In this document: positions 1-64,000 of the stretch, one piece after another
Layout of the letters: the number at the start of each line of letters is the position of its first letter
How positions within the stretch are numbered: the stretch's first letter is position 1
Translations under genes and position numbers: made by a program
Source of the DNA: Prolixibacteraceae bacterium
GTDB lineage: Bacteria; Bacteroidota; Bacteroidia; Bacteroidales; Prolixibacteraceae
Assembly (NCBI GenBank): GCA_028683385.1
Contig: JAQUIJ010000007.1
Coordinates: 186,001 to 250,000 of the forward strand
Reading direction: 5' to 3'
Length of the DNA stretch: 64,000 nucleotides
The notes under the pieces: generated by a model
Database searches by the model: none
The model's input: the letters and a program-made list of their open reading frames with translations, nothing else
What the model was told of the DNA's origin: nothing

Positions 1-1
1 T

Positions 2-1045
2 GAAGCCAATCAGAAGAATTATTCAACGGCTGTTAGCGCCGGATTGGCTAACAATATTTTCACTCCGGTTTTCGGATTTTCGTCCAATTTAGGTCAGCTC
101 GTTGTTCTTGCCTTTGGTATTTACCTGATCATGACCGGAAAATTCACCATTGGATTGCTGATCAGTTTCCTGGCCTATGTGAACAGCTTTTACCACCCTT
201 TACGCCAATTGGCTGGGCTTTGGGCCAATTTCCAGATCGCTATGGCCGGATGGGACCGCATTTCGCAAATACTATCTTTGGACACGAATCTGGAAGTTAT
301 TGAGGATACAACTGTTGAATCGGCTTCTTCTTATCTTTCGTTCCGGAATGTTTCATTTACCTATCCGAATGGGAAAGAAGTATTGCATCACGTCAATTTT
401 AATCTGGAACGTGGAAAAACATACGCATTCGTAGGTCCAACCGGAGGCGGAAAAACCACTACAGCCTCGCTAATTGCCCGTTTGTACGATGCTACAACAG
501 GAACGATATTGCTCGACGGGAAAGATATTCGCAGCTACCAACCCGAAGAACGAACCAACAAAATTGGGTTTATTCTTCAGGAACCATTTTTATTTACCGG
601 AACCGTGCGCGACAATATTCTGTATGGAAATCCGGAATACAAAAACCTTTCGAACGATGAATTGGCTGCCGTGATTAAAGAATCGGGACTTGAAAGTCTG
701 CTGAGCCGGTTTGATTCAGGATTGGATTCGAAAGTTCAGACGACAGGTGATGGCATTAGTTTGGGGCAAAAACAATTGATTGCTTTTATGCGCTCGGTGC
801 TGCGTAAACCCGAACTGCTTATCCTCGACGAAGCAACCGCCAACATCGATACCATTACCGAACAATTACTCGAAAATATTCTTCAGAAATTACCTGCAAG
901 TACAACCCGTGTTATCATTGCCCACCGGTTGAATACTATAGAAAATGCCGATGAAATCTTCTTTGTCAACTCCGGAGAAGTAATTCGTGCAGGTTCCCTG
1001 GCCGATGCAGTAAATTTGTTGTTGCATGGAAAAAGGGAAAGCTAA
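2..1045 (+). CDS. ABC exporter, C-terminal part (5'-truncated by window edge)
   Basis: The reading frame is open from base 2 to the stop at 1045, so the true start lies upstream; the TTG at 44 is only an internal codon. The first 80 or so residues are hydrophobic and look like the last helices of an ABC type-1 transmembrane domain. The rest is a full nucleotide-binding domain: a Walker A (GPTGGGKTT) near nt 430-460, a Q-loop (ILQEPF), a signature written ISLGQKQ instead of LSGGQ, a Walker B ending LLILDEAT near nt 818-840 and an H-loop IIAHRLNT. This is the layout of MsbA/MdlB-type half-exporters that work as dimers in the inner membrane. The substrate cannot be told. If an MdlA/MdlB pair is present, the partner lies to the left. 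Confidence 0.9.
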   Translation, partial: EANQKNYSTAVSAGLANNIFTPVFGFSSNLGQLVVLAFGIYLIMTGKFTIGLLISFLAYVNSFYHPLRQLAGLWANFQIAMAGWDRISQILSLDTNLEVIEDTTVESASSYLSFRNVSFTYPNGKEVLHHVNFNLERGKTYAFVGPTGGGKTTTASLIARLYDATTGTILLDGKDIRSYQPEERTNKIGFILQEPFLFTGTVRDNILYGNPEYKNLSNDELAAVIKESGLESLLSRFDSGLDSKVQTTGDGISLGQKQLIAFMRSVLRKPELLILDEATANIDTITEQLLENILQKLPASTTRVIIAHRLNTIENADEIFFVNSGEVIRAGSLADAVNLLLHGKRES

Positions 1046-1069
1046 AACAATATTCGTTCTATATAGACT

Positions 1070-1102
1070 ACTGAGCAGGTGACTTGAAGTCACCTGCTCA
1101 GT
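1070..1102. terminator. Perfect 16-bp inverted repeat after the ABC gene
   Basis: Bases 1070-1085 are an exact reverse complement of 1087-1102 around a single central base. It sits 25 bases after the ABC exporter stop. There is no clear T-run, so it may be a non-canonical bidirectional terminator or a palindromic site. Its position at a gene end favours a transcription-end role. Confidence 0.55.
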
Positions 1103-1222
1103 AAATGCTGATATCAGGAATACAGATAAAAGAAACTAAAAAATGGGTTAATCTACTGGCATAATGATTTTGGAATCACGCCATCAGTAGAACCACAATA
1201 GAAAACAGAAAAACAGAAAACT

Positions 1223-1858
1223 ATGGCATTATTAGATGATTTAAAATGGCGATACGCCACCAAAAAGTACGATCCAACAAAGAAAGTAGCTCAGGAAGAT
1301 GTGGACAAGATTATTGAGGCTGCACGACTGGCACCAACGTCATCGGGCTTGCAACAGTTTCGGGTAATCGAAATTACCAATCAGGAATTAAAGGATAAGA
1401 TAGTTCCGATTGCAATGGATCAGCAAATTGTTGCGGATTGTTCGCACCTGTTGGTATTTGTTGCCTGGGATAAATATACTGCTGAAAGAATTGATGGACA
1501 GTATGACTACATTACCGATGAAAGGGAATTACCTCGCGGAAGATTTGGTTCATACACTGATCGGTTAAAAAGCTTGTATCTCAATCAGACTGAAGAACAA
1601 AATTTTGTGCACACAGCAAGGCAGGCATACATTGGATTTGGACTGGCAATTGCCCAGGCTGCGGAGCTAAAAGTTGACAGTACCCCCATGGAAGGTTTTA
1701 ACCCGGATCTACTTGATGAATTGCTCTATCTCCGGTCGAAAGGATTAAGAAGTGTTTTGTTATTGCCGTTGGGTTACCGCGATGCTGAAAATGACTGGTT
1801 GGAGAAAATGAAGAAAGTCAGAAAATTGACTGACGAATTTGTAATCAAATACAAATAA
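1223..1858 (+). CDS. NfsB-type nitroreductase / NAD(P)H-dependent oxidoreductase
   Basis: This 211-residue protein has the usual size and layout of the FMN-dependent nitroreductase family. It starts with the family N-terminus (LKWRYATKKYDPTKKV), followed by the FMN-phosphate region (AARLAPTSSGLQQ). The C-terminal part carries a GLRSVLLLPLGYR segment that corresponds to the conserved ALG-YR region. Such enzymes reduce nitroaromatics, quinones or flavins with NAD(P)H in the cytosol as homodimers. It stands alone, between a palindrome after the ABC gene and a strong terminator at 1900-1939. It resembles the NfsB/YdgI branch more than NfsA. The physiological substrate is not predictable. Confidence 0.88.
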   Translation: MALLDDLKWRYATKKYDPTKKVAQEDVDKIIEAARLAPTSSGLQQFRVIEITNQELKDKIVPIAMDQQIVADCSHLLVFVAWDKYTAERIDGQYDYITDERELPRGRFGSYTDRLKSLYLNQTEEQNFVHTARQAYIGFGLAIAQAAELKVDSTPMEGFNPDLLDELLYLRSKGLRSVLLLPLGYRDAENDWLEKMKKVRKLTDEFVIKYK

Positions 1859-1899
1859 TTCTGCCTACTGTTTTCATCACCTGAAAATAGTGAAATCCA

Positions 1900-1939
1900 A
1901 AAAGGAGAGTTGAAAATTATTCAACTCTCCTTTTCTATT
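1900..1939. terminator. Rho-independent terminator after the nitroreductase
   Basis: A perfect 14-bp stem (1900-1913 with 1921-1934) with a 7-base loop is followed by a T-rich tail. The A-run on the left and T-run on the right make it bidirectional, fitting its place between convergent genes. Confidence 0.85.
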
Positions 1940-2040
1940 TTTATTCATTAAATCCACTTTTGCTGCCGGTAGGTGTATTTTCTACTGTAGACTCTTCTTT
2001 CTTTTTACTTCTAATTTCACTTCCACAGAAATCGTAATAG

Positions 2041-2532
2041 TTAGTTCATCTTTTCAGCACAATCCCAGTGTTCTGCAATTTTACCATTTTCAATTCTAAA
2101 CATGTCGAACCAAGTGGTGGTGTATTTTTTTGACTTGTCGGCAGGATCGGGTATTTCCCGAACAAAACTTAACATCACCAGATCTCGTTCAGCAATAATT
2201 GCAACAACTGAGGTTTTGATTGTGTCGACTATGGTCTGAGGTTTTGAGAATTTCGAAAAGAAATCAACAACTGCCTTTCTCCCGGTTGCTGCATTGGGAT
2301 TGTGTTGCATGTAATTTTCATCAAAGTATTTCTCGGCTACTTCAAGGTGTCCACCCTCTAAAAATTCACGCCACATATCGTAAACAAGTTTTTTATTGCT
2401 TTCGAGGGTTTGATTGTCACTCTTAAGCAGTTGGTCTTGCGGTGCAAGTGGTTTTACCGGGAGTTGCCCAAATGTTATGGAAGATGCCAGAATGAAAGTC
2501 ATCGTTAAGATTGCGAAGAATGTAGATTTCAT
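2041..2532 (-). CDS. Secreted SnoaL-like (NTF2-fold) protein
   Basis: The predicted product has 163 residues. I chose the ATG at 2532 because it begins a clean signal peptide (MKSTFFAILTMTFILASS, then a G-Q boundary), whereas the frame upstream adds a charged, non-signal-like stretch. The mature part has a SnoaL/polyketide-cyclase-like pattern: YDMWREFLEGGHLEVAEKYF, then YMQHNP, and a C-terminal W-x-D-MFRIENGKIAEHWDC, typical of ester-cyclase-like NTF2 proteins. Such proteins bind small hydrophobic ligands and many have no known reaction. It lies at the downstream end of a minus-strand series of secreted proteins, with 141 bases to the ThuA-like gene, so co-transcription is possible but not shown. 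Confidence 0.75.
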   Translation of the reverse strand: MKSTFFAILTMTFILASSITFGQLPVKPLAPQDQLLKSDNQTLESNKKLVYDMWREFLEGGHLEVAEKYFDENYMQHNPNAATGRKAVVDFFSKFSKPQTIVDTIKTSVVAIIAERDLVMLSFVREIPDPADKSKKYTTTWFDMFRIENGKIAEHWDCAEKMN

Positions 2533-2673
2533 TTTGATTGATTTAAATTTAAAACACACATGTCTTAAGTACAAATCACCTAACATCAATTCATTTAGAT
2601 TGTTTATAGAGGATTGATATTAGGTGATTTCCGCCGGTCTGCTAAAAAAAGGAAAGTTAAAATCAGGAACGTA

Positions 2674-3468
2674 TTAATGCTCAAATACATTTCCCTTTTT
2701 ATCGGTGGCAATTACCCAGCGAAAAGCATCAATGATGAGCTTATTTTGTGTTGCATCAGTAAAAATCTGTGATCCATGACCCATATTCAGGTAAATCATG
2801 CGGTAATCCGTATTCGTCCAAACCACCGGAAAGTCACCATCAGGAACAATGTCTTTCAGACCAAACGGATAATTATCCGGTGAGAGCGTAACCAGAACTT
2901 TGATGTTTTTTCGCTCGCGTGGACTCGGTTTCCACTGATACCATTCGTTGATGGGTGCAATAAATGAAGCGGGCAATCCTTTGGTAACCGTATGTTTTGG
3001 ATCATCAATTACGAGTTTAGCGGGCATCGGTGGCCAATTATTGCGGTAAAAAACACCACCACCCAGAAAATCGAGTCCCCATGGCCAGTTGGTATCCCGG
3101 TCGTTGTAGGCTGCCACATGAAAGCCATACCAACCACCGCCATTTTCCATGTATCTCCGGAAAGCTTCACGCTGCTCCGTATTGTGCGGGAAATCGTTAA
3201 TCATCATCACCAGTTGATAATCTTTCAGCTTGGCATCATTTAAATCGGTCATTGTGCTGGTGGTATCGAACACAAAACCGCCGCCACTGGTCAAATCCTT
3301 AAAAAAGCGGATTGCATCGTTTGCGAATAAAACATGGTCTCTTTCAACCTGTTTGCTATAAAATGCCAGCACTTTAAATCGCGGAAACTGCGCCTGCAAG
3401 TTCAGGCTAAACAGGAGCGCTACAATGACAAGCATAAAGCCTTTAAACAGAAATTTCAGTTGTTTCAT
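2674..3468 (-). CDS. ThuA-like domain protein, paralogue A (secreted)
   Basis: The product has about 264 residues from the ATG at 3468, which begins a signal peptide (MKQLKFLFKGFMLVIVALLF...LQAQ); codons further upstream overlap the previous gene and lack signal character. The mature part matches the ThuA (trehalose-utilisation) family with a class-I glutamine-amidotransferase-like fold: FKVLAFYSK near the N-terminus, a GGGWYGFHVAAY segment in the middle, and a late VVWTNTDYRMIYLNMGHG. ThuA proteins are linked to sugar oxidation or keto-sugar metabolism and often lie next to GH or Gfo/Idh genes. It is a tandem paralogue of the next gene, 37 bases away. Confidence 0.85.
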   Translation of the reverse strand: MKQLKFLFKGFMLVIVALLFSLNLQAQFPRFKVLAFYSKQVERDHVLFANDAIRFFKDLTSGGGFVFDTTSTMTDLNDAKLKDYQLVMMINDFPHNTEQREAFRRYMENGGGWYGFHVAAYNDRDTNWPWGLDFLGGGVFYRNNWPPMPAKLVIDDPKHTVTKGLPASFIAPINEWYQWKPSPRERKNIKVLVTLSPDNYPFGLKDIVPDGDFPVVWTNTDYRMIYLNMGHGSQIFTDATQNKLIIDAFRWVIATDKKGNVFEH

Positions 3469-3505
3469 AATTCTGATTGATTGGTTACGGTTGGTTAGTG
3501 GTTCA

Positions 3506-4282
3506 TTATTTCCCGGCAGCCCACAAAATGGCATTTCCGAACATGGTTTTGAAATCGCTGGATTTAAACAAATTGGCATGGTGACCCATTAGAAAATACA
3601 CGTTGCGAGCCTTCATCTTTTCGTTCACCCAAATAGCCGGATGATCGCCCATTTTAATATCGGAAGCTGGCTGATAACTCGATTCGTCGACGTTGGCCAA
3701 CACATGCACATTGGGGCGCGGATTCTTATTGAAAGTGTACCATTCGTCATCAGGAAGAACAAATGATGCTGAAACGCCTTTCATGACCTGATGTTTGGCA
3801 TCTTCAACATTTACTTTTCCGGAAGCCGTTGCAGCAATGTAATTTTCGAAACGAATTCCGCCCATAAAATCAGAGAACCAATTCCACATCGGGTAGCCAT
3901 CAAACTCTCCCAGCAAGGTGGCATGATGAAATCCAACCCAGCCGCCACGTCCTTCCTCAATGTACTTAATAAAAGCAGCTTCGGCTTCCTTGCTCCAGGT
4001 ATAGGGCGGATAATTCAACTGAATGAATACGTTATATTTGGACAACATCGTTTCGTTTATTTCGGTAGCATGATTGATTACCGTAATTTCGAAGTCTTTT
4101 TCGGCTGAATACGTTTTCAGCCAATCGAGTGCGGCAACAACAAAACCTTCATGTTGTCCGCCACGTTCAGTAAGTAAAAGCACTTTAAATTGAGGCGATT
4201 TGGCAAACAAATCGGAACCTCCGGATAGCAACAGTAAAATTAATCCGGGAATTGCCAGAATTTTAAAAATCTGATTTTTCAT
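3506..4282 (-). CDS. ThuA-like domain protein, paralogue B (secreted)
   Basis: A 258-residue protein with an N-terminal signal peptide (MKNQIFKILAIPGLILLLLSGG). The ThuA pattern runs from FKVLLLTERGGQHEGF through GRGGWVGFHHATL to HPAIWVNEKMKARNVYFLMGHH. It is clearly related to paralogue A, and the two probably arose by tandem duplication. A good minus-strand promoter candidate lies at 4300-4332, so this gene may head a transcript with paralogue A and perhaps the SnoaL-like gene. The reaction catalysed by ThuA proteins in Bacteroidota is not settled. The repeated G-G-W-x-G-F-H motif suggests that both copies keep the same site. Confidence 0.85.
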   Translation of the reverse strand: MKNQIFKILAIPGLILLLLSGGSDLFAKSPQFKVLLLTERGGQHEGFVVAALDWLKTYSAEKDFEITVINHATEINETMLSKYNVFIQLNYPPYTWSKEAEAAFIKYIEEGRGGWVGFHHATLLGEFDGYPMWNWFSDFMGGIRFENYIAATASGKVNVEDAKHQVMKGVSASFVLPDDEWYTFNKNPRPNVHVLANVDESSYQPASDIKMGDHPAIWVNEKMKARNVYFLMGHHANLFKSSDFKTMFGNAILWAAGK

Positions 4283-4299
4283 CTTAATATTGGTTTAGT

Positions 4300-4332
4300 C
4301 AAAATTACAAATCCATGTATTTTCATATTCAA
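4300..4332 (-). promoter_or_regulatory. Bacteroidota-type promoter for the ThuA pair
   Basis: Read on the minus strand, 4307-4300 is TAATTTTG, matching the TAnnTTTG -7 element, and a TTG sits at 4332-4330 with a 22-base spacer. The predicted start is about 10 bases before the ATG at 4282, giving a very short leader. Confidence 0.5.
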
Positions 4333-4401
4333 GTCATCCTGAACTTGATTCAGGATCTCAACGCACTTAAGATTAAGACCCCGAAATAAATTCGGGGTGA
4401 T
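4333..4401. repeat. Two-hairpin REPIN-like palindromic repeat
   Basis: Two short hairpins face each other. The first (4333-4357) pairs ATCCTGAA with TTCAGGAT. The second (4377-4401) pairs ACCCCGAA with TTCGGGGT. The outer ends (GTCATC and GGTGAT) are also nearly complementary. Related copies lie at 14084, 20329 and 24858. Confidence 0.7.
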
Positions 4402-4410
4402 AAACACAAC

Positions 4411-6204
4411 CTATTTCATCGACATTGCGGTAACAGCCTGCAAAAACCAACCGGTGTGAGGAATCCACTGTTCGCTCCATCTCCATTCATTGCCGTTGTC
4501 TTCAACTTTGAAATCGATGCCCGAACCATCGCCTTTCCCATCTTTTCCGGTGATCCCGTTGGAGATTCCTCCCCTGCCCGATCCGTGTCCAAACATCGAA
4601 GCCATATACGGAACATTATTCTGTCCGTAACCATACATCATGCACATGTTATAGGGATTGCAGCCAAGTACCCACGACACCAGATTTTCGGCATAAACAG
4701 CCAGTTCCGGCTTCACACCAAACGGTGCTTTGTCAGGATAAACCAATCGTCCGCCAACAATTATGGCAGCTGCGAGTGAACCCAAACGGGCATCTTCGCC
4801 CTGCCACCACCAGCCACTTTCATTTTCGTGTGGAATAAAAAATCCACCCTGAACTTTTCCCTTGAACAGAAAGCTTTGACGGGCATATCCAAACGGATTT
4901 ACCACTTCTTTGGTCACTTTCAGGTTGTAATCGATCGCCGTTTTGATAGTTGCCAATGCTATATTCCGAAATGTCTGATCGGTCTCTTTATCGAGGAAAC
5001 GTGCAAGCGCCATAATGGGCAAACCGGCATCAGCAGCGTGCCAGAACGGACGGTTCGAATCGTTGGCAATGAAATATCCTTCCGGCGAAAGTCGTTTGTT
5101 CAAGTTTGAGGCACGTTGGCGGGCTTCATCACGATAAACGTCTTTGCCAGTTGCAATCCAAAGTTCAGTAGCTGCCATCAGCGCACAATAATCGTCAATC
5201 ACATTGTCTTTACCATCGTCAGCATATTTGGTACTGAACTTTTGAAGGTGCGCAAAAGCCTGTTCTGCCGCATCCAGGTATTGTTTCGATGTAAAATCAC
5301 CATCTTTTTCCCATTGCGAGATACGGGCCAAAGCTGCTACGGCTATTCCGCCACCTTCGCGGTAAGCACACTGGTAATCGGAAGTGGTTTTGCTGTCAGC
5401 GAGCAACCCGACAACTCGCCGAGCTTTCGGGTTTTTATCAAAGTAGCTGAAAACCGTCATGTAGAAATAACCTTCAGGAGAAAGCGAACGCATGAGGTAA
5501 TCGGCTCCATAAATGGCTTCATTGGTCAAAGCTTCTTGTACACCAATTTGCTTTAGCAATTCAGGAACACGTACTGTGGTATTGATCAATGACCAGGTAA
5601 CCATTGGAATTTGCTGAGGCGACATAAAATTGGTATATGCCAGATGTGAAAAGTATTTGCTGATATCGCCTGAAGCATCGCACCAGCCTCCTTGAAGATC
5701 GACTGTTTTGTCGCTTCCATAAAGTAATATGGCTTTATCGGCTTCTAGTTCTTCGGGCGAATTAGCCCGTTGTTTATTGAAAAAATTCACAATGGCTGGT
5801 ATGGCAATCTTTCCCAATGCTTGTTCTTCCACCTTGAATTCGCAGGATTCATATTTCGTCCCATCAATTGTCACCTGAAGTTTAAAATTTCCGGATTGAT
5901 GAAAGGCAGAAAAGTCAATCCGTCTATACCAAACATCCGGATCCCAATCGATTACTTGTTCCGATTGTCCAACTTTTCCGGAGTACACGATTCTTCTGTG
6001 GGGCTCATCGATAATATGAAATGATGTTCCCGAAATGATTGCCTGATTGCTTTTTATAATTGCAGTTTTTGGACCTTCGAGGTTATAGGCAACCTGATTG
6101 GCCAATATCGTGATTGGTTGGTTGTTTTGCGCTTGCAAATCAGGTATCAATCCTTTAAAAAACAGAAATACAAACAAGAAATAAACGATCCTTATTTTGG
6201 TCAT
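4411..6204 (-). CDS. Glycoside hydrolase family 9 protein with N-terminal Ig-like domain
   Basis: A 597-residue secreted protein. The signal peptide (MTKIRIVYFLFVFLFFKGLIPDLQAQ) is followed by a CelD_N-type Ig-like domain at about residues 30-125 (ILANQVAYNLEGPKTAII). The catalytic (alpha/alpha)6 domain follows. It includes GGWCDASGDISKY near residue 172, where the D-A-x-G-D pattern holds the GH9 catalytic aspartates. A WVLGCNPYNMCMMYGYG segment matches the family's NPYN region. A C-terminal SEQWIPHTGWFL holds the likely acid glutamate. GH9 enzymes are inverting endoglucanases or related beta-glucosidases. The S between A and G in the DAGD motif is unusual. It probably acts on beta-glucans in the periplasm or at the surface, next to two ThuA-like proteins. 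Confidence 0.82.
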   Translation of the reverse strand: MTKIRIVYFLFVFLFFKGLIPDLQAQNNQPITILANQVAYNLEGPKTAIIKSNQAIISGTSFHIIDEPHRRIVYSGKVGQSEQVIDWDPDVWYRRIDFSAFHQSGNFKLQVTIDGTKYESCEFKVEEQALGKIAIPAIVNFFNKQRANSPEELEADKAILLYGSDKTVDLQGGWCDASGDISKYFSHLAYTNFMSPQQIPMVTWSLINTTVRVPELLKQIGVQEALTNEAIYGADYLMRSLSPEGYFYMTVFSYFDKNPKARRVVGLLADSKTTSDYQCAYREGGGIAVAALARISQWEKDGDFTSKQYLDAAEQAFAHLQKFSTKYADDGKDNVIDDYCALMAATELWIATGKDVYRDEARQRASNLNKRLSPEGYFIANDSNRPFWHAADAGLPIMALARFLDKETDQTFRNIALATIKTAIDYNLKVTKEVVNPFGYARQSFLFKGKVQGGFFIPHENESGWWWQGEDARLGSLAAAIIVGGRLVYPDKAPFGVKPELAVYAENLVSWVLGCNPYNMCMMYGYGQNNVPYMASMFGHGSGRGGISNGITGKDGKGDGSGIDFKVEDNGNEWRWSEQWIPHTGWFLQAVTAMSMK

Positions 6205-6269
6205 TTGGTTTAGTTTAGGTTTTTAGTAAGTCAGTATATTTTAAAGCAAATAGCTGTAATTTACAACAC

Positions 6270-6277
6270 CAAATATA
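6270..6277 (-). promoter_or_regulatory. Candidate -7 element for the GH9 gene
   Basis: On the minus strand this reads TATATTTG, a full match to TAnnTTTG, 65 bases before the GH9 start at 6204. No well-spaced -33 TTG is visible (the nearest is 24 bases away), so support is partial. Confidence 0.35.
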
Positions 6278-6520
6278 TACTACTTTTTCAAAATTACAGG
6301 TCAACAAGTCCTAATGTTTTGAATAGATTCAGAGCTATTGGGACATAACTGACAGGGTTATAGAGATAGAAATTATTGTCCTAAGCCTAAAGGCAAACGA
6401 CAATGCATAAATGTAGAAGATGACAATTTATCCTTGGCAGTTCCGCTTTAAGAAACGGATAAAATTTATTATTTATATTTAATGAATATCCGGTTACTTA
6501 CCTAATTGTTTTAATCGGAG

Positions 6521-6760
6521 GGGCTTTGCCCCTTACCCCTAATTCCTTTTTTGTCTTCCTGCCCGACAGGCTTGGCAGGCGGGGACACAAAAAAGGAATC
6601 AAAAAAAGTCAAGGCTGTGCACGCTTCGCTCGAAAAACTAACTTCGACGGCTAAAATCTTTTAAACTCCCCCGAATACTCGGGCTCAAACAGAAAAGATT
6701 TTTTAACGCCCCCTTCACTTGTTTTTCGGCTCACCGGCCAAGGCCAGTCGCCACCAGCAA
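6521..6760. repeat. Structured GC-rich intergenic element (nested inverted repeats)
   Basis: A GC-rich block in an AT-rich spacer contains several nested palindromes. A 13-bp perfect stem (6542-6554 with 6587-6599) encloses a CCTGCC/GGCAGG hairpin. A 10-bp stem (6653-6662 with 6693-6702) encloses a CCCGA/TCGGG hairpin. No coding capacity is evident. It looks like a dispersed non-coding repeat or a structured RNA rather than a simple terminator. Confidence 0.55.
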
Positions 6761-7060
6761 GAACCATTTTCAGTTTAGGTATAATACCGGACATTCATTT
6801 ATATTTTTCTTAGCGTACGTCGGTGGTGACTGAGTTAAATAATGGATGAATTAACTTCAACAATTAAGTTTAAGGTTCTGATAAATTAATAATTACAATA
6901 ATTTTTTTTCGTAAATTAGTATGTTAGTTTTTCATCTTATGGTTGTAAAAAGCTAACACAATTGGTCTGATTTTCCAATTTGAACTTATGCAAAATCTCA
7001 CTTCAGAATTTTCCCTCTGAAACGAATCTATTGTTATCTGTTGTTTTTTAAAAAATCAAA

Positions 7061-8605
7061 ATGAAACCTTTATCGAGAAGAAAATTCATTCAGAACGCTG
7101 CCCTTGCGGGTGGTGCGATGCTTTTCCTTCCCGAATTGGAAGCCAGTATGTTGCTCGACAAGCAAACGTCAGGCAACTACTTCCTGAAAGAATTCGGGAT
7201 TGATCAAAACCTCTGCCAGAAACTTCTGGCAAAAGCTCTTTCGAAAGGCGGCGACTTTGCCGACCTGTACTTCGAATATTCGGTCATGAATTACCTTGGA
7301 CTGGAAGATGGAAAGGTAAACCGTTCTTATGGCGACATTTCCCTGGGTGTCGGGATCCGCACTGTGAAAGGCGATCAAATTGGTTACGGTTTTACCCAGG
7401 AACTGACAGAAGCTTCAATGATTTCGGCTGCGGCAACTGCGGCAACCATATGCGATTTGAAAGCTGCTCCGGTGAGATTATCTCTCAATCCACTAAAAAC
7501 AGGAAATTATTATCCAGTGGCAATTAATTATGATGGCATTCCAGCCAATTCAAAATTGCCTGTGCTGCAAAGCATCAATCAAAAATGTTTTAGCCTGTCT
7601 CCTGAAGTTGTTAAAGTGAGTGCAGGATTTCTCAGTTCTGCAAAACGCATATTGGTTGTCACCAGCGACGGCGTAATGGCTGAGGATTTGATTCCGCATG
7701 GATTTGTTTATGCTTCAGTTGCCGCGGAACGAAACGGCAAACGAGAACAGTCGTTTTACAATTTGGGCGGGCACCGCGATTTTTCATTTTATACTGATGA
7801 TGTCGTTGACAAGGTTGCTACCAAAGCTGTAAACAACGCACTTATTCAATTTGATGCAGTTCAGCCTCCGGCAGGTGAAATCCCTGTTGTATTGGGACCC
7901 GGTGTTACCGGAATCTTATTACATGAAGCCATTGGCCATGGCATGGAAGCCGATTTTAACCGGAAGAAAACTTCAACTTTCAGTAACATGATTGGAAAGA
8001 AAGTGGCAGAACCTTTTGTGACCATCATTGATGATGGTACCAACATGAACCTCGCCGGAAGCCTTAATGTTGATGATGAAGGAACTCCCGGACAAAAGAC
8101 GGTATTGGTTGAAAATGGCATATTAACCAGTTATCTGCACGATAAAATATCGGCCAAACATTACGGAGTCGAACCCACAGGAAATGGCCGCAGGCAGGAT
8201 TTCCAGAATTATCCAATTCCACGCATGCGCAACACTTACATGCTTGGCGGAACTGCCAATCCGGAAGACGTTATTAAACAAGCTGGCAATGGCATTTATG
8301 TTGAAGATGTCAGTAACGGACAGGTAAAAATTGGGGAAGGCGATTTTGCATTTTATGTATCGCGTGGACGAATGATTGAAAATGGTAAACTGACTGCTCC
8401 AATCAAGGATGTAAACATCATGGGCAATGGTCCCAAAATGCTCACCAACATCATCATGCTGGCCAATAATCTTGAAATGGACTATGGTGGTGCAGGTCAA
8501 TGCGGCAAGAACAATCAGGGCGTTCCTGTTTCCTTCGGATTGCCAACCTGCCTGGTTAAATCATTAACGGTTGGAGGTACCCAACAGAAAGGAGGTCAGT
8601 CATGA
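7061..8605 (+). CDS. tldD: TldD-type metalloprotease with Tat-like leader
   Basis: This 514-residue member of the TldD/PmbA (peptidase U62) family starts with a twin-arginine leader (SRRKFIQNAALAGGAMLFLP at residues 5-24). The zinc-binding motif HEAIGHGMEAD lies near residue 288. The C-terminal region has the family's glycine-rich G-Q-x-x-I-G-E-G stretch. In E. coli TldD and TldE/PmbA form a cytosolic heterodimer that degrades unfolded peptides and matures microcin B17 and CcdA-like substrates. The adjoining pmbA gene overlaps by four bases (ATGA), which indicates translational coupling. The Tat-like leader is odd for a family whose known members are cytosolic and implies export, perhaps carrying the leaderless partner along. 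Confidence 0.9.
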   Translation: MKPLSRRKFIQNAALAGGAMLFLPELEASMLLDKQTSGNYFLKEFGIDQNLCQKLLAKALSKGGDFADLYFEYSVMNYLGLEDGKVNRSYGDISLGVGIRTVKGDQIGYGFTQELTEASMISAAATAATICDLKAAPVRLSLNPLKTGNYYPVAINYDGIPANSKLPVLQSINQKCFSLSPEVVKVSAGFLSSAKRILVVTSDGVMAEDLIPHGFVYASVAAERNGKREQSFYNLGGHRDFSFYTDDVVDKVATKAVNNALIQFDAVQPPAGEIPVVLGPGVTGILLHEAIGHGMEADFNRKKTSTFSNMIGKKVAEPFVTIIDDGTNMNLAGSLNVDDEGTPGQKTVLVENGILTSYLHDKISAKHYGVEPTGNGRRQDFQNYPIPRMRNTYMLGGTANPEDVIKQAGNGIYVEDVSNGQVKIGEGDFAFYVSRGRMIENGKLTAPIKDVNIMGNGPKMLTNIIMLANNLEMDYGGAGQCGKNNQGVPVSFGLPTCLVKSLTVGGTQQKGGQS

Positions 8606-9942
8606 GTTACGAAAATAACAACCAAAACGAATTTCAGGAACTGGCTGATTGGGTAATCGACCAAACAAAAAAAGCCGGTGCAAAGGACTGTAAAGTGAAC
8701 CTCTCCAAAAGACGGTTCGTCGAGATCAATTACCGCGATAGAAAACCGGAAGTAATCAAGGAAGCTACCACTCAGGGGCTGAATCTTCAGGTCTTTATCA
8801 ACAACAGGTATGCATCTCAATCAACTCCCGATTTCAGAAAATCAACCTTGGCAGGCTTTATTGCCGATGTTATTGAAAGTGCAAAAATCATGGAGGAAGA
8901 CCCGTTTCGAACGCTCCCCGATCCAAAGTATTATGCCGGAAGATCAACCAGCGACCTTCAGCTAGCCGATCCTACTCATTCAGATTTAACGCCTGAAGAG
9001 CGGCATATCATGGCAAAAAAAGTGGAAGAAGGCTGTATGAAACAAGGCGGCAGCAAAGTTATTTCAATTGAAGCTGGCGAATACGATGATACTTCTGACG
9101 AATTTGTGAAATCGAGTAATGGTTTTGTTGGCGCTAACCGCACCACGCAATGCTGGACCGGAGCAACAATGACCGCCCAGGATGAAGGCGATAGACGACC
9201 TTCCGGTTATCACTGGGTTGGATGTCGCTATCGGGCCGACCTTCCATCGCTCGATGAAGTAGGCGAAATTGCTGCCCGGAGAACACTTGACCTACTTGGA
9301 GGCAAAAAAATACAAACCGAAACTCTTCCGGTTATTATCGAAAACCGGGGAGTGGGCCGTGTACTCGGCGGTCTTCAGGATCCAATGTGGGCTGGAAACA
9401 TACAGCAAAAACGTTCGTTTCTTGCCGACAAAAAAGGTCAAACCATTGGCAGTAAACTTTTCACCATTCAGGATGATCCATTTCTTCCGCGCGCACTTGG
9501 ATCGAAGTATTACGATGGCGACGGCTTCCCTACAAAAAAAAGAAACTTAATTACAGAGGGAACCTTGAATGAGTTTCTGGTTGACTGGTATTATAGCCGA
9601 AAACTAGGATGGGAACCGACTTCCGGTTCAATCTCAAATCTGATCATTCCTCCGGGAAACCGAAGTGTAGAAGAGATAATCAAAGACATGGATCGCTGTT
9701 TGCTAATTACTGATTTCATTGGTGGAAATTCCAATTCAACAACCGGTGACTTCTCGGTGGGTATTATCGGCAAACTCTACAACAAAGGTCAATTCGTTCA
9801 AAATGTGGCAGAGATGAATATGGCCGACAATCATCTGAAATTCTGGAATAAGCTGGTAGAAGTTGCTAACGATCCGTGGATTTACAGCTCCGCAAGACTA
9901 CCCAGTCTGGTGTTTGATGGTGTGGTCGTATCCGGAATCTGA
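8602..9942 (+). CDS. pmbA: PmbA/TldE-type partner of TldD
   Basis: A 446-residue TldD/PmbA-family protein that lacks the HExxxH metal motif, as expected for the non-catalytic TldE/PmbA subunit. Family landmarks include an N-terminal LADWVIDQTKKAGAKDCKV and a late SNSTTGDFSVGIIG, close to the conserved N-x-x-T/S-G-D-F-S of PmbA. Its start overlaps the tldD stop (ATGA at 8602-8605). No signal peptide or Tat motif is visible, in contrast with TldD. The operon ends with a strong hairpin at 9988-10024. The two together should form one protease. Confidence 0.9.
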   Translation: MSYENNNQNEFQELADWVIDQTKKAGAKDCKVNLSKRRFVEINYRDRKPEVIKEATTQGLNLQVFINNRYASQSTPDFRKSTLAGFIADVIESAKIMEEDPFRTLPDPKYYAGRSTSDLQLADPTHSDLTPEERHIMAKKVEEGCMKQGGSKVISIEAGEYDDTSDEFVKSSNGFVGANRTTQCWTGATMTAQDEGDRRPSGYHWVGCRYRADLPSLDEVGEIAARRTLDLLGGKKIQTETLPVIIENRGVGRVLGGLQDPMWAGNIQQKRSFLADKKGQTIGSKLFTIQDDPFLPRALGSKYYDGDGFPTKKRNLITEGTLNEFLVDWYYSRKLGWEPTSGSISNLIIPPGNRSVEEIIKDMDRCLLITDFIGGNSNSTTGDFSVGIIGKLYNKGQFVQNVAEMNMADNHLKFWNKLVEVANDPWIYSSARLPSLVFDGVVVSGI

Positions 9943-9987
9943 TTCATCAAAATATTGAATGTTGGATGAAATTCAATGTGAAAGTAA

Positions 9988-10024
9988 AAAATCCTCCAAG
10001 GCTTTAAACTTTGGAGGATTTTAT
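9988..10024. terminator. Terminator between pmbA and the convergent GH125 gene
   Basis: A perfect 12-bp stem (9988-9999 with 10011-10022) is flanked by an A-run and a T-run, so it can act in both directions. Confidence 0.85.
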
Positions 10025-10062
10025 TGTATTCGAATTTTGCATTATAATCTGTGGTAAAAAGC

Positions 10063-11499
10063 TTACCCTTTCAGCAAATGCGGCCGCTCATGGTACACTT
10101 TCAGGATCATTTCGCCAAACAGCGTATTGGCCCAGGCAAACCATTTGCGGGTAAACTTGGTAGCATCATCCTTCTGGAACGACTCATGCATAAAGCCAGT
10201 ATCGGCATGTGTTTTCAGCAACATATCGATGCAATGTTTAATTTCGGCATCATCGATGCTGGTAATGGCGCGTAAAATAATGCTCATTGGCCAGATGGTG
10301 TCGGCTCCGGTGTGTGGGCCACCTATCCCCTCGCCTGCCGTTCCTTTGTAGAAGAACGGATTATTTTCCGACAGTACCACTTTCCGGGTATTGAGGTACA
10401 ATGGACTATTGGGCTCAATGGCTCCCAAATATGGCAGCGATAAAAGCGAAGGTACATTGGCATCGTCCATCAGGTGGAAACTTCCAAAACCGTTTACTTC
10501 AAAAGCAATGATTTCGCCAAATTTCGGATGAACAAAGATTCCATTTTCTTTGAGTCCTTGTTTCACCTGATTTTGAATTTCTTTTGCTTTGGCAACAAGA
10601 GCTTCATCTTTTAATTCAGGAGTGGAAAACATTTCCTGAAGATAACCCAGTACTTCGATGGCAAACATGTTGCTCGGAATCAGATAGGGAAACAAAGTAC
10701 AATCGTCGCTTGGACGGAAAGTAGATACAATCAGCCCACAAGGTTTAACCGGATAACCGTAGCCACTCAACGGAACTCCATCGGTTGCCCAGGCAGTTGT
10801 GCGTTGAAAACTGTATGGTCCTTTATCGTGAAAACGCTGCTGCTCGCGGAATGTTTGCAGAACTAGCTTCATGGCTTCTTTCCATTTGCTGTCGAACAAG
10901 CTTACATCGCCAGTTAGTTTCCAATAGCCATGAGCCAACCGGATGGGGTAACACAAACTATCGATTTCCCATTTCCGCTCGTGGATTCCTGGTTTCATGT
11001 CAGTCAGGTCATTCTTCCACTCACTTTCCTGGGTTGGATCTTTATAGAAAGCATTGGCATACGGATCGAGCAAAATGCATTTGGCCTGACGGTTAATCAC
11101 TCCTTTCACAAGTTCTCTCAATTTGGCATCTTCTTTCACAAATGGCAAATAGGGCCAAATCTGGGCAGTGCTATCGCGAAGCCACATGGCATCAATATCT
11201 CCGGTGATCACATAGGTATCAGGCTTTCCGTCAATAACTTCAAAATCCACAGTGGTATCCAGTGTATTCGGGAAACAGTTTTCGAACAACCAGCCCAACT
11301 CCGGATTGGAAATCGATGCTTTTACTTTGATAATGGTTTTTTCAACCGATTCGCTCACAAAGTTGCGTTTGGCAAGTGGCGGACGTTTGCTCTCGAACGC
11401 CGGAAGCAAATTACCGGCAATAATTTTTGTTTTGCTGGCGGCCAGAACTCCAATTCCGGCTAACGCACTGGTTTTAATAAACATTCGTCTGTCTGACAT
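10063..11499 (-). CDS. GH125-type exo-alpha-1,6-mannosidase
   Basis: A 478-residue protein of the metal-independent alpha-mannosidase family GH125 (formerly DUF1237). A Tat-type leader (DRRMFIKTSALAGIGVLAAS) predicts export in folded form. The family hallmark DIDAMWLRDSTAQIWPYLP is at about residues 101-119, followed by ERKWEIDSLCYPIRLAHGYW and FSTPELKDEAL. Near the C-terminus, GEGIGGPHTGADTIWPMSII matches the region bearing the acid/base residue. GH125 enzymes remove non-reducing alpha-1,6-mannose, for example from N-glycans or mannans. It is a single gene, convergent with pmbA and divergent from the ECF sigma factor. Confidence 0.9.
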   Translation of the reverse strand: MSDRRMFIKTSALAGIGVLAASKTKIIAGNLLPAFESKRPPLAKRNFVSESVEKTIIKVKASISNPELGWLFENCFPNTLDTTVDFEVIDGKPDTYVITGDIDAMWLRDSTAQIWPYLPFVKEDAKLRELVKGVINRQAKCILLDPYANAFYKDPTQESEWKNDLTDMKPGIHERKWEIDSLCYPIRLAHGYWKLTGDVSLFDSKWKEAMKLVLQTFREQQRFHDKGPYSFQRTTAWATDGVPLSGYGYPVKPCGLIVSTFRPSDDCTLFPYLIPSNMFAIEVLGYLQEMFSTPELKDEALVAKAKEIQNQVKQGLKENGIFVHPKFGEIIAFEVNGFGSFHLMDDANVPSLLSLPYLGAIEPNSPLYLNTRKVVLSENNPFFYKGTAGEGIGGPHTGADTIWPMSIILRAITSIDDAEIKHCIDMLLKTHADTGFMHESFQKDDATKFTRKWFAWANTLFGEMILKVYHERPHLLKG

Positions 11500-11551
11500 A
11501 TTCTTTTTCTATTTTATCAATTTATCTTTGATTTTGTTGGTATTCTGAAGG

Positions 11552-11559
11552 CAAAAATA
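11552..11559 (-). promoter_or_regulatory. Candidate -7 element for the GH125 gene
   Basis: Minus strand reads TATTTTTG, a full match to TAnnTTTG, 52 bases before the GH125 start. No well-placed -33 TTG is visible, so confidence is limited. Confidence 0.35.
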
Positions 11560-11657
11560 TCCAAATTTGATCCTTAAAACGGGAAAAACGAAAATTTATT
11601 TGAGCTTTTGCAACCCTTCAGAAAAACAGTTGTCAATAAAACTGAAAACGATAACAT

Positions 11658-12209
11658 TTGAGTCAGACAGCATTCATACATCAGGATTTGATAGCCGACA
11701 GCATAAAAGGCAGCAACAAAGCCCGCTACCAGCTCTATCAGTTATATTCCAAAGCGATGTTCAACGTGTGTTTCCGCATGATGAATAACCGCGAGGATGC
11801 TGAAGATATGTTGCAGGAGGCTTTTGTACAGGCTTTTCAGAAACTTGAATCGTTCAGGAACGAATCGGGTTTTGGCACCTGGATAAAGACAATTACAGTC
11901 CACACTTGTATCAATGCCCTGAACAAACGTAAATTGGACATCCGTTACATCGATGATTTACACCGCTTCGAAACAGCCGAAGAAGAACCCGAAGAAGCCT
12001 TGTACACCACCGAAAATGTGTTGGAGGCGATGAATCAGCTTCCGGAGGGAGGGCGAATCGTCTTCTCACTTTACCTGCTCGAAGGGTACGACCACGGAGA
12101 GATTTCACAAATACTGAATATCACCGAATCGACCTCGAAAACGCAATATATGCGCGCCAAACGTAGGGTTTATGAAATAATGAAACAAACAAAAGCAAGT
12201 ACGATATGA
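11658..12209 (+). CDS. ECF-type RNA polymerase sigma factor
   Basis: A 183-residue sigma-70 family protein of ECF size. The start must be the TTG at 11658, because an in-frame TAA lies at 11652 and the next ATG would cut into region 2. Region 2 is seen in MFNVCFRMMNNREDAEDMLQ followed by EAFVQAFQKL. Region 4 is seen in YLLEGYDHGEISQILNITES, the helix-turn-helix that reads the -35 element. The stop overlaps the next start (ATGA at 12206-12209), coupling it to a membrane anti-sigma-like protein. It probably responds to an envelope cue and drives the surface-protein genes that follow. Confidence 0.9.
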   Translation: MSQTAFIHQDLIADSIKGSNKARYQLYQLYSKAMFNVCFRMMNNREDAEDMLQEAFVQAFQKLESFRNESGFGTWIKTITVHTCINALNKRKLDIRYIDDLHRFETAEEEPEEALYTTENVLEAMNQLPEGGRIVFSLYLLEGYDHGEISQILNITESTSKTQYMRAKRRVYEIMKQTKASTI

Positions 12210-12721
12210 AACCAGATCGATTAGAAAAGTTTGTAAATGAAAACCGGCACGAATTCGACCTGTTGGAGCCATCAGACCGGATATGGGAATCTATCAGCGA
12301 ACAGCTAAACGAGGAGCCGAAAAGCAAAATCAGGAAATCTTCGTGGATGAAAATTGCCGCAGTTGTGGTTTTAGCGCTCGCAATTCCAACAGTTATTTAT
12401 CAGGTTAAATTTTCGGAACATATACAATCGGCAAAAGCAGTTCAGGCCGATCCTGAAATTCAGGAATTAATTGAGGCTGAGGCTTATTACGCGCAGGAAG
12501 TCTCAGGGAAAATGGCCGAAATAAATAAATGCTACAAAGTTCATCCTGAAATAAAGATAGAGATTGAGGGGGATTTAAATGAGTTGGAAATGATGTATCA
12601 TTCGTTAAAAAATGATCTAAAAGAGAATATCTCGAACAAGGAAGTTATTGAAGCGATGATTGAGAACAACCGCAACCGGATGAAACTGGTTGACGAGGTT
12701 CTGGAACAAATAAATTGTTAG
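12206..12721 (+). CDS. Putative membrane anti-sigma factor
   Basis: A 171-residue protein with an acidic N-terminal segment (EFDLLEPSDRIWESISEQL), one transmembrane helix at about residues 49-66 (MKIAAVVVLALAIPTVIY) and a charged, coiled-coil-prone periplasmic tail of about 100 residues ending in C. This topology, together with translational coupling to the ECF sigma gene, makes an anti-sigma role likely. The cytosolic N-terminus would hold the sigma factor and the tail would sense the envelope. I do not see a standard zinc-binding HxxxCxxC motif, so it is not a ZAS-type anti-sigma by sequence. Confidence 0.65.
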   Translation: MKPDRLEKFVNENRHEFDLLEPSDRIWESISEQLNEEPKSKIRKSSWMKIAAVVVLALAIPTVIYQVKFSEHIQSAKAVQADPEIQELIEAEAYYAQEVSGKMAEINKCYKVHPEIKIEIEGDLNELEMMYHSLKNDLKENISNKEVIEAMIENNRNRMKLVDEVLEQINC

Positions 12722-12725
12722 CCTT

Positions 12726-13838
12726 ATGGTTATGAAGAATTTTTTGCAAACAAACGGCAGTCGGCTTTTTACCTCAGGTTTATTCATCCTGATGTGCTTA
12801 GCCGGTCATGCACAGTTTACCGAGACAAAGGAATTTGTTAAGCGTTTTGCCATTCAGCCCGAAACGCGCATCGACATTACGAACAAATATGGTAAAATAG
12901 AGCTGAATACCTGGAATAAAGACTCGGTGGTCATCAGATTTAAAATGGAAATTAACGAAAAGAAGCCGATCAAGCTCGAAAAAACGTTGGATAATCTGGA
13001 CTTCGACATCAGTAACAGTCAGCATTACCTGGTGGTGAGAACGCTGGTCGACAAAAACCGGAGCCAAATTGAAAGCGAATTCCTGAAATTTAAAGAAACA
13101 ATTCTTCAGACCAATGGCAGCATCCGCATCGACATGATGGTGTGGTTGCCCGACAATCGTGAACTTCGGCTGGAAAACAAGTTTGGCGACATCATTATGG
13201 GCGACTACAAAGGCGAAACTCAAATTACACTGAGCAACGGCAAACTGAAAACCGGCGACTTGCCCAAACGATCGACGATGAACCTGAGCTTTGCCGATGC
13301 CATGATTACCAACCTGCCCAACGCTCGAATCGTCAGCAATTACAGCGATATTGAGATTAAAAACTCAGGAATATTGCGTTTCGAAAGTAAATCGTCGACC
13401 ATTGAAATTATGAGTGCTGAAGATTTGAGCATCGACTCGCGACGCGATAAATTCCGGATCAGGATTGCAAATAAACTGGATGCAACAGGCAATTTCAGCC
13501 AATTCAGAATTTCAGAATTAAAGGATAAGGCGAACCTGCGCTTAAGTTACGGCAGTCTCGAAATGGAAAAGATACTGAACTCGTTCAGCAGCATTTACGT
13601 CGAATCACGATCGGCAGATTTAAACCTTTATTTTAGTCCTGAAGCCAAATTTAATTACGAAATCACCGAAACCAAAACTGATCTAAAATTGGGACGGGAA
13701 CTGAAAGAGGAGGACAAAGAAGTGATTGATTCGAAAGAAAATAAAGTCCGCCATTCAGGCTATTTCGGCAAGAAAATGAAAGAAGATCAGCTCATCATTA
13801 ACGCCGTTGGTGGCGAAACCAATATTCTGTCGTATTGA
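12726..13838 (+). CDS. DUF4097-like secreted beta-strand protein
   Basis: A 370-residue exported protein starting 4 bases after the anti-sigma gene. The leader runs to about residue 33 (SGLFILMCLAGHAQ). The mature part is rich in beta strands with repeated short motifs such as ITNKYGKIELNTWNKDSV, NKFGDIIMGDYKGE and LRLSYGSLEM, the pattern of DUF4097-type beta-helix or adhesin-like proteins. The exact function of the family is unknown. In Bacteroidota these genes are commonly found in ECF sigma/anti-sigma operons, so a role as target or modulator of the envelope response is plausible. The ATG at 12732 is an alternative start. Confidence 0.72.
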   Translation: MVMKNFLQTNGSRLFTSGLFILMCLAGHAQFTETKEFVKRFAIQPETRIDITNKYGKIELNTWNKDSVVIRFKMEINEKKPIKLEKTLDNLDFDISNSQHYLVVRTLVDKNRSQIESEFLKFKETILQTNGSIRIDMMVWLPDNRELRLENKFGDIIMGDYKGETQITLSNGKLKTGDLPKRSTMNLSFADAMITNLPNARIVSNYSDIEIKNSGILRFESKSSTIEIMSAEDLSIDSRRDKFRIRIANKLDATGNFSQFRISELKDKANLRLSYGSLEMEKILNSFSSIYVESRSADLNLYFSPEAKFNYEITETKTDLKLGRELKEEDKEVIDSKENKVRHSGYFGKKMKEDQLIINAVGGETNILSY

Positions 13839-14237
13839 TGGATAGAAGGATTGAATTACTGAAAGACTGATTCATATCTGATTTCGTACGATTCATCAGG
13901 TAATACAAGCGATTTAGCAAAATATGTTCTTTCCTTCACGATGAAAGATTCAATTTTGCTAGTGAATGAGACTTAGTTAAAAGCAATCAAACCAACCTGT
14001 GTAGAAATTCATAATAACAGCCAATGTAACAATTACATTTGATTGCACTGCGCTAAGCGCTGTTGGAGAAGCATTCTATGTCAGATCCCGAAATAAATTC
14101 GGGATGACTATACATTAACCTAAAAAACTTAAAATTTTTATTCAGGATTTGCAACCACGAAAATAAAATCCTGTCTATGATATCAGAAAACAATCAGAAA
14201 AACAGAAAACAATCAGAAACAAGCAATCCTCAAAGCT
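13839..14237. other. 399-bp intergenic region within the ECF cluster
   Basis: No gene is visible. It contains one half (a single hairpin, 14084-14108) of the REPIN-like repeat family and an AT-rich tract before the GIN-domain gene. Whether the ECF transcript continues through it is not evident. Confidence 0.6.
14084..14108. repeat. Single-hairpin copy of the REPIN-like family
   Basis: The arms TCCCGAA and TTCGGGA flank the sequence ATAAA. It matches the right-hand hairpin at 4377-4401 and 24901-24925 almost base for base, ending in the same GATGAC tail as the latter. Confidence 0.65.
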
Positions 14238-14960
14238 ATGAAAACAACTAAAATTCAAATTCTTACGGCACTATTCGTGCTTTTATTAGGAACAAGTTCC
14301 TGTCTCGACGAACTATTTATTGAAGGCAACGGAATTTCGAGAACAGAAACCCGTGATGCGGAAGGGTTCAATCAAATAAGTTCGAGCGGAGATTTCACGG
14401 TTACTGTAATGCCAGGCAACTTTTATTCGGTGGAAGTAACAGCCGAATCGAATTTATTGCCTTACATCTCAACCAATGTAGATGGAAGAACACTGAAAAT
14501 CAGAACTACTGGAATACATTCACTTCGACAGAACGAACCAATTGAGATTTTCATCACCACACCGGTACTAAATGGATTAGCATTAAGCGGATCGGGATTA
14601 ATTGAAACCGGAAGTTTTCTGAGTTCAGACTTCGACTTGTCAGTTTCCGGATCGGGTGATATCAAAACCATAATCAGCAGCGACAAGGTAAACGCGAACA
14701 TTTCGGGCTCCGGAACAATTTATATGGAAGGTGATGCCATAAACACTAATTTTGTGATTAGCGGTTCGGGAAAAATAAAGACTTATAACCTTTTGCAGGA
14801 TCAATGCCATGCAGTAATTTCCGGATCGGGCGATATGTATGTAAATGCCAGCCAATTTATTGATGCCCGGATTTCAGGGAGCGGAAGGGTTTATTTTGTC
14901 AATCACCCTATCGTGCATACCAGCATTTCCGGATCAGGCGATGTAGTCGATAAGAATTAA
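14238..14960 (+). CDS. GIN-domain (DUF2807) lipoprotein
   Basis: A 240-residue protein with a lipoprotein signal (FVLLLGTSSC, lipobox cysteine at residue 22). It consists of the head-GIN beta-helix fold with repeated G-S-G turns: SGSGLIETG, SGSGDIKT, SGSGTIYMEG, SGSGKIKT, SGSGDMYV, SGSGRVYF and SGSGDVVDKN. Such repeats form a right-handed beta-helix at the cell surface or in the periplasm. GIN-domain proteins are common in Bacteroidota and have no established function. It follows the ECF sigma group and precedes two small barrel-like proteins, so a surface role under the same stress response is likely. Confidence 0.85.
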   Translation: MKTTKIQILTALFVLLLGTSSCLDELFIEGNGISRTETRDAEGFNQISSSGDFTVTVMPGNFYSVEVTAESNLLPYISTNVDGRTLKIRTTGIHSLRQNEPIEIFITTPVLNGLALSGSGLIETGSFLSSDFDLSVSGSGDIKTIISSDKVNANISGSGTIYMEGDAINTNFVISGSGKIKTYNLLQDQCHAVISGSGDMYVNASQFIDARISGSGRVYFVNHPIVHTSISGSGDVVDKN

Positions 14961-15013
14961 TGAAACCAGAAAAAAGAAAAAATCATTAGAAAACAAAAAA
15001 TAAAATTGAAACA

Positions 15014-15520
15014 ATGAAACAAATCTATTTAATCGTTGGCTTATTACTCCTCGCATTCAGCGGGTTTTCAGAAGAACCGGTTAAAGCTGCTGGTATTCGC
15101 GGTGGGCTTTCCTCCGGATTTGAATACCGCGTTTACTCGGGCGATTTAACGTCGTATAAAGCACTGCTTTCATTCCGGAAACAGGGTTTGCAGTTAACCG
15201 GCATGAAAGAATTCCATGTAGCCGATGCTTTCGATATTGGAGAAGAAGAATTGTCTTTTGTTTATGGTTTTGGAGCTCATGTCGGTTTTGAATCGTGGCA
15301 CAATTACTATTATTACGATACACTTCCACAGACATCGTACAGTGAACGCCGCTCTGGCCCTATTGCAGGGCTGGATGGTTTGGCTGCAATTGAATATACG
15401 GTAAAGGAAATTCCTTTTGTATTTGGAGTGGAGGTAAAACCTTATTTTAATCTCTTCGGAAAGAGCTTCTTTCAGCTCCAGCCCTTCGATTTTGCCTTTA
15501 CCGTAAAATATACTTTTTAG
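15014..15520 (+). CDS. Small outer-membrane beta-barrel-like protein
   Basis: A 168-residue exported protein. The signal peptide (MKQIYLIVGLLLLAFSGFS) is followed by alternating hydrophobic and aromatic strands, GGLSSGFEYRVYSGDLTSYKA, AHVGFESWHNYYYYD and a final aromatic FTVKYTF. The terminal F and amphipathic strands are typical of outer-membrane beta-barrels. Its size suggests an eight-stranded barrel. I do not recognise a named family. It lies 53 bases after the GIN lipoprotein. Confidence 0.6.
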   Translation: MKQIYLIVGLLLLAFSGFSEEPVKAAGIRGGLSSGFEYRVYSGDLTSYKALLSFRKQGLQLTGMKEFHVADAFDIGEEELSFVYGFGAHVGFESWHNYYYYDTLPQTSYSERRSGPIAGLDGLAAIEYTVKEIPFVFGVEVKPYFNLFGKSFFQLQPFDFAFTVKYTF

Positions 15521-15596
15521 TCATTTGTCATTAGCGATTTTGTCCACATAGAGTCGGACTAAAAACAATATATAAAGGAATGTCAATGGAAAAGTA

Positions 15597-15649
15597 GTCA
15601 TTAGTCATTCGAAAAGTAGCCATTAAACTTTTTCCGAATGACCAATGAC
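15597..15649. repeat. Long imperfect hairpin, family 2
   Basis: Outer arms 15597-15611 and 15635-15649 pair over 15 bases with one mismatch. Inner arms AAAAGT (15612-15617) and ACTTTT (15627-15632) extend the stem. The same design, with the same GTCATTAGTCA core, occurs at 27921-27971. Confidence 0.65.
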
Positions 15650-15739
15650 CGTTTCCTGCAAAAAATGAGGAAAAAGCAATAAATACCTCTAAACAAATCA
15701 ATACTTCAGAAAGCAAAACAACTATTTAAACAGTTAAAA

Positions 15740-16357
15740 ATGAAAAAGTTATCACTCATGATTTTTCTTGGGTTAGGTTTCCTATTGGCCTCAGCCCAGG
15801 ATGACAAAGACAACAATCAGATTTCGACAATCTTTTCAAGAACCAGATCAAATGGCGGCTACGGAGCCTTATCGTTTGGCTATTCGGAAATCGACGGAAA
15901 AGATGCTTTTGTAATGGGCGCCCGAGGTTCGTGGATTATTGACCATTCGTTTGCCATTGGACTGGGCGGAGTTGGTTTTATTAACGATGTAAATTACCAT
16001 CATTGGCCAAACAATGAATTAAACGATAACCTGGCAGGAGGCTATGGCGGTATTTATCTTGAACCAATCATTGCACCAAGATTGCCCGTTCACATTTCGG
16101 TTCCTGTATTATTCGGAATTGGAGGCATCTCGCGTATTCATGACAATTGGGATACTTGGGTTTACAATGATTCGCAGAATGATGTTTTCCTGGTCTTCGA
16201 ACCGGCGGTCGAACTCGAATTCAATCTGACCCGGCATCTACGACTGGCTGGCTCGGTAGGATACCGATTTACCTCTAAAGTTGAAATGACGGATACAAAC
16301 CCGGACATTCTGGAAGGCACCAATATTGGGATTGTTATGAAGTTTGGAAAATTCTGA
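15740..16357 (+). CDS. Outer-membrane beta-barrel-like protein
   Basis: A 205-residue exported protein with signal peptide MKKLSLMIFLGLGFLLASAQ. The rest has repeated GG-Y-G and aromatic strand patterns (GYGALSFGYSEIDGKDAFVMG, GGYGGIYLEPII, HLRLAGSVGYRFTSKV) ending in FGKF, as in small barrel proteins. No family name is recognised. It is the last gene of the co-directional run that begins with the ECF sigma factor and is followed by a hairpin at 16377-16409. Confidence 0.6.
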   Translation: MKKLSLMIFLGLGFLLASAQDDKDNNQISTIFSRTRSNGGYGALSFGYSEIDGKDAFVMGARGSWIIDHSFAIGLGGVGFINDVNYHHWPNNELNDNLAGGYGGIYLEPIIAPRLPVHISVPVLFGIGGISRIHDNWDTWVYNDSQNDVFLVFEPAVELEFNLTRHLRLAGSVGYRFTSKVEMTDTNPDILEGTNIGIVMKFGKF

Positions 16358-16376
16358 TATTATCATTTCCGATTTT

Positions 16377-16409
16377 AGTCAGGGTTTCACTCGAAGTGAA
16401 GCCCTGACT
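16377..16409 (+). terminator. Hairpin terminator after the barrel gene
   Basis: A 15-bp stem with one G-T pair (16377-16391 with 16395-16409) and a 3-base loop is followed after 11 bases by a T6 run. It sits 20 bases after the stop. Confidence 0.65.
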
Positions 16410-16441
16410 AATTTCATCTTTTTTATCTACCCAATAAAACC

Positions 16442-16449
16442 TACTTTTG
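16442..16449 (+). promoter_or_regulatory. Candidate -7 element for the EamA transporter
   Basis: TACTTTTG matches TAnnTTTG and lies 20 bases before the ATG at 16470, downstream of the terminator. No good -33 TTG is present. Confidence 0.4.
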
Positions 16450-16469
16450 CCGCTCATAAAACCGGTTAA

Positions 16470-17387
16470 ATGAAGAATAAATCCTGGGTTACAATTGGTG
16501 CCGCTATTTTATCGATGATTTTCTGGAGTTTTTCGTTTGTCTGGATAAAAATTGTCTATGAGGCTTATGGGCCGCTAACAACTGTTTTATTCAGGTTACT
16601 TATTTCTTCCGGATTAATGTTGATCTTCACCGTCCTGTCCCGGAAACTTCAGAAGATACAACCCGGCGACTTTAAATTATTCATTTTACTGGCATTTTTC
16701 GAACCATTCCTTTATTTCATGGGCGAAAGCTACGGTCTGAAATACGTTTCGTCAACAGTAGCTTCTGTTATTGTGGCCACAATTCCACTTTTTTCGCCCA
16801 TTGCAGCCTGGTATTTTTACAAGGAAAAACTCAGCCGCACCAATCTGTTTGGCTTGGTTATTACGTTCTTCGGAGTCAGCCTGGTTGTACTCGACACGTC
16901 GTTTAATTTCACCGCTTCGCCATTGGGTGTTGCGCTCGAGTTCTTTGCTGTCTTTGGAGCCATTGGTTATGCAAGTGTCCTGAAAGGTATTTCGCATCGC
17001 TACAATACGTTCACCATCATCACTTATCAAAACCTGATTGGCGCAGCATTTTTTCTTCCATTTTGGTTGATCTTTGAAATGAACGATTTTACGCAGGTTA
17101 CTTTTAATGCCAAAGCATTCTGGGCGATTATCAAACTGGCAATTTTTGCATCAACGTTTGCGTTTATCTTGTTTACCTATAGTGTCCGGAATATGGGAAT
17201 CAACAAGTCGAATACCTTTATCAATGTAATTCCAATCTGTGTGGCTATTTTCGCCTACATCATATTGGGCGATCAACTGAATTTTCACCAGATGATCGGA
17301 ATTGCGATTGTTATCTCCGGATTATTTCTGGCACAAATCAATTGGAAACGTTTTAGAAAAGGAACACCGCCCATTTATCAGGCCTGA
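16470..17387 (+). CDS. EamA-family (DMT superfamily) transporter
   Basis: A 305-residue integral membrane protein with about ten hydrophobic segments and the two-repeat layout of EamA/RhaT-type permeases. Family features include FWSFSFVWIKIVYEAYGPLTT at the N-terminus, AEGL-like ESYGLKYVSSTVASVI in the first repeat, and VIPICVAIFAYIILGDQ followed by HQMIGIAIVISGLFLAQ in the second. These proteins exchange or export small metabolites such as amino acids or nucleosides. The substrate cannot be read from the sequence. It is followed by a small His/Cys-rich protein gene 31 bases downstream. Confidence 0.88.
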   Translation: MKNKSWVTIGAAILSMIFWSFSFVWIKIVYEAYGPLTTVLFRLLISSGLMLIFTVLSRKLQKIQPGDFKLFILLAFFEPFLYFMGESYGLKYVSSTVASVIVATIPLFSPIAAWYFYKEKLSRTNLFGLVITFFGVSLVVLDTSFNFTASPLGVALEFFAVFGAIGYASVLKGISHRYNTFTIITYQNLIGAAFFLPFWLIFEMNDFTQVTFNAKAFWAIIKLAIFASTFAFILFTYSVRNMGINKSNTFINVIPICVAIFAYIILGDQLNFHQMIGIAIVISGLFLAQINWKRFRKGTPPIYQA

Positions 17388-17418
17388 ACCTTTTTGTGAT
17401 ATATCTGTTTTTGTCATC

Positions 17419-17739
17419 GTGAAAAGGAAAAATCGAAATAATCTCATCAGGCTGATTTTTGTTCACCTGCTGCTGCTGGCCTATCCGCTGGTGAGCAAGA
17501 CTTTTCACGTGCATCATGGAGAGCGGATTTCGCATGGCTTTTCGACTTGCGCCAGCGTTGACAAGCCCGAAGATTCTTGTCCGGTTTGTGATTTCGAATT
17601 TTATAATTTCGTTCCAGCCGCATCCAATGCCGTATTGGTTTCGCAGCATTGTATTTCGGTGTATAACTCTCCCGATCCGCAGGCCGCATTCATACCATTC
17701 ATTAATTACTTCTCGCTCAGAGCGCCACCTGTCGCCTGA
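17419..17739 (+). CDS. Small His/Cys-rich membrane-anchored protein upstream of TonB receptor
   Basis: A 106-residue protein starting at the GTG at 17419. The frame runs further up but overlaps the EamA gene, and only from this GTG does the positively charged start (VKRKNRNNLIR) plus one hydrophobic helix (LIFVHLLLLAYPLV) make sense. Behind the helix come HVHHGE and then CPVCDFEF, giving a cluster of His and Cys residues. Such residues are typical of metal-handling peptides. It precedes a TonB-dependent receptor by 141 bases. I do not recognise a named family. A role with copper, zinc or another metal is an inference. Confidence 0.6.
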   Translation: MKRKNRNNLIRLIFVHLLLLAYPLVSKTFHVHHGERISHGFSTCASVDKPEDSCPVCDFEFYNFVPAASNAVLVSQHCISVYNSPDPQAAFIPFINYFSLRAPPVA

Positions 17740-17880
17740 TCAATATCCATTTCGTTTAAAAATCAATCCACATTAAAGCCCAGGATATAATCAATTTATA
17801 TCGGACTGATGTGCTGTTTGTTTCCGGATTTCTTCGGGAAATGAACTGTCATTCATATTATACAATTTTAAAACACAACC

Positions 17881-20304
17881 ATGCAACAAAAAATTATATT
17901 CCTGATTTGGATTATTTTAACCGTGTCCTATTCAGGCTTCGCAACAACATATCCCAATAGCAGCAGTGCTCATTTAAATGGAAAAGTAACGGATAAATCG
18001 ACCGGCGAATCAATCCCAGGAGTCAGTATTTATTTTCCGGACCTGAAAAACGGAACGGTCACTAAAGACGATGGAAGTTATTTTATCGACAAACTGCCGG
18101 CAACAAAACTGCTCGTTCAGGTCAGTTACCTGGGCTATAAAATGCAGTCGAGGCAACTCGATCTGGCGAAAACACAAACAGCCGATTTTGAGTTGGAGTT
18201 AACAGCCACTGAAATTGGCGAAGTTGTGGTTACCGGGCAGTCCAGTGGTATTGAGAACAACCGGACACCTTCGCCAATTGCGGTTGTACCACGTACGCAA
18301 ATGCTCCAAAATTCGTCGAGCAATATCATTGATGCACTGTCGAAAGTTCCGGGAGTTTCGCAGGTAACCACCGGAGCTGGAATCTCGAAACCGGTTATTC
18401 GCGGAATGGGCTACAACCGCGTGGTTGTTGTAAACGATGGAATCAGGCAGGAAGGCCAGCAATGGGGCGACGAACATGGCATTGAGATTGACGGGAACGC
18501 CGTAAATCGGGTTGAAATTCTGAAAGGGCCTGCCAGTTTGGTTTACGGTTCGGATGCAATGGCCGGGGTAATTAACATGATTTCGGCGCCAACCTTGCCG
18601 GAAGGAACAACCAGGGGAAACATCAGCAGTAATTACCAGACAAACAATGGCTTGATCGATAATTCAGTAAACCTTGCCGGAAATAAAAACGGACTGATCT
18701 GGGATGCCCGGTACAGCAACAAAATGGCACATTCGTACCAAAACAAATACGACGGCTTTGTTTACAATTCGGGCTTCCGCGAGCAAGCAGCCAGCACAAT
18801 GCTGGGGATTAACCGCAACTGGGGATTTTCGCACCTGCACCTTAGTTACTATGATTTGAAACCGGGTATTGTTGAAGGCGAGCGCGACAGCCTGACCGGC
18901 AAGTTTTTGAAGACAACCGTTAACAGCGATGGTGAAACAACCGATGAAATCGCAGGTTCGTCTGACTTTCATTCCTATCAGCCCAATGCTCCGTTCCAGA
19001 AGATCAATCATTATAAAGCCGTGTGGAACAATACTTTATTTGTCGGACAAAGTCAACTGGAAGCCACCATCGGGTTTCAGCAAAACAGGCGAAAGGAGTT
19101 TGAAACACCCGACGAATACGGACTTTATTTTTTGCTGAATACGTTGAATTACGACATCAAATATATTTTGCCTGAGAAAAACAACTGGAAACTCACTGTT
19201 GGAACGAATGGAATGTGGCAAAATTCGCAAAACAAAGGAACCGAATTCCTGGTTCCGGAATACGAATTGTTTGATTTCGGCATTTTTGCTATTGCCAACA
19301 AAAAGATCGGGAAATTAGATATCAGCGGGGGAATTCGGTTTGATACCCGTTCGGAAACCGGCAAAGCGCTTTTCCTGAATGAAGATGGCGGCGTAGCTTT
19401 AGCTTCCGATGCAAATGCGACACAACGTTTTAGCGCTTTCGATCAAACCTTCAAGGGAACAACCGGAAGTCTTGGCGCCACCTATCAAATCAGCGAATCG
19501 ATCTACACCAAACTGAATATTTCGCGGGGATTTCGGGCTCCCAACATTGCTGAATTAGCCTCGAACGGTGTGCATGAAGGTACACAACGCTACGAAATTG
19601 GCAATCCAAACCTGAAACCTGAAACCAGTCTGCAATTCGATTATGCCATCGGGATGAATACCACCCATGTTTCGGCCGAACTGAACTTGTTTACCAACAA
19701 TGTCGATCATTACATCTTCAGTAAAAAACTAAGTACGGAGGACTTGTATGACGGTCTTCCAGCGTACAAATTTTCGGAAGGAAATGCCCGTTTCTATGGT
19801 GGCGAATTTCAAATCGACATTCACCCACATCCGTTGGATTGGTTGCATCTTGAAAATTCATTCTCGTACGTAAACGCTACATTAAAAAATCAACCCGCAG
19901 AATCGCGCCATTTACCTTTTATTCCGGCGCCGGTTTGGGTTTCGGATGTAAAAGTCGATTTCAATAAGCTTAATCGCTTTATGGCAAACGCCTATTTCAA
20001 AATTGGGATTGATAAAACCTGGGCGCAAAACAATTATTATGCAGCTTACGACACCGAAACCGCAACACCGGGTTATACTTTGCTGAATATGGGAATTGGA
20101 ACCGATTTCACTTCGGGACGCAAAACCCTTTTCTCGATTTATATTTCAGGAAATAACCTGACCGATGTCGCTTATCAGAGCCATTTGAGCCGCTTGAAAT
20201 ATGCTGCGGTTAACTATGCCACCGGACGTACCGGAATTTATAACATGGGTCGCAACATCAGCTTCAAAGTGCTGATTCCGATTGATTTTTCAGGAAAGAA
20301 TTAG
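17881..20304 (+). CDS. TonB-dependent receptor with carboxypeptidase-like N-domain
   Basis: An 807-residue outer-membrane transporter. After a signal peptide comes a carboxypeptidase-regulatory-like domain (residues 31-115: LNGKVTDKSTGESIPGVSI). A plug domain follows, with GEVVVTGQSS, PVIRGMGYNRVVVVNDGIRQ and VNRVEILKGPASLVYGSDAM. A 22-stranded barrel ends at the C-terminus. The plug segment QQWGDEHGIEID is typical of receptors of the zinc/heme (ZnuD-like) group. With the His/Cys-rich small protein just upstream, metal or metal-chelate uptake is more likely than sugar uptake; no SusD partner is present. A terminator lies at 20440-20480. Confidence 0.9.
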   Translation: MQQKIIFLIWIILTVSYSGFATTYPNSSSAHLNGKVTDKSTGESIPGVSIYFPDLKNGTVTKDDGSYFIDKLPATKLLVQVSYLGYKMQSRQLDLAKTQTADFELELTATEIGEVVVTGQSSGIENNRTPSPIAVVPRTQMLQNSSSNIIDALSKVPGVSQVTTGAGISKPVIRGMGYNRVVVVNDGIRQEGQQWGDEHGIEIDGNAVNRVEILKGPASLVYGSDAMAGVINMISAPTLPEGTTRGNISSNYQTNNGLIDNSVNLAGNKNGLIWDARYSNKMAHSYQNKYDGFVYNSGFREQAASTMLGINRNWGFSHLHLSYYDLKPGIVEGERDSLTGKFLKTTVNSDGETTDEIAGSSDFHSYQPNAPFQKINHYKAVWNNTLFVGQSQLEATIGFQQNRRKEFETPDEYGLYFLLNTLNYDIKYILPEKNNWKLTVGTNGMWQNSQNKGTEFLVPEYELFDFGIFAIANKKIGKLDISGGIRFDTRSETGKALFLNEDGGVALASDANATQRFSAFDQTFKGTTGSLGATYQISESIYTKLNISRGFRAPNIAELASNGVHEGTQRYEIGNPNLKPETSLQFDYAIGMNTTHVSAELNLFTNNVDHYIFSKKLSTEDLYDGLPAYKFSEGNARFYGGEFQIDIHPHPLDWLHLENSFSYVNATLKNQPAESRHLPFIPAPVWVSDVKVDFNKLNRFMANAYFKIGIDKTWAQNNYYAAYDTETATPGYTLLNMGIGTDFTSGRKTLFSIYISGNNLTDVAYQSHLSRLKYAAVNYATGRTGIYNMGRNISFKVLIPIDFSGKN

Positions 20305-20328
20305 TGAGGAATCTCAAAACTAGAATCT

Positions 20329-20413
20329 GTCATGCCGAACTTCCTGCCAGCCGGCAGGCTGGGTTTCGGCATCTCTTCCTAGATGAGACCCTGAAACAAG
20401 TTCAGGGTGACTT
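20329..20413. repeat. Two-hairpin REPIN-like palindromic repeat
   Basis: The left half (20329-20371) is a long hairpin with outer arms ATGCCGAA/TTCGGCAT enclosing a CCTGCC/GGCAGG stem. The right half (20384-20413) pairs ACCCTGAA with TTCAGGGT. The outer ends GTCAT and GTGAC match the other family members. Confidence 0.65.
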
Positions 20414-20439
20414 TGCCAGACAATATCAAGATTAACGCT

Positions 20440-20480
20440 TAAAAGGAATAAGAATGGTCTCCCATCTTATTCCTTTTTTT
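20440..20480 (+). terminator. Terminator after the TonB receptor
   Basis: A 16-bp stem with one bulged A (20441-20457 with 20462-20477) ends in a T7 run. It separates the receptor transcript from the YkgJ-like gene. Confidence 0.8.
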
Positions 20481-20517
20481 AATTTTGGCGACTCAAGTCA
20501 CAACTCGTAAACCGAAA

Positions 20518-21030
20518 ATGGAACGCATCCCGTATATCAAACCTGAAAAGCTGAAAGAATTCTCGAATAACCGGAAGCAAGATTTCACGTTGCTATTCAA
20601 GAAACTGAAAGCCAAAAAACCGAAGAATCTCGACGATGTGTTTCATGAATTGCACGACGAAGCTTTCGATCAGTTCGATTGCCTGACCTGCGCCAACTGT
20701 TGCTCGACGATAAGTCCGGCGATTACCGAAAAAGATGTGGAACGGTTGGCCAAACGAGTGAGGATGAAGGCCGTTGATTTCATCAGGCAATACCTGTTTA
20801 AAGACGAAGACAATGACTACGTTTTCAAGCAAACGCCCTGCCCTTTCCTGATGCCCGATAATTACTGCATGGTTTACGAAGACCGGCCCAAAGCCTGCCG
20901 CGAATACCCGCACACCGACCGAAAACGTATGTACCAGATCCTAAGTTTGACTCATAAAAACTGCGAAGTTTGCCCGGTGGTTTTCTGTATTACCGACGAA
21001 CTGGCCAAAAACTCGATCTTTAAAGTCTGA
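20518..21030 (+). CDS. YkgJ-family cysteine-cluster protein
   Basis: A 170-residue protein. I prefer the ATG at 20518 to the TTG at 20485, which lies right behind the terminator. It carries the YkgJ (zinc- or iron-chelating, UPF0153-like) pattern: DCLTCANCCS near residue 60, then CPFLMPDNYCMVY and RPKACREYPHTD, and a late CEVCPVVFC. These cysteines likely bind a metal centre. The family is widespread and its function is unknown. It acts as a soluble cytosolic protein by its charged composition. It stands alone between a terminator and a repeat-rich spacer. Confidence 0.85.
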   Translation: MERIPYIKPEKLKEFSNNRKQDFTLLFKKLKAKKPKNLDDVFHELHDEAFDQFDCLTCANCCSTISPAITEKDVERLAKRVRMKAVDFIRQYLFKDEDNDYVFKQTPCPFLMPDNYCMVYEDRPKACREYPHTDRKRMYQILSLTHKNCEVCPVVFCITDELAKNSIFKV

Positions 21031-21405
21031 CCGCACTTTCTTCGCTCCTATAGTTAAAAAGAATAAAGCAATTGCAATAATATATTGTCGTATTTTGGCT
21101 AAATGATTTTATCCCCACTCACCCCGCGCATCTGCGATGCTTTGAGGTTGTATCAAAAGTCAAAATTTCGCAAATGCAACTTTCAAATTGTAAGTTCAAC
21201 TTCATTTCACCCCTCCAAACCTCCCCTGAAGGGGCGGCTTTGAAGTCCCCTTCAGGGGATTTAGGGGTTTTAACAGTGTCTGCACTTTCTTCATTCTCGA
21301 TTGTTGCAAAGAATTAACACAACTGCAACAATTTGTGGCAAATTATTCCCTTAATTTCCGGTCTGAATGAATTTCCATTTGGGCAAATTGAAAAAGATAA
21401 AATAC
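21031..21405. other. 375-bp repeat-bearing intergenic region
   Basis: No gene is seen. It holds a solo end (21144-21166) of the terminal-inverted-repeat element found intact at 24830-24961, with one mismatch over 23 bases. It also holds a GC-rich hairpin near 21220-21265 (CCCCTGAAGGGG and CCCCTTCAGGGG) of the kind dispersed in Bacteroidota genomes. Confidence 0.6.
21144..21166. repeat. Solo end of the 132-bp TIR element
   Basis: These 23 bases equal the reverse complement of 24939-24961 except for one T for C change. No second end is found nearby, so this is a decayed or solo terminal repeat. Confidence 0.6.
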
Positions 21406-22812
21406 ATGGAATTTGAAAAACATATCATCATTGGTGGTGAGGAGTGGTGCGCATTTCCGGGACTAAACATTCCGGCAATCAAAGCCAGAGTCGATTCCGG
21501 AGCACGAACTTCGGCCATTCATGCGCAAAACATTCAGAAGTTTACACGGAAAGGCGAAAAGTGGGTCAGTTTCGAGGTTCATCCACTTCAGGATAGCCGC
21601 CGGATTACGGTTCGCTGCGAATCGAAAATTGTTGATCACCGGAGCGTGAAAAGTTCGAGCGGTATTGCCGAAAAGAGATATGTCATCAAATCGATACTAA
21701 AAATCGGAACCTACGAATGGGAGATTGAATTAACTCTGGCCAACCGCGATTCGATGGGTTTTCGGATGCTGCTGGGCCGCGAAGCCATGGAGAACCGGGT
21801 GTTGGTTGATCCGGCCAATAGCTTTTTGTTAGGCAACTATTCCGAAGAACGGGTGAAAGAGTTTTACCAGCACATACGGGATGTCAAGAGCGGATTGCGC
21901 ATCGGATTATTGGCAAGTAATTCGGAACTTTACAGCAATCAGCGAATTATGGAAGCTGGCGAAGAACATGGTCACGAAATGATCTTCCTGAATGTGCAGC
22001 AATGTTACATGAAACTCGATGCCGTAAACCCTGAAATTCGGTACCGTGGAGGAAGTATTCTGAATAACCTGGATGCAGTTATACCACGAATCCGGCCCAA
22101 CCTGACGTTTTACAGTCTGGCGTTAATCAGGCAATTTGAAGCGCTCGGCATTTTTTGCGCCAACTCGTGGGATGCCATTGGTAAATCGCGCGATAAGCTT
22201 TATTCATCGCAGTTGTTTTCACAAAACGGAATTCAAATTCCAATTACAGGTTTTGCCAAGTCGCCACTCGATACCAACGACCTGATCAACATGGTCAATG
22301 GCGCTCCGCTCATTATTAAACTGCTTGAAGGAACTCAAGGGAAAGGTGTTGTTTTGGCTGAAAATGCTAAAGCTGCCGAGAGTGTGATTAACGCATTCAA
22401 AAGTCTTCAGGCCAATATTTTGGTTCAGGAATTTATTAAAGAAGCCGGAGGAAAAGACATTCGCTGTTTCGTCATAGATGGTAAAGTGGTGGCTTCCATA
22501 CAACGCGAAGCGGCTAAAGGCGAATTCAGGGCCAATTTGCACCAGGGCGGAACAGCATCGGTGATTAAAATTACGAATGAAGAAAAGAAACTGGCTGTGA
22601 AAGCCGCCAGAGTGCTTGGACTGCAAATCGCAGGGGTTGACATTATCCGGTCGAACAAAGGACCATTGGTTTTGGAAGTGAATTCGTCGCCGGGACTCGA
22701 AGGAATTGAACAAGCCACCGGAAAAGACATTGCCGGAATGATGATATCGGCGATTGAACGCCAGTTAGACTGGCAGCGCGATCTTGGAATCAAAGGCTCC
22801 GATCCGGAATAA
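21406..22812 (+). CDS. Retropepsin-like (RimB/DUF615x type) and RimK-type ATP-grasp ligase fusion
   Basis: A 468-residue two-domain protein from the ATG at 21406; an in-frame ATG at 21367 would add 13 residues. Residues 1-145 form the ATP-dependent-zinc-protease/retropepsin-like domain (PF05618 family): [14 protein letters not shown] around D30 is the D-S-G-A active-site motif, with LLGREAM near 125. Residues 165-468 are a RimK-type ATP-grasp ligase: [33 protein letters not shown] and [14 protein letters not shown]. RimK adds glutamates to ribosomal protein S6, and RimB-type proteins are retropepsin-like partners in the RimABK system. Here the two are one polypeptide. The acceptor substrate is not proven. 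Confidence 0.85.
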
Positions 22813-22815
22813 CCA

Positions 22816-22840
22816 CCCTTCGACTGCTTCGCGCTCAGGG
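22816..22840. repeat. CCCTGAGC...GTCGAAGGG palindromic repeat (minus orientation)
   Basis: Reading CCCTTCGAC to GCTCAGGG, this is the inverted form of the motif at 23790-23808. The two copies flank tpiA. Confidence 0.5.
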
Positions 22841-22950
22841 AGCTGTGCTGCGGTCACCCGACTGCCGACTTCGGGCTTCGGACTCATTAAACTAAAGTTA
22901 ATAAAGGTGAAAGCCTTATGGGTCGGTTAGGATGTTCAAAAGCCTTTTCC

Positions 22951-22958
22951 TATTTTTG
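22951..22958 (+). promoter_or_regulatory. Candidate -7 element for tpiA
   Basis: TATTTTTG matches TAnnTTTG and lies 37 bases before the ATG. The -33 region has only a weak TTAG at 22927. Confidence 0.45.
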
Positions 22959-22995
22959 AGAAAATTTTAAAAAAACTATTTAAAAACCATTGATA

Positions 22996-23754
22996 ATGAG
23001 AAAAAAAATTGTTGCCGGAAACTGGAAATGTAACACAACCGTTCAGGAAGGTGTTGAATTGGCTAAAGCTGTAACTGAGTTAGTTGACAAATCAGGAGTA
23101 AAGGATGTTGTTGTTGTTTTGGGAACTCCATTTACACACATTACCAGCGTTGTTTCGGCTGTTGATACCAAACTTATTCATGTTGCTGCACAGAATTGTG
23201 CTGCTGAAGCAAAAGGCGCTTTCACCGGCGAAGTTTCAGCTGCTATGGTTAAGTCAACCGGCGCTACTCATGTTATTTTAGGACACTCTGAACGCAGAGA
23301 ATATTATGGCGAAACCAGCGAAATCCTGAACAAAAAAGTGGCTTTGGCTTTGGCTAACGGATTATCTCCGATTTATTGCTGCGGTGAAGCTTTGGCGATT
23401 CGCGAAGCCAACGAACAAAATGCTTACGTAAAAACTCAGTTGGAAGAAACGATTTTCAACCTCTGTGCTGAAGATTTCGCGAAACTTTCAATCGCTTACG
23501 AACCAATCTGGGCAATCGGAACTGGCGTAACGGCTTCTACAGCTCAGGCTCAGGAAATGTTGGCTTTCATCCGTAGCTTGATTGCCGAAAAATTTGGAAA
23601 AGCTGTTGCTGAAGAAACTTCAATCCTATACGGTGGTAGCTGCAACGCTAAAAATGCTCCTGAATTATTCTCTCAGCCAGACATCGACGGTGGTTTAATT
23701 GGTGGCGCTTCACTGAAAGCTGAAGATTTCTTAGGAATAATTACTGCATACTAA
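22996..23754 (+). CDS. tpiA: Triosephosphate isomerase
   Basis: A 252-residue TIM-barrel enzyme that interconverts glyceraldehyde 3-phosphate and dihydroxyacetone phosphate in glycolysis and gluconeogenesis. All catalytic residues are in place: K11 in AGNWKCN, H97 in ILGHSERR and E169 in [12 protein letters not shown], with the phosphate-binding YGGS and GGLIGGASL near the C-terminus. The ATG at 22996 is preferred to the TTG at 22990 because it gives the canonical [11 protein letters not shown] start. It is a single-gene unit, with a -7 element at 22951 and a terminator at 23820-23854. Confidence 0.98.
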
Positions 23755-23789
23755 AAAGGAGACGGAAGACCGGAGACCGGAGAACCGCA

Positions 23790-23808
23790 CCCTGAGCTTG
23801 TCGAAGGG
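23790..23808. repeat. CCCTGAGC...GTCGAAGGG palindromic repeat (plus orientation)
   Basis: Inverted counterpart of 22816-22840, on the other side of tpiA. The motif is a very common short repeat in bacterial intergenic regions. Confidence 0.5.
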
Positions 23809-23819
23809 GAAAACATATT

Positions 23820-23854
23820 AAAAGGGAATGATCCGAAAGGGTTGTTCCCTTTTT
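23820..23854 (+). terminator. tpiA terminator
   Basis: AAAAGGGAA (23820-23828) pairs with TTCCCTTTT (23845-23853), followed by a T-rich tail. Confidence 0.75.
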
Positions 23855-24252
23855 CTTTGGAGAGGATGGAAGTCTACAAGAAATATCCGGAGGAAGTAAA
23901 ATCGCTGGTTCTGGCAGGTACTTTATTTTCGCCGCAAACCTACCTACCTTCCTCACACAACTCATTGATTGTCATTTTCGAACGAAGTGAGAAATCTCAG
24001 CGTAACATGCATTGAAGATGATTTTGCCGGACAATAGTGATTAAAATTGTTTAAAAAAATAATTTTTCGAGAATTAACAATTGCTCGCATTACTTGTTTG
24101 TTTGACTAGCAAGAAACTTTCATTGATAATATAGGAAATGGCTAAAGTAAAAGTCAGTGGTCATGCAAAAACGATTTATCAATGGTGGTTGCGGTGAATT
24201 CTAACTAAACATATAATTGTATCTTTAAAAGTATAGTTTAAAAACAAACACG

Positions 24253-24681
24253 ATGAAAGCATTCCAAACGTTGAGAGATATTCCGGTTCTGCCGGTAGAT
24301 ATCTTTGCTGCTTTCAGCAATCCTGAAAGTCTTGCAAAATGGTGGGGACCAAACGGCTTTTCCAACACATTTAATCAGTTTCAATTTAAACCTGAAGGGA
24401 AATGGTCGTTCATAATGCACGGTCCTGATGGTGCAAACTATCCAAATGAATCTGAATTTATCGAAATCGTACCGAATGAAAAAGTTGTGATCAGGCATCA
24501 CTCGCAGCCGAATTTCACCTTAACGGTTACGATGAAAAGTTCAGAAAAAGGAACTACGATCAATTGGTTACAGGATTTTGATAATGAAGAAGTCGCTAAA
24601 AATATTGCTCATATCGTAGAACCGAGTAACGAGCAAAATCTTGACCGGCTTACAACACTGGTTTGTGGTAGTAAACTTTGA
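24253..24681 (+). CDS. SRPBCC/AHSA1-like domain protein
   Basis: A 142-residue cytosolic protein of the START/Bet-v1-like SRPBCC superfamily. It shows IPVLPVDIFAAFSNPESLAKWW (the usual P-x-x-x-F/V-W-x-x-x-x-D/N-P-x-x-x-x-x-W-W start), then WSFIMHGPDGANYPNESEFIEI and a C-terminal helix LDRLTTLV. AHSA1-like proteins bind hydrophobic ligands and often have regulatory or detoxification links; none is indicated here. It stands alone between an uninformative spacer and the TIR-repeat region. Confidence 0.85.
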   Translation: MKAFQTLRDIPVLPVDIFAAFSNPESLAKWWGPNGFSNTFNQFQFKPEGKWSFIMHGPDGANYPNESEFIEIVPNEKVVIRHHSQPNFTLTVTMKSSEKGTTINWLQDFDNEEVAKNIAHIVEPSNEQNLDRLTTLVCGSKL

Positions 24682-24829
24682 TGTTATGGATTGGCAATTA
24701 CACTTTTAACACTAATTTTCAATTACCCACCGTTGTCGCTGATTTACGAATCCCTGACAAACTCTACTTACAAGTATTTACCGGTTTATTATTCATTTCT
24801 TTATCGAATCAATTTTTAGATGGAAAGAG

Positions 24830-24961
24830 GAGGCTGTATCAAAAGTCATTGACCCCCGTCATCCTGAACTTGTTTCAGGATCCTAAAGCATTGTATATTA
24901 GATCTCGAAATAAATTCGGGATGACCTGATCAGCGAGCATTTTGACTTTTGATACAGCCTC
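24830..24961. mobile_element. MITE-like element with perfect 19-bp terminal inverted repeats
   Basis: Bases 24830-24848 and 24943-24961 are exact reverse complements. They enclose a complete two-hairpin REPIN-like repeat (24858-24925). There is no room for a transposase, so it must be mobilised in trans if mobile at all. I see no clear target-site duplication. A related end lies at 21144-21166. Confidence 0.6.
24858..24925. repeat. Two-hairpin REPIN-like repeat nested in the TIR element
   Basis: The first hairpin (24861-24881) pairs ATCCTGAA with TTCAGGAT. The second (24901-24925) is the CGAA...TTCG form. The outer ends GTCATCC and GGATGAC are complementary. It is close in sequence to 4333-4401. 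Confidence 0.65.
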
Positions 24962-24986
24962 GACGGGGCTTGCTAATATTTTCACT

Positions 24987-25021
24987 TTTGATCCAGTCAC
25001 TTTCTTTTTGTATTACATTTG
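24987..25021 (+). promoter_or_regulatory. Promoter for prmA
   Basis: TTTG at 24987-24990 and TACATTTG at 25014-25021 are separated by 23 bases, slightly long but within the Bacteroidota range. The ATG of prmA is 75 bases downstream. Confidence 0.5.
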
Positions 25022-25096
25022 CCCAACAAGCGAAACCCTCAATATTGGTTTTCTGATTTTTAACTTTATACATTTTGCCTTTAAACTTCCTTTATC

Positions 25097-25930
25097 ATGA
25101 TCTATACACAAATACGTTTTAAGCTGAATCCCGACACAACAGAAAACCGTGAAATTCTGGTAGCTATGCTTTCCGATCTGGCTTTCGAAAGTTTTGATGA
25201 ATCGGAAGAACAAGTTATGGGATACATTCCCGGAGAATCTGTAGATTTTGAGGAGATCGAAGCAATTACCTCTCTCCTGCCCTTTTCTGTTGTTACTAAA
25301 AACGAACTGATTCCGGATAAAAACTGGAATGAAGTGTGGGAGAAAAACTACTTTAAGCCGTTGTTGATCGGCAATCGCTGTCTGGTACGCGCACCATTTC
25401 ATACAGAATATGAGTCGGCCGAATTTGAACTGGTGATTGAACCCAAAATGGCTTTTGGCACCGGGAACCACGAAACCACTACTTTAGTTGCCGAGCAAAT
25501 CCTGAATATGGATCTAGCCGGGAAAAAGGTTCTGGATATGGGTTGCGGAACAGGCATTCTGGGAATGCTGGCTTCGCTCATAGGCGCAAAAAGTGTAACC
25601 GCAATCGACATCGACACCTGGTCGTTTGAAAGCACCGTTGAAAATGCCCGGCTCAACAACATCCTGAACCTGGAAGCCAAATTGGGTGATGCCAGTTTGC
25701 TGGGATCAGAAACGTTTGAGATCATATTTGCCAACATTCACAAGAATGTAATCATTAACGATTTGCCGGTTTATGAAAGTGTACTTCAATCAGGAGGAAA
25801 ACTTTATCTGAGCGGATTTTATACTCACGATATGGCTGATGTAAAAGCAAAAGCAGAATCGCTTGGGCTCGCAGATGCTGGATTTCAGGAGAAAAACAAC
25901 TGGGTGGTGTACGCTTTCAGAAAGCTTTGA
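25097..25930 (+). CDS. prmA: Ribosomal protein L11 methyltransferase
   Basis: A 277-residue class-I SAM-dependent methyltransferase that trimethylates ribosomal protein L11. Family landmarks are present: an N-terminal L11-binding domain (FESFDESEEQVMGYIP), the linker W-x-x-x-W-E-K-N-Y-F-K-P, a catalytic KMAFGTGNHETT at about residues 117-128, and the SAM-binding VLDMGCGTGILGM followed by AIDID. NIHKNVI near residue 217 matches the conserved N-x-x-x-x-V-I motif. It is monocistronic, with a promoter at 24987 and a terminator at 26051-26080. Confidence 0.96.
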   Translation: MIYTQIRFKLNPDTTENREILVAMLSDLAFESFDESEEQVMGYIPGESVDFEEIEAITSLLPFSVVTKNELIPDKNWNEVWEKNYFKPLLIGNRCLVRAPFHTEYESAEFELVIEPKMAFGTGNHETTTLVAEQILNMDLAGKKVLDMGCGTGILGMLASLIGAKSVTAIDIDTWSFESTVENARLNNILNLEAKLGDASLLGSETFEIIFANIHKNVIINDLPVYESVLQSGGKLYLSGFYTHDMADVKAKAESLGLADAGFQEKNNWVVYAFRKL

Positions 25931-26050
25931 GCAGGGAAGTCCGGAGACAGAAGACAGAAAACGCCACTTGGAACCTGAAATTTGAAAATGAACTTCTCCG
26001 CCGCAGTGTGGTGGGGAACAAATCCCTAAGCGATTAGATTTCACACATAA

Positions 26051-26080
26051 TAAAAAAACCGCCTTGCAGCGGTTTTTTTA
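26051..26080. terminator. Bidirectional terminator between prmA and GH5
   Basis: A perfect 12-bp stem (26051-26062 with 26069-26080), with A-runs and T-runs on either side and a 6-base loop. It abuts the GH5 stop codon. Confidence 0.9.
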
Positions 26081-27247
26081 TTAATGTTTCCGAAGTAAAT
26101 CAAGCATTTTTCGATCTAGTTTATGTCCATACCAATCTTCGTATTGAACATCTTTTCTACCTGAATCCAAAATACCAAAATCGCCTCTAAAATTCCAAAG
26201 CGCATAACCGATCTGATTTTCAGTTAAAACATCCAGCACATCGCCAAACCAGGCGAGAAAAACATCATGTGGTGTCTCCCGCCAGCAACCGCATTCGCCG
26301 CAATGAACACCAACCCCCTGTTTCACGAGATCAATCCAAGGTTGATACAGTTCTTCCAGATTTTTTCGGCTAAACGATTTACCATCAATGACTCCTGGCC
26401 AAACTGGCATGGGTGCGTCATCCGGATTTTTAAATACCCATGGCGCACGGTAATGCGACACGTAATGAGGAAAATATCCACGACAACTTTGGGCAATGTT
26501 CAGATCGGTAATCTCAGAAATTACTGAGGCACCAACATCATTTCCATCAGCAATAACCAGATGATCAGGATTTGATTTGCGGATTGCCTGCGAAGCAGCC
26601 AATGCAACTTTTCGATACACGGCTCCCGGAATTGTTGTACGCGAACCAAACTGATCGTTCATATTTTCGCGCCAACTTGGTTCATTGACCAAATCGAAAC
26701 TGATTTTTTTCGATGATATATTCTTAAAACGGTTACCCCACATTTCCCAGTGAAAACAAAATGCTTCCAATGCTTCCTGATCTTTCCACAAATTGTACGG
26801 TTCATTAAATCCGGCGTTTACACAATATCCTGGTGCCCGATGAAGGTTAATACTTACATGCAAACCAGCCTCCTGTGCCTGAAAAACTAATTCCTGAATT
26901 TCGTCCACTACTTTCTCATTGATGTTCAAAACATCCGAAGGAGTAACATCCTTTTGGCTGTCAAAGATGATGTAGCGTGGATAAGCCATTGGCAACCGAA
27001 CAAAATCGAACCCCCAGTCAGCCATCCATTTCAGATCTTCTTTAGTGGTTTTCGACTGTGTTTCGCCTTTCGGAGGAAAAGCCCCAAAATAATCAAGCAG
27101 ATTAAATCCCCGCCAGCGCGGAATAGAGTTTTGTAAAGATGCACCCATAGATGATCCGAATGCCAGGTTTCCGGACAATGCGGTAGCAATAGCTGCAACA
27201 CCCGTTGTCTTTATAAAAATACGCCTGTTAAAGTCTTTGTTTTCCAT
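26081..27247 (-). CDS. Glycoside hydrolase family 5-type cellulase (secreted)
   Basis: A 388-residue protein with a Tat-type leader (NRRIFIKTTGVAAIATALSG) and a GH5 (beta/alpha)8 domain. IPRWRGFNLLDYF marks the first strand. ADWGFDFVRLPMAYP and VSINLHRAPGYC follow. The acid/base glutamate lies in FDLVNEPSW near residue 190. The nucleophile is probably the Glu in VHCGECGCW near residue 324, which has C where GEFG is usual. A late ALWNFRGDFGILDSGR matches the family's aromatic platform. GH5 enzymes act on beta-glucans, xyloglucans or mannans; the subfamily cannot be fixed by eye. It may share targets with the GH9 protein of this window. Confidence 0.87.
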   Translation of the reverse strand: MENKDFNRRIFIKTTGVAAIATALSGNLAFGSSMGASLQNSIPRWRGFNLLDYFGAFPPKGETQSKTTKEDLKWMADWGFDFVRLPMAYPRYIIFDSQKDVTPSDVLNINEKVVDEIQELVFQAQEAGLHVSINLHRAPGYCVNAGFNEPYNLWKDQEALEAFCFHWEMWGNRFKNISSKKISFDLVNEPSWRENMNDQFGSRTTIPGAVYRKVALAASQAIRKSNPDHLVIADGNDVGASVISEITDLNIAQSCRGYFPHYVSHYRAPWVFKNPDDAPMPVWPGVIDGKSFSRKNLEELYQPWIDLVKQGVGVHCGECGCWRETPHDVFLAWFGDVLDVLTENQIGYALWNFRGDFGILDSGRKDVQYEDWYGHKLDRKMLDLLRKH

Positions 27248-27368
27248 AGATTAGATGGATTTAGTTTAGTTGTGATTTATTTCAGCTAAGTTATTGTATT
27301 TAGCAAAACTTACTGAAATAATAAAGCTCAAATTGAATCGGTAATAATCGAATTGTTTAATCGCCTAA

Positions 27369-27400
27369 TTGACAAATTAAAATTTCAAACTGTATATTTG
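27369..27400 (+). promoter_or_regulatory. Strong Bacteroidota promoter for the YhcH-family gene
   Basis: TTG at 27369-27371 and TATATTTG at 27393-27400, a full TAnnTTTG match, with a 21-base spacer. The predicted start is about 55 bases before the ATG at 27462. Confidence 0.65.
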
Positions 27401-27461
27401 CACGACCAATTGCAATCGATTGTTGTTGGATTCATTCATACAATATACTTAAGAACACCCT

Positions 27462-27911
27462 ATGATACTTGATAAACTTGAAAATGCTGAGCTCTATTCC
27501 TGCATCAGCGAAAACCTGAAAAGAGGATTCGACTTCCTGAAAAATACAAATCTACCGGCTCTTGAAATTGGGAATTATGAAATTGATGGCAAAAATGTAT
27601 TTGCCCTGGTTAGCGAATATGAAAGCAAAGCTCATCAGGATTGCCGATTGGAAGCACATCAGATTTATGCCGACATTCAGTACATTGTTTCAGGAAGAGA
27701 AGCCATTGGCTTTGCATCCTTGAACGGACAAACTGTAACTGCAGAATACCTTCCGGAGAAAGACATTGTCTTTTTTTCAGGAGAAACCACCCAGATGATT
27801 GTTGAAGCAGGAATGTTTGCGGTATTTTACCCACAGGATGTTCACCGACCTTGTATGCAGATTGACGGTCCGGAGAAGGTAAAGAAAGTAGTTGTGAAAG
27901 TGAAAATCTAA
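27462..27911 (+). CDS. YhcH/YjgK/YiaL-family cupin
   Basis: A 149-residue member of the DUF386 family (YhcH, YjgK, YiaL and EbgC). Conserved stretches are LEIGNYEIDGKNVFALVSEY, a central EAHQIYADIQYIVSGREAIG with the H-x-x-x-x-D-I-Q metal-site pattern, and FAVFYPQDVHRPCM near the C-terminus with another conserved H. These proteins are cupin-like and in several cases act as sugar epimerases or mutarotases, for instance in sialic-acid use (YhcH). It is alone under a clear promoter and followed by the hairpin at 27921. The sugar substrate is unknown. Confidence 0.88.
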   Translation: MILDKLENAELYSCISENLKRGFDFLKNTNLPALEIGNYEIDGKNVFALVSEYESKAHQDCRLEAHQIYADIQYIVSGREAIGFASLNGQTVTAEYLPEKDIVFFSGETTQMIVEAGMFAVFYPQDVHRPCMQIDGPEKVKKVVVKVKI

Positions 27912-27920
27912 ATAGAAAAT

Positions 27921-27971
27921 AGTCATTAGTCAACAGAAAAGTCATTTTCCCTTTTCTAATGACTAATGACT
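27921..27971. repeat. Long hairpin, family 2
   Basis: A perfect 12-bp outer stem (27921-27932 with 27960-27971) and a 7-bp inner stem (27935-27941 with 27951-27957) are separated by a 2x2 internal loop. It shares its layout and core with 15597-15649 and sits 9 bases after the YhcH-family stop, so it may also end transcription. Confidence 0.7.
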
Positions 27972-28049
27972 GTATTCTGTAGAAACATGAATAGCACTTT
28001 TCACAAATAAATGCAATTAGCCCATTCTAGTTGGTTCTGCTTGTGATTA

Positions 28050-28081
28050 TTGACATAGCAACGATTTTTTATCTACATTTA
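28050..28081 (+). promoter_or_regulatory. Promoter candidate for the esterase operon
   Basis: TTG at 28050-28052 and TACATTTA at 28074-28081 (one mismatch to TAnnTTTG) are spaced by 21 bases. The ATG lies 41 bases downstream. Confidence 0.5.
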
Positions 28082-28122
28082 AGCAGTTTTTCTGCAATAA
28101 CCTAAACAATAAACTGCCTATC

Positions 28123-29091
28123 ATGAAGCATTCTATACTATTCCTGAAAGTCGTTCTCCCTCTATGTTTTTTGAGCCTGAATATTTTTGCACAGGAACGA
28201 TACAAAGAAGAGATTACTGACTCTGCGAGGGTTGAAACGTTTACGTATGCATTTAAAGACGGTAAATCGCTCGATATGGATGTATATTCTCCTGCCTTTG
28301 ATAATGAAACTCAAAGACCTTTAATCTTTTATGTGCACGGTGGAGGCTTTTCTGGTGGAAAACGAAATGACCCCGGAATTCAGGTATTTTGCAAAAAACT
28401 TGCCATGCATGGATATGTAGTTTCATCCATTTCGTACCGGTTAACACGTGAAGGGAAAGAAAGTGGTTTTGGATGCGATTGTCCGGCTGTTGACAAGAGA
28501 AATACCTTTAACGATGCTGTTGAAGATCTTCAGGATGCAACCTTTTTCATGATTCAGCAGCGCGATAAAATGGGAATCGATCCGCAAAAAATAATTATTT
28601 CAGGAAGCAGTGCCGGTGCCGAAACTGTACTGAATACAGCCTATCAGCCACCTTACTGTTATGGTTTGGATAGTGGACCCGTTTCGTATGCCGGCGTTAT
28701 TTCAATGGCAGGAGCAATTCCTGATACTTCCCGTATTTTCAAGGAATCAGCAATTCCATCACTTCTTTTTCACGGAACCTGCGATAACCTGGTTCCATAT
28801 GCTACAGCGCCACATCATTATTGCAAGGAAGGCCAACCCGGATACCTCATTTTGCACGGTTCGTACACGATTGCCGAAAAACTCAAAAAACTCGGAACGC
28901 CATACTGGCTTTACACCTATTGCAATGCTTCGCACGAGATTGCAGGTAAACCCATGTCGGACAATTTGAATGAGATTATCGAATTTTGCTATTCTTATAT
29001 CGTCAACAAAGGAACCGAGCAAAAAACGACAATAATAAAAGGTAACAACAACACCTGCGAATACCAATCTTTTAATTTTTGTTCTGAATGA
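28123..29091 (+). CDS. Secreted alpha/beta-hydrolase (esterase/BD-FAE-like)
   Basis: A 322-residue protein with a signal peptide (LPLCFLSLNIFAQ). The HGGGFSGGK oxyanion-hole motif lies near residue 72 and the nucleophile serine is in GSSAGAE near residue 162. A HGTCDNLVPYA segment carries the acid and ASHEIAG near residue 270 the histidine. This fits the esterase/lipase family that includes feruloyl and acetyl esterases of Bacteroidota. The stop overlaps the start of the next gene (ATGA at 29088-29091), so the two are co-translated. The substrate is probably an ester group on a polysaccharide, but nothing in the sequence proves it. Confidence 0.85.
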   Translation: MKHSILFLKVVLPLCFLSLNIFAQERYKEEITDSARVETFTYAFKDGKSLDMDVYSPAFDNETQRPLIFYVHGGGFSGGKRNDPGIQVFCKKLAMHGYVVSSISYRLTREGKESGFGCDCPAVDKRNTFNDAVEDLQDATFFMIQQRDKMGIDPQKIIISGSSAGAETVLNTAYQPPYCYGLDSGPVSYAGVISMAGAIPDTSRIFKESAIPSLLFHGTCDNLVPYATAPHHYCKEGQPGYLILHGSYTIAEKLKKLGTPYWLYTYCNASHEIAGKPMSDNLNEIIEFCYSYIVNKGTEQKTTIIKGNNNTCEYQSFNFCSE

Positions 29092-29930
29092 AACGCTTCT
29101 TTTTTATCATTTTAGTTTTCGTTAGTAACCTTGCAATCGCGCAAAATGTCCGGGTTATTACTTATAATATTCGCTTTAATAATCCGGATGATGGGGTAAA
29201 TGCCTGGCCTAACCGAAGTAAGGATGTAGCTGCTTTACTTGACTTCCATAAAGCTGATATTTTTGGTTTGCAGGAAGCTTTAATTGGTCAGATTGAAGAC
29301 ATTAAAAAGCAGTTACCCCATATGGACTGGGTTGGTGTAGGCCGCGACGATGGCAAAAATGCAGGTGAATTCTCCCCTCTTTTCTACAATTCGAAGAAAT
29401 TTAAGGCACTTAAAAGTGGTTGGTTCTGGCTTTCGCAAACACCTGAAAAGCCGGGACTGGGATGGGATGCTGCCTGCAATCGGGTGTGCACCTGGATTTT
29501 GCTCGAAACCGACAAAAAAGATCGGCAATTTATGGTATTCAATACCCATTTCGATCATCAGGGAGTTAAAGCCAGAACTGAGTCAGCTAAACTGATTTTA
29601 CGAAAAATGAAAGAGTTAAATCCTACGAAACTACCCGTAATCCTAACGGGAGACTTCAATCTGACTCCTGAACAAGAGCCCATTGCTGTAATTACCAAAG
29701 AACTTCACGATTCACGTTCGATTACAAAAGAAGCACCTTACGGACCCAATGGAACATTCAACGGGTTTCAATTTAATAGTCCGCTTAACGAACGCATCGA
29801 TTATGTGTTTGTAAACGACCTTGTGGAAGTGAAGCAATACGGCGTATTAAGCGATTCAAAAGATCAGAAGTATCCATCCGATCACTTACCTGTTTTCGTA
29901 AACCTTGAACTGAAGAAAGCGATAAAGTAA
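29088..29930 (+). CDS. Secreted endonuclease/exonuclease/phosphatase-family hydrolase
   Basis: A 280-residue protein with a signal peptide (FFIILVFVSNLAIAQ) and the EEP fold. Motifs: VITYNIRFNNPDDG near the start, FGLQEAL (metal-binding Glu), FNTHFDHQG near residue 151, ILTGDFNLTPEQEP near 187 and the C-terminal YPSDHLPVFVNLE (catalytic D-H). The family hydrolyses phosphodiesters or phosphomonoesters. Secreted Bacteroidota members act on nucleic acids or inositol or sugar phosphates. It is translationally coupled to the esterase gene and likely belongs to the same extracytoplasmic degradation step. Confidence 0.88.
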   Translation: MKRFFFIILVFVSNLAIAQNVRVITYNIRFNNPDDGVNAWPNRSKDVAALLDFHKADIFGLQEALIGQIEDIKKQLPHMDWVGVGRDDGKNAGEFSPLFYNSKKFKALKSGWFWLSQTPEKPGLGWDAACNRVCTWILLETDKKDRQFMVFNTHFDHQGVKARTESAKLILRKMKELNPTKLPVILTGDFNLTPEQEPIAVITKELHDSRSITKEAPYGPNGTFNGFQFNSPLNERIDYVFVNDLVEVKQYGVLSDSKDQKYPSDHLPVFVNLELKKAIK

Positions 29931-29975
29931 TCTTTTATCCTGAACAATTCAGGCTTTTGTTTGCTTTGTGTTTCA

Positions 29976-31043
29976 ATGAAAGTAGATTTTATCATTGTTG
30001 GTCAAGGTCTCGCAGGTACATTGCTTGCTTCTGAATTATTCAGGCGAAACAAAACCTTTGTGGTGTTTAACGATCCCGGTCAGCTCAAATCGTCTGACGT
30101 TGCGGCGGGAATAATCAACCCCGTTGTTTTCCGGCGAATGACAAAAAGCTGGTTGGTTGATGATGCCTTTCCTCAAATGGAAACAACTTACCGGGAGCTG
30201 GAAGAATTACTACACGAACAACTCTATTTTCCAGGTAGAATGCTGAAAGTTTTAGGCGAAGGCGGATTTGATTTTTGGAAAGAAAAGGCCTTCGCCAATC
30301 GATTGGAGACTTATCTGGAAGTTGAACCCATTCAAAGTTTCCAAAATCCGGGTATATCAAATGCTTTTAGTTTCGGTTGCGTTAACAAGTCTGGACGGCT
30401 TGACATTCAAAAACTTATTTCAACTTTCACAGGATTATTCGCGCAGCAAAATTTGATCAGGAATGAAAAGATAGATTACGAAAAACTGATTTTATTCGCC
30501 AACTCCACAACTTATGATAATATTACTGCTCAAAAGATCATTTTTTGCGAAGGATCGGCCGCTGCTCAGAATCCTTTTTTCAAAAATCTGAAATTCAAAC
30601 ACTCGAAAGGCGAAGTTCTGGAACTAAAAATCCCGGAATTGAAACTGAACGAAATCGTCAGCGATGAAGTATTTGTGATGCCAATTGGAAACGACAGTTA
30701 CAAAGTTGGTGCAACCTACACCTGGGACAAATTAAACTACGACACAACAGATTCAGCCCGGCAGGAATTACTTAACAAACTACGAAACATCAGTTCAGCA
30801 CCATTTGACGTATTGAGTCAAAAGGCTGGAATTCGCCCTACGATGCACGACCGGAAACCAGTAATCGGCTTGCTTCCGGATAATCCACGAATAGGAATTT
30901 TCAACGGATTGGGTTCAAAAGGGGTTCTGCTAGGGCCCTATTTTGCCAAACAATTCGCAGATTATTTGGTTGGAAATTCAAATTACATTCATCCAGAAGC
31001 CAATATTGAAAGATACTTTAAGCGAAAAAAACAGCCGGATTAG
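29976..31043 (+). CDS. FAD-dependent oxidoreductase (DAO family)
   Basis: A 355-residue protein. I start it at the ATG at 29976 because the dinucleotide-binding MKVDFIIVGQGLAGTLLA follows at once; the TTG at 29961 would add 5 residues. It has the DAO/DadA/ThiO layout: an N-terminal Rossmann fold with G-x-G-x-x-G, a middle substrate-binding part, and a C-terminal IRPTMHDRKPVIG followed by FNGLGSKGVLLGP, which closes the FAD site. Such enzymes oxidise amino acids or amines. The exact substrate is not predictable. It precedes the Hdr-like operon by 218 bases and may not be co-transcribed with it. Confidence 0.85.
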   Translation: MKVDFIIVGQGLAGTLLASELFRRNKTFVVFNDPGQLKSSDVAAGIINPVVFRRMTKSWLVDDAFPQMETTYRELEELLHEQLYFPGRMLKVLGEGGFDFWKEKAFANRLETYLEVEPIQSFQNPGISNAFSFGCVNKSGRLDIQKLISTFTGLFAQQNLIRNEKIDYEKLILFANSTTYDNITAQKIIFCEGSAAAQNPFFKNLKFKHSKGEVLELKIPELKLNEIVSDEVFVMPIGNDSYKVGATYTWDKLNYDTTDSARQELLNKLRNISSAPFDVLSQKAGIRPTMHDRKPVIGLLPDNPRIGIFNGLGSKGVLLGPYFAKQFADYLVGNSNYIHPEANIERYFKRKKQPD

Positions 31044-31261
31044 CAATATTCTATGCGCAACCACAAAAACTCATTGTAAATTTCTTATTTCCCAAAATTG
31101 GTGCAGTAAAAATTACAACATCAAGAATCAACTCGTGATTAGCTTCCATTGACTTCATAAAATAAGAATACGCACAAAGACCTATATCAAATACAGTTTT
31201 AGACTGAACCGTCCCAATATTTGAAAAGTTACCTTCGTCTTGTTATTACCCAAAAACCAAA

Positions 31262-31969
31262 ATGGAACTTTACCAGGAACTTACAAAAGATATTCGGTTT
31301 GTGGAAGGCCTGAAATCCTGCATGAATTGTGGCGTTTGCACGGCCATTTGCCCTGCTGCCGAATTTTACGACTACGACCCCAGAATAATTGCCGGTATTG
31401 TACAATCAAAAGATGAAAAACGGATTGAAGAACTTCTGAAAAGCGAGACCATCTGGTATTGTGGCGAATGTATGTCGTGCAAAACCCGCTGTCCACGGGG
31501 CAATACTGTTGGACTAATCATCATGGCTCTGCGAAGCTTGTCACAGGAACTGGGCTACTTTGCTGAATCAGAAAAAGGTCGACAGCAATTGGCGATCAAG
31601 CGTGTAGTTGGCGAAAACATTATATCCAAAGGTTATTGCGTCCTTCCCGAAAACCTTATTCCTGAAATGCACCCCGAACAAGGACCTGTTGGGGAATGGA
31701 TTTATGACAATAAAGAAGAAGTTTACGAACGCGTTGGAGCTAATTACAATGGTAATGGTGAAGGTGCTTTACGTAAGATTCCACAGGAATCGATGGACGA
31801 AATTTACCGAATCTTCGAAATAACAGGTGGTATTGACCGTTTCGAAAAAATTGAATATTTCTCGAAACTTAAAGCTAAAAACATGGGATTTACCGAAAAT
31901 GATAACAATTATTCGGACTATGTAAACCACATCTTCACTACCAATAATGGCAAACACAACCGACAATAA
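31262..31969 (+). CDS. HdrC-like iron-sulfur protein (first of operon)
   Basis: A 235-residue soluble protein with two 4Fe-4S motifs: C20-x2-C23-x2-C26-x3-C30-P and C67-x2-C70-x2-C73-x3-C77-P. This is the arrangement of heterodisulfide-reductase subunit C and the related QmoC/DsrK electron-wire proteins. The 150-residue C-terminal extension is larger than in methanogen HdrC. It passes electrons between a flavin subunit (HdrA) and the CCG-domain subunit (HdrB). The next gene starts on the last base of its stop (TAATG), so the two are coupled. It opens a five-gene operon ending at 36355. Confidence 0.85.
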   Translation: MELYQELTKDIRFVEGLKSCMNCGVCTAICPAAEFYDYDPRIIAGIVQSKDEKRIEELLKSETIWYCGECMSCKTRCPRGNTVGLIIMALRSLSQELGYFAESEKGRQQLAIKRVVGENIISKGYCVLPENLIPEMHPEQGPVGEWIYDNKEEVYERVGANYNGNGEGALRKIPQESMDEIYRIFEITGGIDRFEKIEYFSKLKAKNMGFTENDNNYSDYVNHIFTTNNGKHNRQ

Positions 31970-33033
31970 TGAAACGAGAAGGTAAAATACAAGTTTGGCA
32001 GGATTATCAGAAGGATATAGCCGATGATCATTACTTCTATGTGCGAAGTTGCATACGTCAAAACTTCTTTCCTGGATCAGAACAAACGTTTCTAAAAATT
32101 CTGCGCAGGGAATTGAATAAAGATATTTATGAAAATCCACATCACACCAGTTGCTCTGGAATTGGTTACCATTCTGATATTGTTCCGTTCGACACCATTC
32201 AAACCATCGTTGCGCGGCAATTTGCACTCATGACCGAAGCTGGCTACCAGAACCTGGCAGTTTCGTGCATTACCTCATTTGGTATTTACAACGAAATCAT
32301 CGAAACATGGAAAGAGTTTCCTTCGGAACTGGAAAAAGTACGCTCACTCCTGAAAAAAGCTACCGGACGCGAATTTGAAATACCTCAAAATGTGGCTCAT
32401 GCAAGCGATATTATATACAAATTCAGGGATAAAATAGCTTCAATTGGGGAAAACCGGCTTGTCAATCAGAAGACAGGCAAACCGTTGAAAATTGTCGAAC
32501 ACATTGGCTGTCATTATTCAAAGATGTTTCCTTCGAAAGGAGTTGGCGGTGCAGAGTTTCCTCATGTACTGGTTGGAATGATCGAATCCTGGGGTGGCGA
32601 AGTGGTTGATTATCCTGAACGTCGTCATTGCTGCGGATTTGGGTTCAGGCAATATCTGGTGATGTCTAACCGTGGTTACTCTGTTTCCAATTCAAGGAAG
32701 AAATTTGAATCGATGGAGCCATACAAGCCCGATGCAATTCTTTGCAATTGCCCCGGTTGCCCAATGTTTCTCGATCGGTGGCAGTATGTTATTCAAGAAA
32801 TGGAAGGTAAAACATATGGCGAAAACGGACAGGGAATCCCGGTTCTAACCTACGAAGAAATGGCAGGTCTGGTACTTGGTTACGATCCGTGGAACATGGG
32901 AATGCAGATGCACCAAACCAATGTAGAGCCATTGTTGGATAAAATGGGAATTCATTACGACACTGATTTAAAATATGCCGGGAAAGACGGGAAACTGATC
33001 GGAAAACCAAAGATGGTGAGTTGCGGATGTTGA
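31969..33033 (+). CDS. HdrB-like CCG-domain protein
   Basis: A 354-residue protein related to heterodisulfide reductase subunit B. The second cysteine-rich (CCG) domain is intact: C181, C221-C222 in HCCGFGF and C259/C261-P-G-C264 in LCNCPGCP. The first domain is degenerate: C28, C62 (SCSG instead of CC) and C100 (CITS, not CxxC). In HdrB both domains bind noncubane 4Fe-4S clusters that reduce the disulfide. Here one catalytic cluster seems possible. The start overlaps the previous stop by one base and the C-terminus ends in CGC. Whether the substrate is a disulfide is unknown. Confidence 0.83.
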   Translation: MKREGKIQVWQDYQKDIADDHYFYVRSCIRQNFFPGSEQTFLKILRRELNKDIYENPHHTSCSGIGYHSDIVPFDTIQTIVARQFALMTEAGYQNLAVSCITSFGIYNEIIETWKEFPSELEKVRSLLKKATGREFEIPQNVAHASDIIYKFRDKIASIGENRLVNQKTGKPLKIVEHIGCHYSKMFPSKGVGGAEFPHVLVGMIESWGGEVVDYPERRHCCGFGFRQYLVMSNRGYSVSNSRKKFESMEPYKPDAILCNCPGCPMFLDRWQYVIQEMEGKTYGENGQGIPVLTYEEMAGLVLGYDPWNMGMQMHQTNVEPLLDKMGIHYDTDLKYAGKDGKLIGKPKMVSCGC

Positions 33034-33137
33034 AAATTTCAGGCAATTGGAGGATTTAAAACATAAAATAATGAACAAGTTCTAATCTGATCAATGCTAA
33101 CCTGGAACTTGAAATTTGGAACTATTAAACTTAGCTT

Positions 33138-34163
33138 GTGAAACACATTGTAGTTATAGGTGGCGGAATTGCCGGAATGGAAACAGCTTGCGCTCTGACT
33201 GATGCAGGACATTGGGTAACTGTAATCGAAAAAGAAGAACAGGTAGGCGGAAAGCTGAACAAATGGTCATACCTTTTCCCGGACTTTACTCCCGCTGATA
33301 AGATATTGGACGCACTTCTGGAAAAACACAGTGAAAAAGATTTCTCGATTTTAAGCCAGACAGAAGTCCTCTCTGTTAACCGCCAAAATAACAAATTCAA
33401 CATCGAAACTTCGGGTAAGCAAAAGTTAGAAGCTGATGCTGTAGTTGTCGCCACTGGATACGAACTTTTTGATGCCTCCCGAAAGGAAGAATACGGATAC
33501 AAAATATATGATCATGTAATCACATCGGCCGATCTGGAAAAATTATTATTACCTGACGGAGACCTTTCAGTCGCTGCGGGCCAAAATCCCAAACGGATTG
33601 CATTTGTACATTGTGTGGGATCGCGTGATGAAAAATCGGGCAATCATTATTGCTCCAAAGTATGCTGCATAACTGGCGTTAAACAAGCCATTGAACTTAA
33701 AAAACGATTGCCTGAAGCCGAGATTTATTGTTTCTACATGGATTTGCGCATGTACGGGAAAAACTTCGAAGAACTTTACCGTGAAGCACAGGAAAAGTAC
33801 GACATCCAGTTTATCCGTGGGCGGTTGTCTGAAGCGTCAGAAAAAATCGATAAAAGTTTGCTGATCAAATCGGAAGATACGCTTTCAGGCAGGCCACTCA
33901 AAATGAATGTTGATTTGCTGGTTTTGCTTGTGGGCATGGAAGCCGGAAAAGGAACCGCAAAAGCTGCGGCAGCCTGTAGTATCGGCTGCGAAGAATCAGG
34001 TTTTCTGAGAACTTCTGACCCATTTCTGATGTCGAATTTCTCAGAGCAAGAAGGAATATTTCTGGCAGGCAGTTGCACCGCACCCATGTCGGTCAATGAT
34101 ACCATTTTACATGCCAGGTCTGCGGCCCAAGAAGTAAATAACTGGCTAAAAAAGAATAACTAA
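33138..34163 (+). CDS. HdrA-like flavoprotein, minimal form
   Basis: A 341-residue protein starting at a GTG, 104 bases after the HdrB-like stop. It contains an FAD-binding Rossmann motif (VIGGGIAGMETACAL) and the diagnostic HdrA insert C159-V-G-S-R followed by Y-C172-S-x-x-C176-C177, which ligates the flavin-proximal 4Fe-4S cluster. The N-terminal Fe-S domain and C-terminal ferredoxin domains of full-length HdrA (about 650 residues) are missing. A second NAD-like or FAD segment ends at LAGSCTAPMSVNDTI. It is translationally coupled to the next gene (TAATG at 34161-34165). It may accept electrons from NADH, ferredoxin or another dehydrogenase. Confidence 0.85.
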   Translation: MKHIVVIGGGIAGMETACALTDAGHWVTVIEKEEQVGGKLNKWSYLFPDFTPADKILDALLEKHSEKDFSILSQTEVLSVNRQNNKFNIETSGKQKLEADAVVVATGYELFDASRKEEYGYKIYDHVITSADLEKLLLPDGDLSVAAGQNPKRIAFVHCVGSRDEKSGNHYCSKVCCITGVKQAIELKKRLPEAEIYCFYMDLRMYGKNFEELYREAQEKYDIQFIRGRLSEASEKIDKSLLIKSEDTLSGRPLKMNVDLLVLLVGMEAGKGTAKAAAACSIGCEESGFLRTSDPFLMSNFSEQEGIFLAGSCTAPMSVNDTILHARSAAQEVNNWLKKNN

Positions 34164-34507
34164 TGAAAGATTTTGGCTTTTCAGTGATCAAACAGCGAAC
34201 CATCGACTACGATCAGTTTGACGGCCGTCTTTTGAATGAGGTTTTAGAAATGGAACCCTCGTTTAAGGTATGTCTATCGTGCGGAGGATGCACTGCCACT
34301 TGTAGCGCTGCTGATTTGGTCAGTTTCAATGTACGGCGAATGAACCTATTGCTTCGTCGTGGAGAAACTGTTGAACTCGAAACTGAAATTCAAAAATGCA
34401 TGCTCTGTGGCAAATGCATGTTGGTCTGCCCTCGTGGAATCAACCTCCGAAATGTAATCATGCTCATCAAAAAGAGCATACATAAATATAAACCTGTCAA
34501 TTTGTAG
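34163..34507 (+). CDS. Second HdrC-like ferredoxin-type protein (short)
   Basis: A 114-residue protein with two 4Fe-4S motifs, C37-x2-C40-x2-C43-x3-C47 (CLSCGGCTATCS) and C79-x2-C82-x2-C85-x3-C89-P. It resembles a trimmed HdrC, without the extended C-terminus of the first copy. It is coupled to the HdrA-like gene by a one-base overlap and sits 6 bases before the membrane subunit. Having two HdrC-like proteins in one operon suggests two electron branches, one to HdrB and one to the membrane HdrDE-like subunit. Confidence 0.85.
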   Translation: MKDFGFSVIKQRTIDYDQFDGRLLNEVLEMEPSFKVCLSCGGCTATCSAADLVSFNVRRMNLLLRRGETVELETEIQKCMLCGKCMLVCPRGINLRNVIMLIKKSIHKYKPVNL

Positions 34508-34513
34508 ATTCAT

Positions 34514-36355
34514 ATGAAATTTCCTCCATCTTTCATATTACCATTTACAATCGGGCTTTTGTTTATTTCCTGCTTCCTGGTCATTATTGTAGGCATTTGG
34601 ATTTCAGAACTTTCGAAAATCGATAAAAGCCGGATTGTCCATAATATTTTCACTCGAAAAAGTTTGCTAGCAATTCGCGAAACATTTTCAGAATCACTAC
34701 TTCACCGAAAAATATTCAGGAAAAATCCGGTTTTGGGTTACATGCACATGAGCCTGGCATTTGGTTGGTTCCTGCTAATTGTTGTTGGTCATATCGAAGC
34801 CTACATTCATTATCAAAGCTTCAGTGTTCCTGCATATAAAGCAATTTTCATGCGCTATTTTATAACTCAGCAATCCATTACACTTTCAGGAAAAATACTG
34901 GCAGCAAGTATGGATTTATTGCTCTTATTTGTGCTTTCAGGTGTCGTGTTAGCCTACTACAAACGGATGAATAGTCGGATGTTTGGAATGAAGAAAACCA
35001 CACAGCTTAAAACTGGTGACCGTATTGCTTTAACTGCCCTTTGGCTCATTTTTCCCCTTCGTTTTCTTGCTGAAAGTGTTTCTGCTGGCGTTCATCACAA
35101 CGGAAGCATCATAAGTCAACCAACCGGGCATTTGCTTTCTTCATTTTTACCAATCCAATCGGTGGAAATGCCGTTATGGTGGGCTTATTCAGGAGCATTG
35201 GGTTTATTTTTCTTCGCTCTGCCTGTTTCTCGTTATATGCACATCCCCGTTGAGGTGGTCATGATTTTTTTGCGAAATTACGGGATAAAGGTTCAAAAGC
35301 GAATCGATGGCTACTCCAGAATCCAGATATATTCATGTTCGCGTTGCGGCATTTGCCTTGACAGTTGTCAAATGACCCATGCTGCGATAAAAGATACACA
35401 ATCGGTATATGCTTTGAAGCACATCAGAAATAGAAAAATTACCGATGAAAAACTATTCAATTGCATGCTTTGTGGAAGATGTCAACCCGATTGTCCTGTT
35501 GGACTAGAATTGAATAGCTTACGAATGACTCAGCGTATTGAGTCAACAAAAGAATATAACTCGTCCTACGAATACCTGAAGAACGGTAAAGTAAATGTCA
35601 GTCCCCAAACTGAAGTTATATATTTTGCGGGGTGTATGACCCATCTAACCCCAGCCATCATTAAATCGATGAAGGAAATTTTCGCTGTGGCTGATGTAAA
35701 ATACTGGTTTATGGATGAGGACAAAACGGCTTGCTGTGGCCGTCCATTGATGCAGATTGGACAATATAATGCAGCCCAAAAATTGATTGATCACAACCGC
35801 GAACAAATACTCGCTTCAGGAGTCAAAAAACTGGTAGTCTCCTGCCCTATTTGTTACAAAGTATTTAAAGAAGATTATGCATTACCTGGCATAACCGTTC
35901 AGCATCACTCCGAATATTTGCTTAATTTAATAACTGACAGGCGTCTGCCGATAAATAAAATGCCTCTTCGGATTGTTTACCATGATCCATGTGAACTTGG
36001 TCGTGGAAGCGGTATATACCTTCAGCCAAGATTATTACTGGACGAATATGTTGAATTAATTCCGATACAAAATGAAAAAGCATCTGCCTACTGTTGTGGT
36101 GGAAGTTTAGCCAACATCAAAATTAAGATGAATGAACGCACCCAAATTCGGGATAAGGCTTTGGAAGAATACTGCAATTATGAGCCAGATATCCTAGCAA
36201 CTGCCTGTCCGTTATGCAAAAAAACATTCGCCAAAAGTCGTATCTTGCCTGTTCACGATATCGCGGAAATCGTGTGCATGTCGATAACAAAAAGTGCAGA
36301 AATTTCGAGTAAAACGGACTCAGAAATTCTTTGTAAAAATGTAGCAATTAAATAG
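34514..36355 (+). CDS. HdrDE-like membrane subunit (NarI/HdrE-type helices fused to Fe-S and CCG domains)
   Basis: A 613-residue protein. About 245 N-terminal residues hold five hydrophobic helices with histidines (GYMHMSLAFGWF, GHIEAYIHY) that could bind b-type heme, like HdrE or nitrate reductase gamma. Then come two 4Fe-4S motifs (CSRCGICLDSC and CMLCGRCQPDC) near residues 275-331 and two complete CCG domains: GCMTHL, ACCGRP, SCPIC and PCELG, YCCGG, ACPLC. In methanogens HdrD and HdrE are separate proteins; here they are fused. A link to the menaquinone pool in the cytoplasmic membrane is likely. It is the last gene of the operon, with no obvious terminator in the 600 bases that follow. 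Confidence 0.85.
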   Translation: MKFPPSFILPFTIGLLFISCFLVIIVGIWISELSKIDKSRIVHNIFTRKSLLAIRETFSESLLHRKIFRKNPVLGYMHMSLAFGWFLLIVVGHIEAYIHYQSFSVPAYKAIFMRYFITQQSITLSGKILAASMDLLLLFVLSGVVLAYYKRMNSRMFGMKKTTQLKTGDRIALTALWLIFPLRFLAESVSAGVHHNGSIISQPTGHLLSSFLPIQSVEMPLWWAYSGALGLFFFALPVSRYMHIPVEVVMIFLRNYGIKVQKRIDGYSRIQIYSCSRCGICLDSCQMTHAAIKDTQSVYALKHIRNRKITDEKLFNCMLCGRCQPDCPVGLELNSLRMTQRIESTKEYNSSYEYLKNGKVNVSPQTEVIYFAGCMTHLTPAIIKSMKEIFAVADVKYWFMDEDKTACCGRPLMQIGQYNAAQKLIDHNREQILASGVKKLVVSCPICYKVFKEDYALPGITVQHHSEYLLNLITDRRLPINKMPLRIVYHDPCELGRGSGIYLQPRLLLDEYVELIPIQNEKASAYCCGGSLANIKIKMNERTQIRDKALEEYCNYEPDILATACPLCKKTFAKSRILPVHDIAEIVCMSITKSAEISSKTDSEILCKNVAIK

Positions 36356-36989
36356 TGTTTGGAAATATAAGACAATATAATTCTTAAAATCATTGCAAAT
36401 TTGTTCAATTGGAATTGCAAACCACATTTTCGCTGTAAATCGGACACTTATAGGCAGATGAAAGATATTTTAAGTTGGACAACACATATCCATCATAATC
36501 GTGTGAAACAATAAAATCACAAGTGTGATATAAATTTTATTTTTTTTTTTGAAATAAAAGCTATATAATTGCATAGTAAATTCTAAGCATTGTAATTAAG
36601 GGAATGAATTTAGAAAATGATAAACATTTCTAACTCTTAGTTGTTTTAGAGTTAAAATACATCTCCGAATAAGTAGTGTTATACCACAGAAAATGTGGAT
36701 AACAGTAGGTTTTCCTATAAGTTTCATTTAAATTTTACAGATAAATATATCATCTTCAGCTAGTTTTTTGAATTTGATATTTTACTTCTATAATAATTCA
36801 AATAGACAATACCCTTATTAATTACATCTACCCGAATTAAGATTAGATTGAATTCTAATCTTTTTGGTTGTGTGCCTGAAAATCAGCATCACTTTACAAA
36901 CAAAAATCCAAATTATACCACGCCTGTACAGAACAAGGCAATTTGTATAAACACTATTAATTAATTATTAACTAAATATTCAGCAAACT
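36356..36989. promoter_or_regulatory. 634-bp AT-rich leader/regulatory region of the exopolysaccharide locus
   Basis: No gene is recognised. The region is strongly AT-rich compared with the genes before it. A terminator-like hairpin (36839-36865) lies about 125 bases before the OrfA-like gene. Long non-coding leaders with attenuators are the sites where UpxY-type NusG paralogues act in Bacteroides, so this probably holds the locus promoter(s). I could not place a full TTG/TAnnTTTG pair with confidence. Confidence 0.5.
36839..36865 (+). terminator. Terminator- or attenuator-like hairpin in the leader
   Basis: AAGATTAGA (36839-36847) pairs exactly with TCTAATCTT (36854-36862), with a 6-base loop and three further T residues. 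This is a weak A-T-rich stem but has the form of an intrinsic terminator. Confidence 0.5.
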
Positions 36990-37256
36990 ATGACAAAAAA
37001 AAGATTTGCAGAATCACAGATTTATCGTATTCTACAAGAAAATGAAAATGGAACTACAATTCCAGCGCTTATTAAAAAATATGGAATAAGCCAAGCTACA
37101 ATCTACAACTGGAGAGTAAAATATGGGGGTATGAATATATCCGAAATCCATAGATTAAATGAATTAGAAGAAGAGAACGACAGACTAAAAAGAATGTTTG
37201 CTGATTTAAGTCTTGAGAACCTTATACTAAAAGGTAAATTAGAAAAATCAAAGTAA
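36990..37256 (+). CDS. Stand-alone IS3 OrfA-like helix-turn-helix protein
   Basis: An 88-residue protein with an HTH (SQIYRILQENENGTTIPALI then KYGISQATIYNWRVKYGG) followed by a leucine-zipper-like helix (LNELEEENDRLKRMFADLSL). This matches OrfA of IS3/IS911-type elements, which binds the terminal repeats. No OrfB/DDE transposase, frameshift product or terminal repeats are visible in the flanks, so it is either a fossil or a DNA-binding protein kept on its own. The frame is intact and the codons look like those of the neighbours. It lies 302 bases before UpxY, which makes a regulatory role in the locus worth testing. Confidence 0.75.
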   Translation: MTKKRFAESQIYRILQENENGTTIPALIKKYGISQATIYNWRVKYGGMNISEIHRLNELEEENDRLKRMFADLSLENLILKGKLEKSK

Positions 37257-37558
37257 CCACTATTTTTAGAAATTAGAATTTTTAGAAAATTATTTCAATA
37301 ATAGTTTTATGTTATATCAAACAACAAGTATATTTTAAACAAGATTTATTTTACATAACAAAACTCATGCAACTCCATATTTATAAGGATAGATACTTAA
37401 AATTAAAATCAGGAGTGATGTCGGAAAACACGTATTGATTCCTAAGTTTTTCTAGCTTAATTTTATAGCATTAAAGAAATTCTAAAGGCACACACACTGT
37501 GCTAATTAGAATTAATTAGAAATTATTCTAATTAAAATAGAACCAATAATGTTATGAA
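37257..37558. promoter_or_regulatory. 302-bp region directly before the UpxY-like gene
   Basis: AT-rich non-coding stretch between the OrfA-like gene and UpxY, with repeated TTAGAAT/ATTCTAA words and the inverted repeat at 37512-37535. No gene or OrfB remnant is seen. Confidence 0.5.
37512..37535. promoter_or_regulatory. Perfect inverted repeat before UpxY (operator-like)
   Basis: TTAATTAGAA (37512-37521) and TTCTAATTAA (37526-37535) are exact reverse complements with a 4-base spacer, ending 23 bases before the UpxY start. The size and symmetry fit a dimeric DNA-binding protein. A further AATTAGAA half-site lies at 37504-37511. Confidence 0.45.
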
Positions 37559-38113
37559 ATGACGATTTTGGAAAAACAAAAATATCAATGGTATGCAATA
37601 TATACTAGAGCAAACGGAGAAAAGAAACTTTTTGACAATTTGCAGGTAAAAAACATCGAATGTTATTTACCAACAAGGAGGGTGTTAAAAACTTGGAGCG
37701 ACCGAAAAAAATGGGTTGAAGAACCATTGTTTAAGTGCTACATTTTCGTAAAAGTCAGTTACAAAGAGTTCTTTAATGTTCTAAACACCGCCGGAGCTAT
37801 TTGTTATATAAGTTTTGGTGGACGAGCGCAACCCATCCCTGAATATCAAATTAACAGCGTTAGAAACTTTCTTTGCCAATGTGATCAAGAGATTTCCCTA
37901 ACTTATGATCATATTCAAAAGGGTGCTTCTGTAGAGGTATTAAGAGGATCATTAAAAGGTGTAAAAGGTGAAGTTGTCAATATTCATGGACAAACGAGAC
38001 TTTTGATTCGAATTGACTCACTAAATTGTAGCCTTTATGTTAACATTTCCAGAGATGATGTAAAATTACTTGAAGACAATTACACACAAAAAAAACTCAG
38101 TTATGATTGTTAA
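37559..38113 (+). CDS. UpxY-type NusG-like transcription antiterminator
   Basis: A 184-residue NusG paralogue. The NGN domain begins QWYAIYTRANGEKKLFDNL and includes PTRRVLKTWSDRKKWVEEPL. A KOW domain follows (GASVEVLRGSLKGVKGEVV). In Bacteroides fragilis, UpxY proteins bind the leader of their own capsule operon and let RNA polymerase read the whole locus. Being first in the locus, this gene likely performs that role here for the 26 kb downstream. It is preceded by an inverted repeat and a long AT-rich leader. Housekeeping NusG is excluded by genomic context, as no secE or rplK neighbours are present. Confidence 0.87.
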   Translation: MTILEKQKYQWYAIYTRANGEKKLFDNLQVKNIECYLPTRRVLKTWSDRKKWVEEPLFKCYIFVKVSYKEFFNVLNTAGAICYISFGGRAQPIPEYQINSVRNFLCQCDQEISLTYDHIQKGASVEVLRGSLKGVKGEVVNIHGQTRLLIRIDSLNCSLYVNISRDDVKLLEDNYTQKKLSYDC

Positions 38114-38298
38114 TTCATAACCAACAAAATGAAAATTAATATTTTAGCATTTAATATTAATTTGAGTTATCTTCTCGTCAAAATTTGCGAAACTCTCTGA
38201 TCTAGCTTTTTATTTTGACATTTAAAGAGTTGATAGAATAGCCAATAAATTCAATTGCACAATCTTTTTCTTTCATTTTTACATAACAACAAAATATA

Positions 38299-39699
38299 AT
38301 GCTTAAGGAAAGAGAACCAGTTCTTGAAAAATTAAATGTAGTTTTTCAGGTAATTTTGACCATTTTATGTTTTGATGGTGCAAAATGGTTGACACATGAG
38401 TTTTTTGTACCTGTACAAAGTGACCTAACACAATATAAAACGTTACTCTTCATTATTGTTCCGCTTTGGTTATTAATCCTTAACCAGTCAAATTTAGGCC
38501 GAATTGGCCGTTTGAAAATGTATTCAGTCTTATTTATTGAATACTTAACCTCGATAATTATTGGAAATGTTTTACTTTATGTCGCCATTGTTTTTCTAGA
38601 TCTCAATGAAGTATCCAGATTAGTATTAGGCATTTTTGCAATATTAAATTTAATAGTATTATATTCTTATAAGTTCATTTTATCAGCAACAATGAAATAC
38701 CTTCGGAGAGAGGGGTTGAATAGCAGATTAATTTTGATTATTGCGGATGAAGATTCAAGTTATTTTATTGACCGGTTGGTGGAAACTAAAGATTGGGGAT
38801 ATCGAATATGGGCAATTATGACTGATGATGAAGTTATTAAATCTAAATATGGCAATGAATTCCACATTATACCGTGCGCAAAGGATCTCTCTGAAGTAAT
38901 TGATAATAAGTCGATTGACGAGGTGTTCTACTGCAAAAGCTCATTAGAACAAAATGAAATTCAGAAGTATATATATTCATGTGCAGAAGTTGGAGTTGTT
39001 TTTCGAATGCAATCGTTATTACTAAACTACATAAAGATGCAATCTACGCTCTCTTTTCTAAATCAAATGCCATTTTTAACCTTTAGAAATACACCAGATA
39101 ATTATCTGGCACTAAAATTTAAAGTAATGCTCGATTATATAATCTCCATTTCTGTTCTCATCATTTTTTCACCAATTATGTTAATTATAGCATTTTTGAT
39201 TAAACTTGATGGCGGGCCAGTCTTTTTTATGCAAAAAAGGATGGGCTTAAATGGGAGACAATTTTTTTGTTACAAATTTAGAACAATGGTTGTTAATGCG
39301 GAAAGTCTAAAGGAATCACTTCAAGCCCAAAATGAGCAGGAGGGTCCTGTTTTCAAGATAAAGCACGACCCGAGAGTAACTAGAATTGGTCAGTTTTTAC
39401 GTAAAACCTCATTGGATGAGTTACCTCAGTTTATAAACGTTTTGAAAGGTGAAATGGCAGTTGTTGGTCCGAGACCACCAATTCCATCTGAAGTAAAACA
39501 ATATATACGATGGCAAAATAGAAGATTAAGTATGAAGCCTGGAATAACTTGTATCTGGCAGGTATCCGGAAGAAACAATATTCCTTTTGACCAATGGATG
39601 AAAATGGATATGCAGTACATCGACACATGGTCATTAAAATTAGATTTAATTATCCTTTTAAAGACTATAAAGGTCGTGTTAACAGGTGATGGCCAATAA
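38299..39699 (+). CDS. Polyprenyl-phosphate sugar-1-phosphate transferase (WcaJ/WbaP-like)
   Basis: A 466-residue polyprenyl glycosylphosphotransferase. Four transmembrane helices lie in the first 130 residues, then a soluble CoA-binding-like region, then a re-entrant helix (IISISVLIIFSPIMLIIAF) and the catalytic C-terminal domain. The latter shows FFMQKRMGLNGRQFFCYKFRTM, LRKTSLDELPQFINVLKGE and MAVVGPRPP, which are family signatures. It starts the repeat unit by transferring a sugar-1-phosphate (glucose, galactose or an N-acetyl-hexosamine derivative) to undecaprenyl phosphate in the inner membrane. The donor cannot be fixed by eye. Confidence 0.93.
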   Translation: MLKEREPVLEKLNVVFQVILTILCFDGAKWLTHEFFVPVQSDLTQYKTLLFIIVPLWLLILNQSNLGRIGRLKMYSVLFIEYLTSIIIGNVLLYVAIVFLDLNEVSRLVLGIFAILNLIVLYSYKFILSATMKYLRREGLNSRLILIIADEDSSYFIDRLVETKDWGYRIWAIMTDDEVIKSKYGNEFHIIPCAKDLSEVIDNKSIDEVFYCKSSLEQNEIQKYIYSCAEVGVVFRMQSLLLNYIKMQSTLSFLNQMPFLTFRNTPDNYLALKFKVMLDYIISISVLIIFSPIMLIIAFLIKLDGGPVFFMQKRMGLNGRQFFCYKFRTMVVNAESLKESLQAQNEQEGPVFKIKHDPRVTRIGQFLRKTSLDELPQFINVLKGEMAVVGPRPPIPSEVKQYIRWQNRRLSMKPGITCIWQVSGRNNIPFDQWMKMDMQYIDTWSLKLDLIILLKTIKVVLTGDGQ

Positions 39700-39809
39700 T
39701 TAAAATGATAATATTGTATTCAGAAAGTCAAACGCAACTATTTTCAGGATTTATTGAATATTTTAGCTATATCAAATAGCCTTAAAAAAAACATACAAAT
39801 ACTTTTCAA

Positions 39810-40622
39810 ATGAATTTAAATCAATCCAAATTAAGTGTTCAAAATGGTATAACACTCATTATAATCATTTCAATTTCGACATTATTTTCTTGCCGTAGTA
39901 GCAAGGATCTAATTTTTTTAAAAGATGTAACCAATAATGAAATTAATCGTGGCTTGCCTGCCGAGTATATACTGAAAACAGGTGATATATTATATATCAG
40001 TATAAAATCTATGAACCCTGAAGTTAACCTTTTGTACAATCCTGAATCAAACATGGAAAACAGCACAGGGCAAGGTTATCAGAAGTATACAACACCAAGT
40101 GGAGCTTACCTTTATGGATTTGAAATTGATCCGGAAGAAAATATTAAACTACCGATGTTGGGCAAAATCAATGTATCAGGGATCCCAATTTCACAAATTG
40201 AATCTGTTGTACAAAAGAAAGCAGATGAATTTCTCAAAGATGCTATTGTTAAGGTGAAACTTTTGAATTTTAAGTTTACGGTTTCCGGTGAGGTTCGTAG
40301 GCCTGGAGATTATTATAATTACAATAATTCAATCAATGTTTTGGAAGCTTTAGCCATGGCAAACGGAAATACAGATTATGCCACGATAAAAAAAGTTATG
40401 GTGGTGCGACCTGTGCCAGAAGGCAGAAAAACATACATGCTTGATTTGAGCTCTAAAAGTGCTTATCTCTCAGAAGCCTTTTATCTCCAGCCAAACGATT
40501 TTATTATTGTACAACCAGACAAATACAAAAACTTTCAACTAAATAGCCAAGCATACTCTTTAGTTTTATCTTCACTGTCTGTACTTATAGCTGTACTTGG
40601 ATTTGTAATTCCTAAATTATAA
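39810..40622 (+). CDS. wza: Polysaccharide export lipoprotein (Wza/OPX family)
   Basis: A 270-residue outer-membrane export protein with a lipoprotein signal (STLFSC, cysteine at about residue 28). The Poly_export domain starts at YILKTGDILYISIKSMNP. An SLBB-like part follows (FTVSGEVRRPGDYYN and NSINVLEALAMANG). A C-terminal hydrophobic helix (SLVLSSLSVLIAVLGFVI) is seen instead of the amphipathic helix of E. coli Wza, as is common in Bacteroidota. It should form the outer-membrane pore with the Wzc-like protein below. Confidence 0.9.
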   Translation: MNLNQSKLSVQNGITLIIIISISTLFSCRSSKDLIFLKDVTNNEINRGLPAEYILKTGDILYISIKSMNPEVNLLYNPESNMENSTGQGYQKYTTPSGAYLYGFEIDPEENIKLPMLGKINVSGIPISQIESVVQKKADEFLKDAIVKVKLLNFKFTVSGEVRRPGDYYNYNNSINVLEALAMANGNTDYATIKKVMVVRPVPEGRKTYMLDLSSKSAYLSEAFYLQPNDFIIVQPDKYKNFQLNSQAYSLVLSSLSVLIAVLGFVIPKL

Positions 40623-40659
40623 TTTAATTCCAACATACAGAAAGAGAGTTAACTTAAAG

Positions 40660-40703
40660 GAAAAAGAAAGAAAAAAGAAAGAAAAAAGAAAGAAAAAGTA
40701 AAT
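40660..40703 (+). repeat. GAAAAAAGAAA microsatellite upstream of wzc
   Basis: About four units of an 11-base purine repeat. The first is one base short and the last has one mismatch. It lies 78 bases before the wzc start in the wza-wzc spacer. Confidence 0.7.
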
Positions 40704-40780
40704 TTAAAGGCACATATCAACTATCTTCGACTATATAGTTGAAATACATATCAATTAATTACTTTATAAATAATCTTAAG

Positions 40781-43189
40781 ATGAACGATCACCCAATAAA
40801 TTTCACAGAAAAAGAAACTCAAGTAGAAGAGTTTGATATAAAAAAAATCATTTATCTAATACGTCGTCAATGGTATTGGCTAGCCTTTTTTGGTTTCTTG
40901 GGATTACTATTAGCATATGGATTTAACAAAATTACTAAACCAAGATACCAAATTAGCACATCTATATTAGTTCCCGAAAAGTCTGATGCATTGAACATGA
41001 AAAGTATTTTTCAGGGGATTGTTGATGTACCAAAAAATAATATTTATAACCAGGTTGAAATTATAAAATCCTATTATAATATAAATCAAGCCCTTTTAAA
41101 CCTGAACTGGAGAACAAGTTGGTACTCAAAAAATTTGTTTATATGGAGAGATATATATAAACAGGAACCTTTTGATGTACAAGAGACCCCAAATTTCATA
41201 AATACAACAGGTATTGCTGTATACATAAAACCTACTACAGATAATAATTACATAATATCTTATAATGCAAAAATTGAAAAGGATGGACAAATTACTGACT
41301 TAAAATTTGAAGGTTCTGGAACTTTTGGTCAGCCATTTGCAAACAAATATTTCAACTTTACATTACTAAAAAAAATCAATAATTTCGAGACTATATCTGG
41401 TCAATATTATTTCGTATTTAATGATATAAACAATCTGACTCGAACTTATCAGAATAAACTCAATGCAACAATAACAGATAAGAAGGGAGATATTATTGTT
41501 TGCTCTATTGAGAGTGATCAGCCTTATAGAGGATGTGATTTTTTAAATGAGGTGATCAAAGTCTACATTGAAGGAAAAATGAATTTTCAAAGTGAAGCAC
41601 AACGTCGCTCTCTTGATTTTATTAATACTCAATTGGCAGGCATTTCCGATTCACTCAATACTGCAGGAGCAAAGTTTACAAACTTCCGATCACAAAATAA
41701 CATTATTGATTTAGGAGCTGAAGGGACTCTCGTTATGAATAGTTTAAAAGAAATTGAATCGGAACGTGCTCAAAGTAAAATGCAACTGGACTATTTTCAA
41801 AATTTACTTAAATACTTGAAAGATAATAGTGATCTCAAGGAAATCGTTTCTCCTTCAGTAGTTGGCATACAGGATGCTTCGCTTAATGCGCTTGTGCTTA
41901 AACTGGGCGAGTTATACAACCGTCGGCAGGTGCTTTCTTTTAGCGCCAAAGAAAACAATCCCACTTTGATCATGATTGATAAAGAATTGAATCAGGTTCG
42001 CAATCAGTTAAACGAGAACCTACGCAATCTGATAGACAATGCCACTGCAAATATCAACAGTCAGAAGGAAAGGCAAGATAAAATCAATTTTCAGATGACT
42101 AAATTGCCTATGAAGGAACAAAAAATGGTTAGTATTCAACGTCAATTTAACCTCACAAATGATATTTACACATTTTTGCTTCAGAAGCGGGCAGAAACAA
42201 ACATTTCGTTGGCATCAACGATGCCTGATGTTCAGGTTATTGATACAGCAAGACCCGATTTAGCCAGTCCAATGGGTTATAGCCCCAGAATTTTACTTAG
42301 TCTGGGATTTATTTTAGGTACTGGCCTTCCTGTTGCGTTTCTCTTGCTCTTTAATTTCTTCGATGACCACATCCGAACACAACAGGATTTAGAAAAAAAT
42401 ACTCGAATACCAATTTTAGGCAATATCATGCATAGTCAAACAAAATCCGATCTAGTTGTTCATGAAAATCCAAAATCTAATATTGCCGAATCTTTTAGAG
42501 CATTACGCACTAGTTTACAGTTTATGCTATCAGGTCCTTTGGGAAAGGTTTTAAGTATTCATTCTACTAATCCAGGAGAAGGCAAATCTTTCTTTTCAGT
42601 CAATCTGGCGACTATTCTTGCAATGAATAATAAAAAAGTATTGATTATTGGTGCCGATCTACGAAAACCAAGGCTTCATAAAGTATTTAATCTTTCAAAT
42701 GAAAACGGTCTAAGTAATTACCTTATTGGAATTGATTCAATCGATCAGATTATTTTCCCTACATCGGTTGAAAATCTTTCATTATTAACCTCAGGGCCAA
42801 TACCACCAAATCCTGCTGAAATATTGGGAAAACCGGAGATGAAAAACTTGATTGATTCATTTCGTTCCCAATTCGATTATATAATCATTGATAATGCACC
42901 TACGGCCATGGTAACTGATGGTCATATTGTAAGCCTTTTGTCCGACCTCAATATATTTATTCTTCGATATGGATATTCACGTAAACATGAGATCGAAATG
43001 ATTAATCAGTATGCTAATCAGAAAACCATTGAAAATATTGCTCTTGTTGTAAATGACATCAAACCAAATTCGTTCGGGAATACCTATTACAAGTATTATC
43101 AGTACGAAGCCGACCAAAGGAGTTATTATTCCGAGGAAGAAGATGAGAAAAAGTTTCTCAGGAAAAAGAAAGTTAAAGCAACATCTTAG
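40781..43189 (+). CDS. wzc: Wzc-type co-polymerase with BY-kinase domain
   Basis: An 802-residue protein; the ATG at 40781 is chosen because the Wzz domain starts shortly after (FDIKKIIYLIRRQWYW) and the upstream frame has no known motif. Two transmembrane helices, at about residues 30-48 and 500-525, enclose a large coiled-coil periplasmic part with the GNVR-type region. The cytosolic BY-kinase has Walker A (GEGKS, about residue 597), an A' motif written LIIGADLRKP, Walker B (IIIDNAP) and a C-terminal tyrosine cluster (TYYKYYQYE, RSYY). It controls chain length and export with Wza. The G in place of the first Asp of A' is discussed below. Confidence 0.92.
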   Translation: MNDHPINFTEKETQVEEFDIKKIIYLIRRQWYWLAFFGFLGLLLAYGFNKITKPRYQISTSILVPEKSDALNMKSIFQGIVDVPKNNIYNQVEIIKSYYNINQALLNLNWRTSWYSKNLFIWRDIYKQEPFDVQETPNFINTTGIAVYIKPTTDNNYIISYNAKIEKDGQITDLKFEGSGTFGQPFANKYFNFTLLKKINNFETISGQYYFVFNDINNLTRTYQNKLNATITDKKGDIIVCSIESDQPYRGCDFLNEVIKVYIEGKMNFQSEAQRRSLDFINTQLAGISDSLNTAGAKFTNFRSQNNIIDLGAEGTLVMNSLKEIESERAQSKMQLDYFQNLLKYLKDNSDLKEIVSPSVVGIQDASLNALVLKLGELYNRRQVLSFSAKENNPTLIMIDKELNQVRNQLNENLRNLIDNATANINSQKERQDKINFQMTKLPMKEQKMVSIQRQFNLTNDIYTFLLQKRAETNISLASTMPDVQVIDTARPDLASPMGYSPRILLSLGFILGTGLPVAFLLLFNFFDDHIRTQQDLEKNTRIPILGNIMHSQTKSDLVVHENPKSNIAESFRALRTSLQFMLSGPLGKVLSIHSTNPGEGKSFFSVNLATILAMNNKKVLIIGADLRKPRLHKVFNLSNENGLSNYLIGIDSIDQIIFPTSVENLSLLTSGPIPPNPAEILGKPEMKNLIDSFRSQFDYIIIDNAPTAMVTDGHIVSLLSDLNIFILRYGYSRKHEIEMINQYANQKTIENIALVVNDIKPNSFGNTYYKYYQYEADQRSYYSEEEDEKKFLRKKKVKATS

Positions 43190-43263
43190 TCTTTGATAAT
43201 GCAATGCACACCAGTTATTTAAACGTTTAACCAATACTTTAATCTCTGAGTCATTACAATAAA

Positions 43264-43680
43264 ATGGACATTAGAACATCATTCAGGCGTTCATTAATAA
43301 TTGCAGTAGATTTCGACGGAACTATTGTTGAGCATCGCTACCCATCCATAGGACGCATACGTCCATTAGCTTTTGAAACACTTAGTAAGTTTCAGGCAAA
43401 TGGACATCGTTTAATCCTATGGAGTCACAGAGCTGGAAAAAAGTTGGATGAAGCAGTAGAGTTTTGTTTGTCAAATGGCATCGAATTTTATGCTGTTAAT
43501 AAAAATTATCCGGAAGAAGTCTGGGATGTAAACGATAGCCGCAAGATATTGGCCGACATATACATTGATGACCGTAATATTGGTGGACTTCCCTCTTGGA
43601 TAGAAATATTTGAATTGATATGTCCTGAAGATAAAGCTATTCCTACACCGGTAAATAAGTTATGGTGGAAAAAGAAATAA
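43264..43680 (+). CDS. Small HAD-superfamily protein (BT0820-like)
   Basis: A 138-residue protein with HAD motif I (IAVDFDGTIVE), an ILWSHRAGKKLDEA segment close to motif II and a D-I-Y-I-D-D-R-N acidic motif near residue 99. It is the minimal HAD core without a cap, like BT0820-type proteins that are often found in Bacteroidota capsule loci. A phosphatase acting on a sugar phosphate or nucleotide sugar is the likely role. It lies between wzc and the epimerase gene. Confidence 0.75.
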   Translation: MDIRTSFRRSLIIAVDFDGTIVEHRYPSIGRIRPLAFETLSKFQANGHRLILWSHRAGKKLDEAVEFCLSNGIEFYAVNKNYPEEVWDVNDSRKILADIYIDDRNIGGLPSWIEIFELICPEDKAIPTPVNKLWWKKK

Positions 43681-43705
43681 TTCTTAAAAATATGATTAAA
43701 ATCCA

Positions 43706-44755
43706 ATGACAAAAATTTTAGTAACTGGTACTGCTGGTTTTATTGGTTTTCATTTAGTTAAAAGATTACTTGGGGAAGGTCTAGATATTTTGGGAATTGA
43801 CAATATCAATAATTATTATGATATTAATCTTAAATATGCAAGATTGGCAGAAACTGGAATTATCCATTCAAATCAAATAAATGAGAATAAGAATCTGAGT
43901 TCAAAAGAAATCAAATTTGGAGAAATTATAAATTCGGATCTATATTCCAATTATCGATTTATGCGCACTGATGTGGAAAACGAGAAAGTTCTATTTGAAT
44001 TGTTTGCTTCCGAAAATTTCGACTATGTTATTCATTTAGCAGCACAGGCTGGTGTAAGACACAGTATTGAAAATCCGAATCAGTATATTCAAAGTAACAT
44101 TATCGGCTTCTTTAACATATTGGAAGCGTGTAGGAAATTCCCAGTAAGGAAATTACTATATGCCTCCAGTTCTAGTGTATATGGCAATAATTTCAAGACA
44201 CCTTTTTCAACCAATGATAAAACGGATGAACCAATAAGTCTCTATGCGGCTACAAAAAAGAGTAATGAACTAATGGCTCATGCTTATAGTCATTTGTATC
44301 AAATCCCAACAATCGGCTTACGTTTCTTTACAGTATATGGATCTTGGGGACGACCAGACATGTCCCCAATGTTGTTTGCTGATGCAATTGCAACTGAAAA
44401 ACCGATAAAAGTCTTTAATAGTGGAGATATGGAACGTGATTTTACGCATGTAAGTGACATTGTTGAAGGAATTTTTAAGCTATTGGTATCTGATAAAAAG
44501 CTAGAACATAATTACCAAATTTTTAACATTGGAAATGGAACCCCAATAAATCTACTCGATTATATAAAGACAATTGAAAAGTATATGGGGAAAAAAGCAG
44601 AATTGCTTTTTCTTCCTATGCAACCAGGCGACGTTAAACGAACTTGGGCCGACACTCAAAAATTAAGAGAATTTTGTAATTACAAACCGAATACTAACAT
44701 TGACGATGGAGTTCACGAATTCGTGAGTTGGTTTAAAAATTACAAAATTTCATAG
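43706..44755 (+). CDS. NAD-dependent UDP-glucuronate 4-epimerase-like protein
   Basis: A 349-residue extended SDR enzyme. The NAD site GTAGFIGFHLVKRLL is at residues 7-21 and is followed by GIDNINNYYDINLKYAR, a signature of UDP-glucuronate 4-epimerases. The catalytic Y-x-x-x-K is in SLYAATKKSNELMAHAYSHLY. The C-terminal half has YGSWGRPDMSPMLFADA and RDFTHVSDIVEG. It would make UDP-galacturonate from UDP-glucuronate for the polymer. The UDP-glucose dehydrogenase that supplies the substrate is not in the window. Confidence 0.88.
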   Translation: MTKILVTGTAGFIGFHLVKRLLGEGLDILGIDNINNYYDINLKYARLAETGIIHSNQINENKNLSSKEIKFGEIINSDLYSNYRFMRTDVENEKVLFELFASENFDYVIHLAAQAGVRHSIENPNQYIQSNIIGFFNILEACRKFPVRKLLYASSSSVYGNNFKTPFSTNDKTDEPISLYAATKKSNELMAHAYSHLYQIPTIGLRFFTVYGSWGRPDMSPMLFADAIATEKPIKVFNSGDMERDFTHVSDIVEGIFKLLVSDKKLEHNYQIFNIGNGTPINLLDYIKTIEKYMGKKAELLFLPMQPGDVKRTWADTQKLREFCNYKPNTNIDDGVHEFVSWFKNYKIS

Positions 44756-44892
44756 TTAATTCGGAATCTTGTCGACTTTATTACCCAAGCTCAGTAATCA
44801 AATTTTTAGCATATTGGGCATTTACATAGAAGTCTGATATTAAACCCTTTAATCCAAATATATTTTACTATTGGTGACTTATAAATATTACA

Positions 44893-46344
44893 ATGACAAT
44901 TAAACAAAAGACGATTAATGGATTAATATGGAGTTTTATCGGAAATTTTTCAAATCAAGGAGTACAATTTATCATAGGGTTGGTGCTTGCAAGGCTTTTG
45001 GCACCTAGAGAGTTTGGAATAATTGGAATGATTACGATTTTTATAGCATTATCTGAATCATTTATTGATAGTGGTTTTAATAGTGCATTAATTCGCAAAA
45101 AAAACTGTTCTCAAAACGATTATTCTACTATTTTCTTCTTCAATCTTGCGGTTAGTGTTTTCTTTGTAATTGTTTTAATTCTTTCAGCAGGCGCCATTAG
45201 TAGATTCTTTGATGTGCCCATACTGAAACCTATATTGCAAGTTTTAAGTCTGGGATTAATTTTCAGCTCCTTATCTCTAATACAGCAAACTATACTCATA
45301 AAAAGAATTGATTTCAAACTTCAAACAAAAATCTCGGTTATATCCGCTCTCACTTCAGGATTAATTGGAATTGGAATGGCATATTCGGGTTATGGCGTTT
45401 GGAGTTTAGTCGCGCGAACATTAAGTGGGTACATATTCACAACGTTATTACTATGGTTATGGAACAATTGGAAACCCACAATAACATTTAATATTCAAGC
45501 ATTTAAGGAATTATTTGGATTTGGGAGTAAGCTATTAATAAGTGGATTGATTGATACAGCCTATAATAACATATATTACCTTATCATTGGAAAATATTTT
45601 TCTCCTCAAGAATTAGGCTTTTATACGCGAGCTGATCAATTCAGAAAATTGCCTTCACAAAACATAACTGGCGTAGTTCATCAAGTGTCGTATCCTGTAC
45701 TTGCTACAATGACAGATGATCCGGTTAAACTAAAGGCGGCGTATAAAAAAATGATACGTAGTACAATATTCATTACATCCATATTAATGCTTGGTTTGGC
45801 TGCAATAGCCAAACCAATGATTTTAACAACAATAGGTGAAAAATGGCTCCCAACAGTAATCTATCTTCAAATGCTTTGTTTTATTGGTATGTTTTACCCA
45901 CTACATGCGATGAATCTTAGTATGCTGAATATTCAGGGAAGGTCAGATCTTTTCCTTCGATTAGAAATTATAAAAAAAACACTTGCAGTGCCAACTATTA
46001 TAGTTGGTATTTTCTTTGGTATTAAAATAATGATTTTAGGAATGTTTTTTAACACTTTGATTGCCTATTATTTGAATAGTTACTACTCTGGAAAAATGAT
46101 TAATTATTCGATCAAAGAGCAGATCTTTGATATTTCACCTTCTATCCTACTTGCAGTATTTATGGGAGTAATAGTCTTTATTATCGGAATTATAATGAAT
46201 GCCGCTCCAATATGGATACTAACCGTTCAACTAATTGCTGGAGCTTCTATTACATTTATCATATCAGAGCTATTCCAATTAAAAGATTACTTATACATCA
46301 AACAAATTGTTTTAGAAAAATATACAGATCTTAAAAATAAATAA
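44893..46344 (+). CDS. wzx: Wzx-type polysaccharide flippase
   Basis: A 483-residue membrane protein of the MOP/RfbX (MATE-like) superfamily with about 12 to 14 helices. The start (TINGLIWSFIGNFSNQGVQF) and the early LARLLAPREFGIIGMITIF are typical of PST-family flippases, and GKYFSPQELGFYTRADQFRK marks the mid-chain loop. It flips undecaprenyl-linked repeat units to the periplasm for the Wzy-like polymerase. The next gene starts at the base after its stop. Confidence 0.9.
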   Translation: MTIKQKTINGLIWSFIGNFSNQGVQFIIGLVLARLLAPREFGIIGMITIFIALSESFIDSGFNSALIRKKNCSQNDYSTIFFFNLAVSVFFVIVLILSAGAISRFFDVPILKPILQVLSLGLIFSSLSLIQQTILIKRIDFKLQTKISVISALTSGLIGIGMAYSGYGVWSLVARTLSGYIFTTLLLWLWNNWKPTITFNIQAFKELFGFGSKLLISGLIDTAYNNIYYLIIGKYFSPQELGFYTRADQFRKLPSQNITGVVHQVSYPVLATMTDDPVKLKAAYKKMIRSTIFITSILMLGLAAIAKPMILTTIGEKWLPTVIYLQMLCFIGMFYPLHAMNLSMLNIQGRSDLFLRLEIIKKTLAVPTIIVGIFFGIKIMILGMFFNTLIAYYLNSYYSGKMINYSIKEQIFDISPSILLAVFMGVIVFIIGIIMNAAPIWILTVQLIAGASITFIISELFQLKDYLYIKQIVLEKYTDLKNK

Positions 46345-47460
46345 ATGGAAAAACTGAACAATCCAATATATGTGACACAACCGGCTATGCCGCCTCTCGA
46401 TGAATTTGTCGATTTAATGAAACAGATTTGGGATAATCGAATACTTTCCAATAATGGTCCATTTCACAAAAGATTCGAACAAGAATTAGCGGATTACCTA
46501 GGGGTGAATTATATTTCATTATTTGCAAATGGAACTCTAGCATTGATGACAGCATTGCAAGCCCTGCGTATAACTGGAGAAGTAATTACTACTCCTTATA
46601 GTTTTGTTGCAACAACACATTCATTATGGTGGAATAACATCAAACCGGTTTTTGCTGACATTGAGCCAAAATATTTAAATCTTGATCCGGAAAAGGTAGA
46701 AGCGGCAATTACTCCGCAAACTACAGCAATTATGCCTGTACATGTTTATGGGAATCCAGCTGATGTTGAAAGATTACAACAAATAGCAGATACCTATGGA
46801 CTGAAATTAATTTACGATGCAGCACACGCATTTGGAGTAAAAATTAAGGATAATTCAATATTAAACTATGGGGATCTCTCAGTATTGAGTTTCCATGCCA
46901 CCAAAGTTTTTAACACCATCGAAGGTGGTGCGATTGTCTGCCATGACGAAAAAACAAAACAACGCATTGATTATTTGAAAAATTTTGGTTTTGCTGGCGA
47001 AACTACTGTAATTGCCCCAGGTATTAATGCAAAAATGAACGAAGTACAAGCGGCTTATGGCTTATTGCAGTTAAAATATATTGATGGGAATATTGCGAAA
47101 CGTAAATCCATTGCCGAATTATATCGACAGCAATTAATGAATGTACCTGGAATTCGTTGTATTAATGATATGCAAGGGGTAAATCACACTTATCCCTATT
47201 TCCCAATATTTGTAGATACTAAGGCTTATGGGAAATCCAGAGATGAATTATATGAAGAGTTAAAAAAGCATAACATATTTGGCCGAAGATATTTTTATCC
47301 ATTGATTAGCCAGTTTCCATCTTACAGGGGGTTAAATTCATCAAAACCGGAGAACCTGCCGATTGCTACGGGAATAACCGAAGAAGTCATTTGCCTGCCA
47401 ATTTATCCTGAATTAAGTATGGATTTAATATTATCCATTATTGATAATATTAAGATATAG
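46345..47460 (+). CDS. DegT/DnrJ/EryC1-family sugar aminotransferase
   Basis: A 371-residue PLP enzyme of fold type I. It has LFANGTLALMTALQAL for cofactor phosphate binding, IYDAAHAFGV with the pyridine-binding Asp, and SFHATKVFNTIEGGA with the catalytic Lys. The end of the chain has a typical NAD-like ILSIIDNI. The region around the Lys is close to VioA/FdtB-type nucleotide-4-keto-6-deoxyhexose aminotransferases, which make 3- or 4-amino-6-deoxyhexoses. The donor sugar synthesis (RmlA/RmlB type) is not in the window. Six bases separate it from the WbqC-like gene. Confidence 0.9.
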   Translation: MEKLNNPIYVTQPAMPPLDEFVDLMKQIWDNRILSNNGPFHKRFEQELADYLGVNYISLFANGTLALMTALQALRITGEVITTPYSFVATTHSLWWNNIKPVFADIEPKYLNLDPEKVEAAITPQTTAIMPVHVYGNPADVERLQQIADTYGLKLIYDAAHAFGVKIKDNSILNYGDLSVLSFHATKVFNTIEGGAIVCHDEKTKQRIDYLKNFGFAGETTVIAPGINAKMNEVQAAYGLLQLKYIDGNIAKRKSIAELYRQQLMNVPGIRCINDMQGVNHTYPYFPIFVDTKAYGKSRDELYEELKKHNIFGRRYFYPLISQFPSYRGLNSSKPENLPIATGITEEVICLPIYPELSMDLILSIIDNIKI

Positions 47461-47465
47461 AGTTT

Positions 47466-48158
47466 ATGAAACTAGCTGTAATGCAACCTTATTTTTTCCC
47501 TTATCTGGGATATTTTCAATTAATTAGATCAGTTGATAAATTTATTTTTTATGATGATGTGAATTTTATAAAAAATGGATGGATTAATCGTAATCAAATA
47601 GTAATTAACAACACAAAAAAATATTTTACAGTTCAATTAAAAGGAGCAAGTCCTAATAAATTAATAAATGAAATTGAGTTTACAGATAATCGCCATAAAC
47701 TCAAAAGTAGCATACAGTTGGCTTACAAAAAGGCCCCATTTTATAATGATGTTTGGCCAATTATTGAGGATTGTTTGATGTTCAAGACAGAACATATTGG
47801 CATATTAGCTATCTATTCCGTTAAAAAAGTTATTGAATATTTAGATATTGATATAAAATTAGAAATCAGTAGTGAGAATTATTCAGATACAAAAGGAATG
47901 GATAAAGCAGAAAGGCTTAGGGCAATTTGCAAACGGAATAATGCATCAACTTATATTAATCCAATTGGGGGTCAGGAGTTGTACAATAAAGAAGATTTTA
48001 AAAAGGAAAAAATTGATCTATTTTTTCTAAATACAAAATTTACGACATACAAACAATTTAACAATGAGTTCATTTCAGGTCTTTCAATACTAGACATTGT
48101 TATGTTTAACTCAAAAGAAGATATTTATAAAATGTTGGATAATTACGAGTTGATATGA
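47466..48158 (+). CDS. WbqC-family protein
   Basis: A 230-residue member of the WbqC-like family (PF08889), with the N-terminal signature AVMQPYFFPYLGYFQLI, then DKFIFYDDVNFIKNGWINRN and a mid-chain NPIGGQELYNKEDF. WbqC-like proteins accompany amino-sugar genes in many O-antigen and capsule loci and their activity is unproven; acyl or aminoacyl transfer has been proposed for some. The start lies 5 bases after the aminotransferase stop, and its own stop overlaps the next start (ATGA at 48155-48158). The protein appears soluble. Confidence 0.9.
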   Translation: MKLAVMQPYFFPYLGYFQLIRSVDKFIFYDDVNFIKNGWINRNQIVINNTKKYFTVQLKGASPNKLINEIEFTDNRHKLKSSIQLAYKKAPFYNDVWPIIEDCLMFKTEHIGILAIYSVKKVIEYLDIDIKLEISSENYSDTKGMDKAERLRAICKRNNASTYINPIGGQELYNKEDFKKEKIDLFFLNTKFTTYKQFNNEFISGLSILDIVMFNSKEDIYKMLDNYELI

Positions 48159-49108
48159 ATGCGATAGGCGGTTATTTTGATTTTGAATTATCAAAAGGCA
48201 AAGAATATCATCAAAATTCAATTAGGTTGAATACCGGAAGAAATACTTTTGAGTATATACTTAAAGTAAAAAACTATAAAAAGGTTTATCTTCCATACTT
48301 TACTTGTGAGGTAATGCTCGAACCAATTATAAAATTGGATATCCAATTTGAGTTTTATCATATTGATAATTCTTTATTTCCAATTTTTATTTTTTCTCAG
48401 GTTCAAGAACATGAAGTCTTTGTTTACACGAACTATTTCGGAATCTGCGATAAGCAGGTTCTTGAAATTTCTCTGAGATGCACGAATTTAATTATCGATA
48501 ATTCTCAGTCATTCTTCTCAAAGCCATTACCTAAAATCGACACCTTCTATTCTCCTCGAAAGTTTTTCGGAGTGTCAGATGGTGCTTATCTATATATCGA
48601 TAAATATTTAGAACAAGATTTAGAATTAGATGTATCTTATGAACGAATGTCGCACCTTTTAAAAAGAACAGATTGTTCTGCTGAATTTGGTTTTGATGAT
48701 TTCAAAAGAAACGATGATGTGTTGAGAAATAATCCTATAAGAAAGATGTCGAAATTAACAAATGCAATTTTATCTTCAATTAATTATGATATAATAAAAC
48801 AACAAAGGATAGAGAATTTCTATGAATTGCATTCTTATCTGAAAAATACGAACAAATTAAAAATAGAGCTAATTGATGACCAAGTTCCAATGGTTTACCC
48901 CTATTATTCTGACAATCAAAAATTGAGGGGAAACCTGCTAAAAAGTAATATTTATATTGCTACCTATTGGCCCAATGTTATGGATTGGTGTTCTGAAAAT
49001 GAGCTCGAATATCAATTTGCAAAAAGAATTTTGCCTTTGCCAGTTGATCAGCGATATGGAATAATGGATATGAAAAAAATAATTCAATTAATAAAAAAAA
49101 ATGTCTAA
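48155..49108 (+). CDS. Divergent DegT-like PLP-fold protein
   Basis: A 317-residue protein I do not recognise by name, but it shows the bones of a fold-type-I aminotransferase: TGRNTFEYIL near residue 27, VYLPYFTCEVM near 44, LIIDNSQSFF with D115 and Q118, and SPRKFFGVSDGAYL with K136. The residues that would hold PLP are present, yet the chain is about 50 residues shorter than usual and diverged. It is translationally coupled to both neighbours (ATGA with WbqC, 8-base overlap with ATP-grasp). It may act on the amino-sugar route or have lost catalysis. Confidence 0.65.
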   Translation: MNAIGGYFDFELSKGKEYHQNSIRLNTGRNTFEYILKVKNYKKVYLPYFTCEVMLEPIIKLDIQFEFYHIDNSLFPIFIFSQVQEHEVFVYTNYFGICDKQVLEISLRCTNLIIDNSQSFFSKPLPKIDTFYSPRKFFGVSDGAYLYIDKYLEQDLELDVSYERMSHLLKRTDCSAEFGFDDFKRNDDVLRNNPIRKMSKLTNAILSSINYDIIKQQRIENFYELHSYLKNTNKLKIELIDDQVPMVYPYYSDNQKLRGNLLKSNIYIATYWPNVMDWCSENELEYQFAKRILPLPVDQRYGIMDMKKIIQLIKKNV

Positions 49109-50384
49109 TTCAAGCAAAAAAAAATTATTAATATTAGGTGGTATTGCACTTTCAAAAGAGATAATTGAAAGTGCAAAAAGACAAGGTGCTATTGTATATG
49201 TTACTGACTATCTTGAAGACTCACCTTCAAAAAATTATGCTGACAAAAGCTTTATGATAAGCACAGTTAACATAGATGCATTAGTTGAATTAGTGAAACA
49301 AGAAAGTATTGATGGTATCCTGACCGGATATATCGATTTATTACTTCCATTTTACCAGCAATTATGTGAGAAAACCGGAAAATATTGTTATGCTACTGCA
49401 AAACAAATTGAACTCTTTACAGATAAAATAAAATTCAAAAATTTATGTAAGAAATTTAACATTCCGGTTGTTGAAGAATACTTCATAAATAATCCATTTG
49501 ATATTAGACAGTTAAATAACTTTAATTATCCGGTTTTATTAAAACCTGCCGATAATAGTGGGGGACGTGGAATTACTATTTGTAGAGATGCATCAACTTT
49601 TGAATCCAATTATCAGAAATCAATGTCCTTCTCTCCTTCAAAAAATGTTTTGATTGAACGCTACATTGAGGCGGAAGAAGTTACAATATTCTATTTAATA
49701 GACGATGGTAATATTACATTAACCGCGATGGGTGATCGTTTTGTTAAGCATATTCAGGATAACATTATTCCGCTACCAATTGGATATTTTTTCCCGTCGA
49801 AATATTTAGATATTTATAAAAAGCAACTTCATAATAAAGTTGTGGAAATGTTTAAATCTATTGGACTGAAAAATGGAATGCTTTTTATTCAATCCTTTGT
49901 AGTAAACGGCGAATGTATTTTTTATGAAATTGGCTATAGATTGACTGGGTCGTTGGAGTATAAACTCATTAACCATTCTTGCGGTTTAAATCCTTTGGAT
50001 ATGATGGTGAATTTTTCGCTAACCGGAAATATGGGTTTAAATAATCAAAAAACAAGATTTAATCCAGACTTTAATAATAAGGTTTATAGCAACATGTCAT
50101 TTTTAATTAAACCCGGTATAATTGGGAAAATAAACGGTACAAAGGAAATTGAGAAATTGGACAATGTAATTGATATTGTACTTTCCTATAAAAAAGGCGA
50201 TGAAATACCATTAAACGCATTAGGTACATTGGCCCAAGTTGTTGCCAGAGTTTTTGTTTGGGCAGATACCAAAAGTCAATTGGCTAATATAATGCAGACA
50301 ATAAAACAGCAAATTTCTGTTGTAGATCAAAATGGGGAAAATATGCTGATTTCGGATTTCGATTACAATACGATTTTAATATGA
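49101..50384 (+). CDS. ATP-grasp ligase of the polysaccharide locus
   Basis: A 427-residue ATP-grasp protein. An N-terminal pre-ATP-grasp Rossmann-like part (KLLILGGIALSKEIIESAK) is followed by the nucleotide-binding domain: YPVLLKPADNSGGRGITICRD near residue 155, VLIERYIEAEEVTIFYLI, and the metal-binding FYEIGYRLTGSLEY near 276. ATP-grasp enzymes make amide or similar bonds from a carboxylate via an acyl phosphate. With a WbqC protein and aminotransferases as partners, coupling an amino acid or other acid to an amino sugar is a reasonable guess. Start and stop overlap the neighbours (8 and 4 bases). Confidence 0.85.
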   Translation: MSNSSKKKLLILGGIALSKEIIESAKRQGAIVYVTDYLEDSPSKNYADKSFMISTVNIDALVELVKQESIDGILTGYIDLLLPFYQQLCEKTGKYCYATAKQIELFTDKIKFKNLCKKFNIPVVEEYFINNPFDIRQLNNFNYPVLLKPADNSGGRGITICRDASTFESNYQKSMSFSPSKNVLIERYIEAEEVTIFYLIDDGNITLTAMGDRFVKHIQDNIIPLPIGYFFPSKYLDIYKKQLHNKVVEMFKSIGLKNGMLFIQSFVVNGECIFYEIGYRLTGSLEYKLINHSCGLNPLDMMVNFSLTGNMGLNNQKTRFNPDFNNKVYSNMSFLIKPGIIGKINGTKEIEKLDNVIDIVLSYKKGDEIPLNALGTLAQVVARVFVWADTKSQLANIMQTIKQQISVVDQNGENMLISDFDYNTILI

Positions 50385-51292
50385 AAACAGTTTTAATTAC
50401 TGGCGCAGCTGGATTTCTTGGAAAATACTTAATTCGAAATTTGTTAAAGGACGGTAATTATCAGATTGTTGCTTTTGATATTTCTGAAACCATGATGCCG
50501 AAAGAGTTCAGTCGTTTTAATAACATCAGATTCTATTCATTATCCAATTGGCAGCTAAACAATAAAGAAATTTTTAAAGAAATTGACATCGTAATTCATT
50601 TGGCATTTGCCCGAGCAATAAAAGGCAACAAAGAAATAGCGATGAGTTTAAAATTTACAAATGATTTCTTCCATGATATTTCAAATAGTAGCATTCAAGC
50701 TTTAATTAATATATCAACTCAAGAAGTTTATGGAGAAACTAAAGGGTTAGTTTGGACAGAAGAGACGCCAGTTGCACCAACAACAGTTTATGGTTGTGCA
50801 AAATATGCAAGTGAGATTTTCACTAATAATGTATCACTATATAATAAAACAGTAACCACGTCTTTGAGGCTTGCTGGTTTATTAGGACAAGACACAGAAA
50901 ATCGAATGGTAAATAAGTTTGTCGATTTCGCCATCAAAGGAGAAACTATTAATATTATTGGAGAAAAACAAGTATTCTCACAAATTGATGTCAGAGATGC
51001 TGCCAATGCAATTGTTTCATTGCTAAAAACGCCATTAAGTCTATGGCGAAATAATTATAACCTTGGATATACACGCAGTTATTCTATTACTGAAATCGCT
51101 GATTTGATTTCTTTTGTAGCAAAATCAAAATATAATCTCGATGTGAATATTAACTTATTGGATTCAGATATTGATTTTAAAGCTATTTTGGATTCATCAA
51201 GATTTTATGAAACAATGAATTGGTATCCAAGTTATGATATGTGCAAAATTGTCGATTCTATATTTGAATATAAACTTTATTTAAATAAATAA
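50381..51292 (+). CDS. NAD-dependent epimerase/dehydratase (SDR family)
   Basis: A 303-residue extended SDR enzyme: TGAAGFLGKYLIRNLLKDG (NAD site), ALINISTQEVYGE and TTVYGCAKYASEIF with Y-x-x-x-K, then QIDVRDAANAIVSLL. It resembles nucleotide-sugar epimerases or reductases. The exact sugar is unknown. It is coupled by ATGA to the ATP-grasp gene and lies one base before the acyltransferase gene, as part of the overlapped cassette. Confidence 0.85.
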   Translation: MKTVLITGAAGFLGKYLIRNLLKDGNYQIVAFDISETMMPKEFSRFNNIRFYSLSNWQLNNKEIFKEIDIVIHLAFARAIKGNKEIAMSLKFTNDFFHDISNSSIQALINISTQEVYGETKGLVWTEETPVAPTTVYGCAKYASEIFTNNVSLYNKTVTTSLRLAGLLGQDTENRMVNKFVDFAIKGETINIIGEKQVFSQIDVRDAANAIVSLLKTPLSLWRNNYNLGYTRSYSITEIADLISFVAKSKYNLDVNINLLDSDIDFKAILDSSRFYETMNWYPSYDMCKIVDSIFEYKLYLNK

Positions 51293-51293
51293 T

Positions 51294-51830
51294 ATGAACA
51301 ATTATAAGAAAGAGCAGAGAAAAAGACGGTTAATGATAACATTTTATAGCTCAAATTGGTTCTCTTTAAATTTTACTTATAAATGGCGCATTAAAGCGTA
51401 CAAAAAAATATTTGATATAGGAGAAAATATTGGCATTGAGTCAGATGTTTGGTTAATAAGAACGCATGGATTAAATGGCAAAATCAAAATTGGTCAGAAT
51501 GTTATTTTAGCTAAACATGTATTTATTGACTATTCTGGTGAAGTAATAATTAGAAATAATGTAACACTGTCTGATGGTGTTCATATTCTATCGCACAAGC
51601 ATGATCTATATAAATTAACACATAGACTAGGTAATCACGGAGCTGAACCTATGCGAACCATTATTAACGAAGGAGCATGGATTGGTTCGAAAGCTATAAT
51701 TCTTCCTGGCGTAGAAATTGGTGCATATGCGGTTGTTGGCGCTGGAGCAGTTGTAACAAAAAATGTCGAACCCTATACCTTAGTTGGAGGTAATCCAGCT
51801 AAGTTTATTAAAATACTTGATGCAAAATAA
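51294..51830 (+). CDS. Left-handed beta-helix acyltransferase
   Basis: A 178-residue hexapeptide-repeat O- or N-acetyltransferase of the WcaF/CatB/NodL type. The beta-helix covers about residues 45-170 with repeats such as IGQNVILAKHVFIDYSGEVI. The HILSHKHDL segment near residue 97 holds the catalytic histidine. GAWIGSKAIILPGVEIGAYAVV then VGAGAVVTKNVEPYTLVGGNPAK close the helix. It likely acetylates a sugar of the repeat unit with acetyl-CoA. It closes the cassette, one base after the SDR gene and 241 bases before the next gene. Confidence 0.88.
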   Translation: MNNYKKEQRKRRLMITFYSSNWFSLNFTYKWRIKAYKKIFDIGENIGIESDVWLIRTHGLNGKIKIGQNVILAKHVFIDYSGEVIIRNNVTLSDGVHILSHKHDLYKLTHRLGNHGAEPMRTIINEGAWIGSKAIILPGVEIGAYAVVGAGAVVTKNVEPYTLVGGNPAKFIKILDAK

Positions 51831-52071
51831 TATAGAATATAATATTATTGATCTCAGGCTTCAAGACAATCAAAAAAAATAATTTTAATTTCTTGAAATC
51901 AAATTCTCTATATTATGACTATAACACACGAACATTTTGATCTATGCGACAGTATCAATAGATTAGTAAAATAAATCATTGATCGATTTTGTTTCCATTG
52001 AGAATCACATGTAAAATAGGTGTTTCATTCAAAATGAAATTAGGATTTTACGACTAATTTATTGAAAATTT

Positions 52072-53958
52072 ATGAAAATTTTGTATTTTGTATTAGGAGC
52101 ATTAGAAAGTCGGATAAAAAATAGTGGAAGTATTGGTCTTAATTCACTTCTTAGACAGGATATAATATTTTACGGTCCAATACCTGAAGATAGATTTGTT
52201 TTTGAGGAAAAAGAAATACCAATTATTAAAATTTGGAATGAAACAAGCATAAATGAACTTTTCAATGCTCTTCCTGAGAAATGGTATCCTGATATTGTTA
52301 CCTGTGAAACTTCAGTACTCAATATAATTCCGGATATTTATAAATGTCCAGTTAAGACCTACTTAATGGCTCGGGACGCATGGATAGATACAATATATAA
52401 TAAAGGAATCGTTGAGCTTTTTGATTTTATTAGGTATGATGGAATTGATAGAGACAGCTATATCTCTTTTAATCCAAATTTAATGCCTTTATCCGGATGT
52501 CCAACTTTTCTTGAAGATTCAAAGATTGAAAAACGAGTTCGGAAATTTAAAGACAGACCAATAGATGTAATTGCAATAGCAAATTACATCAGTCTTAGTT
52601 ATCATACCCGTTATGAATTATTTTTTGAACTTGCAAAGAATATGCCCCAAAATTTTAAAATAAAGTTCTTAATTGCAGTAAAAAGAAATGAAATAAACAA
52701 CTATTACCGCCAATCAAAAATTATTATTGATTGGTCGTATACGCTGGCAAATCGTTCTTACGAAGCTGCAATCAACGGATGTCTTTTATTTAGTCATGAA
52801 GATAATAAAGTAATTGAACAGGTTTGGAAACCATGGGAGGAATATATTCCTTTTAATAATTCAAATCTTATAGAACTAGTTGAATACTACGTATTACATG
52901 ATGATGAATCAGAAAAAATAATTACAAATGCATTAAAAAAGCTAAATACAAATCCAATTAGTTGGGGAGATTCAATCCTTAGTCATCTCCATCAAGCTTT
53001 AGAATCAACTCATCTTCCTTCAGATCGAATCAAGTATTTAGATTCAATTGACCAAACTACTTTATTGCACCGTTTGGCTACGCCGTTATATTTTAATTAT
53101 CATTTTTCCCAATATAGTATTCCGAATAATTGGAAAGAGGTATATTTTCAACGAATAGACAAATCTATTGCTGCGTATAAAAATGAAGAAGAGCAAACGT
53201 TACTTCCACCTTTAGTTGAAGCTTCCCGAATGGCATTTATTCTTAACAGATATGAATTAGCACTGGAATATATCATTAAACTTAAATCAATTTTCCCGAA
53301 TTATGCATGGACTTATTATTTGCATGGAAGAATATTATTTGACCAGAAAGAATATCGACTTTCAGAAGAAAACTTTAAAAAAGCAATTTCTTACGGGAAA
53401 GTATATCCAGAACTATTAACCAAGTACATATTGCCATTTGCTGAATCTGAAAATGTATGTGATCATAGAAGAGTAACCGATTATCTTTGGCAATCAAGCT
53501 ACAATCATAACAATGAATATCAGGAAAAGGCTTTAAATAATCTTTGTTATACGGCGTTAGGTGATTTATTTTTAATTAACAACGATGCCAAGAAAGCAAC
53601 GGAACAATTTATACTTGCAAATACCAATTTGCCAATTCCGTCTAGTTTAAACAAGGTTTGTGAATTATACTTAAAAGCAAATCAATACAATGAGCTATTG
53701 GAAGCTTCAACGATGGGATTAGACGACTCCCCTTATGATTATAAATTATTTATATTCAAAACAATAGCTTTAATAAAGCTAAACAGAAAGAAAGAGGCAA
53801 GATCAATACTAAAAGAAGAAGCTAAAATTTTAAAATGCTTTGAGAGGAATAAAATAGCGGAAAAACTTAGTCTAATTTTTAGGCTGTTGGCAATTTCTTT
53901 ATACTTTGAAAAACAGTTATCTATTATGGGATTCTCATTACTTTTAAAGAAGTTATAG
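52072..53958 (+). CDS. Glycosyltransferase-like protein with C-terminal TPR region
   Basis: A 628-residue protein. The first 330 residues resemble glycosyltransferases of the CgeB/GT4-like group (PF13524 type): an N-terminal KILYFVLGALESR, and ANRSYEAAINGCLLFSHEDN near residue 224, where E and G line the nucleotide-sugar site. The last 240 residues have helix pairs typical of tetratricopeptide repeats (YALHGRILFDQKEYRLSEENF type, then ALNNLCYTALGDLFL). Such fusions suggest that the enzyme is recruited to a partner such as the polymerase or another transferase. No transmembrane helix is seen. The donor and acceptor are unknown. Confidence 0.68.
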   Translation: MKILYFVLGALESRIKNSGSIGLNSLLRQDIIFYGPIPEDRFVFEEKEIPIIKIWNETSINELFNALPEKWYPDIVTCETSVLNIIPDIYKCPVKTYLMARDAWIDTIYNKGIVELFDFIRYDGIDRDSYISFNPNLMPLSGCPTFLEDSKIEKRVRKFKDRPIDVIAIANYISLSYHTRYELFFELAKNMPQNFKIKFLIAVKRNEINNYYRQSKIIIDWSYTLANRSYEAAINGCLLFSHEDNKVIEQVWKPWEEYIPFNNSNLIELVEYYVLHDDESEKIITNALKKLNTNPISWGDSILSHLHQALESTHLPSDRIKYLDSIDQTTLLHRLATPLYFNYHFSQYSIPNNWKEVYFQRIDKSIAAYKNEEEQTLLPPLVEASRMAFILNRYELALEYIIKLKSIFPNYAWTYYLHGRILFDQKEYRLSEENFKKAISYGKVYPELLTKYILPFAESENVCDHRRVTDYLWQSSYNHNNEYQEKALNNLCYTALGDLFLINNDAKKATEQFILANTNLPIPSSLNKVCELYLKANQYNELLEASTMGLDDSPYDYKLFIFKTIALIKLNRKKEARSILKEEAKILKCFERNKIAEKLSLIFRLLAISLYFEKQLSIMGFSLLLKKL

Positions 53959-54034
53959 AAAACATGAAGCTATTGATCAATAAACTATCTTTGTCATTCA
54001 ATATAATTATACTATTCTTTCACATATAATCATA

Positions 54035-55354
54035 ATGCTGAATCAAAATTCACCACAAAGAGGATTAAATACTATTCACAATCAAAAAATATTTTTTTTT
54101 GATTATTTGTTTGTGTTAATATTAATCTTATACGCTGGAGGTGCAAATACTTTTGTTCAATCAGCTTCAATAAAGGACAATCAAGTTTCTTTTATTATTC
54201 CTATTTTATTGTCTATTATTTTAGCAATACGGAAGAAAGTAATATTTGGTGAGAGATTTTATTACTTAATTTTAGGGGTGGGTATATACTTTCTCGCCAG
54301 TTCAATAAAGTATCAACAAATTCACATTACTATTTTAATTAATTTTTTAGCTCTATTTTTCATTGTATATACTGTTGTAAAAGCATTGAATTTTAATTTT
54401 TTTAAAATTTATGAATATTTAATATATCATTTGGCATTTATTGCACTTGCATTGTGGTCAATTCAGTTTATATTGGGAGGAGATTCTTTATTTAATGTTT
54501 TTAGTAAAATCCCTGGTATTAGTTTATTTTCTTATGTGACAGGTCATGGTTTAAATATTATAATTTATACCATACAACCCGCTGCATTCTTTACATTAGA
54601 TAATTTAGGGTCTAGTATTCCAAGAAATTGTGGATTTGCATGGGAACCAGGTGCTTTTGCAGTTTATTTATGTTTGGCAATTTTTATTAATCTTTTTATT
54701 ACAAAATCTGAAGAAAGTAATAGAATTCACTTTTGGGTATTAGTCTTGGCTTTGATAACCACTCAATCAACTACTGGTTTTATAATCCTTTTAATAATTC
54801 TATCATTTTATTATGCGAATAAAAAATTGAATATTGTTTTTATTGGTTTACCTATTATCATCATGGCAATGTTGTATGTATTTTCGCTTCCGTTTATGGG
54901 AGATAAAATAATCCATATCGTAAATGAAGCGAATGATATGAACACAATAGTAGAAAACAGTAGAGATAATGAGGAAACAGAAAATCCGCAACGTTTTGTT
55001 TCATTTATGATTGGATTTCAGGATTTTATAAAGAATCCGATATTGGGTATTCAAGGTGGAGAAAACGAGAGTTGGACAGAGAAAATTGGAGCAAATATTT
55101 CAGTTATTTCCGGGATAGGTGATTTATTGGCTGAAAATGGGCTGGTTGGATTCTTATTTTTCAGTATATTATCGATTAAAAGTTCTTTTTACTTATCGAA
55201 ACGATACAATTATAAAGGTAAACTATTACTTTTCCTCATAATATTATCCATTTCAATAAGCTATACAATTATCTTGCGACCTCTAATTACGTGCTTTTGG
55301 ATGTTCTCATTCGTTGAACCACATAAAATATTTCCTAAAAAGTCGTTTTATTAA
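54035..55354 (+). CDS. Wzy-like O-antigen/capsule polymerase
   Basis: A 439-residue protein with about 11 hydrophobic helices and a large periplasmic loop at about residues 285-350 (EANDMNTIVENSRDNEETENPQ), the usual form of Wzy. Wzy proteins are poorly conserved, so the call rests on topology and on its place between flippase and glycosyltransferases. It would join repeat units on the periplasmic side. The motif NCGFAWEPGAFAVYLC near residue 197 is the best matching sequence to the O-antigen ligase/polymerase family (PF04932). Confidence 0.78.
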   Translation: MLNQNSPQRGLNTIHNQKIFFFDYLFVLILILYAGGANTFVQSASIKDNQVSFIIPILLSIILAIRKKVIFGERFYYLILGVGIYFLASSIKYQQIHITILINFLALFFIVYTVVKALNFNFFKIYEYLIYHLAFIALALWSIQFILGGDSLFNVFSKIPGISLFSYVTGHGLNIIIYTIQPAAFFTLDNLGSSIPRNCGFAWEPGAFAVYLCLAIFINLFITKSEESNRIHFWVLVLALITTQSTTGFIILLIILSFYYANKKLNIVFIGLPIIIMAMLYVFSLPFMGDKIIHIVNEANDMNTIVENSRDNEETENPQRFVSFMIGFQDFIKNPILGIQGGENESWTEKIGANISVISGIGDLLAENGLVGFLFFSILSIKSSFYLSKRYNYKGKLLLFLIILSISISYTIILRPLITCFWMFSFVEPHKIFPKKSFY

Positions 55355-55487
55355 TTTTGAACCTCAAATATTTTGACTTCAACAGAATTAGAGTTTTTTG
55401 ATATTAATACAGTACTGAACGGTTTAGTAACAAATTTTAAATAGTTAACCATAGAAGTTCTACAACTATTTAAGCATAACAATACTT

Positions 55488-56669
55488 ATGGCCATTTTAA
55501 TTCTAGGTGACTCATTTACATTTCCTGACGGGAAAGCTGCCACTAACAGAGTTCATACATATGCAAAAGGGTTTTACGAAAACGATAAAAGTGTTTATGT
55601 TATTAGTTTTGGTAGTAGTTACGACAATTTGGAAAAAGGAACGATAAATGGAATAAATTTTCATCATCCTTTCGGTCAACGAAAAAGAAGTGAATATTTT
55701 ATTGTCAGGAGTTGGTTTAAACTCACAAAATACTTCAAAACAGTTCGATTAATTAGAAAGATAAATAAAAATGATAAGGTTGAGGCAATTCTAGTTTATT
55801 CAATGGAGCTTTCCACTCATTTATTCGCTTGGTTTTTATCCGGAATTACCAAATCAATATTGATAAAGGAGTGTGGAGAACACCCATTAAGACTATACCA
55901 GAATAGTGTTTTCAAAAAACGACAAGGGTTGATAAAACTTTATGTTGAGTCTTATTTATCTGATGGCATATTATGCATTTCACAATTTTTAATCGAACTG
56001 TATAAAAACTTTGGAATTTCTGAGAATAAATTATTTTTAACTCCAAGCACTGTCGATCCAAGCAGGTTCATAAGGACATCGGTAGATCCTCCCGAATATC
56101 AGTATTTGGGGTATTTTGGAGGATTAACATTTAAAAGAGACAATGTTAATCTATTAATACAAGCATTCTCAACAATTAATAAAAAGTATCCTGATGTCCG
56201 GCTGATTTTAGGAGGATTCGGTTCAAAAGAAGACAATAGGCAAATTCAGAATTTAATTCAGAAACTTCAGATTTTTTCGAACGTTGAAGTATTGAATTAC
56301 TTGTCAAGAAATGAAATATTAAGCTACATTACGAATGCACGAATTTTAGTAATGGTCAGGGGTAACGATATGGAATCGCAGGCGTCTTTCCCTTCGAAAC
56401 TAACCGAATACCTCTGTACATCAATACCTTTAGTTACAGTAAATGTTGGTGAAATTTCTAATTATTTAACTGATGGATTAAATGCTTTTATTGTTGAACC
56501 GGAGAATTGTGATCGGTTAGCTGAAAAATTAGATTACGTACTCGAGAACTATCCTCTTGCCCTTGAAGTAGCTACTAAAGGGAAAAAATTAACAGACACC
56601 GTTTTTAATTATAATTTCCAAGCTAAAAGAATAATTGGATTCATTGAATCAATAAAAGCTAGAAGATAA
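55488..56669 (+). CDS. Glycosyltransferase, GT4-like (1)
   Basis: A 393-residue GT-B protein. The C-terminal half carries YLGYFGGLTFKRDNVNLLIQAF, then DVRLILGGFG and SFPSKLTEYLCTSIPLVTVN, where the E-x7-E equivalent binds the nucleotide sugar. The N-terminal half begins ILILGDSFTFPDGKAATNRV, the G-A/N-x-x-x acceptor-side pattern. It has no membrane helices and acts at the cytosolic face. Specificity is not predictable. It is 32 bases from the next glycosyltransferase. Confidence 0.87.
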   Translation: MAILILGDSFTFPDGKAATNRVHTYAKGFYENDKSVYVISFGSSYDNLEKGTINGINFHHPFGQRKRSEYFIVRSWFKLTKYFKTVRLIRKINKNDKVEAILVYSMELSTHLFAWFLSGITKSILIKECGEHPLRLYQNSVFKKRQGLIKLYVESYLSDGILCISQFLIELYKNFGISENKLFLTPSTVDPSRFIRTSVDPPEYQYLGYFGGLTFKRDNVNLLIQAFSTINKKYPDVRLILGGFGSKEDNRQIQNLIQKLQIFSNVEVLNYLSRNEILSYITNARILVMVRGNDMESQASFPSKLTEYLCTSIPLVTVNVGEISNYLTDGLNAFIVEPENCDRLAEKLDYVLENYPLALEVATKGKKLTDTVFNYNFQAKRIIGFIESIKARR

Positions 56670-56701
56670 CGATCGTTTAAGAAATAAACTCCCAAGATAA
56701 T

Positions 56702-57817
56702 ATGAAATTTTGCTTTTATGGTGGTTTTGCAGGTGCTTTAAAAGGGCTAACTCCAGGAGGCGCTGAGCTTCAGGTTGCCTTACTTTCAAAAGCATTGGCT
56801 TTAAAGGGTCATGAAGTTGTAATAATAGACCCATATTCAAAAGAAAGCTTTGTTACAGAAGAGGGTGTAATTCTTATTAATGTACCAGAATGGAATAAAG
56901 GAATTAAGGGAGTTCGGTTGTTTCTTAATCGTATCCCTCTATTATGGAAAATGCTTACAGAACAAAATGCTGACTATTATTACGTTCGTATGCGCGAATA
57001 TTTGCACCTTATTCCATATTTGGCCGCAAAAAAGACTAAAGGAAAATTCATTATAGGTATTGCTCACGACCTTGATACATTAGGTATAATTCAAAATATT
57101 AAATACGATTACAAATTCAATATATATAAGTTCTTCACTCTCGATTTACCGAATGATTTAGTTTTTAATTATCTTTTAAAGAAATCCGATTATATCACCT
57201 TACAACATTCCGGGCAGAAAATTAAAACAAATTCAGTCAAAGGGAAAATAGGTATTTTTCCCAACATTTTTGATCAACGGAATCTACCAGTTGTTGAAGA
57301 TCAATCTAAAGACTATTATATTCACGTTGGAAGCCTAACTGTAATGAAGGGTATTAAAAATCTTTATCAGTTGGTTAGAATTTTAGATAGAAAAAACTTA
57401 ATCATGATAGTTGGTCAGCCAAAGGGGCGCATATCCAATAAAATATATACCCAATTAAGAAAATTTGATAATGTGATTCTAAAAGGGAGAATGAACCATG
57501 AGGAAACACTCCGTTTAATCGCAAATTCAAAAGGATTAATCAACTTATCTAATTTTGAAGGATTCCCCAATATTTTTCTGGAAGCGTGGGCAACGGGCGT
57601 TCCGGTAATATCATTGAATGTGAATCCTGGCAATGTTATTAATAAATATAATTTGGGTTTGTTTTGTGATGGCAATTTGAATAAAATGAAGACTTGCATT
57701 GAATTGGAAGAGACACAAGATATTGATAAAAATAGACTAATTTCTTACGTATCTGAATTTCATGATTTTAATTCAGCTGCTGATAGATTTTTAATCTTAT
57801 TACAACAGCAAAATTGA
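56702..57817 (+). CDS. Glycosyltransferase, GT4-like (2)
   Basis: A 371-residue GT-B protein. The acceptor-domain start has LTPGGAELQVALLSKALALKG. The donor domain shows YIHVGSLTVMKGIKNLYQLV, RISNKIYTQLRKFDNVIL, then NLSNFEGFPNIFLEAWATGVPVI with the E-x7-E motif. It belongs to the GT4 group of retaining transferases that add single sugars to lipid-linked oligosaccharides. A 289-base AT-rich spacer without visible features follows. Confidence 0.9.
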   Translation: MKFCFYGGFAGALKGLTPGGAELQVALLSKALALKGHEVVIIDPYSKESFVTEEGVILINVPEWNKGIKGVRLFLNRIPLLWKMLTEQNADYYYVRMREYLHLIPYLAAKKTKGKFIIGIAHDLDTLGIIQNIKYDYKFNIYKFFTLDLPNDLVFNYLLKKSDYITLQHSGQKIKTNSVKGKIGIFPNIFDQRNLPVVEDQSKDYYIHVGSLTVMKGIKNLYQLVRILDRKNLIMIVGQPKGRISNKIYTQLRKFDNVILKGRMNHEETLRLIANSKGLINLSNFEGFPNIFLEAWATGVPVISLNVNPGNVINKYNLGLFCDGNLNKMKTCIELEETQDIDKNRLISYVSEFHDFNSAADRFLILLQQQN

Positions 57818-58106
57818 TTATATTATTGACAAATAGTCTTATCGTTTTTAAACAATTTTCAATTCTCATCAGTTATACTTAAACTATTAAATGATTTATT
57901 TGAATGGTTAGGAAATATACTTGAAACAAACGTTTATTGTCTTTCCAATTATAATATTGTAACTTTCATCAACAGGAACCCTACTTTTTACCAAACTAAT
58001 TGTTATCTGATTATATTTTATAAATTGCGTAACAATTTGCACCATTATTCAAAATTTTGTAATATTCAATTACTAATAATTCATAGTCAAAGCGCAAAAA
58101 AAACAG

Positions 58107-59201
58107 ATGAAAATACTTCAATTTATATATTCTTTAGTACCTGGTGGGGCTGAACGTTTTGTGGTAGATCTGACCAATGAACTATCCAAGGTTAACGAAA
58201 CAGTACTTTACACCTTAAGAGATGATACTGTAGGAGATCAAGGATTTTATAGACCTGAGATATCTAAAAATGTAAACTATGTCAATCTTAAGATTAAGAA
58301 TGGTTTTAAACCATCTTTAATCTGGAAGTTTTATCAAATCATTAAAAGGGAAATGCCCGATGTTGTTCATTGCCATCTGAATCTGATAAATTACTTTTTT
58401 TTGTCGTCTATACTATTGCGTAAAAAAATTCGCTTCATTTATACCATCCACAATACAGCTAAAGTTGAAGTTAAATCTGGGATTGAAAAAGTTATACGTA
58501 ATTTTTTTTTTAAATATGAGTTCTTTATTCCCGTTGCAATTTCCAATGAGACTGAAAACTCCTATCAGACATATTATAATCTATTCAACACGAGATTAAT
58601 ATACAACGGGAGACAATTCAGTGAAAAGACTATTAATTATAAACAGGTTACAAATGAAATCAACACTTTAAAACCAACAAGAGACACATTAGTGTTTTGT
58701 CATCCGTCCAGATATCATAAGCAGCAAAAAAATCAAAAAATGCTTGTTACTGTTTTTAACAAGCTTATTGATGAGGGATATGATGTAATTTTGTTGATTA
58801 TTGGAGAAGGTTTTGAAGCTATAACAGAACTTACGGAGATTGCAAATAATCGAATTTACTTCTTAGGTATAAAAACTAATGTAACCGACTATTTATATGC
58901 TTCAGACGCCTTTTGTCTAAGTTCAAATTATGAAGGAATGCCCATATCATTGATTGAAGCATTTTCATGTGGCTGTGTTCCGATATGTACACCTGTGGGT
59001 GGTTGCGTTAACGCAATAGAACATGGTGTTACAGGATTTCTATCAAAGACCGTTTCTGAAGAAGATTATCTTGACGCATTAAAGGAATATCTTAAAAACA
59101 AGGATACCATTGACAAAGCTAATCTCATTAACACCTACCATCAAAAATACGGCATTGTGCAATGTGCAAGTAAATATTCGAAGTTATATAGTGAACGGTA
59201 A
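58107..59201 (+). CDS. Glycosyltransferase, GT4-like (3)
   Basis: A 364-residue GT-B protein with the classical start QFIYSLVPGGAERFVVDLTNEL, DVVHCHLNLINYF and IYTIHNTAKVE in the acceptor half, and VFCHPSRYHKQQKNQKMLV then LSSNYEGMPISLIEAFSCGC in the donor half. It is typical of GT4 enzymes that transfer hexoses. The last 30 residues contain a Lys/Tyr-rich helix. The next gene starts 138 bases downstream in an AT-rich spacer. Confidence 0.91.
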   Translation: MKILQFIYSLVPGGAERFVVDLTNELSKVNETVLYTLRDDTVGDQGFYRPEISKNVNYVNLKIKNGFKPSLIWKFYQIIKREMPDVVHCHLNLINYFFLSSILLRKKIRFIYTIHNTAKVEVKSGIEKVIRNFFFKYEFFIPVAISNETENSYQTYYNLFNTRLIYNGRQFSEKTINYKQVTNEINTLKPTRDTLVFCHPSRYHKQQKNQKMLVTVFNKLIDEGYDVILLIIGEGFEAITELTEIANNRIYFLGIKTNVTDYLYASDAFCLSSNYEGMPISLIEAFSCGCVPICTPVGGCVNAIEHGVTGFLSKTVSEEDYLDALKEYLKNKDTIDKANLINTYHQKYGIVQCASKYSKLYSER

Positions 59202-59339
59202 CTTTAAAAAAAACTATTTTATATAAATTTACTTTAAAATTATCACAAATATTTCTGTTCTTGACCATATGTTGCGCAAGTTCAAAACCCCAAAACAAAA
59301 CAGTAATAGTCCGGAATAGAAACATAACAAGTAGAAAAA

Positions 59340-60227
59340 ATGAATAAAACATACAAACATTATATAAAGAATTTTCTTGGGTTGATTTTACTTCTGGTTA
59401 AAATTTTTATTCCTTATCGTAAAAGACAAATACTATCAATTTATTTTCACAATCCGTCGCCAATTGTTTTTGAACGAGTAATAAGATACCTGACTAAAAA
59501 GGGATATAAATTCACTCCTTTAAACCAGTTTGAAGAAGTAATACGAACAAAAAAATTAGACCAAAAGATTGCTGTAATCACGATCGACGATGGGTTTAGG
59601 AATAATTTAAACCTTCTTGATATTATAAAAAAATACAATGTTTACACTACTATTTTTGTTACTACATCTGCCATAGAAGAGGGCAATTTCTGGTTTGAAT
59701 TTGTTGGAGACAAAGGCCAATCAAAAGAGACCATTACTCGTGAAAAAATACGATTAAAAAAATTGGATGAGAATAGTTTTGCTATAGAAATAAATAATCT
59801 TAAAGCAAAGACTCATCTATTCAGAACAGCACTTACAGAGCAGGAACTCATCGAATTGACCACGAATCCCCTAATTGCAATTGAGTCGCATACTGTCACG
59901 CATCCTTCTATGCCTTATATATCTGAAAATGCACAAAGAAAAGAACTATTGAATTCTAAAATTATACTGGAAAAGTTAACCAACAAAGAGGTAAACTATT
60001 TTGCCTATCCTATGGGCGATTATACTGAACGGCTCAAAATTTTGGCTAAAGAATCTGGATACAGGCTTTGCTTTTCATGCGAAACTATTCCCATAGAATT
60101 GAATAAATTAGATGTGTTTTCTATCCCTCGAAGATGTGTAAATGATGATGCAGGATATTATGAGGCGCTTTCAAAAGTTTACGGGATATGGGACTATGTA
60201 AAAAACAAAATTTCAAAAAGTGAGTAA
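59340..60227 (+). CDS. NodB-type polysaccharide deacetylase (1)
   Basis: A 295-residue protein with one N-terminal hydrophobic helix (NFLGLILLLVKIFI), so probably membrane-anchored. The deacetylase domain shows IAVITIDDGFRNNL (motif 1, metal-binding D-D), IESHTVTHPSMPYI (motif 2, H-S/T-x-x-x-H) and YFAYPMGDYTERL (motif 3). Members remove N- or O-acetyl groups from hexosamines. The stop overlaps the next start by 8 bases. Together with the second deacetylase it may modify the polymer before or during export. Confidence 0.88.
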   Translation: MNKTYKHYIKNFLGLILLLVKIFIPYRKRQILSIYFHNPSPIVFERVIRYLTKKGYKFTPLNQFEEVIRTKKLDQKIAVITIDDGFRNNLNLLDIIKKYNVYTTIFVTTSAIEEGNFWFEFVGDKGQSKETITREKIRLKKLDENSFAIEINNLKAKTHLFRTALTEQELIELTTNPLIAIESHTVTHPSMPYISENAQRKELLNSKIILEKLTNKEVNYFAYPMGDYTERLKILAKESGYRLCFSCETIPIELNKLDVFSIPRRCVNDDAGYYEALSKVYGIWDYVKNKISKSE

Positions 60228-61425
60228 AATCTATATCATAGAACTGTGTAATTTTGAAGATTATCCAACAGGAGGACATCTTAGTTTCGCAAAGCAAATG
60301 ATGTCAGCTTTTGGGGAACAGATGGCCTTGATTGGGTATTCAACAGGCTCTGAACCTGTAAAGCAATGGATTAAGAAAGAAATCAATGGTACATATTATG
60401 ATTTTTTTTCTGTGAGGAAAGTCCGTAAAACTTCAAATAAACCCATAATTCCCAGTAGATTACAAGGATATTTTCATTTATCCAGGTGTAAAAAAGAGCT
60501 GGCGTTTCTAAAGAATGAGAATGTTTTCATTCAAACTCCACAGGTTTTATTTGCAATAAATAAATGGGGTATTAAAAATATCTGCTTTCGATCGCCAGGT
60601 ACTGTAAACATGTTAATTAGCTCAAGGTATTGGTACGCAAAATATTTTTCAGAAATTTATGAAGAAATCCTGTTCTCCTATCTTCAGAAAGTAAATTTGG
60701 TACTTGCCTCTTCAGATAAGAAATCAATTGAAGATTTTTGCTCAAGAAGTAAAAATAAACTTCAGATTAATCAGGTCGTACAATTCCCTACAAGAATTAA
60801 TACTGACATTTTTAAACCCATGGATCGTGAACTCGTAAGATCAAAAATTGATTTTGAATTACAACGAAAATTAATCGTAACAACTGGGCGGTTAGGTGAA
60901 AAAAAAGGCTGGAAATTCATGATTGATTGTTTTGAACTATTTAAAGCATCCTTCCCTGATTCGCAGTTTTTTTTTATTGGTGATGGAGAAGATCGTTCAA
61001 AGATTGAAAAATATATTGCTGAAAAAGAATTAACGAATAGTGTGTTTCTAAAAGGGAAGCAAGATCCGAAAGCTGTCGCACAATATATAAATGCATCTGA
61101 TATTTTCATAATGGGATCATACATTGAAGGATGGTCAACATCTTTAGTTGAAGCGATTGCATGTGCAGTACCCGTTTGTATTACAAATTTCTCTAGTGCG
61201 ACAGAATTAGTATCAGAAGGTATCAATGGCTTCATTTGTGAAAGCAGGCAGGAGTTCGATTTTGTTGAGAATATGAAAAAATCTCTAATCATTTCAAAAA
61301 AAGATTTAATCGATAAATCAAATGAAATAAATAAATACTCAACAAGTCGATTAAAAAAGGACTTACTGGGATATTGGAATACTGAATCACAAGTAAAAGG
61401 TGAGGAAATTAGTAAGGATAAGTAG
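60220..61425 (+). CDS. Glycosyltransferase, GT4-like (4)
   Basis: A 401-residue GT-B protein that begins at a GTG inside the previous gene (8-base overlap), so translation is coupled. Start: IYIIELCNFEDYPTGGHLSFAKQM. Donor-domain landmarks: IVTTGRLGEKKGWKFMIDCF, QFFFIGDGEDRSKIEKYI and MGSYIEGWSTSLVEAIACAV with E-x7-E. It is a typical GT4 enzyme. Substrate unknown. The coupling with a deacetylase suggests that both act on the same lipid-linked intermediate. Confidence 0.9.
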   Translation: MSKIYIIELCNFEDYPTGGHLSFAKQMMSAFGEQMALIGYSTGSEPVKQWIKKEINGTYYDFFSVRKVRKTSNKPIIPSRLQGYFHLSRCKKELAFLKNENVFIQTPQVLFAINKWGIKNICFRSPGTVNMLISSRYWYAKYFSEIYEEILFSYLQKVNLVLASSDKKSIEDFCSRSKNKLQINQVVQFPTRINTDIFKPMDRELVRSKIDFELQRKLIVTTGRLGEKKGWKFMIDCFELFKASFPDSQFFFIGDGEDRSKIEKYIAEKELTNSVFLKGKQDPKAVAQYINASDIFIMGSYIEGWSTSLVEAIACAVPVCITNFSSATELVSEGINGFICESRQEFDFVENMKKSLIISKKDLIDKSNEINKYSTSRLKKDLLGYWNTESQVKGEEISKDK

Positions 61426-61504
61426 AATCTACTATAAATTGAGAACTATTTAAATATTCAAAAGGAGCAACTTTATACAATCTTTTCAAACGAGAAATTC
61501 AATT

Positions 61505-62245
61505 ATGATATACTTCACATCAAGTTGGGATGATGGTGCTATTTATGACATAAAATTGTCAAAACTATTAATAAAGCATAATCACAGTGCTACATTTTAT
61601 ATACCGCTAAAGAATATGGAAAACAGAGATGTTATTAATGCATCACAAATTAAGGAGTTATCAAATAATTTTGAAATTGGGGCTCATACAACCAACCATG
61701 TTTATTTGGACAGAATATCAAAAGAAGAAGCTAAGAAAGAAATTGAACAATCAAAGGAAGAACTGGAATTAATAATTAGCAAACCAGTTAATGGTTTTTG
61801 TTTTCCGGGTGGAAAATTTAGAAAAGCACATTTAAATATTGTTTTCCAAGCAGGATATTCATATGCAAGAACGACAAAGATGTTTTATACAACAAATAAA
61901 ACGTCATTGTTGAACACAACGTTACAAGCGTATGATCACTCAAGATTTACTTATTACAAACACTTGCTAAAAAGGATTAATATGATCGGCTTTTTTGAAT
62001 ATTTCATGGACATCTTATCCAATAGTAAAAAACAATGGGATAATTTATTACGCGATATATTGGAAAAACATCTGGCCAATGATTCTGTTGATAAAATTAC
62101 AATTATTCATTTATGGGGTCATTCATGGGAAATTGAAAAAAACAATCAATGGTCCCGTCTTGAAAGTATCTTAGAACTAATAAACAAGCTTCAAATTGAG
62201 ACAAAAACAAATTATGAAATTTCAAAACTAGTGTCATCCAGATAA
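61505..62245 (+). CDS. NodB-type polysaccharide deacetylase (2)
   Basis: A 246-residue protein with FTSSWDDGAIYDIKLSK (motif 1), IGAHTTNHVYLDRIS (motif 2 with H-x-x-x-H) and GFCFPGGKFRKAHL (motif 3), and a late ITIIHLWGHSWEIEKNNQW carrying the conserved leucine/histidine motif of family members. It has no signal peptide or membrane helix, so it may act in the cytosol on a lipid-linked or nucleotide-linked amino sugar. It is a distant relative of the first deacetylase, with a GT4 gene between the two. Confidence 0.87.
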   Translation: MIYFTSSWDDGAIYDIKLSKLLIKHNHSATFYIPLKNMENRDVINASQIKELSNNFEIGAHTTNHVYLDRISKEEAKKEIEQSKEELELIISKPVNGFCFPGGKFRKAHLNIVFQAGYSYARTTKMFYTTNKTSLLNTTLQAYDHSRFTYYKHLLKRINMIGFFEYFMDILSNSKKQWDNLLRDILEKHLANDSVDKITIIHLWGHSWEIEKNNQWSRLESILELINKLQIETKTNYEISKLVSSR

Positions 62246-62326
62246 AATAAAGTTTCCGAATAAAAACCAATCAACAATCACGATTAAGTTTTTATTCCTT
62301 TTCAAAATATTATACGATTTGTATTA

Positions 62327-63487
62327 ATGAAAAAAAAAATTCTCTTCCTGCTCCATATACCACCGCCTGTTCATGGCTCATCGATTGTAGGCCTTTTCAT
62401 TAAGGAAAGCGTATTAATAAACGAAGAATTCAATTGTAGCTATATAAATCTGCTAGCATCACAGAACGTAGCTGAATCAGGCGTAGTTAGTTTTGGTAAG
62501 ATATTGGGCTTTCTTCGAACCTTTTACCAAGTATTTATTTCGCTGTTGAGAAATCGTCCTCAGCTTTGTTACATGGCACTCAGCACAACTGGCACTGCAT
62601 TCTTTAAAGATTCTATATTAATCGCACTTTTAAAGGTTTTCCGAGTTAAGCGAATTTATCATCTGCATAATAAAGGAGTAAGCCAGTATGAATACAAAAC
62701 TTTTAACAATTTTTGTTATAATTTTGTATTTAGAAATTCAGAAGTAATTGTATTATCAGAAAAACTCTACCCTGATATTCAGTCTTATGTTCCCTTTCAA
62801 AAGGTTTATATTTGTCCGAATGGTGTCAATGATGAAGTTCCTAAAGCACAAGTAAGATCATTCGCATATGAGAATTCCTCTGAAGATGAGCAGATAAGCT
62901 TAATGGACAACAAACTGCCTCTCCCCAAAAAAAATACTCAGATTCTGTTTCTTTCTAATCTGATTGAATCAAAGGGAGTTTTTATTCTCATTGATGCATG
63001 TTCTTTATTGGTAAAAAAAGGGATCAGGTTTGAATGTGTTTTTATTGGTGGGGAAGGAAATATATCAGCCTCTCAGTTTAATGAAAAGATAAATAAATCA
63101 GGACTTAAAGATTACGTAAGTTATAAGGGAAAGAAATTTGGAGAAGAGAAAAATAGTGCTTTTCAAGAAGCTGACATCTTTGTATTTCCAACTTATGAAG
63201 ATTGTTTCCCTTTAGTTTTGGTCGAAAGTATGAGTCATTCCTTACCTATTGTAACAACTTTTGAAGGTGGTATCAGCGATATCGTAGAAGATGGGATTAC
63301 CGGTTTTTTTGTGCCACAGAAAAACGCAGAAGAATTGGCAGAAAAGCTGGAAATACTTATTCTTGATTCATATCTTCGACAAAAAATGGGGAAAGCCGGG
63401 AGAAAAAAATACGAACAAAATTTCACTCTGGAAATATTTCAAAACCGGATGATTGACATATTGAAAGACGTTATTGAAAAAGATTAA
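62327..63487 (+). CDS. Glycosyltransferase, GT4-like (5)
   Basis: A 386-residue GT-B protein. N-terminus: ILFLLHIPPPVHGSSIVGLF, with the P-P-P-x-H-G-x-S motif. Donor half: QILFLSNLIESKGVFILIDA, CVFIGGEGNISASQFNE and FVFPTYEDCFPLVLVESMSHSL with E-x7-E. It is a typical capsule GT4 enzyme. It lies 2 bases before the WecG/TagA-like gene, so the two are probably co-translated and act in the same pathway. Confidence 0.91.
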   Translation: MKKKILFLLHIPPPVHGSSIVGLFIKESVLINEEFNCSYINLLASQNVAESGVVSFGKILGFLRTFYQVFISLLRNRPQLCYMALSTTGTAFFKDSILIALLKVFRVKRIYHLHNKGVSQYEYKTFNNFCYNFVFRNSEVIVLSEKLYPDIQSYVPFQKVYICPNGVNDEVPKAQVRSFAYENSSEDEQISLMDNKLPLPKKNTQILFLSNLIESKGVFILIDACSLLVKKGIRFECVFIGGEGNISASQFNEKINKSGLKDYVSYKGKKFGEEKNSAFQEADIFVFPTYEDCFPLVLVESMSHSLPIVTTFEGGISDIVEDGITGFFVPQKNAEELAEKLEILILDSYLRQKMGKAGRKKYEQNFTLEIFQNRMIDILKDVIEKD

Positions 63488-63489
63488 AC

Positions 63490-64000
63490 ATGTTAAAAGA
63501 ATTTTCGATTTTTGATCAGTCACTGAGCCAAATTGCAGATGGTAAAAAATTAATAAATACCATTAACGCGCACTGCTACATTCTGGCATTAACAGATAAT
63601 TTCTATCATGAAGCCCTGTTGAACTGTGATGTATTGTTACCTGATGGAATTAGCATTGTTCATGCAATTCGCTGGTTAAATGGCAAAAGGATAAAGAAAA
63701 TAGCAGGCGCCGATTTGTTTTTTTATGAATTGAACCGTTTGCAGAAAACAGGAGGCAAATGTTTTTTTCTTGGAAGTACAGATAAAACACTAACAAAGAT
63801 CAACAACCGGATAAGAAAAGAATACCCAAATATAAAGGTTCAAAGCTATTCCCCACCCTATAAATCCGAGTTTAGTGATGAAGATAATAGTTCGATGATT
63901 GATTCCATTAATTCTTTCCAACCTGACGTGTTAATGATTGGAATGACTGCGCCTAAACAGGAGAAATGGGCCTATAAAAATTTCGATAAGCTAAATGCCG
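63490..64000 (+). CDS. WecG/TagA/CpsF-family glycosyltransferase, 3'-truncated by window edge
   Basis: The frame opens at the ATG at 63490, 2 bases after the previous stop, and stays open to the last base, so the C-terminus lies outside. The 170 visible residues carry the family's key segments: LLPDGISIVHAIRWLNGK, AGADLFFYEL, CFFLGSTDKTL and DVLMIGMTAPKQEKWAY. These membrane-associated GT26 enzymes transfer N-acetyl-mannosaminuronate (WecG) or N-acetyl-mannosamine (TagA), or other sugars to lipid-linked acceptors. In this locus it probably adds one sugar of the repeat unit. Confidence 0.9.
   Translation, partial: MLKEFSIFDQSLSQIADGKKLINTINAHCYILALTDNFYHEALLNCDVLLPDGISIVHAIRWLNGKRIKKIAGADLFFYELNRLQKTGGKCFFLGSTDKTLTKINNRIRKEYPNIKVQSYSPPYKSEFSDEDNSSMIDSINSFQPDVLMIGMTAPKQEKWAYKNFDKLNA

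Follow-up and report, generated by a model that had tools for sequence, protein, structure and literature searches.

A conserved five-gene Hdr-like operon of Bacteroidales that may link thiol/disulfide chemistry to the menaquinone pool

Which type of Hdr-like complex is encoded by the five-gene operon of a Prolixibacteraceae bacterium, and with which partners might it exchange electrons? The window, i.e. the whole stretch of 64,000 nucleotides that was analysed, had been predicted to carry five heterodisulfide reductase-like genes of the same direction in a probable Bacteroidota genome. All five ORFs are indeed found there on the plus strand (Table 1), and with few exceptions the nearest named entries, which share 86-93% identity in HdrB, are MAGs assigned to Bacteroidetes or Prolixibacteraceae. 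The proposed coupling of the genes by one or a few bases is true for three of the four junctions, with one-base overlaps at C1/B and A/C2 and a gap of 6 bases between C2 and DE, but not for the junction between B and A, where 104 bases intervene. The domains are also those predicted: Fer4 in two of the proteins, CCG in one, FAD in another, and a dicluster Fer4 together with two CCG domains in the membrane protein. One point needs correction, as Pfam recognises a single CCG domain in HdrB, because the N-terminal one is degenerate.

Table 1. Genes of the Hdr-like operon at positions 31262-36355 of the window
Gene product	Position	Strand	Length	Features
HdrC1	31262..31969	+	235 aa	Pfam Fer4_8
HdrB (B1 type)	31969..33033	+	354 aa	CCG protein
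Short HdrA	33138..34163	+	341 aa, GTG start	FAD domain
HdrC2	34163..34507	+	114 aa	ferredoxin-like, two [4Fe-4S] motifs
HdrDE-type membrane subunit (HdrE-HdrD fusion)	34514..36355	+	613 aa	dicluster Fer4 + two CCG domains

The operon is Hdr-like, as the original prediction stated, but its proteins are not orthologs of HdrABC. They remain far below the NCBIfam equivalog cut-offs (HdrC 85 of 350 bits, HdrB 139 of 450 bits, HdrA 266 of 1100 bits), and canonical HdrABC was rejected on these cut-offs, on the trees and on the domain layout; HdrB does not possess two complete CCG sites. In the HdrA and HdrB trees the operon groups with a cyanobacterial plasmid operon and adjoins the sHdr core, apart from HdrABC and Qmo. 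It appears beside the sHdr clade and not inside it (support 98-100 for HdrA and 86-100 for HdrB), although each tree contains only three true sHdr sequences and a small outgroup set of plasmid hits, PDB sequences and other Bacteroidota. QmoABC, which also combines HdrA-type flavoproteins with a membrane quinone module, was rejected on trees and domain layout: the HdrA tree sets Qmo apart, and the HdrA-type subunits of Qmo, two in number, are longer and accompanied by a fusion of HdrC with HdrE.

In the membrane subunit, a five-helix membrane domain with the predicted heme-b ligands H78 and H243 is joined to two [4Fe-4S] motifs within C275-C327. The subunit also contains two CCG motifs, both complete (C374/C407/C408/C444/C447 and C493/C527/C528/C565/C568). 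The motif residues, including all ten CCG cysteines, are invariant across 61 loci. HdrDE shows the NarI-like membrane domain, the dicluster Fer4 and the two complete CCG motifs of an HdrDE-like quinone-linked disulfide reductase. Its AlphaFold model (pLDDT 90) matches EtfD from M. smegmatis (9ojn) with a Z-score of 22.9 over 552 residues, compared to about 9 for NarI and about 19 for HdrB. EtfD, with the heme ligands H78/H241, wires its clusters via heme b to menaquinone (PMC13083937). C447 and C568 of HdrDE are the equivalents of the catalytic bridging residues Cys81 and Cys234 of Hdr, which EtfD does not have. Because both CCG sites are complete and each retains the bridging cysteine, which opens in Hdr, HdrDE is a credible disulfide-reactive site. 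According to literature descriptions, HdrDE of Methanosarcina likewise combines a b-type membrane domain with an HdrD that carries Fer4 and two CCG domains. In contrast to the latter, the subunit described here is bacterial, consists of a single chain in E-D order and is encoded together with a C1-B-A-C2 set, and there is no evidence for CoM/CoB in the case of the operon.

HdrC1 contains two [4Fe-4S] motifs (C20, C23, C26, C30 and C67, C70, C73, C77) and a C-terminal extension with C126, and all of its nine cysteines are invariant across 75 loci, as are the eight cysteines of HdrC2 across 62 loci. The predicted fold of HdrB resembles that of HdrB in Hdr complexes of known structure, with Z-scores of 26-28 over 276-290 residues. 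Comparison of 80 loci reveals a complete C-terminal CCG motif (C181, C221, C222, C261, C264), whereas only C28, C62 and C100 are left of the N-terminal one. With one complete noncubane site, a two-cluster HdrB mechanism is therefore not expected. Paralogous HdrC1-HdrB pairs adjoin genes for CoA-disulfide reductase/rhodanese and, in one genome (G480), TusA-like, DsrE-like, rhodanese and YeeE/YedE-like genes. These neighbours connect the subunit family with sulfur and thiol chemistry.

Taken by sequence, the operon is best read as a variant in which an HdrED-type membrane module would be combined with a core of the sHdr type, and the role suggested by the original prediction, a connection with the menaquinone pool or with a disulfide, is still the best reading. 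That prediction had not recognised the kinship to sHdr, the conservation in the order, the lost N-terminal CCG site of HdrB and the two intact CCG sites of the membrane subunit. We propose, with an even chance of being right, that the operon encodes one membrane-attached complex acting as a menaquinone-linked thiol/disulfide (or persulfide) oxidoreductase. The analysis shows the genes with their order and co-occurrence, the motifs, the predicted folds and the kinship, whereas we infer the assembly of the five subunits, their cofactor loading, the substrate and the direction. The wire might run from HdrB (one noncubane [4Fe-4S]) via HdrC1 (two [4Fe-4S]) to HdrA (FAD, one [4Fe-4S]), further via HdrC2 (two [4Fe-4S]) to HdrDE (two [4Fe-4S], two noncubane sites) and finally through heme b (H78/H243) to menaquinone. 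The partner with which the menaquinone pool exchanges electrons would most likely be a thiol/disulfide or persulfide, either low-molecular or part of a protein, with HdrB as a possible second, single-cluster reactive site. Common thiol couples lie below menaquinone in potential. Judged from such generic potentials only, the likelier net direction would be the oxidation of a dithiol or persulfide and the reduction of menaquinone.

The proposal is supported by the conserved unit amid variable neighbours and by the near-perfect co-occurrence of HdrA, HdrB and HdrDE. Further support comes from the whole-length EtfD fold of HdrDE, the common heme-ligand positions (H78 and H241/H243), the presence of MenD in the source genome, the intact CCG cysteines of HdrDE, the kinship of HdrA and HdrB to the sHdr core and the sulfur-linked HdrC1-HdrB paralogs. 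Against this proposal, those paralogs are distinct from the operon, HdrB has a single complete noncubane site, and the role of C1-B-A would be left unexplained if HdrDE alone did the chemistry.

The kinship to sHdr raises the question whether the operon represents a third sHdr type, which would oxidise protein-bound sulfane sulfur to sulfite, with menaquinone as electron acceptor in place of NAD+ or EtfAB. We consider this unlikely. The gene order C1-B1-A-C2 resembles that of sHdr type I (PMC11582611), and both systems have a short HdrA of about 350 aa, an HdrB with a degenerate N-terminal CCG motif and adjacent positions in the HdrA and HdrB trees. The cyanobacterial relative, HdrC1-B1-A-C2-B2 on a plasmid of Picosynechococcus PCC 7003 (C1, B1 and A 51, 41 and 45% identical), has a soluble B2 and not HdrDE, and an SQR-like gene ends that operon. 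However, the type I arrangement C1B1A-H-C2B2 is not present: there is no H gene in the operon of the window, nor any gene between A and C2 or an LbpA-like gene nearby, and HdrDE replaces the soluble B2 in all loci with room for it. C261 is kept in HdrB but absent from the known sHdrB1 proteins tested. Type II (C1B1A-H-B3 with EtfAB), seen in L129 and L130 together with a gene for an EMO-like protein, likewise combines the C1B1A core with an EMO/EtfD-type membrane protein, but the operon has a separate C2, no fused B3 and no EtfAB, and both CCG sites are complete in its membrane subunit, whereas type II EMO has lost the first. A blastp search (E 1e-4) of the flanks of 80 loci, up to ten kilobases each, yielded no homologs of LbpA, DsrE-like proteins, TusA, Etf or rhodanese. 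The GCV_H hits of the source genome, one GcvH-like protein of 136 aa and two membrane-linked fusions, are not located near the operon, and judged by record titles the hosts stem largely from anoxic habitats.

A second alternative concerns the short HdrA, whose FAD might send electrons along two branches, one to menaquinone (C2-DE) and a second to either C1-B or a soluble ferredoxin. HdrA consists of an FAD domain with one [4Fe-4S] site (C159, C172, C176, C177) and matches the short HdrA structure 6tjr over its full length (E 1e-56). Its single FAD is flanked by two separate HdrC-type wires, and K182 and E134, which like the four cysteines are invariant in all 77 sequences, are the counterparts of K409 and E356 in the methanogen protein, which have been proposed to mark bifurcating HdrA proteins (PMC12054007); 6tjr has N at the lysine position. 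Yet the pair was rejected as proof of bifurcation, since QmoA-like proteins keep it too. Moreover, the ferredoxin domains, which carry the low-potential branch, and the N-terminal domains of methanogen HdrA are missing, and there is no input gene of the MvhD/FlxD type. A bifurcating or confurcating complex appears improbable. A related and quite improbable version, built on the intact Lys/Glu pair, is a third short-HdrA family whose FAD would bifurcate or confurcate between menaquinone, via the fused HdrED-type subunit, and a thiol/persulfide site; if true, a quinone-coupled bifurcating Hdr would serve energy conservation across Bacteroidales.

Very unlikely, finally, is an EMO/EtfD-like wire that would feed menaquinone with electrons of ETF or another flavoprotein; C1-B-A would then be its dedicated flavoprotein donor, and disulfide chemistry would play no part. 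Over almost its entire length HdrDE can be aligned with the type II EMO-like protein and with EtfD (mycobacteria, syntrophs), and it shares with the latter the fold, the heme-b histidines, the two [4Fe-4S] motifs and the pair of CCG domains. However, HdrDE keeps all ten CCG cysteines and has no Etf gene nearby, whereas noncubane ligands are lost in EtfD and type II EMO. EtfD, whose partner is ETF, is devoid of the bridging cysteines, and its clusters are a linear [3Fe-4S] and a noncubane type that is not catalytic.

The five-gene unit proposed to act as a menaquinone-linked oxidoreductase is conserved. All 53 named loci with enough sequence share the same gene order, 40 of them by the gene caller and 13 after tblastn had located a missed gene; in the latter, C2 or C1 had only seemed to be absent, an artefact of gene calling. 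Because of this identity the arrangement is not due to chance. HdrA, HdrB and HdrDE occur together in 36 of the 38 positive genomes among 101 relatives examined, and the two exceptions are fragmented MAGs. The short HdrA was detected in 65 of 198 sampled genomes of the order Bacteroidales (about a third), which includes many uncultured bacteria from gut, rumen, sediments, lakes and digesters. A membrane redox enzyme of these anaerobes therefore appears to be uncharacterised, and no characterisation of this five-gene operon was found in the literature searched. The sHdr core and the HdrED/EtfD quinone module, so far known separately, are combined here, which bears on the evolutionary assembly of Hdr complexes. 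In addition, surveys that rely on C1B1A as sole marker could wrongly count such genomes among the sulfur oxidisers.

Outside the conserved unit the neighbourhoods are variable. Hydrogenase/MvhD, AprAB and DsrAB neighbours are lacking, as noticed before, and none of the 80 loci has a neighbour that would name a substrate, a point against the proposed oxidoreductase. Qmo-like clusters and the operon occur together in one of 11 Qmo-like genomes, an exclusion that is not significant (P 0.09). Regulators aside, no functional partner is kept beyond the genus level; occasionally, Crp/Fnr or NarL-type regulators are encoded upstream of the operon.

The five open reading frames of the original prediction are exact in position and all lie on the forward strand, with one-base overlaps at two of their junctions and gaps of 6 and 104 bases at one junction each. 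The predicted Fer4, FAD and CCG domains (the last a cysteine-rich domain for a noncubane [4Fe-4S] cluster) were borne out by Pfam, including the two CCG domains of the membrane protein. Matches to the NCBIfam models are strong, yet far under the curated cut-offs (266 of 1100 bits for HdrA, 139 of 450 for HdrB and 85 of 350 for HdrC). Genes for a short HTH_Tnp_1 protein and a NusG-like protein, together with genes of exopolysaccharide type, lie 3' of the operon (window 36990-43189) and are probably unrelated to it.

Genes of the Hdr-like operon (positions in the window)
Gene	Position	Strand	Remark
HdrC1	31262-31969	+	
HdrB	31969-33033	+	
HdrA	33138-34163	+	GTG start
HdrC2	34163-34507	+	
HdrDE	34514-36355	+	613-aa membrane protein

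A scan of named genomes yielded 80 loci, nearly all of them from uncultured Bacteroidales or Bacteroidetes MAGs. Where enough sequence was available around HdrB (53 loci), the gene caller found the five genes in order in 40 cases, and in the other 13 the missing gene was located by tblastn at the expected place. Conservation of the remaining neighbours is mostly limited to close relatives. Among 101 relatives, HdrB is present in 38, short HdrA in 36, HdrDE in 37 and all three in 36, with score thresholds chosen after the hits were seen; the positive genomes without the full trio are MAGs split into 650 and 1070 contigs. Short HdrA occurs in 65 of 198 genomes (57 of 151 genera) sampled evenly across the order; when the whole phylum was sampled evenly, HdrB matches came from the window's own genome and from two genomes with a different cluster of the sulfur-oxidising Hdr-like (sHdr) type. 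No description of the five-gene unit was found in the open-access literature searched. About nine loci carry a Crp/Fnr-type regulator gene nearby, often divergent and mostly 5' of HdrC1 (L051, L056, L068, L076, L081, L083, L097), and NarL-type two-component genes lie 5' of the operon in L134, L135 and L137.

The AlphaFold model of HdrB (pLDDT 82) matches HdrB structures with Z 26-28. In all 80 sequences the C-terminal CCG motif is complete (C181, C221, C222, C261, C264) and the N-terminal one is degenerate (C28, C62, C100), so that HdrB can be predicted to have room for one catalytic-type noncubane cluster, not two. The sHdrB1 proteins of Acidithiobacillus and of L129 and L130, two loci from distant Bacteroidota, share the degenerate N-terminal site but lack C261.

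In the model of HdrDE (pLDDT 90), a membrane domain of helices is joined to a dicluster domain and two CCG domains. Over 552 residues the model can be aligned with M. smegmatis EtfD, the ETF-linked membrane electron wire (Z 22.9); its CCG part matches HdrB (Z about 19) and its membrane part NarI (Z about 9). In EtfD, H78 and H241 ligate a heme b, with a putative menaquinone at a distance of 4-5 angstrom (PMC13083937). HdrDE possesses invariant H78 and H243, as do the L129 and L130 EMO-like proteins. EtfD lacks the bridging cysteines to which Hdr clusters owe their catalytic ability (PMC13083937), and the EMO-like protein of type II sHdr clusters has lost the first CCG site, whereas HdrDE has both sites, with each of the ten CCG cysteines present in 61 loci. 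HdrDE thus has the build of a fused HdrE-HdrD that would be capable of disulfide chemistry as well as of acting as a wire.

HdrA (341 aa) consists of an FAD domain and one [4Fe-4S] motif (C159, C172, C176, C177; invariant in 77 loci), and structure 6tjr (349 aa), that of Hyphomicrobium sHdrA, matches it end to end. In a maximum-likelihood tree with few outgroups, a Picosynechococcus plasmid sequence joins those of the Bacteroidales in a group that is split from all else (support 100) and adjoins sHdrA, apart from long HdrA, QmoA and QmoB (support 98); within this group the tree does not place the cyanobacterial sequence inside or outside the Bacteroidales. K409 and E356 of methanogen HdrA have been proposed to mark bifurcating versus non-bifurcating HdrA (PMC12054007). 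Their equivalents, K182 and E134, are invariant in the HdrA of the operon, but since QmoA-like proteins have the same residues, they permit bifurcation and do not prove it.

On the best-supported reading, the five subunits would form a membrane-attached wire that leads from HdrB to menaquinone via HdrDE. Electrons would pass from HdrB through HdrC1, HdrA and HdrC2 to HdrDE, and via heme b to menaquinone, with the CCG sites as the place of thiol/disulfide or persulfide chemistry. MenD is present. Going by textbook potentials, the thiol would more likely be oxidised and menaquinone reduced.

Published sHdr clusters are of type I (C1B1A-H-C2B2) or type II (C1B1A-H-B3 with etfAB; PMC11582611) and are tied to lipoate-binding proteins (LbpA; PMC6067878). 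The operon belongs to neither type, as it has no H gene, Etf or LbpA. Homologues of Etf, LbpA, DsrE and TusA are absent from 80 flanking regions, and the GcvH-family matches of the own genome sit away from the operon. The contrast with type II is direct, because type II-like clusters occur in Bacteroidota: L129 and L130, from a distant family, comprise C1-B1-A, B3-like, EtfAB, EMO-like, LbpA-like and DsrE-like genes. Outside the phylum, where outgroups were few, the closest relative identified lies on a plasmid of Picosynechococcus PCC 7003 (L122:8053-13793), where C1-B1-A-C2-B2 is followed by an SQR-like gene. An Acidithiobacillus plasmid (L124:787-4490) carries a lone sHdrB1-like gene near GcvH-type and hemerythrin-domain genes; in the stretch read, the rest of an Hdr operon was not found beside it.

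Contig 34 of the own genome (L011:150-9789) has another HdrC1-HdrB pair, with identities of 61 and 65%, which lacks A, C2 and DE and lies beside a CoA-disulfide-reductase/rhodanese gene. This cluster also contains C_GCAxxG_C_C, thioredoxin-like, CGGC, MBL and NifX-like genes and two MinD-ferredoxin ATPases, and genome G418 has a similar one (L131). In genome G480 (L132:78-13816), a paralogous pair lies near genes for TusA-like, DsrE-like, YeeE/YedE-like and several rhodanese-domain proteins, names that rest on sequence resemblance and not on a family search; this is likely a sulfur-trafficking locus. A QmoA-like gene is also nearby. The kinship to sHdr and these paralogous pairs hint at a sulfur or thiol substrate; such hints speak to the family and not to the five-gene operon. 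In relatives lacking the operon, QmoA-, QmoB- and QmoC-like genes follow DsrE-like and TusA-like genes (L142:7438-13907, L145, L146). Contig 28 of the own genome (L128:6356-14301) encodes a HybA-like Fe-S protein and an NrfD-like protein between two GcvH-domain proteins that have membrane or binding-protein parts; genes for a sensor kinase and an NtrC-type regulator come next.
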